Origin: Gemmatimonadota bacterium
GTDB lineage: Bacteria > Gemmatimonadota > Gemmatimonadetes > Gemmatimonadales > GWC2-71-9
DNA length: 36,022 nt
Assembly: GCA_003222205.1 (NCBI GenBank)
Contig: QHVC01000010.1
Coordinates: 1-36,022 of the forward strand
Direction of reading: 5' to 3'
Positions 1-36,022 of this stretch are shown in pieces. Made by a program: the position numbers and the translations under genes. The notes under the pieces were generated by a model, which made no database searches, was not told the origin of the DNA, and was given only the letters and a program-made list of their open reading frames with translations. Numbering within the stretch: the first letter of the stretch is position 1; every line of letters begins with the position of its first letter.

Positions 1-19
1 CTCCGGCGTCTCGGCGATT

Positions 20-106
20 GGATGGGTGTCCGAGTGGCTGAAGGAGCCGGTCTCGAAAACCGGTATGCCCGTAAGGGCATCGTGGGTTCGAATCCCACCC
101 CATCCG
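20..106 (+). tRNA. tRNA-Ser (anticodon CGA)
   Basis: An 87-nt class II tRNA. The 7-bp acceptor stem pairs GGATGGG at 20-26 with CCCATCC at 99-105, with G106 as discriminator base. The T arm is GTGGG-TTCGAAT-CCCAC at 82-98. The anticodon loop CTCGAAA gives anticodon CGA, which reads the Ser codon UCG. The long variable arm (ATGCCCGTAAGGGCAT) is typical of tRNA-Ser. CCA is not encoded. Short GACGCCGA-like repeats flank it on both sides in opposite orientation. Confidence 0.97.
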
Positions 107-116
107 CTATTATCAA

Positions 117-240
117 GACGCCGAGACGCCGAGACGCCGAGGCGCCGCGTGGACGTCGAGGGGCGAGTAGTTAGGATTCTCCTGGCGCCTCGATTCATCC
201 TCACCGTCCACTTAGCGTCTCAGCGTCTTGGCGTCTCGCC
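117..240. repeat. Inverted short-repeat spacer between the two tRNA-Ser genes
   Basis: This spacer holds no gene. At 117-140 there are three perfect tandem copies of the octamer GACGCCGA. The right end (about 212-240, GCGTCTCAGCGTCTTGGCG) is an imperfect reverse complement of that array. Between them GTGGACG (near 149) faces CGTCCAC (near 205), so the spacer is an imperfect palindrome. Related sequence lies just before the first tRNA (about 5-16, GGCGTCTCGGCG), after the second tRNA (about 341-374) and after groEL (about 35455-35484). Confidence 0.7.
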
Positions 241-244
241 GATG

Positions 245-331
245 GGATAGGTGGCCGAGTGGCTGAAGGCACGCGCCTGGAGAGCGCGTAAACGGGTAAC
301 CGTTTCGTGGGTTCGAATCCCACCCTATCCG
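245..331 (+). tRNA. tRNA-Ser (anticodon GGA)
   Basis: An 87-nt class II tRNA. The acceptor stem pairs GGATAGG at 245-251 with CCTATCC at 324-330, and G331 is the discriminator. The T arm GTGGG-TTCGAAT-CCCAC (307-323) is identical to that of the upstream tRNA-Ser. The anticodon loop CTGGAGA gives GGA, reading UCC and UCU. The long variable arm (AAACGGGTAACCGTTT) confirms the serine class. CCA is not encoded. The two serine isoacceptors are probably co-transcribed. Confidence 0.97.
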
Positions 332-385
332 TAACTACTGGACGCACAGACGCCGAGGCGCATAGACGCCGAGGAGCATGAATTC

Positions 386-1021
386 GTGCTCGATTCTGAC
401 CAGGTCACCCAAGCGCTGTGCGCTGCCGATCCCAAGTTCGCTCCGCTGATCGAGCGCGCCGGGCCCTATCGCCTCCAGATCGAGCAGCTGCAGAGTCCGT
501 TTCAGGCGCTCGCCGAGTCCATCGTTTACCAGCAGCTCACAGGAAAGGCCGCCGCGACGATTCACGGGCGTCTCGTGGCGCTGTTCCCTGGCAAACGCCT
601 TAGTCCCCAACGCCTTCTCCTTACGCATCACCGCCGGCTGCGTAGTGCCGGTCTGTCTCGGGCGAAAGTCCTGGCCCTGAAAGACCTGGCCGCGAAAACG
701 ATCGACGGTACGGTACCAACCATGCGGCGTCTCCAGGAGATGCCCGACGCGGAGATCGTCGAGCATCTCACCGCCGTGCGGGGCATCGGGCAGTGGACGG
801 TCGAGATGCTGCTGATCTTCCGTCTGGGGCGCCCCGACGTCCTGCCCGTCACCGATTACGGCGTCCGCAAGGGCTACGCCCGCATCTTCGGCGGCGGCCG
901 GCTGCCGAGCCCCAAGTACCTGGCGCGGCGCGGTGAGCGGTGGCGGCCCTATCGCAGCGCGGCCGCGTGGTATCTGTGGCGGGCGAACGAGCTCCCCCGC
1001 AAGAACGGCGGCCGCGCCTGA
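386..1021 (+). CDS. DNA-3-methyladenine glycosylase II-like (HhH-GPD superfamily)
   Basis: A 211-residue base-excision-repair glycosylase that would remove alkylated purines from DNA. The helix-hairpin-helix core is seen around residues 128-160 (VRGIGQWTVEML), followed by the proline-rich loop and catalytic aspartate in VLPVTDYGVRKG (about 151-162). An upstream SIVYQQLTGKAA stretch (about 48-59) matches the substrate-pocket region of AlkA-type enzymes. The length suits a stand-alone catalytic domain without the N-terminal AlkA domain or an Ada fusion. The GTG start is chosen because GAGGAG at 371-376 lies 9 nt upstream; the ATG at 378 is in another frame. It follows the tRNA-Ser pair and precedes a membrane-protein gene by one base. 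The family assignment is firm, but exact substrate preference cannot be read from sequence. Confidence 0.88.
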   Translation: MLDSDQVTQALCAADPKFAPLIERAGPYRLQIEQLQSPFQALAESIVYQQLTGKAAATIHGRLVALFPGKRLSPQRLLLTHHRRLRSAGLSRAKVLALKDLAAKTIDGTVPTMRRLQEMPDAEIVEHLTAVRGIGQWTVEMLLIFRLGRPDVLPVTDYGVRKGYARIFGGGRLPSPKYLARRGERWRPYRSAAAWYLWRANELPRKNGGRA

Positions 1022-1022
1022 C

Positions 1023-1802
1023 GTGAGCCCGTTCTTTTTCGGCTCGGTCGGCTATGTGGGCATCCGGTCGGTGCTCGCGGGCGGCCAAATCCTCACGCTG
1101 TTCCGCTCAGGTACCGCGCTCTCGGTCGTGCTCGCCCAGACCTTGTCCGACGCCTCGCTCGCGCTCTTTCCCCTCGGCTACACCAATCCCCATCTGCGCG
1201 CGGCGCTCGGCTGGTGGCCGCTGCCGTTGTTCGGCTTCGCCCTAGGCTGGGAGATCTGGCAGATCGTCGGCGGCCTGGCCGAAGCGGAGCCCGACGCCGG
1301 GGAGGTCCAGGGGGAAGATCCGGTCGCCGTGGCCGCGAAGGAGGTGGCCGCCGGCTGGCGGCCGCTGTGGCACCTGCTGTTCGTGCTGCCGTGCGTCGGC
1401 GCAGGGGGGTTTCTGGCGTTCAACGTCGTGGCGCCGGATGAGTGGATCTTCCCCAGCCGCCTGCCGGCCTTCACCTGCGAACCGGCTGTGCTCCACCCGG
1501 GGGACACGCTTCACATCGCCATGCCCGTTCCGCATGGCGGCGAGCTGGGCGTGTTCACGCCGCGCGGCCACTTCCTCTATGTGGTGGCGTATCAGGCCGA
1601 GAGTCAGATTCCGGGGAATGGTGCCAGCGCGTTCTCGCGGCAGGCGTCGCTGCGTCTCCGCGTGGCCCGCGCCGCCGGGAGCCTCTCCCCCGATGGCGCC
1701 CGCGCGCCCATTTTCTCCGACACGGGCGTATACCGGTTTCGCATTAGTGAGGAGTCGGAGCTCTCCGCGTCCCTCATGTGCACCGTACGGTATCTCAAAT
1801 GA
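1023..1802 (+). CDS. Hypothetical membrane protein with C-terminal soluble domain
   Basis: I do not recognise this 259-residue protein. Hydrophobic stretches lie near residues 30-52, 64-83 and 112-134, suggesting two or three membrane segments. A charged loop (about 85-105) follows the second, and about 125 residues of probable beta-rich, non-cytoplasmic domain follow the last. That domain has two cysteines (TCEP near 141 and MCTV near 252) that could form a disulfide. The GTG start at 1023 lies just after the upstream stop; an in-frame GTG at 1053 is possible. The open frame extends further upstream, but that part overlaps the glycosylase gene. Its stop overlaps the next start as ATGA, so it is probably translationally coupled to the pterin dehydratase. 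No function is inferred. Confidence 0.7.
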   Translation: MSPFFFGSVGYVGIRSVLAGGQILTLFRSGTALSVVLAQTLSDASLALFPLGYTNPHLRAALGWWPLPLFGFALGWEIWQIVGGLAEAEPDAGEVQGEDPVAVAAKEVAAGWRPLWHLLFVLPCVGAGGFLAFNVVAPDEWIFPSRLPAFTCEPAVLHPGDTLHIAMPVPHGGELGVFTPRGHFLYVVAYQAESQIPGNGASAFSRQASLRLRVARAAGSLSPDGARAPIFSDTGVYRFRISEESELSASLMCTVRYLK

Positions 1803-2134
1803 ACGCGAACGAACTGGCGAAGAAAAAGTGCGTCCCCTGCCGCGGCGGCACGCCGCCGCTCTCAACGGACAAAGTGAAGGAGTACCTCGGCGCGGTGCCG
1901 CAGTGGACCGTCTCGGCCGACGGCAAACAGATCTCCCGCACCTTCACCTACAAGGACTTCATCCAGGCGATGAAGTTCGTGAACAAAGTGGCGGAGGTCG
2001 CCGAGGAGCAGGGGCACCACCCCGACATCCACATCCATTGGAACAAGGTCGAGCTCGTGCTCTGGACCCACGCGATCGGGGGGTTGCACGAGAATGATTT
2101 CGTGATGGCCGCGAAGCTCGAGCGCCTGGCGTGA
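1799..2134 (+). CDS. phhB: 4a-hydroxytetrahydrobiopterin (pterin-4a-carbinolamine) dehydratase
   Basis: A 111-residue cytoplasmic enzyme of the PCD/DCoH family, which dehydrates 4a-hydroxytetrahydropterin so that the cofactor of aromatic amino-acid hydroxylases can be recycled. The active-site signature is clear: EQGHHPDIHIHW (about 77-88) followed by THAIGGLHENDF (about 97-108). The N-terminal KKCVPCRGGTPPL is typical of bacterial members. The ATG at 1799 gives the usual family length and overlaps the upstream stop by 4 nt. No phenylalanine hydroxylase gene is in the window, so the partner hydroxylase is unknown; bacterial PCDs also occur without one. Confidence 0.95.
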   Translation: MNANELAKKKCVPCRGGTPPLSTDKVKEYLGAVPQWTVSADGKQISRTFTYKDFIQAMKFVNKVAEVAEEQGHHPDIHIHWNKVELVLWTHAIGGLHENDFVMAAKLERLA

Positions 2135-2159
2135 ACTGGACAGGTGCTCGCGGGGGTCG

Positions 2160-3155
2160 CTAGAAACTAATCGCCCACCCGAGCGCCGGTGCGTTGCCAT
2201 GCTCCCGCCGAGCCCCGAGCCGCACCTGGTCGGTCGGTACTGCTTCCCACCGCTCGCTCCCCTGCAGCGCTCCCACGACGGTGCCGACCAAGAGGCCGCT
2301 GCCGGCGCCGCCCACACCGAACACCAGGAAGGCCCACCCACAACCGATCTCACCGCAAGTATCGTTCGACTGACTGGTCAACGCGGCTGCTAGGGCGAGC
2401 CCGGTCCCCGCACCGATCAGGAAGCCAATGCCCGCTCCCTTGAGCGCGGCCGGCTTCCGCCCCGCGCTCACTTCGAGCCCGGTGATCGCCGCCCGCGGGA
2501 TCGGTCTTGGCGGTCGTCCAGATTCGAATCGCAGGAACAGCGTGTCTCCACGGGCCAGTTCTACGATTCCGGCCTGCCGCCGCGGCCGCAGGCCCCCGGT
2601 CGACACACGGACATGGGCTCCGGGCTCGAGGCGCACGTCCCCAGTGCCTGGCTCTACCGGGGGGGCGGCGGCCGTTCTGTCCCCGGCAACCATGAGTGGC
2701 GCGCCGGGCTCGCGCACGTAGGAGCGCCGCCATCTGGGAACGAGCGCCCCCACTCCGGCACCCAACGGAGCCCCCAGGGCAGCGAACAAGGGGATGAACT
2801 CGCAGTTCTCGGAGAACACGCAAAGTGCGGTGCCCGTGAGCGCGCCGGCGCCCGCGCCCGCGAGCGCGCCAAGGCCGGTGTGATGGCGGCGAATCCAGAG
2901 CGTGTCGATCTCCACCAACGGGAGGATGCGCGGGCCCTCGCCCCCGCCAACGGACCCTAGGGGACGAAGCAACAAGTGGTGCTCTTGTCTCCCGACGAGC
3001 AAGGCGGCCTGGCGTTGGAGTTGTGCCGTACTCACCCGAATGGTTTGACCGGCTTGCAGCGAGGGGAATTCGTGAGGCGGTGCAGAGTCTTGGGCGCCAC
3101 TTCCGGTCGGCCCGACTACGGCGGCGAACGACCACGCCAAGAGGAGAGCATGCAT
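2160..3155 (-). CDS. Secreted/envelope protein with duplicated beta-glycine-zipper module
   Basis: A 331-residue protein of no recognised family on the minus strand. Residues 1-22 form a signal peptide (MHALLLAWSFAAVV, then SGAQ). Two similar modules follow. Each starts with a short beta domain (AGQTIRVSTAQL near 35 and PGAHVRVSTGGL near 187) and ends in a glycine-rich hydrophobic hairpin (GALAGAGAGALTGTAL near 97 and GAGIGFLIGAGTGLAL near 247). A third hydrophobic stretch lies near 285-305. The start is the ATG before the signal peptide. A much longer open frame reaches 4226 but merely runs antisense to the dehydrogenase gene. It is convergent with phhB and divergent from the dehydrogenase. 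An internal duplication is inferred; an envelope location is likely. Confidence 0.75.
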   Translation of the reverse strand: MHALLLAWSFAAVVGPTGSGAQDSAPPHEFPSLQAGQTIRVSTAQLQRQAALLVGRQEHHLLLRPLGSVGGGEGPRILPLVEIDTLWIRRHHTGLGALAGAGAGALTGTALCVFSENCEFIPLFAALGAPLGAGVGALVPRWRRSYVREPGAPLMVAGDRTAAAPPVEPGTGDVRLEPGAHVRVSTGGLRPRRQAGIVELARGDTLFLRFESGRPPRPIPRAAITGLEVSAGRKPAALKGAGIGFLIGAGTGLALAAALTSQSNDTCGEIGCGWAFLVFGVGGAGSGLLVGTVVGALQGSERWEAVPTDQVRLGARREHGNAPALGWAISF

Positions 3156-3223
3156 TCCGAACTCGTTGGGAAGGCTGGAGGTGGCAAGGTACGGGCGAGC
3201 TCCTACTCCGTCAAATCGGCGGT

Positions 3224-3252
3224 GCTTGCCCACCTCGGCGGTTCGGGCAAGC
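3224..3252. promoter_or_regulatory. Inverted repeat in divergent intergenic region
   Basis: GCTTGCCC at 3224-3231 and GGGCAAGC at 3245-3252 are perfect 8-bp inverted arms separated by 13 nt. They lie in the 105-bp region between two divergent genes and end 8 nt before the dehydrogenase ATG. This could be an operator for a dimeric repressor or an RNA hairpin covering the ribosome-binding region. No clear Shine-Dalgarno sequence is visible for the dehydrogenase. Confidence 0.45.
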
Positions 3253-3260
3253 ATTCGCAC

Positions 3261-4202
3261 ATGCCCCAGCCCGTGCTTATCGCCGCCGAACTCAAGAACC
3301 TCCTGGGACCGGCGGATCTCGCCGACCTCGACATCACGTGGCTTAGCGCCGACCAGCCCACCCCCAAGGGCGACTACGTCGCCATTGTGCCGCTGCTCTC
3401 CCGCTGGGTGGGCGGCACGGAGTTCAAGAATCTTCCCGCACTGATAATCGTCGCCAACTGCGCGGTCGGATACGACAACGTCGATGTTGTCGCCGCCGAG
3501 CTGCGCGGCGTGATCGTCACCAACACCCCGGATGTGCTGACGGACGCGACGGCGGACTTGACGTGGGCGTTGATCCTCGCGTGCGCCCGCCGCGTGATCG
3601 AGGGTGTCGACGTGATCCGCAGCGGCACGTGGACCGGCTGGCACCCCCAGCAGCTGCTGGGCCTGGAGCTGCGGGGCAAGACCCTGGGGATCTTCGGGGC
3701 GGGGCGGATCGGCCAGGCCGTGGGCCGCCGCGCGCTGGGGTTCGGGATGAAGATCCGGTACGCGAGCCGCACTCCCAAACCGGATTTCGAGCGCGAGACC
3801 GGCGCGACGCGCCTCGAGCTGGGACCGCTCCTTCACGAGAGCGACGTGGTCACCCTGCACACGCCCTCGACGCCTGAGACCAAGGGCGTCATCAACAGCG
3901 ACACGCTGGCGCGGATGCGTGCCGGCGCGATCCTCGTCAACACGGCCCGCGGCGACCTGGTGCATGAGGAAGCGCTCGCGATCGCGCTCGAGGAGGGGCG
4001 CCTGGGCGCGGCCGGCCTCGATGTTTACACCGACGAACCCGCGATCCACCCGCGCCTCCGTGCTGCCCCGCGGACCGTGCTGCTCCCGCACATCGGCAGC
4101 GCCACGCGCGAGACCCGGCGCCGCATGGCGGCGATCGCGTTGGCGAACGTGAGGGCGGTGCTCGCGGGGCAGCCCCCGTTGACCCCGGTGTATCGGCCCT
4201 AA
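3261..4202 (+). CDS. D-2-hydroxyacid dehydrogenase (glyoxylate/hydroxypyruvate reductase type)
   Basis: A 313-residue NAD(P)-dependent oxidoreductase of the D-isomer-specific 2-hydroxyacid dehydrogenase family, cytoplasmic. The nucleotide-binding GIFGAGRIGQAVG is near residues 143-155. The three catalytic residues are visible: Arg in VNTARGDLV (near 228), Glu in DVYTDEP (near 257) and His in LLPHIGSATRE (near 276). The substrate-side NCAVGYDNVDV (about 66-76) resembles glyoxylate reductase/D-glycerate dehydrogenase members, so reduction of glyoxylate or hydroxypyruvate is the best guess; phosphoglycerate dehydrogenase is less likely because no ACT domain is present. ATG 3261 gives a normal family length. 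Its last codons (AGQPPLTPVYRP) are nearly repeated 600 bp downstream, beyond the lipoprotein gene. Confidence 0.88.
   Translation: MPQPVLIAAELKNLLGPADLADLDITWLSADQPTPKGDYVAIVPLLSRWVGGTEFKNLPALIIVANCAVGYDNVDVVAAELRGVIVTNTPDVLTDATADLTWALILACARRVIEGVDVIRSGTWTGWHPQQLLGLELRGKTLGIFGAGRIGQAVGRRALGFGMKIRYASRTPKPDFERETGATRLELGPLLHESDVVTLHTPSTPETKGVINSDTLARMRAGAILVNTARGDLVHEEALAIALEEGRLGAAGLDVYTDEPAIHPRLRAAPRTVLLPHIGSATRETRRRMAAIALANVRAVLAGQPPLTPVYRP
4164..4195 (+). repeat. Direct repeat copy 1: 3' end of dehydrogenase gene
   Basis: These 32 nt encode AGQPPLTPVYR at the end of the dehydrogenase. They match 4774-4805 with four mismatches, including an identical 17-bp core TTGACCCCGGTGTATCG (4179-4195 and 4789-4805). 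Confidence 0.8.
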
Positions 4203-4216
4203 TCGCGGAGGCCACC

Positions 4217-4771
4217 GTGTCATCACTTCGCAGCGCAGCCGTGCTCTTCGTGGCCCTGGCGGTCGCCGCCGGGTGTTCGGACCCCGATGACGCTAGCGTG
4301 TCCCCATTCCCCATTTGGGGGCAGCGGCTGGGAATGTCGCTCGATTCGCTGGAACAGTTCTTTATCCGTCAGGACAACATGCCCTGGGGAGGGTGTGACG
4401 CGCCGGGTCGCGGTTTCAAACGCTGCTGGCGCGGCTTGAGCTTTGTCGGGGACCTCCAGGCGGTGGCTGACTCGCAAGGCCGTGTCGTGCGGATCCGCGT
4501 CGACGTCACCGACGCGACCGGCGGCGACCTCATGTTCGACAATGATTTGGGCGCGATGGAGCGACGGTGGTTCAAGGTCAAAGGGATGCGTGTGGACAAC
4601 GGTGGCGTGTCCGACGCGAACCCGGTCGGCACCGTGACTTTCTCGACCGCGCGGGGGCGCTGGACGGTGGCCGTCTCGTTTGACGGGCACAGGTGCTACG
4701 GGGCCCCGCGGGCGTGTCCCGTCCGGGTGGAGCTGACCGACCATCGCGCGGGAGTCGAGCAGGTCCCCTGA
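4217..4771 (+). CDS. Putative lipoprotein of unknown function
   Basis: A 184-residue predicted lipoprotein. The N-terminus is a lipoprotein signal: charged start, hydrophobic AVLFVALAVAA, then a lipobox ending in Cys20 (AVAAGC). The mature part contains four cysteines (WGGCD near 60, RCW near 70, RCY near 161 and RACP near 167) that could form disulfides, and no domain I recognise. The GTG start has GGAGG at 4207-4211, 5 nt upstream. It lies between the dehydrogenase stop and a second copy of that gene's last codons, which suggests it was inserted at the dehydrogenase 3' end. It would sit on the periplasmic face of a membrane. Confidence 0.75.
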   Translation: MSSLRSAAVLFVALAVAAGCSDPDDASVSPFPIWGQRLGMSLDSLEQFFIRQDNMPWGGCDAPGRGFKRCWRGLSFVGDLQAVADSQGRVVRIRVDVTDATGGDLMFDNDLGAMERRWFKVKGMRVDNGGVSDANPVGTVTFSTARGRWTVAVSFDGHRCYGAPRACPVRVELTDHRAGVEQVP

Positions 4772-4773
4772 TG

Positions 4774-4805
4774 GCAGGCCGGCCCCCTTTGACCCCGGTG
4801 TATCG
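4774..4805 (+). repeat. Direct repeat copy 2: orphan dehydrogenase C-terminus
   Basis: In the frame starting at 4774 this reads AGRPPLTPVYR and is followed by a TAG stop at 4807-4809 after completing the Arg codon. That is the dehydrogenase C-terminus (AGQPPLTPVYR) with one amino-acid change. It lies outside any intact gene, between the lipoprotein stop and pyrR. Confidence 0.8.
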
Positions 4806-4827
4806 CTAGGTAGTTTTCCGGCCCGGG

Positions 4828-5397
4828 ATGACTCGGACCGACCGCAGCGTGATGATGGACGCCCGCGCCCTGGCGCGGGCGCTCCAGCGAATGGCGGTCG
4901 AAGTGCTCGAGCTGAACCACGGCACCGAGAACCTGGTGCTCATCGGCATCCAGCGCCGCGGCGTCGAGCTGGCCGAGCGGCTGGGAAAACTCATCGAGAA
5001 GGACGAAGGCGTCGAGGTTCCCCGAGGCGCCATCGACATCACCCTCTACCGCGACGACCTCGCCACCATCGGCCCGAAACCGGTCATCGGCGAGACGCAC
5101 CTGCCCGGCGACCTGACCGGGAAACACGCTGTCATCGTCGACGACGTGCTGTACACGGGCCGCACGGTTCGGGCCGCCCTCGACGAGCTCGCTGACTTCG
5201 GCCGCCCGCGCCGCATCTCCCTGTGCGTCCTCGTGGACCGCGGGGGACGGGAGCTGCCGATCCAGGCGGACATCGTGGGCAAGCAGGTCAAATGCGGCCC
5301 CGGCGATCGCGTCGACGTTTTGATCGAAGAAGTGGACGGGCGCGAGGAGGTGAGTCTGGTGAAGGGCGGGGGACCAGGGTCGGGGGGCACGTCGTGA
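4828..5397 (+). CDS. pyrR: Bifunctional pyr operon regulator / uracil phosphoribosyltransferase PyrR
   Basis: A 189-residue type I phosphoribosyltransferase. The PRPP-binding signature is [17 protein letters not shown] (about 106-122), and [14 protein letters not shown] (about 48-61) and DITLYRDDL (about 71-79) match PyrR rather than generic Upp enzymes. In known systems PyrR binds pyr mRNA in response to UMP and also has weak UPRTase activity. It opens an operon with pyrB and pyrC, overlapping pyrB by GTGA. I see no clear PyrR-binding loop or attenuator in the 56 bp between the lipoprotein stop and this ATG, so its regulatory role here is inferred. The C-terminus has a short Gly/Ser-rich tail. 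Confidence 0.93.
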
Positions 5398-6353
5398 CGG
5401 CCCTGGGGAAAGACCTCATCGGCCTCGAGACCCTCGCGCCCGAGCAGATCCGGCTGCTCCTCGATACCGCCGAGCCGTTCAAGGAAGTGTCGGAGCGGCC
5501 CATCAAGAAAGTGCCTGCGCTGCGCGGCAAAACCATCGTCAACCTGTTCTTCGAAGCCTCCACGCGGACGCGTATCTCCTTCGAGTTCGCCGAGAAGCGC
5601 CTGTCGGCCGACACGGTGAACGTGGCGGCCACGGGCTCTTCCGTGTCGAAGGGCGAAACGCTGGTGGACACCGCCAAGAACCTGGAGGCGATGCGGATCG
5701 ACATGGTGGTGATCCGCCACGGCGCGTCGGGCGCCGCGCAGTTCCTGGCGCGGCGCATCGCATCCAACGTGATCAACGCCGGCGACGGCAAGCACGAGCA
5801 CCCCACCCAGGCGCTCCTGGACCTGCTGACGATCCGCGACAAGCTCGGCCGCATCGAGGGCACGAAGGTCTGTCTCGTGGGCGACATCCTGCACTCCCGC
5901 GTGGCGCGCTCGAACCTCTGGGGGCTGACCAAGCTCGGGGCGCAGGTCGCCGTGTGCGGCCCGCGCACCCTGCTGCCGCGCGGGATCGAGGAGCTGGGCG
6001 TCACCGTGTTCCGGCGCATCGAGGACGCCATCGCCTGGGCCGACGTACTCAACGTGCTGCGACTGCAGCTCGAGCGCATGGAAGCGGGGTTCATCCCGTC
6101 GTTGCGCGAGTACTATCGCGTGTTCGGCGTGACCGCGGAGCGGCTGGAGCGCGCTCCCAAGGAGCTTCTCGTCATGCACCCCGGCCCCATGAACCGCGGC
6201 GTGGAGATCGACTCCCGCGTCGCCGACGGGGCCCACAGCGTGATCCTCGACCAGGTGACCAATGGGGTCGCGGTGCGCATGGCCGTGCTATACCTCCTCG
6301 CGGGCGGCAAGCCCGAGCTTGCCGACGCCGCCAAGCGCGGCGCTCCCGACTGA
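5394..6353 (+). CDS. pyrB: Aspartate carbamoyltransferase catalytic subunit
   Basis: A 319-residue enzyme catalysing the first committed step of pyrimidine synthesis, carbamoyl phosphate plus aspartate to carbamoyl aspartate. Visible motifs are the carbamoyl-phosphate loop [18 protein letters not shown] (about 52-69), [12 protein letters not shown] (about 84-95), HPTQALLDL (about 136-144) and [11 protein letters not shown] (about 263-273). Length matches bacterial PyrB. The GTG at 5394 overlaps the pyrR stop; reading further upstream would only duplicate pyrR sequence in another frame. The stop overlaps the pyrC ATG by one base. No PyrI regulatory gene is present. Confidence 0.97.
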
Positions 6354-7651
6354 TGCGTCCGCTCCTGCTGCGCGGCGGCCGGGTGATCGACCCGAGTCGC
6401 GGGTACGATCAGACCGCCGACGTCCTCATCGACGACGGCAAGATCGCCGCCGTGGGGGCGGGCGTGGGCGCGCCCGACGGCGCGGAGGTGCGCGACGTCG
6501 CCGGCCGGATCGTCGCGCCGGGCCTCGTCGACGTGCACGTGCACCTGCGCGAGCCGGGGAACGAGGACGAAGAGACGGTCGCGACGGGGGCGCGCGCGGC
6601 CGCGGCCGGCGGGTTCACCGCGGTTTGCGCCATGCCCAACACCGACCCCGTCACCGACAATCAGGCGGCGGTCGGGTTCATCGTGCGACAATCGGTGCGG
6701 GCGGGGTTCGCCCGCGTCTATCCAATCGGGGCCGTCTCGGTGGGGCAGCGAGGGGAGCGGCTCGCCGAGATGGGAGAGATGGTGGGCGCGGGTGCGGTGG
6801 CGGTTTCCGACGATGGGCGGCCCGTCGCCTCCGGCCATCTGATGCGCACCGTCCTCGAGTACGCCCGGACCTTCGACATCCCCGTTGCCGACCACTGCGA
6901 GGAGCCCACGCTCGCCGCCGGCGGCGCCATGCACGAAGGCCTCGTCGCCACGCGCCTCGGCTTGAAGGGAATCCCCGCGGCCGCCGAGGAGATCATGGTG
7001 GCGCGCGACATCGTGCTCGCCGAGCTCACCGGCGGGCACGTGCATCTCTGTCACCTCTCTACCCGTGGCGCCGTGGACCTGCTCCGCCGCGCCAAAGAGC
7101 GGGGGCTGCGCGTCACCGCCGAGGTGACTCCTCACCACCTCGCGCTCACCGATCACGCTTGCGAGGATTACGACACTCACGCCAAGATGAACCCGCCGCT
7201 GCGGGAAGCGGCCGACGTCGCGGCCCTACGGGCGGCGCTCAAGGACGGGGCGATCGACTGTATCGCCTCGGATCACGCGCCGCACGCCTACGACGAGAAG
7301 GAAGCGGCGTTCGACGACGCGCCGTTCGGAATCGTCGGGCTGGAGACGGCGTTCGCCGTCGCCTACAGCGAGCTGGTGCCAGGCGGGGTGTTGTCGCTGC
7401 CGGAGCTGCTGCGCCGCATGAGCACCGAGCCGGCGCGTATCTTCGGTCTCCCGGGCGGTACGCTCGCCCCGGGCGCCCCCGGCGATGTCTGCGTCCTCGA
7501 CGTGAGTGACGTGTGGATCGTCGACCCGACCCGGTTCCATTCCAAGAGCCGCAACACGCCGTTCGCGGGTCGCACGGTGACGGGGCGCGCCGCGCTCACG
7601 GTCGTCGCGGGGAAGGTCGTGCACGACGCGGGGGCTGGGGCGGGGCGGTGA
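6353..7651 (+). CDS. pyrC: Dihydroorotase (class I, multifunctional-type)
   Basis: A 432-residue amidohydrolase that interconverts carbamoyl aspartate and dihydroorotate, directly after pyrB. The metal-site motif DVHVHLREPG is near residues 61-70, the substrate loop AMPNTDPVTDN near 98-108, further metal ligands are in DHCEEP near 181 and HLCHLSTRG near 230, and the catalytic SDHAPHAYDEKE is near 305. This pattern and length match the long dihydroorotases that accompany PyrR/PyrB. The ATG at 6353 shares a base with the pyrB stop. The frame stays open far upstream inside pyrB, but that part is a shadow frame. The gene ends in GTGA shared with the aldolase. Confidence 0.96.
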   Translation: MRPLLLRGGRVIDPSRGYDQTADVLIDDGKIAAVGAGVGAPDGAEVRDVAGRIVAPGLVDVHVHLREPGNEDEETVATGARAAAAGGFTAVCAMPNTDPVTDNQAAVGFIVRQSVRAGFARVYPIGAVSVGQRGERLAEMGEMVGAGAVAVSDDGRPVASGHLMRTVLEYARTFDIPVADHCEEPTLAAGGAMHEGLVATRLGLKGIPAAAEEIMVARDIVLAELTGGHVHLCHLSTRGAVDLLRRAKERGLRVTAEVTPHHLALTDHACEDYDTHAKMNPPLREAADVAALRAALKDGAIDCIASDHAPHAYDEKEAAFDDAPFGIVGLETAFAVAYSELVPGGVLSLPELLRRMSTEPARIFGLPGGTLAPGAPGDVCVLDVSDVWIVDPTRFHSKSRNTPFAGRTVTGRAALTVVAGKVVHDAGAGAGR

Positions 7652-8295
7652 CCGCGCGCGAGGCGGCGCGCCGTATGGCGCTGTGCTGTCGTCAACTCGC
7701 CGAACGCGGGCTTATCGCCGGACAGGACGGCAACCTCTCGGTCCGGCTCACCACGAATCGCCTGCTCGTCACTCCCGCGGGAGTTATCAAAGCACTGCTC
7801 GCAGCGTCCGACATGGTGGAAGTGGACGGGACGGGCCGCAAACGGCGCGGCCGCCGCAACCCTACGAGCGAATTGGACTTACATCTGCGCATTCTGCGAC
7901 GGCGGCGCGATGTCGGAGCGGTGGTGCACGCCCATCCGCCCACAGCCACCGGGTTCGCCGTCGCCGGTGAAGCGTTGGATGCTTTTGTCCTGCCAGAGCT
8001 TATCTTGCTATGCGGTCGCGTTCCGCTCGTCCCCTATGGGGCTCCCGGGAGTCCCGAGCTGGGGGAGCGCGTCGAGCGCTTCATCGGGGAGCACGATGCG
8101 CTGCTGCTGGCGAACCACGGGGCGGTCACGGTGGGCCGGACGCTGGACGAAGCGTGGATCCGCATGGAAAGCCTGGAGCACGCGGCGCGCATCCTGCTCG
8201 CCGCGCGCGCGGTGGGTCGTGTGACGGAGCTCGACGCAGCCGCCGTGCGGCAGCTCAGCACGCAACGTCAGGCGGCACGGGAGACGGATGCCTAA
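7648..8295 (+). CDS. Class II aldolase/adducin family protein (fuculose-phosphate aldolase-like)
   Basis: A 215-residue zinc-dependent aldolase fold. GQDGNLSVRL (about 26-35) forms the phosphate-binding region, PTSELDLHLRIL (about 72-83) carries the probable catalytic Glu, and the zinc ligands are HAHPP (near 92) and the later LANHGAVTVG (about 152-161). This corresponds to L-fuculose-1-phosphate or related aldolases. The true substrate could equally be another sugar phosphate, or the methylthioribulose-phosphate step. GTG 7648 overlaps the pyrC stop. Grouping with pyrimidine genes does not suggest a pyrimidine role. It overlaps the next gene by 8 nt. Confidence 0.85.
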   Translation: MTAREAARRMALCCRQLAERGLIAGQDGNLSVRLTTNRLLVTPAGVIKALLAASDMVEVDGTGRKRRGRRNPTSELDLHLRILRRRRDVGAVVHAHPPTATGFAVAGEALDAFVLPELILLCGRVPLVPYGAPGSPELGERVERFIGEHDALLLANHGAVTVGRTLDEAWIRMESLEHAARILLAARAVGRVTELDAAAVRQLSTQRQAARETDA

Positions 8296-9070
8296 GGGAA
8301 GCTCATCCAAGAGCACAGCGGCCATTCAGCGGTTGCTCGAAGAGCGCCGCCAGTACGAGGCCTGGATCGCGCGGTTGGATCAGGCGGCCGACGCGACGCC
8401 GGCCGGGGTGCGCTCGCGCGTCAAGGCCGATTACGAAGCCCGGCTGCTCGCCGTCTCCGAGGAGCTCAAGTCCCACGCTGAAGCCGCCCGGCAGCTGATC
8501 CTCCAGCGCAAAGAGCAGCGCCTCGAGCTTCACAAGAGAGAAGCACGCGCCGCCGAGCGGTTAACGGAAACGGAGCTGCGACACGCGGTGGGTGAATACG
8601 ACCAGGCGCAGTGGACGCAGGTCCACAAGGATGCGCTCGCCGAGCTGCTGTCGATCCGCGAGGAGTTGGCGGCGGCCGAGGCCGACATCACCCAGCTGGA
8701 GGAGCTGGACTCCCTGGTGCGCGCGAAGCCGGGCGCGGGCGGGAAGGCCGCGTCCAAGGTCGGAGCGCCGCCAAAGCCGGGGGCGCCGAAGAAGGCCGTC
8801 GTAGACGAGCTGGCGTTTCTCAAGTCAGTCACCGAGGACGAACGCAACGCGCCGTCGCCCAAGCGGGCGAGCGGCGCGCAGTTCCAGCCGGCGATTCCGG
8901 CCGATTCGGCGCGCGCGGTGCCGTCTTCCGCCTCCGCTACGCCGACGCCGAACAACAACGACGACGACGCGGAGGCCGACCGGACGCTCAAGTGCCGGGA
9001 GTGTGGGGCGATGAACCAGCCGACGGAGTGGTACTGTGAGCAGTGCGGAGCCGAACTCGCGGCGATGTAG
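8288..9070 (+). CDS. Coiled-coil protein with C-terminal zinc ribbon
   Basis: A 260-residue cytoplasmic protein without a recognised function. Residues about 10-150 are highly charged and Ala/Glu/Arg-rich and look like a long coiled coil. A low-complexity Pro/Ala/Lys linker (about 155-225) follows, including a run of Asn and Asp. At the C-terminus, CRECGAMNQPTEWYCEQCG (about 237-255) is a four-cysteine zinc ribbon (CxxC-x11-CxxC). The architecture suggests an adaptor that oligomerises by the coil and binds a partner through the ribbon. ATG 8288 overlaps the aldolase stop by 8 nt, so it is in the pyr operon. It ends 2 nt from the end of rpsT on the other strand. Confidence 0.75.
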   Translation: MPKGSSSKSTAAIQRLLEERRQYEAWIARLDQAADATPAGVRSRVKADYEARLLAVSEELKSHAEAARQLILQRKEQRLELHKREARAAERLTETELRHAVGEYDQAQWTQVHKDALAELLSIREELAAAEADITQLEELDSLVRAKPGAGGKAASKVGAPPKPGAPKKAVVDELAFLKSVTEDERNAPSPKRASGAQFQPAIPADSARAVPSSASATPTPNNNDDDAEADRTLKCRECGAMNQPTEWYCEQCGAELAAM

Positions 9071-9072
9071 GC

Positions 9073-9327
9073 CTACTTCAGTTTCTTTACCGCCGCCGCC
9101 AGGCGTGCCTTGTGCCGGGCGGCGCTATTCTTGTGGATCAGCCCCCGGCGGGCGGCGCGATCGAGCACCCGGACGGCGGCGCGATACGCTTCCTGCGCGG
9201 CCGCGGCGGACGTGGCGGCGCGGACGCGCTTGACGGCGGTGCGCAGCGCCGACCGTTGGGCGCGGTTGTGAACGGCATGCGCGCGGCCCTGCCGCATCGC
9301 CTTCTTCGCGGACTTGATCCTCGGCAC
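9073..9327 (-). CDS. rpsT: 30S ribosomal protein S20
   Basis: An 84-residue, very basic helical protein that binds 16S rRNA during small-subunit assembly. The N-terminus MPRIKSAKKAMRQ, the following NRAQRSALRTAVKRV (about 22-36) and GLIHKNSAARHKARL (about 62-76) are diagnostic of S20. The GTG start has a strong AGGAGG (9341 down to 9336 on this strand) 8 nt upstream. A fitting promoter (TTGCCG-N17-TAACTT) lies just before it. It is convergent with the zinc-ribbon gene, with only 2 nt between stops and no visible terminator. S20 is usually monocistronic, as here. Confidence 0.97.
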   Translation of the reverse strand: MPRIKSAKKAMRQGRAHAVHNRAQRSALRTAVKRVRAATSAAAAQEAYRAAVRVLDRAARRGLIHKNSAARHKARLAAAVKKLK

Positions 9328-9353
9328 GTCGAACCCCTCCTGGTGAGGCGCGC

Positions 9354-9382
9354 AAGTTAGGCGGTAAGTGACGGGGCGGCAA
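9354..9382 (-). promoter_or_regulatory. Putative rpsT promoter
   Basis: On the minus strand TTGCCG (9382-9377) and TAACTT (9359-9354) are separated by exactly 17 bp. A start site would fall near 9347, a few bases before the AGGAGG of rpsT. The -10 box followed by G fits the TAnnTT pattern seen before other genes here. Confidence 0.5.
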
Positions 9383-9406
9383 GGCCCTACGACGTTGACC
9401 GGGGGT

Positions 9407-10135
9407 GTGGGCTTTCATTATCTTTGGCGGTCACCGACCACGGGGCGCGCCATCCCGTCGAGCCTCTTCATCTGGGCCCCAGTACTGCTGTTCTCCATGG
9501 TGGCCCACGAGTACGCCCACGCCGCGGCCGCCTACCGCCAGGGTGACGACACCGCCTTCATGCTCGGGCGGCTGACCTTGAACCCCCTGAAACACATCGA
9601 TCCCCTGATGACCGTGATCGTTCCGGTGATGCTGTGGTACGCCTCGCACGGCACGTTCACCTTCGGGGCGGCGAAGCCGGTGCCCGTCAACCCGCGCAAT
9701 TACCGGAACTACCGGCGCGGCGACATCATCGTGTCGCTCGCGGGGATCGCCACGAACATCGGGTTGTATGTCGCGTGCGCGGTGCTGTTCGTGGTCGCGG
9801 GGGTGGTGGGGACGCATGTGGCGGGGCTCTCCGGGTCGTTCGCGATCTTCCAGCGGATGCTGCTCGCCGGGATGTACCTGAACCTGGTGCTCGCTTTCTT
9901 CAACCTGCTCCCGATCCCGCCGCTGGACGGCAGTCATGTGCTGAAGCACCTGCTGCCTCCCCAGGCCGGCCTCCAGTTCCGCGCGCTCTACCGCAGCGGT
10001 TTTCTCCTCGTGATCGCGTTCGTGTACCTGTTGCCGGGGGCCCAGAAGATCTACCTGTGGCCGGCGCAGCAGCTCTACGAGGTCGCGCACTCGGTCGTCG
10101 GCGGCTACCAGCTGGCGACGGGCGTGGCGCCATGA
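9407..10135 (+). CDS. Site-2 protease family (M50) membrane metalloprotease
   Basis: A multi-pass zinc metalloprotease of family M50, compact type without a PDZ domain. The zinc motif HEYAH lies in the first hydrophobic segment (VLLFSMVAHEYAHAAA, about 26-41), and the third ligand is in NLLPIPPLDGSHVL near 180. Further membrane segments are near 70-85, 115-135, 155-175 and 205-220. Such proteins cleave membrane-embedded substrates; this compact subgroup has no assigned substrate. The start is uncertain: GTG 9407 is chosen, GTG 9368 would add 13 residues, and ATG 9497 would remove the helix before HEYAH. It begins the long overlapping gene chain and ends in ATGA shared with scpA. Confidence 0.85.
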   Translation: MGFHYLWRSPTTGRAIPSSLFIWAPVLLFSMVAHEYAHAAAAYRQGDDTAFMLGRLTLNPLKHIDPLMTVIVPVMLWYASHGTFTFGAAKPVPVNPRNYRNYRRGDIIVSLAGIATNIGLYVACAVLFVVAGVVGTHVAGLSGSFAIFQRMLLAGMYLNLVLAFFNLLPIPPLDGSHVLKHLLPPQAGLQFRALYRSGFLLVIAFVYLLPGAQKIYLWPAQQLYEVAHSVVGGYQLATGVAP

Positions 10136-10878
10136 GCGTGCCGGGTAACCCGTCCTCCACGATGCAGGATCAAGGCGGCTTCGTCGTCGAACTGGAGCAG
10201 TTCTCCGGCCCGCTCGACCTGCTGCTACACCTCATCCGCGAGGACGAGGTCGACATCACCGACCTGCCGATCGCGCGGATCGCGGACCAGTTCCTCGCCG
10301 CGATCGCCGACCTGGGGTTGAACCAAGCGGCGGACTACCTCGAGATGGCCGCGCGTCTGCTGCGCATCAAGGCGCAGCTGCTGTTGCCGCGGCGCCTGGG
10401 CGACGACGAGTGGGAGGATCCGCGCTCGGAGCTGGTGCGCCGGCTGCTCGAGTACCAGCAGATCCGCGAGCTGGTGGATTGGTTGCATCACGCGGCGCAG
10501 CAACGGGCCGACCGCTTCGGCCGCGGCTTCGAGCAACCCGCCCCGGATCTGCCGCCGCCGCCGCTCGAGATCGACCTCAACGACCTGCTCGCCGCCGCCG
10601 AGCGCGTCATCGCGCTCATCCCCGAGCCTGTGCTGCACCGTGTGGTGCCGCGGCCGCTGGACGTCGAAGGCGCGACCGCGCGGATCACCGCGCTGCTCAC
10701 CGAGCGCGAGGAGTTCGGGTGGGTCGACGTGGTCGGGGCCGGGGCGGGGGTGGTGGAGGTCTTGTCGGCGTTCATCGCCCTGCTCGAGCTCGCCAAGCGT
10801 GGAACCTGCAAGGTGCAGCAACCCGAACCGTTCGCCCCCATGGTGATCCGTCGTGAGCCCGCTCGCGCAGCTGCTTGA
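10132..10878 (+). CDS. scpA: Segregation and condensation protein A (SMC kleisin)
   Basis: A 248-residue kleisin that bridges the SMC ATPase heads and binds an ScpB dimer in chromosome condensation. The N-terminal helical domain is clear: FSGPLDLLLHLIREDEVDI (about 24-42) and YLEMAARLLRIKAQLLLPRR (about 65-84). A flexible proline-rich middle (about 135-145) and a C-terminal winged-helix region (about 200-240) complete the family architecture. The ATG overlaps the protease stop by 4 nt and the gene overlaps scpB by 26 nt, the usual scpA-scpB coupling. The smc gene is not in this window. Confidence 0.96.
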   Translation: MSVPGNPSSTMQDQGGFVVELEQFSGPLDLLLHLIREDEVDITDLPIARIADQFLAAIADLGLNQAADYLEMAARLLRIKAQLLLPRRLGDDEWEDPRSELVRRLLEYQQIRELVDWLHHAAQQRADRFGRGFEQPAPDLPPPPLEIDLNDLLAAAERVIALIPEPVLHRVVPRPLDVEGATARITALLTEREEFGWVDVVGAGAGVVEVLSAFIALLELAKRGTCKVQQPEPFAPMVIRREPARAAA

Positions 10879-11404
10879 GGCGGCACTGTTCGCCGCGAGT
10901 CGCCCGCTCACGCTCGAGGAGCTGGCGACGCTGGACCCCGAGGCGGGCGAGACCGGGACGCGCGCGGCGCTCGCGGAGCTGCGGGCGGCGTGGGCCGCGG
11001 CCGATCACGGCGTGGAGCTGGCCGAGATCGGCGAAGGCTGGCAGTTCCTGACGCGCCCCGACTACGCCGAGGCGATCGAGCGGGCGCAGTTCGCGCTGCG
11101 CCCGCGGCGGCTATCGCCGGCGGCGCTCGAGACCCTCGCCATCATCGCGTATCGGCAGCCGGTGGGGCGGGTGGAGGTGGATGAGATCCGCGGCGTAGAC
11201 TCCGAGGCGGTGATCGACAAGCTGCTCGAGCGCGGGCTCGTCGAGGTCGCCTCGCGCGGCGAGGGGCTGGGCCGTCCCCTCCTCTACGGGACCACGCCGC
11301 AGTTTCTGGAGATCCTGGGCTTGAAGGGGTTGGAAGAGTTGCCGCGGCTCGACGAATTGTCGGTCGCGCTCCGCCCGCCCGCGCCGGCCGAAGAACCGGA
11401 ATGA
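10853..11404 (+). CDS. scpB: Segregation and condensation protein B
   Basis: A 183-residue protein with two winged-helix domains that dimerises and binds ScpA. The signature LSPAALETLAIIAYRQPVGR (about 83-102), then IRGVDSEAVIDKLLERGLVE (about 106-125) and GRPLLYGTTPQFLEILGL (about 133-150), are hallmarks of ScpB. The GTG at 10853 lies inside the scpA 3' end and gives a canonical N-terminus (LAQLLEAALFAASRPLTLEE). The stop overlaps the pseudouridine synthase ATG. The order scpA-scpB-rluB is widely conserved in bacteria. Confidence 0.96.
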   Translation: MSPLAQLLEAALFAASRPLTLEELATLDPEAGETGTRAALAELRAAWAAADHGVELAEIGEGWQFLTRPDYAEAIERAQFALRPRRLSPAALETLAIIAYRQPVGRVEVDEIRGVDSEAVIDKLLERGLVEVASRGEGLGRPLLYGTTPQFLEILGLKGLEELPRLDELSVALRPPAPAEEPE

Positions 11405-12117
11405 CGTTGATGCGCCTGCAGCGCGCCCTGGCGCGCGCGGGCGTGACCTCCCGGCGCAAGGCCGAGGAGCTGATCCGCGCCGGCCGCGTGAAAGTGGACG
11501 GCGCGGTCGCCGTTTTGGGCCAGTCGGCCGACCCGGAACGCCAGCGGGTCACCGTGGACGGCCGCATGGTGCGGCCCGTCCGCACGGTCTGGCTGGCGCT
11601 CAACAAGCCGATCGGGTACGTGGTGAGCCGCGGGGACCCCGAGGGCCGGCCCACGGTCTTCCACCTCCTCCCCAAGGTGCCCGGGCTCACGTACGTTGGA
11701 CGCCTGGACGTCATGACGTCCGGCCTGCTGTTGTTGACGACGGACGGGGCGGCGGCGCACCGGCTCATGCACCCGCGCTTTGCCGTGCCGCGCACCTACT
11801 GGCTCGGCGCGCACGGGCTGGCGGCGACCGCGGTGCAGCACGCGCTCACCGGTCGCATTGTCCTGGACGATCGTCCGGTGAAGGTGCTCGCGAGCCGAGT
11901 GCGGCCGGCCGGGAAGAGCGTGGAGGTCGAGGTGACGCTGGCGGAGGGACGGCAGCGCGTCGTGCGCCGCCTCGCCGAGCAGCTGGGGCTGAAGGTAGAA
12001 TGGCTGCACCGCGTCGCGTACGGTCCCGTGCGCTTGGGGAAGCTGCCCGAAGGCCGGCACCGCGCCCTCACCCCACACGAGATCCGCGAGATCGAGCGAC
12101 TGCATGGACCTGCGTGA
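11401..12117 (+). CDS. rluB: rRNA pseudouridine synthase (RsuA/RluB family)
   Basis: A 238-residue enzyme that isomerises a uridine in rRNA. An S4-like RNA-binding domain occupies about residues 4-55 (LQRALARAGVTSRRKAEELI). The catalytic motif GRLDVMTSGLLLLTTDG (about 100-116) contains the essential Asp; the family norm is GRLDxxTxGL. The C-terminal EGRQRVVRRLAEQLG (about 182-196) is typical of RluB/RluE/RsuA. The position directly after scpAB supports RluB (23S rRNA), but RsuA or RluE specificity cannot be excluded. It overlaps scpB by 4 nt and the next gene by 14 nt. Confidence 0.9.
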   Translation: MTLMRLQRALARAGVTSRRKAEELIRAGRVKVDGAVAVLGQSADPERQRVTVDGRMVRPVRTVWLALNKPIGYVVSRGDPEGRPTVFHLLPKVPGLTYVGRLDVMTSGLLLLTTDGAAAHRLMHPRFAVPRTYWLGAHGLAATAVQHALTGRIVLDDRPVKVLASRVRPAGKSVEVEVTLAEGRQRVVRRLAEQLGLKVEWLHRVAYGPVRLGKLPEGRHRALTPHEIREIERLHGPA

Positions 12118-13747
12118 TCGAACGATTGTAATCCTCGGCGGGAGCGGGCTGGTCGGCCAAGCGGTGGCTCGCCGGCTGGTCGCCGCTGGCCCGAAGCGCC
12201 TCGTGCTGGTAGCGCTGTTCGAGGACGAGGTGCGGGCCACGGCAAACGCGCTGGCGCCCCACCGCGGGCGCACGGCGATCGACGTCGAGTGGGGGAACGT
12301 CTTTCTCCCGGCCCCTGTCGCCCGGCTCGATCGCACGGCCCTCCTGGCCGAAGCGGCGCACCGCCGCCTGATGATCGAAGACATGCTCGGCGATCTGACG
12401 GACGACGTGCTGCAGCGCAGCCTCGTGTTCCAGATCCTCGATCGCTACCGCCCGGACGCGGTCGTGGACAGCATCAACACCGCCACCGCGTTCGCCTACC
12501 AGGACCAGTTCCAGAGCGCCCGCGACCTCCTCGACGCGGCGCACGCCGGCTCCGTCACCGCCGCCCACGTCGAGCAGCACCTGCTGACGCTCACCATGCC
12601 GCAGCTCATTCGCCACATGCAGATCATGGTCGAGGCGCTGAGGCGGGCCGGCACCCGGGCGTACGTGAAGATCGGCACCAGCGGCACCGGCGGGATGGGG
12701 TTCAACATCCCCTATACGCATTCCGAGGAGCGTCCCAGCCGCACGCTGCTCACCAAATCGGCGGTGGCGGGGGCCCACTCGCTGCTGCTATTCCTGATGG
12801 GGCGCACCCCGGGAGCGCCGGCGACGGTGGAAATCAAACCGACGGCGACGATCGCCTGGCGCGAGATTGCGTACGGGCCGGTACGCCGCAAGGGCAAGCC
12901 GATCCCCCTCGTGGACTGTCCCGCGCCGCTGCCTGTCGCCGCGGCGTTCCGCCCCGGAGCGACCGGCTGGCAGGAGACGGGCGAGGCGCTCGACGGCGCG
13001 TACATCGACGTGGGAGAAAACGGCTTGTTCGCCCGTGACGAGTTCGCCACCGTGACCGCGCTGGGACAGATGGAGTTCATCACGCCGGAGGAAGTGGCGG
13101 ATTACGTGATCATGGAGCTCGAAGGCCGGGCGACGGGGAAGGACACGGTCGCCGCCCTCGACGCCGCCACCGCCGGCCCCACCTACCGGGCGGGCATTTT
13201 GCGCGAATACGCGCTGGCGCGCCTCGACGCCCTCGAGCGCGAGCGCGGGCCCGCGGTCGCCTACGAGATGCTGGGCCCGCCGCGGCTGACCAAGATGCTC
13301 TTCGAGGCGCACCTGTGCGGCCGGCTGCGGTCGTCGGTCCGCGCGCTGGCCGGGAGCGAAGCAACGCGGCTTGCGGGAGAAGCGCTGGCGCTCGTCGAGC
13401 GGGACCCGGCGTTGCGCCGCCGCATTCTGTCCGTCGGGCTCCCCATCGTGACGCCCGACGGCCGCTGCGTGTATCGTGGGAGCCTGGTGGTCGTCCGTCC
13501 CGACGACGGCGACCCGCTTGCCGCGGCGCCGCGCGGCTGGGTGGACCTGCGCCCGGCGCAGTTCGGGCAGTGGATCGAGCGCGCCCGCGAGATGGTGCGG
13601 CAAGCAGCAGCCCGAACCGGCGAGGCGCAGTCCTCCGGCAGTGACGCGGACTGGGTCGCCATCGGCGCCGACGACGCCGTGTCACCGGCACGCTTCGCGA
13701 CCTGGGTGTTCCGGCACGAGGACCGCGGCGAGCGCATCAAGCGCTGA
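12104..13747 (+). CDS. Rossmann-fold NAD(P)-binding protein of unknown function
   Basis: A 547-residue protein whose N-terminus is a dinucleotide-binding fold (TIVILGGSGLVGQAVARRL, residues 7-25), like an epimerase or short-chain dehydrogenase. Beyond it the protein is much longer than classical SDRs. VDSINTATAFAYQDQF (about 121-136), a Thr/Ser/Gly-rich segment (KIGTSGTGGMGFNIPYTHSE, about 189-208) and KSAVAGAHSLLLFLMGR (about 218-234) look like a conserved active region, with a possible Tyr/Lys pair (Tyr206, Lys218). The C-terminal 250 residues are unassigned. No signal peptide. It overlaps its neighbours by 14 nt and 1 nt, so it is firmly inside the scp-Bat operon. Substrate and role are unknown. 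Confidence 0.75.
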   Translation: MDLRDRTIVILGGSGLVGQAVARRLVAAGPKRLVLVALFEDEVRATANALAPHRGRTAIDVEWGNVFLPAPVARLDRTALLAEAAHRRLMIEDMLGDLTDDVLQRSLVFQILDRYRPDAVVDSINTATAFAYQDQFQSARDLLDAAHAGSVTAAHVEQHLLTLTMPQLIRHMQIMVEALRRAGTRAYVKIGTSGTGGMGFNIPYTHSEERPSRTLLTKSAVAGAHSLLLFLMGRTPGAPATVEIKPTATIAWREIAYGPVRRKGKPIPLVDCPAPLPVAAAFRPGATGWQETGEALDGAYIDVGENGLFARDEFATVTALGQMEFITPEEVADYVIMELEGRATGKDTVAALDAATAGPTYRAGILREYALARLDALERERGPAVAYEMLGPPRLTKMLFEAHLCGRLRSSVRALAGSEATRLAGEALALVERDPALRRRILSVGLPIVTPDGRCVYRGSLVVVRPDDGDPLAAAPRGWVDLRPAQFGQWIERAREMVRQAAARTGEAQSSGSDADWVAIGADDAVSPARFATWVFRHEDRGERIKR

Positions 13748-15329
13748 TGGCCGTCGACACCGCCGCTCTCGATCGCGCGCTCGGCGCCATCGGAACCACG
13801 TTCCGGTTGAACCGCCTCTACCCGCCGACCCACCCGGCGGTGCAGGAGTCGCTGCGTCAGATCGCCGCCGCCCTCCCCGGTCTGGCGGCGTTGGGGACCC
13901 TGGAGTGGAAGATCGGCGCGACGGGCCTACATTGGCACGGGCAGCACCTGCTGCCGCGCAATTCCCAGGTCGCGGAGCTGGCGGAGTTGTTGTATGCGCG
14001 CGGGATCCGGTCGATCCAGGCGAATCCGGGGCTCATGCCCGACCACGTCCTGGCGCTGTTCGCGGTCGCGACCGGCAGCCTGGCCCCGGACGCCCCGGCG
14101 CTCGGTCGCCTGACCTTGGTCCTGGGCGGCCGGTCCGCACGGATGTCCCCCGACCGGCCGGCGCCCAGCCCGGTGCCGCCTCCCGTGACCGCGGCCGCCG
14201 CGCCGCAACCGGCGGCCAGCGATCCGGCGCCTGCGGTTGCCGCGCCGCCTCCCCCGGCGTTCATCCCGGCAGCGGCGACTCCGCTGGCGCCATCGCCCGA
14301 GGTAGGCCGCGCGGGGGGAGGCTACATCTTCCGCCCCGACGTGGTCCCGGCGGATGTCGAGGGCCGGCGCGCGGTGACGGCGCTGCGGGAGGCGACGACG
14401 CCCGAAGCCCAGCGGGCGGCGGTCGAAAAACTGGAGGGGCTGGCCGCGGGGCTGCTGGCGTCGAAGGACGTCGCGGCGATCGCGGAGGTCATTGCGGCGC
14501 TGGATGCCGCCCTGCCCAAGGTGCAGGACAACGCGGTGGCCGAGCGGATGGGCGCCGTCGGCGCCACGCTGACGGATCCGGCCGTCGTCGAGCGGATGGT
14601 GAAACGGCTGGGCGAGCCGCGCGTGCCTCCCGCCGAGCGCTCGGCGTTGGTGAAGGCCGTAGGGGCGCTGGCGGCGGTGGCGACTGATTCGGTGCTCGAC
14701 GCGTTTCGCGCGACGCCGGCCGAGCTCCGCGAGCCGTACCGGGCGGCGATCCGCGCGGCGGCCGAGCGCGTGCTCGAGCCGCTGCAGGGGCGCCTCGCGG
14801 ATAAGAATGAAACGGTGATCGCGGCGGCGGCGGAGTTCCTGGGACTCTCCGGCAGCCCCCAGGCGGTGCCGCTCCTCGTGGAGCTCGTGCATCACCGGAC
14901 GGACCTCGTTCGGGAGGCGGCGCTGCACGCGATGGCGGAGATCGGCGGCCGCGACGTGGCGCGTCCAGCGATGCCGGCGCTGAAGGACGAAAGCGCCCGT
15001 GTCCGGGCGGCGGCGGCGCGCGTCATCGGGGTAGGGGGAGAACCGACGGCCACAACCGTGCTCGCCCGGCGACTGGAGCAGGAGGAGGACGAGGGGGTAT
15101 TGGCGGAGATGCTGAAAGCGATCGGCCGGCTCGGGGCTAACCAGGCGCTGGAGATCCTGGCCCGCCACGCCGACCCCGGCGCTCGGGGCCGACGGCGGTC
15201 GGCGCACGTGCGCGCGGCCGCGGTGGAAGGGCTGGGTCACCTCAAGCGGGGGGAGGCGCGTGCGTTGCTCGAACTGTACAGTCGTGACAAGGAGCCGAGC
15301 GTGCAGCATGCGGCGGAGGCGGCGTTGAA

Positions 15330-15333
<4 letters not shown>
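13747..15333 (+). CDS. HEAT-repeat protein with N-terminal LYPPxHP domain
   Basis: A 528-residue cytoplasmic protein with three parts. Residues about 1-115 form an unnamed domain with LYPPTHPAV (24-32), LAELLYARGI (78-87) and GLMPDHVLALF (95-105). A Pro/Ala-rich linker spans about 136-188. Residues about 200-528 are helical repeats, clearest as HEAT repeats in the C-terminal half (for example AVPLLVELVHHRTDLVREAA near 376 and AAVEGLGHLKRGEARALLEL near 492). HEAT arrays usually bind proteins. The first domain resembles the start of the gene that runs off the end of the window. It lies immediately upstream of, and overlapping, the MoxR ATPase, so a role with the MoxR/Bat system is possible but inferred. 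Confidence 0.82.
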
Positions 15334-16300
<967 letters not shown>

Positions 16301-16304
<4 letters not shown>

Positions 16305-17242
16305 CGTACGCAGGCGAAGATCGCCGGCGCGCCGTCGCTTCCCCGATCGGCGCGGGCCGGCGGGCGGTGACCCCCGAAGTGCTGCGGCAGGTCAAGGGGA
16401 TCGAGCTCCGGACCCGCACGCTGGTCAATACCCTGTTCAGCGGCGAATACCGCTCCGTATTCCGGGGGCAGGGGATCGAGTTCGCGGAGGTGCGCGGCTA
16501 CCAGGACGGCGATGACTTCCGGTCGATCGACTGGAACGTCAGCGCCCGCATGGGCCACCCCTACGTGAAGAGCTACGCCGAAGAGCGCGAGATCGCCTTG
16601 CTCCTGGTCGTGGACCAGTCGGGCTCGCTGCACTTCGGCGCCCCCTACACCAAGGCCGGTCTCGCGGTCGAAGTCGCTGCGGTGCTGGCGCTCGCGGCGG
16701 CGCGCCACAGCGACCGCGTGGGCGCGGTGCTGTTCGCTGACCGCGTCGAGTACGTCATCCGGCCCGCGAAGGGACGCTCCCACGCGCTGCGGGTGATCCG
16801 CGACCTCGTCGCGTTCCGGCCGCGGGGGCGCGGGACCAACCTGGCCGAGGGGCTGCGCTACGCGGCGAAGCTGGTGCGGCATCGGGGGATCGTGGTCGTG
16901 CTCTCGGACTTCCGCGCGGAAGGGTGGGAGGAGCCACTGGCGATGCTCCAGGCGGAGCACGACGTCGTGGCGATCAGCGTGGATGACGCGCGGGAAATCG
17001 ACGTCCCCGACGCCGGCTGGGTGGAGCTCGAAGATGCCGAGACCGGCCGCCGCGTCCTGCTGAACTCCAGCGATCCCGCGGCGCGCCACCGCATCCTCGC
17101 CGCTGCGACCCAGCACGTGCAGGAACGGCAGAAGAAGCTCACGCGCGCGGGGGTCGATCACATCTCGCTCCACACCCACGTGCCGTACGGCGTGCCGCTG
17201 CGCCGCGCGTTCGCCCAGCGGGCGCGGAGACTGCGGCGATGA
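16301..17242 (+). CDS. DUF58 domain protein (VWA-like partner of MoxR)
   Basis: A 313-residue soluble protein of the DUF58 family. The conserved core GQGIEFAEVRGYQDGDDFRS (about 57-76), then IDWNVSARMG, is the family signature. A von Willebrand A-like domain follows with DQSGSL (about 106-111), which fits the metal-site DxSxS pattern. VVVLSDFRAEGWEEPL (about 197-212) supplies another VWA strand. DUF58 proteins almost always pair with MoxR ATPases; the biochemical role is not settled. The GTG start overlaps the moxR stop; the N-terminal 25 residues before VTPEVLRQVKGIEL are poorly conserved in type. Confidence 0.93.
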
Positions 17243-18069
17243 ACCCGCTGGTCCCCGTGTTGGCCCTGCTGCAAGGGCCGTCCCCCGGGTGGACCGCCGC
17301 TCCCTCCGCGCCCACCGTGGGCGACACGATCTGGCTCACCCGCCTCGTACCGGCCGATGCCGGCTGGCGCGTCCGCCCCGGCCGCCTCGACGCGGCGCGA
17401 GACCTCGAGCCGCTCGGCGACGCGACGGTGCTGCGGGCGACGGGGGGCTGGCTCGTGCGCTACCCGGTGGTCGTGTGGACGCCGGGGCGGCACGACGTGA
17501 CCCTGCCGCCCGTGTGGCGCCTGGGTCCGGCCGGGCAGGCGGACTCGGTCTCCGGCGGCGTCGCGGCGGTGCAGGTGCGCAGCGTCCTCCCTCCCGCCGA
17601 CTCCGCGCGCCGGCCCGACCCCAAGCCCGCTCTGGACCCCCTCGCGCGCAGCGACGAGTCGGCGCTGCCCGTGGTCGGCGCCGGGGCGGTCGCCGGTCTC
17701 GCCCTCGCGTCGGGGATGCTGCTGCGCCGCCGCCGCCCGCGGAAGCTCCCGACTGCCCGGCCGATCGCCGCCGAGCCGGAAACACCCGACGCGCGCTGGC
17801 TCGCGGCCGGCGAGCCGAAGGCGGTCGCGGCGCGGGCGGCGGCGCGGCTGCGGGCGGCGGTGGCGCGGGCGGTGCCGGAGGCCCACCCGGCGCTCTCGAC
17901 CGCGGAATGCCTGGCGGCGGTCGCCGCCCGCGCCCCGGCGCTGCCGCTGCGCGATCTGCGCGACGTGCTCACCGCCCTCGATCAAGTGGACTTCGCGACT
18001 GCGCACGGCGCGGATGTCGGCGCGCTCGCGCAACGGGCCAGCGCGCTGGCCGCGAAGGTCGCGCCATGA
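17239..18069 (+). CDS. Bat-operon membrane protein (DUF4381-like position)
   Basis: A 276-residue membrane protein in the slot between DUF58 and BatA. A weak N-terminal hydrophobic stretch (PLVPVLALLQG) could be a signal. A beta-rich region of about 110 residues (HDVTLPPVWRLG near 90) follows. A single membrane segment (VVGAGAVAGLALASGMLL, about 144-161) is capped by Arg-rich RRRRPRK. The C-terminal cytoplasmic part is helical and Ala-rich. This matches the layout of small DUF4381-like proteins in Bat operons, but I cannot confirm the family by eye. It overlaps both neighbours by 4 nt. Confidence 0.7.
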   Translation: MNPLVPVLALLQGPSPGWTAAPSAPTVGDTIWLTRLVPADAGWRVRPGRLDAARDLEPLGDATVLRATGGWLVRYPVVVWTPGRHDVTLPPVWRLGPAGQADSVSGGVAAVQVRSVLPPADSARRPDPKPALDPLARSDESALPVVGAGAVAGLALASGMLLRRRRPRKLPTARPIAAEPETPDARWLAAGEPKAVAARAAARLRAAVARAVPEAHPALSTAECLAAVAARAPALPLRDLRDVLTALDQVDFATAHGADVGALAQRASALAAKVAP

Positions 18070-19046
18070 GCTTCGCCCGGCCGCTGCTGCTCCTGGGGCT
18101 CCTGGCACTGCCGCTGTGGTGGTGGGCGCGGGCGCAGCGGTTGCGGCACCTCACGGGCGTGCGCTACTCCGACGTGCGGCCGGCGGTGGGGCTGCTGGAG
18201 CGGGCGTGGGTGGCGCAAGTACCCGTGGCGCTGCGCAGCGTGTGCTACGGCGCGCTCGTGCTCGCCGCGTCCGGGCCGCGCCTCGGCGCGGCGCGCGCCG
18301 AGGTGCGGAGCGAGGGGATCTCGATCGTCATCGCGCTGGACATCTCGAGCAGCATGCTCTCGGAGGATTTCTCCCCCTCGAACCGCCTGGACGTCGCCAA
18401 ACAGACGGCGATCGACTTCGTGCGCGGCCGCCAGTCGGACCGGATCGGGGTGGTGGCGTTCGCCGCCGAGGCGCTGACGCAGGTCCCGATCACGACCGAT
18501 TACGGGGTGCTCGAGCAGGCGATCGCCAACATTCACATCGGGGCGCTCGAGGACGGCACCGCCATCGGCACCGGCATTGCGACCGCCGCCAACCGGCTGC
18601 GTCGCGCGCCGGGGAAGAGCAAGGTGATCATCCTCCTCACCGACGGGGAAAACAACCGCGGCACCGTGGACCCCCGCACCGCCGCGCAGGCGGCGGCGGC
18701 GTTCGGGATCCGGATCTACACGATCGGGGTCGGCACGCAGGGCGAGGCGCCGGTGCCCACCGGTCGCGGGTTCCTGGGGATGCGCTACCAGACGATGCCG
18801 GTCCAGATCGACGAGCGCCTGCTCGGGGAAATCGCGGCGGGAAGCGGCGGCCGCTACTTCCGCGCCACCGACTCCGAGTCGCTGCGCCGCATCTTCGACG
18901 AGATCAACCGGCTGGAAAAGAGCACGGTGCAGCGGGTGATCTATCGACGGTTCGACGAGGCCTATCGCCTGCCGCTGGCGCTCGCCCTTCTGGCGCTGGC
19001 CCTCGAGGTCGTGCTGTCCGCCACGCTGGTCGTGCGCGTGCCGTGA
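18066..19046 (+). CDS. batA: BatA-like VWA domain membrane protein
   Basis: A 326-residue membrane-anchored VWA protein. N-terminal membrane segments lie at about 5-20 and 56-70, then the VWA domain from about 85 to 285, and a C-terminal membrane helix near 300-324. The complete metal-ion-dependent adhesion site is visible: DISSSM (about 94-99), a later Thr in DGTAIGTGIATA near 160-171, and LLTDGENN (about 187-194). BatA/BatB proteins accompany MoxR and were named for aerotolerance in Bacteroides; their binding partners are unknown. It overlaps the previous gene as ATGA and shares one base with the next start. Confidence 0.93.
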   Translation: MSFARPLLLLGLLALPLWWWARAQRLRHLTGVRYSDVRPAVGLLERAWVAQVPVALRSVCYGALVLAASGPRLGAARAEVRSEGISIVIALDISSSMLSEDFSPSNRLDVAKQTAIDFVRGRQSDRIGVVAFAAEALTQVPITTDYGVLEQAIANIHIGALEDGTAIGTGIATAANRLRRAPGKSKVIILLTDGENNRGTVDPRTAAQAAAAFGIRIYTIGVGTQGEAPVPTGRGFLGMRYQTMPVQIDERLLGEIAAGSGGRYFRATDSESLRRIFDEINRLEKSTVQRVIYRRFDEAYRLPLALALLALALEVVLSATLVVRVP

Positions 19047-20659
19047 TGACCTTCGACGCCCCGTTCGTCCTGCTGTGCGCGCCGGTGATCGGCGGCGCGG
19101 TGTGGTTCGCGGCCGCGTGGGCGCGGCGGGTGCGCATCCGGCGGGCCCGGCGCTGGTCGGTGGAAACCGAGCGCACCGCGCGCGCTTCGGGGCGCTTGGT
19201 GCCCACGGCGCTCTCGGTGGCGGCCTTCCTCGGCACGGTCGCGCTCTCGGGACCGCGCTGGGGCGAGGAGCGGATCGTCGCCGAAACGCGGGGCCTGAAC
19301 CTCGTCGTCGCCGTGGACATCTCGCGCTCGATGCTCGCCGAGGACGCCGCCCCCAGCCGCATGGCGCGCGCGATCCGCGAGGCGCGCCGCCTCGTGCAGG
19401 ACCTCGACGGCGACCGCCTCGGTCTGATCGCCTTCGCCGGGCAGAGCTACATCCTGTCGCCGCTCTCGGTGGACGCGTCGGCGCTGGAGCTGAACCTCGA
19501 CGCCCTCGACCCCGACGTCGCCTCGGAAGGGGGGACATCGCTCGCGCCGGTCCTGCAACAGGGTCGCGAGCTGGTGGAGGCCGGCTCGCCGCTCGCCGAT
19601 CGCGTCCTCGTCGTGTTCACCGACGGCGAAGCGCACGACTCGCTCCCGGACGTCCTGCTGGCGGCTCGCCGAGTCGCGGACAATGGCGTGCACCTCGTGC
19701 TCGTCGCCGAAGGCGGGCGGCCCCCGGCGCGGATCCCCGTGCGCGACGACCGCGGTCAGCTCCAGGGGTGGCAGCAAGATGAAAACGGCGTCGTCATCCA
19801 AACCGCGCGGCGCGACGATGTGCTCGGCGCCGTCGCCGATGCGGCGCAGGGGACCCTCGTCGCCGCCGACCTGCCCGACCAGGCCGGCGCCGTCCGGGAC
19901 CTGGTCGCCTCCTACAAGCGCAGCCGCTCCACCGAGTCGCGCGCCGAGCGCGGGCGCCCACGCGCCTGGATCCCGCTCACGCTGGCGGCGGCGCTGCTGT
20001 TGTGGGCGTCGGTCGCGGGCCGCACGGCGGCGCTGATCGGGCTCGCGCTGGTCGTGGGCGCGGGCGGCGCGACGGCGCAAGCCAGCCGGCGTCCCTCAGA
20101 GCCCGGCTTTCGCACGCGCTACCTCGAGCAGCTGGCCCACCGCGGGGCGGACGATACGACCTGGTACAACCTGGGGACCGATGCGCTCGCCGCTGGCGAC
20201 ACCGCCAATGCGCGCACGGCACTGTCGAAGGCCGCGACGTCACTCGACCCCGAGATCCGGTTCCGCGCCCTGTACAACCTCGGCCTCCTGGCCCTGCGCG
20301 AAGCGCGCGCGGACAGTGGCGTCCGCGAGGCGCATCTCACGGACGCGGAGCGGGCGTACCGTGAGGCACTGTTGCTCAAGCCGCACCACCTGCCGGCCAA
20401 GTGGAATCTGGAGCTCGCGATCCGCGAGCAGCGCGGCGGAGGGGGATCCCAGGCGCCCCGGCCCAATCCGGGGCGGGCAGGCGGCGGGGAAGCGAGCCCG
20501 GCCAGCCCGCAGCCCCAGCAGCGCGCCAGCGCGGGGGGGCTCTCCCAAGAGCGGGCGACGGAGATTTTGAACTCCATCGGTGAAGAGGAGCTGCGGACGC
20601 GCAAGGACCGCAGCGGGCGGGCGCGGCAGGCCGCCGAGCGGGGGGTCAAGAACTGGTGA
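19046..20659 (+). CDS. BatB-BatC fusion: VWA domain plus TPR protein
   Basis: A 537-residue protein that joins two Bat proteins normally encoded separately. Residues 1-300 are BatB-like: membrane segments near 5-25 and 50-68, then a VWA domain with DISRSM (about 92-97), GGTSLAPVL near 165 and FTDGEAHD (about 191-198). Hydrophobic segments follow at about 308-345; the last (ALIGLALVVGAGGATAQA, near 331) looks like an internal signal peptide. Residues about 365-465 carry TPR-like helices (WYNLGTDALAAGDTANARTA and YREALLLKPHHLPAKWNLEL). The tail is Gly/Pro/Gln-rich and then charged (EEELRTRKDR), as in BatC. It overlaps the BatD-like gene as GTGA. Confidence 0.88.
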   Translation: MTFDAPFVLLCAPVIGGAVWFAAAWARRVRIRRARRWSVETERTARASGRLVPTALSVAAFLGTVALSGPRWGEERIVAETRGLNLVVAVDISRSMLAEDAAPSRMARAIREARRLVQDLDGDRLGLIAFAGQSYILSPLSVDASALELNLDALDPDVASEGGTSLAPVLQQGRELVEAGSPLADRVLVVFTDGEAHDSLPDVLLAARRVADNGVHLVLVAEGGRPPARIPVRDDRGQLQGWQQDENGVVIQTARRDDVLGAVADAAQGTLVAADLPDQAGAVRDLVASYKRSRSTESRAERGRPRAWIPLTLAAALLLWASVAGRTAALIGLALVVGAGGATAQASRRPSEPGFRTRYLEQLAHRGADDTTWYNLGTDALAAGDTANARTALSKAATSLDPEIRFRALYNLGLLALREARADSGVREAHLTDAERAYREALLLKPHHLPAKWNLELAIREQRGGGGSQAPRPNPGRAGGGEASPASPQPQQRASAGGLSQERATEILNSIGEEELRTRKDRSGRARQAAERGVKNW

Positions 20660-22979
20660 TCGCCGCGCTCGCGCTGGTCGCGCTGGCGCAGGGGCCGCCC
20701 GATGTCACCGCCACGGTGGATCGGACCCGCGTGCGCGTCGGCGAGCCGGTGACCCTCACCGTGCGTGCGCGCGCCCGATCGGTTGAGCCGCTCGACATCG
20801 TCCTGCCTTCGCTGGCGGGCTTCGCCATCGTCGGCTCGCGCGACTTCACCGAGGTCTCCGTGGGCGGGAGCGGCGGATCGGTGCGGACCATGAGCCGGTC
20901 GCTCGAGCTGCGCGCCGACCGCGCGGGCACGCTGGTGATCGGACCGGTGACGGTGCGCCAGGGCGCACGGACCGTGCGGACAGATCCCATTAGTGTCACG
21001 GTGGACAGCGCTGCGGGGACGGGCAACGGCCTCGCCGCGCTCGCCCGCTCGCTGCTCGAGGCGGCGCCGCCGCCCACCCGAGCCGACGAGGTCAGCCTCA
21101 CGATCGTCCTGTCGGCGGATACCGTGATCGTCGGCCAGCAGCTCGACGTCGTGGCCGCCGCGTGGTTCCCGCGCGAGCTCAGGAATCGCCTGCGCCAGGC
21201 GCCGGTCGTCACCCTGGCGGTCCCCAACGGGGTCTGGGCGTACCCCCCCATCGCCCCCGAGGGGGTGGCGCTGTCGCGCAAAGTCCGCGGGCAGTGGATG
21301 GACCTCTTCGTCGTCCATCAGGTCGAATTCCCCCTCGCGCCGGGCCGCCTCGCGCTGCCGCCGGCCACCGTCGCCTATGGTCTCCCCGTGACGTTCTCGT
21401 TTTTCAGTCGTGAGGAGCGTTACGAGCTGCAGAGCGATTCGATCTTCCTCGTCGCCGTCCCTTCGCCGGCTGCGGGGCGCCCGGCCGACGATCGCGGCGT
21501 CGTGGGGCGCGGGCTCACGCTCGCGCTCACGGTCGAGCCCACCGACACGCGCGTGGGGGAGCCGATCGAGGTGTCGGCCGACGTGACCGGCGTGGGCAAC
21601 GTGGCCCTGTGGGCCGACCCGGCGCTGCGCTGGCCCGCCGGGTTCCGCGTGTACCCCGGTCAGACCACCACGCGGGTCCAGCCGCTGGGGGGGTTGATCG
21701 CGGGGACCAAGACGTTCCACTATCTCGCCGTTCCCGACTCGGCGGGATCCTTCCTCCTGCCGGAAGTGCGCTACCCGTACTACGACCTGGGCACGGGGAC
21801 TTACGCCGTGGTCCACGTGGCGCCGCGCACGCTCGCCGTCGCTCCGGGGGCCGAGCCACGGGCCGCGCGCGCGCTCCCGTCGCTGCTGGCGCGCGGCCCG
21901 GAAGCGGGCGGGGTCTCTGGGGCGCTGGGCGACCTGCCGGCGTGGACCTGGGTGTTGGCCTGGCTGCTGCCGGCGCTGCTGTGGCTGCTGGGGCGCCGCC
22001 CGCGCGCCGCGGTGGCGGCGGTCGCGACACCGGCGCAGCAGCTCTCGCGACTCGGGCGTCTGGAACGGGAGTTTCAGGGCGTGCTGGCCAACCACGTCGT
22101 CGACCCGGAGACGCGTGCCGGCGACGGATTGGCCCGCGCGCTGCGGGCCGCGGGCATCGAGCCGGCGGTGGCCGAGCACGTCATGCGCCTGCGCGACCGA
22201 CTGCGCTCCGCGCGGTACGGTCCGCGAGGTGTCGGGGATCCAGCCGAGCTGGGCGCCGAGCTGGAGCAAGTGCTCCGCGTCCTGCGCGGGGGCGGGCGCC
22301 GCGGCGGGCGGCTCGCCCTCGCGGGGATCGGCGCATTGCTGGTGCTTGCGGCGCCCGCCCACGCCCAGCGGTCGAGCGCCGAGGCGCTGTATGAAGCAGG
22401 CGCGTTGCGCGCCGCCGCGGATTCCTTCGCCGCTCGTGCTGCCGCCGAACCGCGGATTGCGGCGCACTGGTACGATCTCGGCGCGACGCTGTACCGCGCG
22501 GGCGCCGACGGCAAGGCCACCACGGCGTGGACGATCGCCGCCCGCCTCGCGCCGCGGAACGCAGTGGTGCGGCGCGCCCGCCGCCTGCTGCCGCCGCCGG
22601 ACGCCGCCAGCGAGTCGTTGCTCGCGGTGGGGCCCGCGACCCCGGCGGAGTGGTGGCTCGCTGCCACGCTCGCGTGGTGGCTCGCCTGGGCCCTGGTGCT
22701 GGCCCGGCGCCGGGCCCGCTGGCCCGCGGCGCTCGCCGTGCTGGCCTGCCTGGCGGGCGGGCTCGGCGCCGTCGAATGGCGGCACCGCCAGCGCCCCGTC
22801 GCGGTCGTTCTCGCTCCGGCGACGCTGGTGCGGGTCGCCCCCTACGGCAGCGCGACCGCGGGCACCTCCCTCGACGTGGGGGCCGCCGTGCTCGTCGAGG
22901 ACCACTACGGTGCCTGGCTGCGGGTCGCGCGCCCGGACGGCGTGCGGGGATGGGTACTCGCGAGGGACGTGGCGACGCT

Positions 22980-22983
<4 letters not shown>
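20656..22983 (+). CDS. BatD-BatE fusion: oxygen-tolerance domain, TPR and SH3-like
   Basis: A 775-residue membrane protein. A short N-terminal signal (MIAALALVALAQG) precedes a BatD-type region of Ig-like beta domains (about 15-415; typical phrases are RVRVGEPVTLTVRA and FPLAPGRLALPPATVAYG). A membrane helix lies near 432-450. Residues about 545-571 are Arg-rich, then hydrophobic, ending APAHAQ, which reads like a buried signal peptide. A BatE-like part follows: TPR-like helices (575-645), two membrane segments (about 660-705) and a bacterial SH3-like domain (about 715-775) with LVEDHYGAWLRVARPDGVRGW split across strands. The GTG start overlaps the previous stop; the stop overlaps mutL. Confidence 0.87.
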
Positions 22984-24673
<1,690 letters not shown>

Positions 24674-24677
<4 letters not shown>

Positions 24678-25636
24678 CGCCTCCGCTCACGCCCGTCCTC
24701 GTCGGCGCCACCGCGGTGGGGAAGACGGTGGTGGCGGCGGCGCTCGCGGCACGGCTCCCCCTTACCGTTCTCTCCGCCGATGCGCGTCAGGTGTATCGCG
24801 GCCTCGATGTCGGAACCGCCAAGCCCGACGCTGAGGTGCGCCGACGGGTGCCTCACGTAGGGCTCGACCTCATCGCGCCTGGGGAGCGCTACAGCGCCGG
24901 GCGGTTCGCGCGCGCTGCCGCGACGTGGCTGGCGGAGATCCGCGCCGACGGACGCGTGCCATGGGTCGTCGGCGGCACGGGGTTTTACGTCCGGGCGCTG
25001 GCCGAAGGATTGTTCCGCGAGCCGCCGCTCGAGCCGGCGCGGCGGGAGCGGCTGCGCGGCTGGGCGGGGGAACTCGCGGCGCCCGAGTTGGCGCGCTGGG
25101 CGGGGCGGCTGGATCGGCGCTTCGCTGGCGGCGGCCGGCAGCGCGCCGCGCGCGCCGTCGAGGTGGCGCTGCTTACCGGACGAGCGCTCTCGTGGTGGCA
25201 GCGCGAGGCGCGGGAGACGGGCGTGATGCGCCCGTGGTACATTCACCTGACCTTGCCGCGGGAGACGCTGCACCGGCGCATCGCCGAGCGGGTGGACCGC
25301 ATGCTCGCGGCCGGGTTGGTGACCGAGGTGGAACATGTCCTCGCCGGGGGCGTCGCTCCCGCCGCGCCCGGCCTCGATGGGGTGGGGTACCGTGAGGTCG
25401 TCGCCATGTTGCAGGGGCGATTGGCGGCCGCCGGCCTGCGTGAGGCGATCGTGGTCGCCACGCGGCAGTACGCGAAGCGGCAGGAGACGTGGTTCAGAAA
25501 CCAACTGCGTTCGCGGTCATCGGTCGTGGGTTCTCGGTCGGACGAGGTGTGGACTCTGGATGCAACACCGGAGCCCGACAAGCTCGCGGCCGCGGTTCTG
25601 GATCGGTGGCGTGCCATCACGACTGACGACCGATAA
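24674..25636 (+). CDS. miaA: tRNA dimethylallyltransferase
   Basis: A 320-residue enzyme that transfers dimethylallyl to A37 of tRNAs reading UNN codons, which would include the two tRNA-Ser genes of this window. The P-loop GATAVGKTVV is at about 12-21, SADARQVYRGLDVGTAKP (about 35-52) and VGGTGFYVRALAEGLF (about 98-113) are family signatures, and the C-terminal ATRQYAKRQETWFRNQL (about 262-278) is the conserved tRNA-binding end. After that, about 40 poorly conserved residues are encoded by a stretch framed by inverted short repeats (25513-25655), so the native C-terminus was probably remodelled. GTG 24674 overlaps the mutL stop; mutL-miaA adjacency is common. Confidence 0.95.
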
Positions 25637-25655
25637 CCGACAACCGACGACCGCC
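25513..25655. repeat. Inverted CGGTCGT-type repeats spanning miaA 3' end
   Basis: The left arm (25513-25541, GGTCATCGGTCGTGGGTTC) and right arm (25621-25655, GACGACCGATAACCGACAAC and GACGACCG) are imperfect reverse complements. They bracket the last 35-40 codons of miaA and fill the 21-bp gap before bshA. No Shine-Dalgarno sequence for bshA is seen within the right arm. Confidence 0.65.
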
Positions 25656-25657
25656 CC

Positions 25658-26782
25658 ATGCGCATCGGCATCACCTGCTACCCGACCTACGGCGGCTCCG
25701 GCGCCGTTGCGACCGAGCTGGGGCTGGAGCTCGCCCGCCGCGGGCACGACGTCCACTTCATCGCGTATGCCAGCCCATTCCGGCTGCGGGGGGTGGTCGA
25801 GCGGGTGACCTTCCACGAGGTCGCGGCGATCGACTATCCGCTGTTCGAGCAGTCCCCGCACGCGCTGGCCCTGGCAGTCAAGCAGCACGAGGTCGCGCAG
25901 CGCGAGCGGCTGGATCTGCTGCACGTCCATTACGCGATCCCGTTCGCGACGACCGCGTGGCTCGCCAAACAGATGATGGCCAACGAGCGCGACTTGAAGG
26001 TCGTCACGACGCTGCACGGCACCGACATCACCCTGGTCGGCCAGGACCCCTCCTACTTCACCATTACGAAGTTCTCGATCGAGCGCTCCGACCGCGTGAC
26101 GGCGGTGTCGCAGTACCTGCGGGAGGAGACCTACCGGGCGTTTGGCTGCGCCGGGTGCGACGTCGTCGTGATCCCGAACTTCATCTCCACCGCCGACTAC
26201 TATCCGCCCCCGGAGGGCGCCCGCCGTCACCGCCTCGCTCCCGCCGACCACAAGATCCTCGTCCACGTGTCGAACTTCCGGCCCGTCAAGCGCGTGGCAG
26301 ACGTCATCCGCGTCTTCGCCGGCGTGCGTCGGGTGCTGCCCGCGACGCTCGTCATGGTCGGCGACGGGCCCGAGCGCGACTCCGCTCAGGCGGAGGTCGA
26401 TCGGCTGGGTCTGGCCCAGGACGTGCGCTTCTTCGGCAAGGTGGAGGACGTCGGAGAGATCCTGCGTGGCGCCGATCTGTTTCTGCTGCCGTCGCAGAGC
26501 GAGTCGTTCGGCCTCGCCGCCCTCGAGGCGATGGCGTGCGCGGTGCCCGTCGTGGCCAGCCGAGTCGGCGGGCTCCCGGAGGTTGTCACCGAGGGGGAAA
26601 CGGGCTACCTGGCCGCCGTCGGTGCGGTGGATGAGATGATCGAGCGCTCCGTCGCCTTGCTGCGCGATGCCACCGTGCACGCGCGGATGCGTCGGGCCGC
26701 CGCGCAGCGCGCGCGCGCGTTCGCCTCCGATCAGGTCGTCCCGCAGTACGAGCAGGTGTATGAGAGCGTGCTCCGTGACTGA
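25658..26782 (+). CDS. bshA: N-acetyl-alpha-D-glucosaminyl L-malate synthase BshA
   Basis: A 374-residue GT-B (GT4) glycosyltransferase that makes GlcNAc-malate from UDP-GlcNAc and L-malate, the first step of bacillithiol synthesis. The N-terminal [20 protein letters not shown] (2-21) and [17 protein letters not shown] (about 119-135) are specific to BshA. The GT4 nucleotide-sugar region is seen in [16 protein letters not shown] (about 206-221), [20 protein letters not shown] (about 282-301) and GGLPEVV. The start is the only sensible ATG, immediately after repeat sequence and without a visible ribosome-binding site. BshB and BshC genes are not in the window. Low-molecular-weight thiol metabolism based on bacillithiol is therefore likely in this organism. 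Confidence 0.95.
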
Positions 26783-27599
26783 TCTGCTGCGGCTGGTCAG
26801 GGCGGGTAACCTCCTCGTCGCGGCCGCGGGCGTGCTCGCGGGGGGGTGGGTGGCCCTCGGCGCGATCGCGGTGCCACGCCTGCTCGGGTTCGCCGCCGTC
26901 GCGGCCGTCGGGTTCGGCGCCGCCGGCAACGCCTTGAACGATCTCCGCGACGTCGCCGCCGACCGGGTGAACCGCCCCGGGGGCGAGCGTCCGGTGGCGG
27001 CGGGGCGGCTGCGGCGCGAGACGGCGCATCTCGTGGCGGCGGCCGGGATTTTCATCGGTGTCGCCATGGCCGCTCTCGTGAGCGGCACCGCACTCCTCGT
27101 CGGGATTGCCGCGCTCGTCGTGATCGCTGCGTACTCGCCGCTCCTCAAGCCCGCCGGGGTCGCCGGAAACGTCGCCATCGCCGCCGTCGCGGGGCTGCCG
27201 CTGTGGTTCGGCGCCTTCGCGGTGGGACGGCCCGCGGCCGGCGTCGTGCCCTGGGTGCTCGCGGCCTGGATCCACCTCGTGCGCGAGATCGTCAAGGACA
27301 TCGAGGATGAGCCCGGCGACCGCGCCGCGGGCCGCCGCACCCTCCCGATCCGCTGGGGCGCGCGCCGGGCGGGCCTCCTCGCCGGAGCGTTGGCAGTGAC
27401 GTTCGTGCCGCTGAGCCTCGCCCTGCCGGTCGCCGCGCACTACCGCGGCGGCTACTATGCGCTCGCCGTGGTGCCCCAGCTGGCCGTGCTCGCCGCAGCG
27501 AGTCGGCTCTTCGTCGGGAGGCCTGAGCGGCTCAGCCGGCTGCTCAAGGGGGCGATGGTCGTCGGGCTGGCGGCGCTGGTCCTCGGGAAGGTCGCGTGA
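26775..27599 (+). CDS. UbiA-family prenyltransferase (DGGGP synthase-like)
   Basis: A 274-residue integral membrane prenyltransferase with about eight hydrophobic segments. The first Asp-rich motif is NALNDLRDVAADRVNRPGG (about 54-72), followed by ERPVAAGRL; the second is REIVKDIEDEPGDRAAGRRT (about 172-191). The NxxxD...NRP...RP..G pattern resembles archaeal-type digeranylgeranylglyceryl-phosphate synthases and their bacterial relatives more than 4-hydroxybenzoate or heme O enzymes. The prenyl acceptor here is unknown. GTG 26775 overlaps the bshA stop by 8 nt; the stop overlaps uppP by 4 nt. Confidence 0.85.
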   Translation: MTDLLRLVRAGNLLVAAAGVLAGGWVALGAIAVPRLLGFAAVAAVGFGAAGNALNDLRDVAADRVNRPGGERPVAAGRLRRETAHLVAAAGIFIGVAMAALVSGTALLVGIAALVVIAAYSPLLKPAGVAGNVAIAAVAGLPLWFGAFAVGRPAAGVVPWVLAAWIHLVREIVKDIEDEPGDRAAGRRTLPIRWGARRAGLLAGALAVTFVPLSLALPVAAHYRGGYYALAVVPQLAVLAAASRLFVGRPERLSRLLKGAMVVGLAALVLGKVA

Positions 27600-28378
27600 A
27601 TCTGTGGCAGGGCCTCGTGCTCGGCCTGGTGCAGGGGCTGACCGAGTTTCTCCCCGTCTCCAGCTCTGGTCACCTCGTGCTGGTCGAGGCGCTGACCGGC
27701 GTCCGCTTTCAAGACGTGTCGGTCGAGGTCTCGTTGCACGTGGCGACGCTGGGCTCGGTGCTCGTGCTGTACGGACGACGGCTGTGGCAGATCGCGCGCG
27801 GCGTCCTGCGGCGAGACCCGGGGAGCGTGCGCTATGCCGGCCTTCTGATTCTCGCCACCATCCCGGCCGGGCTGATCGGCGTGCTGTTTCACCGCCAGAT
27901 CGAGGAGCGATTCCACTCGTTGACCTGGCTGGGGGTGCAGTTCCTGATCACCGGCGGGATTCTGTGGATGACGCGCGGGCCGCGGGGCGCGCGCGACCTC
28001 CCCACGCCGGCGGCAGCGACCGGCATCGGGTTTGCTCAGGCGGTCGCCATCCTGCCGGCGATCTCGCGGTCGGGCGCAACCGTGGCGGCGGCGCTGTGGA
28101 GCGGCCTGACGCCCGTGGCAGCGGCTGAGTTCAGCTTTCTCATGGCCATCCCCGTCATAGCCGGCGCGGCCCTGGTCGAGGTGCGTGAGGCGGTGCTCAA
28201 CCTGAGCGCAATCGGGCTGCTGCCCTGGGCCGTGAGCTTCATCGTCGCGTTCGTCGCCGGTCTCTGGTCCATCCGTTTTCTCGTCGCCGTGCTGCGCCGC
28301 GGCCGCTTTCACGTGTTCGCGCCGTATTGCTGGGCGGTGGGCGTGTTCACGATCGGGTACGCGATGTGGCGCCCCTAG
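27596..28378 (+). CDS. uppP: Undecaprenyl-diphosphatase (BacA/UppP family)
   Basis: A 260-residue membrane phosphatase that converts undecaprenyl diphosphate to the monophosphate carrier used for peptidoglycan synthesis; overexpression confers bacitracin resistance in other bacteria. The signature GLTEFLPVSSSGHLVL (about 14-29) carries the catalytic Glu/Ser region and PAISRSGATVAAAL (about 154-167) the second conserved site with Arg and Ser. Several membrane helices cover the rest. The GTG start overlaps the preceding UbiA gene; birA starts 13 nt before its stop. Confidence 0.96.
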   Translation: MNLWQGLVLGLVQGLTEFLPVSSSGHLVLVEALTGVRFQDVSVEVSLHVATLGSVLVLYGRRLWQIARGVLRRDPGSVRYAGLLILATIPAGLIGVLFHRQIEERFHSLTWLGVQFLITGGILWMTRGPRGARDLPTPAAATGIGFAQAVAILPAISRSGATVAAALWSGLTPVAAAEFSFLMAIPVIAGAALVEVREAVLNLSAIGLLPWAVSFIVAFVAGLWSIRFLVAVLRRGRFHVFAPYCWAVGVFTIGYAMWRP

Positions 28379-29118
28379 AGCTGGACGGCGTCCCCGCGAC
28401 GGCCCTGGCGCGGCGCTGGGGCGTGCCGCAATGCGGCCTGTTTCGCCGGGTCGCCTCCACCCTCGACGGCATTCACGAGCTCGCCGCCCAGCACGCCCCT
28501 CCGGGCACCGTGATCATCGCGGAAGAGCAGACCGCCGGACGCGGTCAGGTCGGACGCACCTGGCACTCCCCGCCCGGTGGCGTGTGGCTGGGGATGCTGC
28601 TGCAGCCCGCCCACGGGGAGCTCGGCGTCATGTCCATCCGGGCGGGGCTCGTGCTGGCCGATGTGGTGGACGAGCTCGCCGGTCGTCCCGTCGCCCAGCT
28701 CAAATGGCCGAACGACGTCGTCGTCATGGATCGCAAGGTCGCCGGCATCCTGTGCGAGGGGCGCTGGCAGGGCGATGCGCTGCAATGGCTGGGACTGGGA
28801 ATCGGCGTGAACGTGAGCAACCCGATCCCTGCGGAGGTCGCGGACCGCGCGATCGCCCTGCAGGAGATCCTGCCGGCGGTGCGGCGTCTCGACCTGCTCG
28901 ACCGCCTGGTGCCGGCCCTGCTGCGGCTCACCGCCCACGCGGCCCGCCTCACGGAGTCGGAGTGCGTCGCCTTCGGCATGCGCGACTGGCTCCGCGGCCG
29001 CCAGCTCAAGGCGCCGTTGTTCGGTCGCGCGGCCGGGATCCGGGCCGACGGCACGCTCCTCGTGGACACCGGTTCGGGCACCACCTACGCGCGGGAAGGC
29101 CATGTCGAGCTCGCCTGA
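28366..29118 (+). CDS. birA: Biotin--[acetyl-CoA-carboxylase] ligase
   Basis: A 250-residue biotin protein ligase that activates biotin as biotinyl-AMP and attaches it to the carboxyl-carrier lysine. GRGQVGRTWHSPPGGVWLGM (about 61-80) is the biotinyl-AMP loop, KWPNDVVVMDRKVAGIL (about 113-129) includes the catalytic lysine region and GLGIGVNVSNP (about 143-153) completes the site. No N-terminal helix-turn-helix is present, so it is a monofunctional (class I) ligase and not a repressor. GTG 28366 overlaps uppP; the open frame upstream of it is uppP shadow. birA next to coaX is a frequent arrangement. Confidence 0.94.
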   Translation: MAPLELDGVPATALARRWGVPQCGLFRRVASTLDGIHELAAQHAPPGTVIIAEEQTAGRGQVGRTWHSPPGGVWLGMLLQPAHGELGVMSIRAGLVLADVVDELAGRPVAQLKWPNDVVVMDRKVAGILCEGRWQGDALQWLGLGIGVNVSNPIPAEVADRAIALQEILPAVRRLDLLDRLVPALLRLTAHAARLTESECVAFGMRDWLRGRQLKAPLFGRAAGIRADGTLLVDTGSGTTYAREGHVELA

Positions 29119-29233
29119 TCTGCCGCGCCGCGCGCGCTTGGCGCTCGCGCTCGCCGGCACGGGCGCATTGGCGTTGGGACTCGGCTGGATGGTGTGGCGG
29201 CGTGGCGGCGCCGGAACGGCGTCTCTATCTTAG
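29102..29233 (+). CDS. Small single-span membrane protein (43 aa)
   Basis: A short open frame from ATG 29102 to TAG 29231-29233. It starts within the last 17 nt of birA, as do most overlapping genes here, and ends 6 nt before coaX. The peptide has a polar, basic N-terminus (SSSPDLPRRAR), one hydrophobic helix (LALALAGTGALALGLGWMVW, about 13-32) and a basic RRGG end, so it would form one membrane span. It exactly fills the birA-coaX gap. Function unknown; translation is unproven. Confidence 0.5.
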   Translation: MSSSPDLPRRARLALALAGTGALALGLGWMVWRRGGAGTASLS

Positions 29234-29239
29234 CGCCCC

Positions 29240-30019
29240 ATGCTGCTCGCGGTGAACATCAACAATACCGAGACCAAGATTGGTCTCTTCCGGGGGGAGA
29301 CCCTCGAGTCGCACTGGCGCCTCACGACCGCCGGGCGCACCCCGGACGAGTGGGCGGCGGCGATCACCGCATCGCTGTCGCAGAGCGGGCGCTCCACGAG
29401 CGAAGTGCGGGCAGCCATCCTCGCCTCGGTCGTGCCCCCCGTGACGCAGGCCGTAGGTGAGGCCGTCGCGGCCGCGACGGGGAAGCAGCCCGTCGTCGTC
29501 GATGGGCGGGCCCGGCTCCCCATCACGCTCGACGTCGATGAGCCCCTGACGGTCGGGGCGGACCGCATTCTCAACACGCTCGCCGCCTCGAAGCTCTTCC
29601 ACCGCGACACGATCGTCGTCGACTTCGGCACGGCGACCACGTTCGACTGCATCACCGCCGACGGGCGCTTCATCGGCGGCGTCATCATGCCCGGGGTGCG
29701 CACCGCGTCCGACGCGCTCATCAGCCGCACCGCGAAGCTGCCGGCGACCGAGCTGACTCCACCCGAGCGCGTCATCGGCCGCCGTACCGAAGACTGCATC
29801 CGGGCCGGGGTCCTGTGGGGCGCCGCCGACGCGGTCGACGGGCTGGTGCGGCGCATCGTCGCGGAGTGGCCGGCGAAAAAAACCCGTCCCTACGTTATCG
29901 CCACCGGCGGGCTCGCCGCGCTTGTGGTCCCGCTGACAACGGAGATCGAGTCCGTGTATCCCGACCTCACCATCACCGGTCTGCAGATCGCCGCCGGAGC
30001 CCTCGACCTCTCGTGGTAG
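29240..30019 (+). CDS. coaX: Type III pantothenate kinase
   Basis: A 259-residue ASKHA-fold kinase catalysing the first step of coenzyme A synthesis. The family motifs LTVGADRILNTLAA (about 103-116) and VVDFGTATTFDCI (about 127-139), the latter with the catalytic Asp, are present, as is GGVIMPGVRTASDALISRTA (about 148-167). The first phosphate motif is unusual: residues 5-10 read VNINNT where the family has a D-[IV]-G-N-T core, so the conserved Asp6 is Asn and the Gly is Asn. The remaining motifs argue for a working kinase, but reduced or altered activity is possible. A TATCTT element lies 8 nt before the ATG, so a leaderless transcript is possible. Confidence 0.92.
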   Translation: MLLAVNINNTETKIGLFRGETLESHWRLTTAGRTPDEWAAAITASLSQSGRSTSEVRAAILASVVPPVTQAVGEAVAAATGKQPVVVDGRARLPITLDVDEPLTVGADRILNTLAASKLFHRDTIVVDFGTATTFDCITADGRFIGGVIMPGVRTASDALISRTAKLPATELTPPERVIGRRTEDCIRAGVLWGAADAVDGLVRRIVAEWPAKKTRPYVIATGGLAALVVPLTTEIESVYPDLTITGLQIAAGALDLSW

Positions 30020-30942
30020 CCGACCCCCGCGCGGCCAGCGCGTGGCGTCGCTGGGGCTACCGCGTGCTGCCCGGCGACCTCTTCTCCTACCTGCTGCACC
30101 TGCGCCCCGCCGAGTGGCCGATCATGGCCGCCCATACGGCGCTGGGCTGGGTCCTGGCGGTCGGCGTGCGCGGCGCGCTGCAGGGCGCGCACGCCGGCGC
30201 GGCCCTCGCGGCGCTCGTCCTCTGGGTCGTACTCCTCAACGGCGGCACGCTCGCGTTGAACACCGCGTTCGACCGCGACGAGGGCGACATCGGGTATCTC
30301 CGCGCGCCGCCGCCCGTCCCGCGCTATCTGTTGCCGTTCAGCGTCGTGCTGCTCGCCGGGGGGCAGCTCCTGGCCCTGTCGCTGCCCGCCGCGTTCCAGA
30401 TCGACTACGGCATCTGCTTCGCCATGTCGGTCCTGTATTCGGTGCCGCCGTTCCGCTTCAAGGCCGTGGCGGGCGTGGACTGGGTGATCAACATGTGGGG
30501 GTTCGGCACGCTCACGCCCTTCGCCACCTGGGCGGCGACGGGGCGGCCGCTCGACACGGGTCACGGGCTGGTGCTGCTCGCCTTCTGTCCGCTGTTCGCG
30601 GCGCTGTATCCCCTGACGCAGCTCTATCAGTTCGAGGAGGACCGGCGACGCGGGGATCGCACCCTGGCGCTCATCCTGGGGATGCGGAAAAGCCTCGGGA
30701 TCGCGATTGTTTGCGCGCTGCTCGCGTTCGCGTTGTTCGCCGCGGCGGTGGTGCTGCTGGGCATCGGGATCGGGTGGGGAGTGTTGCTCGCCGTGCCGTT
30801 CGCGGCCTGGCTGCTCGTCCTCGGACCCTGGTATGCGCGGCACGAATCGTGGAGTCCCGCCGAACACCAGCGGGGGATGTATCGCGCCCTGACGGCGTGG
30901 GCGCTGACCGACCTGGCGGTGCTTGCGGTGTTCGCGCGTTGA
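30013..30942 (+). CDS. UbiA-family prenyltransferase (second copy, different subfamily)
   Basis: A 309-residue polytopic membrane protein of the UbiA superfamily. The first Asp motif is LNTAFDRDEGDIGYLRAPPP (about 76-95) and the second QFEEDRRRGDRTLALILGM (about 204-222), both appropriate for Mg-diphosphate binding. Hydrophobic segments lie near 37-55, 58-72, 100-120, 125-140, 185-200, 225-260. It differs clearly from the other UbiA protein in motif spacing and in the DEGD/PPP signature. Acceptor and product are unknown; quinone, carotenoid or chlorin side-chain transfer are possible. The GTG start overlaps the coaX stop by 7 nt, and it closes the long plus-strand gene chain. Confidence 0.82.
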   Translation: MVADPRAASAWRRWGYRVLPGDLFSYLLHLRPAEWPIMAAHTALGWVLAVGVRGALQGAHAGAALAALVLWVVLLNGGTLALNTAFDRDEGDIGYLRAPPPVPRYLLPFSVVLLAGGQLLALSLPAAFQIDYGICFAMSVLYSVPPFRFKAVAGVDWVINMWGFGTLTPFATWAATGRPLDTGHGLVLLAFCPLFAALYPLTQLYQFEEDRRRGDRTLALILGMRKSLGIAIVCALLAFALFAAAVVLLGIGIGWGVLLAVPFAAWLLVLGPWYARHESWSPAEHQRGMYRALTAWALTDLAVLAVFAR

Positions 30943-30946
30943 ACCG

Positions 30947-30975
30947 TTGGCCCCCGGACCGCCGCCCGCTAGATT
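30947..30975 (+). promoter_or_regulatory. Putative promoter for membrane-protein gene
   Basis: TTGGCC (30947-30952) and TAGATT (30970-30975) are 17 bp apart, about 38 bp before ATG 31013. It marks the only sizeable gap (70 bp) after the long gene chain, consistent with a new transcription unit. Confidence 0.4.
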
Positions 30976-31012
30976 ACTGACTCAGACCCGCAATGCGCGG
31001 AGCGACCCTTTC

Positions 31013-31633
31013 ATGATGACCAGCGCGGCCTCAACCGCGACCGACCGCTCGGACTTCCGCACGGTGATGATCGCCGGGACCAAGACCGGGGCCCTGATCG
31101 CCCTCGCGGTCGTGGTGTTCCTGGCCGCGACGCGCGTCCTGGGTCCGGGGGGGGGGGCCGCGCGGGCGCTCGTCCAGGCGCTCGTGGTCCTCGCCGCCGC
31201 GACCGCAGCAGCTTTCCTTCCGGCTCACTGGGCGGTTCCGCGCACCACGGAAGGCGTCGCCGGAAGCGCGGCGATCGGGCTGTGGGGGACGATCGTATTC
31301 AGCGTGATCGACATCGCGCTGTTCCGTCCGTTGCGGGCCTACCCGTGGACGTGGGATGCCGTCGGCGGCGGCGGCACCTGGTGGTACCTGCCGATCTGGT
31401 GGATGCTGGGCACGTACCTCGCCTGGTTGGGCGGGATGCTGTGGGCGACCCGGCAGGCCCGCGGGGAGGTGTCCGTCGGCCGGGTCGCGCTCCCGGTCGT
31501 CGCCGGAGCGATCGTGCTCGCCGCCGTCGCGATGCTCGCCAGGCTCGGTGTCCTTCTGCCCGTTGCGGCGGGCGGCGGCTTCGCGATCACCCTCACGGGG
31601 CTCGCGGTCGCCGGCATCGCGCGCAAAGGGTAG
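31013..31633 (+). CDS. Hypothetical polytopic membrane protein
   Basis: A 206-residue protein of unrecognised family. About five hydrophobic segments are visible: TGALIALAVVVFLAAT near 25-40, ALVQALVVLAAATAAAFL near 52-69, SAAIGLWGTIVFSVIDIALF near 84-103, a Trp-rich segment with WWYLPIWWMLGTYLAWLGGM near 121-142, and two more at the C-terminus. A Gly-rich GGGGTWW turn precedes the Trp-rich helix. Tandem ATGs at 31013 and 31016 are both possible starts; GGAG at about 30999-31002 is a modest ribosome-binding site. It starts a new transcription unit with the small membrane protein that follows. Confidence 0.68.
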   Translation: MMTSAASTATDRSDFRTVMIAGTKTGALIALAVVVFLAATRVLGPGGGAARALVQALVVLAAATAAAFLPAHWAVPRTTEGVAGSAAIGLWGTIVFSVIDIALFRPLRAYPWTWDAVGGGGTWWYLPIWWMLGTYLAWLGGMLWATRQARGEVSVGRVALPVVAGAIVLAAVAMLARLGVLLPVAAGGGFAITLTGLAVAGIARKG

Positions 31634-31660
31634 CGGGGCGGGGGCGGGGAGGGGCGCACC

Positions 31661-31945
31661 GTGCCCCGCTGGCTGGCCCATCTGCTCGTCGTCGTGGGAT
31701 GGCTCCTCACGCCGGTCGTGGCCTGGGGAGCTTCGTTTTTGGGACTGTGGCTCGGGGCGCTCGTGGCGATCCGCTTTCACAGCCCCGCCGCGATGCTGGG
31801 CGCCGCCGGGGCCCTGGGCTTGGTGTGCGGTTTCGCCACCTTATGGGTGTGGGTGCACTTGATGCGCCGTGTGCCCCACCTGCTGTCGCACCTCATGGCT
31901 CCGCGGGCCTCCGAGCAGCACGACGCGCTCCCCGCCGCCGACTGA
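31661..31945 (+). CDS. Small hypothetical membrane protein (94 aa)
   Basis: A 94-residue protein with two hydrophobic helices (about 5-35, HLLVVVGWLLTPVVAWGASF and following, and about 43-66, AAMLGAAGALGLVCGFATLW) and a short His-rich cytoplasmic tail. The GTG start is preceded by a purine-rich GGGGAGGGG stretch (about 31646-31654) that can act as ribosome-binding site. It lies 27 nt after the previous membrane-protein gene and ends 1 nt before the NlpC/P60 gene, so it is probably co-transcribed with both. I do not recognise a family. Confidence 0.62.
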   Translation: MPRWLAHLLVVVGWLLTPVVAWGASFLGLWLGALVAIRFHSPAAMLGAAGALGLVCGFATLWVWVHLMRRVPHLLSHLMAPRASEQHDALPAAD

Positions 31946-31946
31946 C

Positions 31947-32921
31947 ATGCGGCCCCTCGCGCTGCTGCTCGTGCTTCCCGCGGTCCTCTCGGCGCAGGGC
32001 CGCGAATACGAATTCCACCTCGGGCGCTGGGGCGGCGGCAACAGAGCCGTGAGCTACGAGTTCCGCACCAGCCAGCCCCTGTTCGGCTCGGTCACTCACG
32101 GCTTCGGGGTCAGCGCGCTCATCAACGACAGCCTCGGCCGGCGGCGCGCGTTCTACGGCATGGGCTACGAGCTCCAGGCGCTGCGGCGCCGCGGCGCCTT
32201 CGGCCCCTACGCTCTGCTCGCCCTCGAGCTCGGGCTCTCGACTGATACCGCGCGCCAAGAGCTCGGCGCCCAGTGGAGCGCCGGTGGCGGGCTGGAGTGG
32301 CGCCCGGTCTCGCGCCTCGCCGTGGGCGCCGAAGCCCGCTATCGCGTCGAGGATCGCGGACCGCGCGGATTCTGGCGGCCTGGCGGTGCGCGTAAAGGAG
32401 TGAGTGTGGCGATGGGGGTGTCGCTCACGCTCGGGCGAGTGGCGAGCCGGGGTGGGGGCGGGGAGGGCGGGGGCGGACGGAGCTGGCCAAGCGCTTCGCT
32501 GCCGCCCGCGGAAGCCCACACACTGGTCACCGGCAACGCCGCCGACGTTGTCCGGACAGCCCTGGACGCGATCGGCAGCCCGTACCAGTGGGGCGGTACG
32601 GCGGCGAACGGGTTCGACTGCTCCGGACTGATTCAGTACGCCTACGGCCAGCACGGCGTCCGTGTCCCCCGCATGAGCCGCGACCAGGCGACGGCGGGCA
32701 CGGACGTGACCCCGGTGGTGGAGGCCCTGCAGCCGGGCGACATCCTACTGTTCTCAGCGCAGCCGGGCGGCGGCGTCACCCACGTGGGGATGTACGTCGG
32801 GGAGAGCAAGTTCATCCACAGCTCCAGCACCGGCGTAAAGCTCTCGCGGCTCGACCCGCATGATCCGGAAGGGGCGTATTGGATCTCGAGGTGGGTGGGG
32901 GCGCGCCGGATCATGCAATGA
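31947..32921 (+). CDS. Secreted NlpC/P60 peptidase fused to a barrel-like N-terminal domain
   Basis: A 324-residue exported protein. Residues 1-18 are a signal peptide (MRPLALLLVLPAVLSAQG). Residues about 20-165 alternate short beta strands (YELQALRRRGAFGPYALLAL, LEWRPVSRLAVGAEARYRVE) as in small outer-membrane beta-barrel proteins. A Gly/Arg linker (about 168-185) follows. Residues about 198-324 are an NlpC/P60 cysteine peptidase with Cys225 in FDCSGLIQYAY, His278 in THVGMYVG and His291 in FIHSS; it would cut peptidoglycan peptide stems. ATG 31947 sits one base after the previous stop. The combination suggests an outer-membrane-tethered cell-wall hydrolase. It overlaps the next gene as ATGA. 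Confidence 0.85.
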   Translation: MRPLALLLVLPAVLSAQGREYEFHLGRWGGGNRAVSYEFRTSQPLFGSVTHGFGVSALINDSLGRRRAFYGMGYELQALRRRGAFGPYALLALELGLSTDTARQELGAQWSAGGGLEWRPVSRLAVGAEARYRVEDRGPRGFWRPGGARKGVSVAMGVSLTLGRVASRGGGGEGGGGRSWPSASLPPAEAHTLVTGNAADVVRTALDAIGSPYQWGGTAANGFDCSGLIQYAYGQHGVRVPRMSRDQATAGTDVTPVVEALQPGDILLFSAQPGGGVTHVGMYVGESKFIHSSSTGVKLSRLDPHDPEGAYWISRWVGARRIMQ

Positions 32922-33370
32922 CGCCTCACGTTGCACGACGTCACGTTGCCCGAAGGCTGGGAGGCTGGGCCGTTCAGCGTGCCGTCGTGCCGTCGTGTGT
33001 CTTGTTGATGGGCTGCGCCTCGTCAGGCTCCTATCGCGTCGCCGGCCAGCTCAAGGCGTACGAGATCCTGGTTCCCGGCCGCGATTCGATCAGCGCGCAC
33101 GTGGCCGCCGCTTTCGGGCGGCGGGGGTTCCGGGTGCGCGCTGTGGTGCGGGGAGGCAGCCGCCCGACCCTAGCCTACGTGGCCTTCTGGTTCAGCGAGC
33201 CGGGGGCTGGCGGGGAGGGACCTCGGTATTACGCCCGCTTGGCGGACACCCGCACCGGGGGTATTGTCGCCGCCGCCACGGTGGCGTTGGACTCCCTAGG
33301 GTCGACCCTCAAATCCCGCGTGGATTCTCTGGTTACCCTGCTGACCGCCCCGCTCCCGCCCACCCCTTGA
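32918..33370 (+). CDS. Putative lipoprotein, N-terminus encoded by repeat sequence
   Basis: A 150-residue product if ATG 32918 (overlapping the NlpC/P60 stop) is the start. A lipobox-like VLLMGC (Cys33) is preceded by RRLGGWAVQRAVV, giving a usable lipoprotein signal; GTG 32987 is a shorter alternative that would leave few residues before the Cys. The mature part (SYRVAGQLKAYEILVPGRDS, then a mixed alpha/beta region and SRVDSLVTLLTAPLPPTP) is unrecognised. Codons 3-28 are written almost wholly by tandem short repeats (32925-32998). It ends about 37 bp before the groES control region. Confidence 0.6.
   Translation: MTPHVARRHVARRLGGWAVQRAVVPSCVLLMGCASSGSYRVAGQLKAYEILVPGRDSISAHVAAAFGRRGFRVRAVVRGGSRPTLAYVAFWFSEPGAGGEGPRYYARLADTRTGGIVAAATVALDSLGSTLKSRVDSLVTLLTAPLPPTP
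32925..32998 (+). repeat. Cluster of three short tandem repeats
   Basis: In a row: TCACGTTGC twice at a 15-bp period (about 32926-32955), AGGCTGGG twice (about 32954-32969), and CGTGCCGT in tandem (about 32978-32997). They form the signal-peptide-coding part of the lipoprotein gene. Confidence 0.6.
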
Positions 33371-33400
33371 CAATCGAGCGCCGCCAGGGGAAACTATAGG
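33367..33400 (+). promoter_or_regulatory. Putative groESL promoter elements
   Basis: TTGACA at 33367-33372 and TATAGG at 33395-33400 sit directly before the CIRCE box. Their spacing is 22 bp, longer than the usual 16-19, so one of the two boxes may be misidentified. The position just upstream of CIRCE is right for a HrcA-controlled promoter. Confidence 0.4.
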
Positions 33401-33406
33401 CTGTCG

Positions 33407-33433
33407 TTAGCACTTCTCTACTGAGAGTGCTAA
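33407..33433. promoter_or_regulatory. CIRCE operator (HrcA binding site)
   Basis: TTAGCACTT at 33407-33415, a 9-bp spacer and GAGTGCTAA at 33425-33433 match the CIRCE consensus TTAGCACTC-N9-GAGTGCTAA with one mismatch in the left arm. It lies 45 bp before groES. HrcA repression relieved by heat shock is therefore expected; hrcA is not in the window. Confidence 0.95.
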
Positions 33434-33478
33434 CAACGCATGAACGTAAGGACTTATAGGCCACGGAGGAGCAGAGTC

Positions 33479-35450
<1,972 letters not shown>

Positions 35451-35452
35451 CA

Positions 35453-35480
35453 CCAGACGCACAGACGCACAGATGCAGAG
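35453..35480 (+). repeat. GACGCACA short repeats after groEL
   Basis: CAGACGCACAGACGCACAGA follows the groEL stop by two bases. It is the same kind of unit as GACGCACAGACGCCGAG after the second tRNA-Ser (about 341-357). It leads directly into the terminator stem. Confidence 0.65.
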
Positions 35481-35510
35481 GCGCCAAGGGGTTTTCCTCT
35501 TGGCGCTTTT
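35481..35510 (+). terminator. Rho-independent terminator of groESL
   Basis: GCGCCAAG (35481-35488) pairs perfectly with CTTGGCGC (35499-35506); three further inner pairs (one G-U) leave a TTTT loop, and TTTT follows at 35507-35510. The U-tract is short but the stem is strong and lies just after groEL. Confidence 0.88.
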
Positions 35511-35554
35511 GTATTTGTGACCCCCATCCTAGCCGCGAGCGCTACCTTGGACCG

Positions 35555-36022
35555 ATGACGGCACCACCCGGCCCACCTTCCACGCCCCCGCCTCCCCAGA
35601 AGGCGGCGCTCTCTCGCGAGCTGGGTGATTTCCTGATCGAGCTGTCCATCGCCCTGCACAAGCACGCGATGTACCCGGAGGGTCATCCCTCGCTCGCGCC
35701 TGCAGCCGCAGGTGTGGTGCGGCGCGGGGAGGCCCTGCTGCAGGAGCGCCCGACGCTCTCGCTCGGCGTGGCCCGCAACCAGCTCATCATCGAGGGGGTC
35801 GCGACCGACCCCAGGCATCCGGTGCTGGCGGAGCTGGCCGGGCGCCTGCATCGCCATCACCTGGGGGCCGCGACGTTCTCCCGCGGGGTCACGGCCGAAG
35901 AAGTGGGCGAGGTCCTCAGGACCCTCGCCGTCGAGGCCGATCGCACAGCACAACCGTTGGGGCTCGGGAATCCTGAGCGCCTCCGGGCGTGGCCGCACGT
36001 GCGTCTCCACTCCCTGACGTAC
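35555..36022 (+). CDS. LYPPxHP-like domain protein, truncated by window end
   Basis: An open frame from ATG 35555 to the window end (156 codons, no stop). After a Pro-rich start (TAPPGPPSTPPPPQK), residues about 20-130 carry MYPEGHPSL (39-47), LSLGVARNQLIIEG (68-81), LAELAGRLHRHHL (91-103) and GVTAEEVGEVLRTL (111-124). These line up in order with LYPPTHPAV, the WKIGATGLHWHG strand, LAELLYARGI and GLMPDHVLALF of the HEAT-repeat protein at 13747-15333, so both share an unnamed domain. What follows the domain is outside the window. A TACCTT element lies 6 nt before the ATG, and there is no Shine-Dalgarno sequence, suggesting a leaderless start. Confidence 0.72.
   Translation, partial: MTAPPGPPSTPPPPQKAALSRELGDFLIELSIALHKHAMYPEGHPSLAPAAAGVVRRGEALLQERPTLSLGVARNQLIIEGVATDPRHPVLAELAGRLHRHHLGAATFSRGVTAEEVGEVLRTLAVEADRTAQPLGLGNPERLRAWPHVRLHSLTY

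Follow-up and report, generated by a model that had tools for sequence, protein, structure and literature searches.

The spacer between the two tRNA-Ser genes at the start of the analysed DNA (36,022 nt, hereafter the window, which is contig C109 from base 1 in a source genome of 2.97 Mb and 217 contigs) holds a long hairpin element at 119-241, and with a probability of about 0.5 we read it as a gene-less member of a dispersed hairpin family in which a short tandem unit, the octamer GACGCCGA in this case, is repeated in inverted arrays. The family would belong to a widespread kind of element that brackets a PF05635/TIGR02436 gene (for the 23S rRNA intervening sequence protein, IVP or S23), of which contig C96 would carry the genome's own gene-bearing relative, and the protein would act in trans in a RAYT-like manner. 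This reading is based on direct observations: the arms are homologous, copies are dispersed, IVP genes of many phyla have inverted arms, both arms changed jointly at one site, the Rhizobium IVP gene evolves under purifying selection, and dispersed arrays tend to have the unit of the IVP gene resident in the genome. It is also possible, as a more tentative generalization, that IVP/S23 four-helix-bundle proteins are the trans-acting partners of pan-bacterial inverted short-tandem-repeat hairpins, forming a two-part, REPIN/RAYT-like system without transposase, in which each protein would be tied to its own unit of 7-10 nt, likeness of the arms would be maintained at the DNA level and the dispersed members would be gene-less hairpins, the window element among them. 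The features of the window are summarized in Table 1.

Table 1. Positions of tRNA genes and repeat arrays at the start of the window
Feature	Position	Strand	Basis
Partial arm-type array preceding tRNA-Ser(CGA), near contig end	4-16	-	sequence, inverted-repeat search
tRNA-Ser (CGA)	20-107	+	confirmed tRNA call, Rfam scan
Three perfect tandem octamers GACGCCGA, left arm	117-140	+	sequence, inverted-repeat and pattern search
Main hairpin element with GACGCCGA-type octamer arms, conserved inner part (GTGGACGTCGAGG...) and gene-less loop	119-241	no strand	inverted-repeat search, fold, homology to arms of the IVP-bearing element
Right-arm octamer units (GACGCCAA / GACGCTGA on minus strand)	214-238	-	sequence, pattern search
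tRNA-Ser (GGA)	245-331	+	confirmed tRNA call, Rfam scan
Lone arm-type array past tRNA-Ser(GGA)	341-372	+	inverted-repeat and pattern search

A Rfam scan of the window returned the two tRNAs and nothing else. As a preliminary description of this DNA had noticed, octamers lie before, between and after the two genes: GGCGTCTCG occurs at 5-13 and 230-238, AGACGCCG octamers stand in tandem at 116-145, and more octamers are found at 341-369. These repeats are real, since GACGCCGAGACGCC, with up to 2 mismatches allowed, is found 9 times in the window where 3.05 matches would be expected, a count of 9 being reached by 0 of 100 shuffles, and 8 of the 9 fall within 1-375. The three perfect tandem octamers are as described there, and the replication slippage proposed for them is plausible given that the octamers are perfect and that related arms show tandem periodicity. 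The left side of tRNA-Ser(CGA) is truncated by the contig end, and the array past tRNA-Ser(GGA) has no counterpart at the matching place in the relative G018 (L369).

The same description had each tRNA bracketed by inverted copies, with a precursor RNA folding into a long stem that has the tRNA as its loop. Shorter complementary pairs that span a tRNA are present (4-16 with 127-139, 13 nt, 100%), but the longest inverted pair lies within the tRNA spacer (arms 119-161 and 199-241, 43 nt, 79% complementary, 37 nt between). Folded as RNA, the spacer 108-244 gave -80.2 kcal/mol (z -9.3) with a stem at 119-241, and its minus strand gave -76.6 kcal/mol (z -7.1); in the fold of 1-400 the spacer hairpin was again present, and the outermost partial arms paired with each other around both tRNAs. 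Folding the precursor, as had been suggested, yields the spacer hairpin and not a stem around a single tRNA, and a tRNA as the loop of a stem from its own flanks was rejected because neither the inverted-repeat search nor the fold preferred it. The preliminary description is right in its sequence observation and not in its main interpretation. The inverted arms of the window element carry a tandem unit within the 7-10 nt range of the IVP-associated kind, and contig C109 has no PF05635 match, so that the element is a gene-less form. At the corresponding tRNA-Ser pair of relatives, hairpins with other units were seen by eye in G014, G024, G030 and G034, an array on one side only in G018, and spacers of 12-67 nt with no array in G026, G028, G029, G032, G037, G038 and G039.

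A degenerate 17-mer of the octamer had 27 matches in the source genome against 2 for the reversed pattern, and the 27 formed 18 clusters, in agreement with the alternative proposed initially, a dispersed recombining element. The genome-wide octamer search relative to tRNAs that had been asked for thus gave dispersed clusters, but 16 of the 18 lie away from tRNAs and a tRNA-specific repeat was rejected on this ground; the supposed preference for tRNA borders is weak, with 2 of the 18 clusters at most 200 nt from a tRNA (a zone of 0.53% of the genome), one of them the window element itself. Several copies of the family are hairpins that by eye share the inner part of the window element. Covariation was modest in an alignment of seven members picked by eye (five from the source genome and two from G018): 5 of 34 pairs changed on both sides, with a covariation term of 0.35. 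A stricter survey of 739 kb of the source genome, whose settings the window hairpin itself falls below, counted 23 periodic inverted-arm clusters against 10 direct ones, with many other units. The window element is thus gene-less, intergenic, dispersed and made of inverted short-unit arrays, as the Xanthomonas repeats discussed below are. Many gene-less hairpins of the source genome (L262-L301) have other units such as GTCGGACG and GCGGAAT, and no IVP gene with those units was seen. At L374 (G018:C277), GACGCC-type arms surround by eye a different, membrane-protein-like ORF, a point against a two-part system, and at L001 of the source genome an ORF end similar to that ORF lies ahead of an array. 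Escherichia coli genomes searched with the arm gave no match. Viral contigs with the exact 17-mer provided 18 stretches, and no viral carrier of the element is claimed because a clear inverted partner was seen only for L072 (score 40), and the other 17 score 15-25.

On contig C96, two arms about 500 nt apart surround a four-helix-bundle ORF that scores against both PF05635 and TIGR02436. The arms of this element (L086/L014) are homologous to those of the window element, with 7 mismatches in each of the two ungapped alignments of 44 and 38 columns (84% and 82% identity, respectively). PF05635 has 10 matches in the source genome, including a weak one (27.5 bits), and when upstream flanks were compared with reverse-complemented downstream flanks, 8 of the 10 own pairs beat every mismatched pair, L090 and L093 remaining below the mismatched maximum. 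The weak match, L093 (G000:C149:2584-2706), is truncated and poor in arms, and is possibly a decayed element. Arm units of IVP genes within one genome are unrelated. The paralogues of the source genome are old, with nucleotide similarity in 2 of 45 pairs, and no movement of elements was seen directly, both of which count against a two-part system; recent transposition of an IVP gene was likewise not seen in this genome, and the closest within-genome pair found was in G049, at 76%. The arms of IVP loci matched the gene-less hairpins of the source genome at a score of at least 32 for 4 of its own 9 against 4 of 26 from relatives, a difference that is not significant (p = 0.17) and likewise counts against a two-part system.

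The flank comparison was extended by scoring each upstream flank against the reverse complement of each downstream flank, with the 99th percentile of mismatched pairs as cut-off. For the source genome and its relatives, 39 loci were obtained, being those that the searches returned as loci and not all matches, and 38 of them were testable (L120 lies too near a contig end). The own pair exceeded the cut-off at 33 of these 38 loci and was the best match at 34 (mean score 47.9 versus 20.6 for mismatched pairs), with no locus above the single highest mismatched pair (127). For named genomes of many phyla, the best 80 of 588 confirmed relatives of a six-sequence alignment were taken, of which 76 were testable (L193, L201, L225 and L228 were dropped); here 52 loci exceeded the cut-off of 37 and 48 ranked first, against 7 of 76 in the direct-orientation control. 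Flanks of the same loci shifted 600 nt outwards never reached the cut-off (0 of 69, maximum 26). In the Xanthomonas-like family, PF05635 was present in 54 of 119 genomes, and 23 of the 29 loci read scored at least 37 (L380, L381 and L385 scored below 30). Over the three sets together, 121 of 143 loci had arms scoring at least 33, and 102 of these 121 strong arms showed a lag identity of at least 0.6, compared with 8 shuffled arms (period: 87 at 7 nt, 11 at 8 nt and 4 at 9-10 nt). Most of the arms are tandem arrays of a 7-nt unit that differs between loci. The association between inverted arms and the IVP gene is strong; the role of the protein is what we infer. Elements were noted between the genes nuoC and nuoD at L188, L218 and L207, in three genera of Rhizobiales, and between carA and carB at L219 and L199, in two further proteobacteria, the gene names being read from flanking peptides.

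The site between nuoC and nuoD was followed by searching 60 Rhizobium genomes with the nuoC-IVP-nuoD stretch, where gene names again come from the flanking peptides. Some genomes have the whole element and others, where read, a spacer of about 96 nt. In the 20 genomes with a full IVP gene, the arm units fall into the classes AGGCAAT, AGCGAAT and AGTGATT, and upstream and downstream arms have the same class within a genome, cross-class scores being mostly low; the own arm scores of L337, L340 and L343 are weak (24-27). Distances of IVP and nuo sequences were correlated (r = 0.39, a value attained by 0 of 2000 permutations), and the site is therefore largely inherited vertically. Purifying selection acts on the Rhizobium IVP gene: the 50 pairs out of 210 for which dS was usable have a median dN/dS of 0.095, with L336 and L353 left out because of gaps. 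Precise empty sites were rejected in Rhizobium, and no insertion boundary is readable, because the element-less spacers differ and are not clean, which also counts against a two-part system.

Arrays away from the IVP site were compared with the unit of the resident IVP gene in two groups. In 26 chosen Rhizobium genomes (17 with IVP and 9 without), heptamer pattern matches occurred in 18, and among the matches listed, clusters off the IVP site had the unit class of the genome's IVP arms, the classes following clades; arrays were still present in 5 of the 9 IVP-less genomes, which counts against a two-part system. In 56 chosen Xanthomonas-like genomes, the median count of GGGAWTC pairs was 155 in the 17 genomes whose IVP arms match, 4 in the 19 whose arms are of another type and 0.5 in the 20 without IVP, with p = 9e-5 and 2e-7, uncorrected for phylogeny. 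Second IVP genes with GGGATT-type arms occur in G130 (245 copies) and G146 (5 copies), and after reassignment of these two the medians, counted by hand, were 155 (19 genomes) versus 3 (17 genomes). Exceptions exist in both directions: G156, whose arms match, has only 4 copies, G203 and G193, whose arms are of other types, have 229 and 101, and the IVP-less G148 and G140 still have 49 and 25, the latter two again counting against a two-part system. Dispersed gene-less arrays thus tend to be built from the same unit as the arms of the resident IVP gene, a match that phylogeny confounds.

Selection for RNA pairing should make G.U mismatches outnumber A.C mismatches on the sense strand. At 97 IVP loci with strong arms, taking the strand of the IVP gene as the transcript strand, we counted 118 G.U and 140 A.C mismatches (p = 0.19), that is, no bias, and RNA pairing was rejected as the selective force. 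Because of this lack of G.U excess, arm pairing is attributed to the DNA level, where arm likeness seems to be kept via arm-to-arm copying or selection on DNA hairpins. We know of no catalytic function for IVP, again a point against a two-part system. The Avd profile hit two of three IVP proteins at E = 2.5e-06 and 2.3e-04, below the curated cut-off, and the solved relatives of IVP are 2gsc and 2rld. The resemblance to Avd also appears in part of PMC10053308, and passages of PMC4990558 describe the Xanthomonas IVP protein as a pentamer and the role of PF05635/TIGR02436 as unknown. A figure legend in an article on CRISPR discovery (PMC10910872) mentions the 23S rRNA IVP, and tandem arrays beside IVP genes might, as a guess, be mistaken for CRISPR arrays.

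If the two-part reading holds, the arms would fold out as DNA hairpins when single-stranded, slippage would alter the number of units, and strand switching between the arms would copy a new unit across to the opposite arm. As a relative of Avd, the IVP pentamer would recognise hairpins of its own unit and may let them persist or spread in trans, by analogy with RAYT and REPINs. A purely mutational origin, in which slippage and strand switching in quasi-palindromic arms make and homogenise intergenic hairpins without a dedicated protein and IVP genes are only frequent neighbours, accounts for arm likeness without RNA-strand bias, for arrays that persist without any IVP gene and for the gene-less many-unit hairpins of the source genome (23 clusters versus 10 direct in 739 kb). 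We regard it as rather doubtful, as it explains neither the unit match nor why IVP genes in particular are bracketed while regions 600 nt away are not. Insertion of IVP genes into the loops of pre-existing hairpins, so that the arms are a target and not part of the element, is in our judgement unlikely: the unit match would follow automatically, and the different gene between the GACGCC arms of L374 in G018 and the unrelated units of IVP genes within one genome would fit, but at the Rhizobium nuoC-nuoD site gene and arms stay together while both arms switch unit, and the gene-less spacers read there contain no empty hairpins.

Action at the RNA level, with a transcript stem directing RNase III processing of a tRNA precursor, as initially proposed, or of an IVS-like transcript, could draw on the very stable spacer fold, on the location of elements at operon junctions and in tRNA spacers, and on the Coxiella 23S rRNA IVS with its S23p gene, whose excision by RNase III is described in part of PMC4990558. 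It is nevertheless very improbable, since G.U pairs are not in excess over A.C mismatches, the minus strand folds nearly equally well, and in several relatives the tRNA-Ser genes are separated by a short spacer that has no hairpin; the precursor reading is left unsupported with the best stem in the spacer and the G.U test negative. An ordinary transcription terminator or spacer insulator would suit a strong hairpin between genes and can practically be set aside, because no T run, as expected of an intrinsic terminator, follows the stem in the sequence beyond 241 and because related elements occur within operons, at the nuoC-nuoD junction.

The PF05635/TIGR02436 family is common, and short inverted tandem arrays, on whose origin there is no agreement, are widespread in intergenic DNA; should family and arrays prove to be connected, either could be used to study the other. 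The two-part reading, if true, would explain how long hairpins persist and switch unit on both sides at once, would make rRNA intervening sequences one special location of a general element, and would bring the GGGAATC repeats of Xanthomonas, orphan IVP genes and rRNA IVSs under one heading.

Among known systems, REP/REPIN sequences with RAYT consist of a mostly single-copy gene between inverted repeats and of dispersed gene-less copies of the repeat type. IVP loci are alike in that the gene is flanked by inverted copies of a dispersed repeat, but they differ in that the gene is PF05635/TIGR02436 and not a Y1 (HUH) tyrosine transposase, and in that the arms are short tandem arrays. As described in sections of Rehm et al. 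(2015, PMC4692102), the GGGAATC heptamers of Xanthomonas form intergenic 7-nt tandem arrays, and two genomes have 70 and 75 inverted pairs; in the Xanthomonas-like family the arms of IVP genes consist of this heptamer too, whereas the unit of the window element is an octamer. The terms 'S23' and 'four helix' have 0 occurrences in the main text of that paper. According to parts of Warrier et al. (2016, PMC4990558), the Coxiella 23S rRNA IVS has an IVP gene in the loop between its terminal inverted repeats, and tandem heptamers (GACAGAT) upstream of the gene, and it resembles the present elements in both respects; however, it lies inside 23S rRNA, whereas the window element is gene-less and lies in a tRNA spacer, Rfam recognising only two tRNAs in the whole window, and the other IVP elements examined lie between protein genes. 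In the Nostoc trnL intron, the P6b stem is made from one of two heptamer motifs, and the motif is swapped while the hairpin is kept (PMC4476775, in part); this stem differs in lying within a group I intron, with no IVP gene named in that part of the article. The TAACTGA repeats of Beggiatoaceae are dispersed intergenic heptamer arrays for which the author, in part of PMC4679880, considers mobility or a repeat-binding protein, and they differ in being almost all direct, not inverted. In the open-licence PMC literature, preprints excluded and articles covered in part, we found no paper linking IVP genes to inverted short tandem arrays, and one may exist. As far as the parts of these sources cited here describe them, the GGGAATC pairs, the Coxiella IVS, the Nostoc stems and the TAACTGA repeats each show one side of the link between IVP and arrays.
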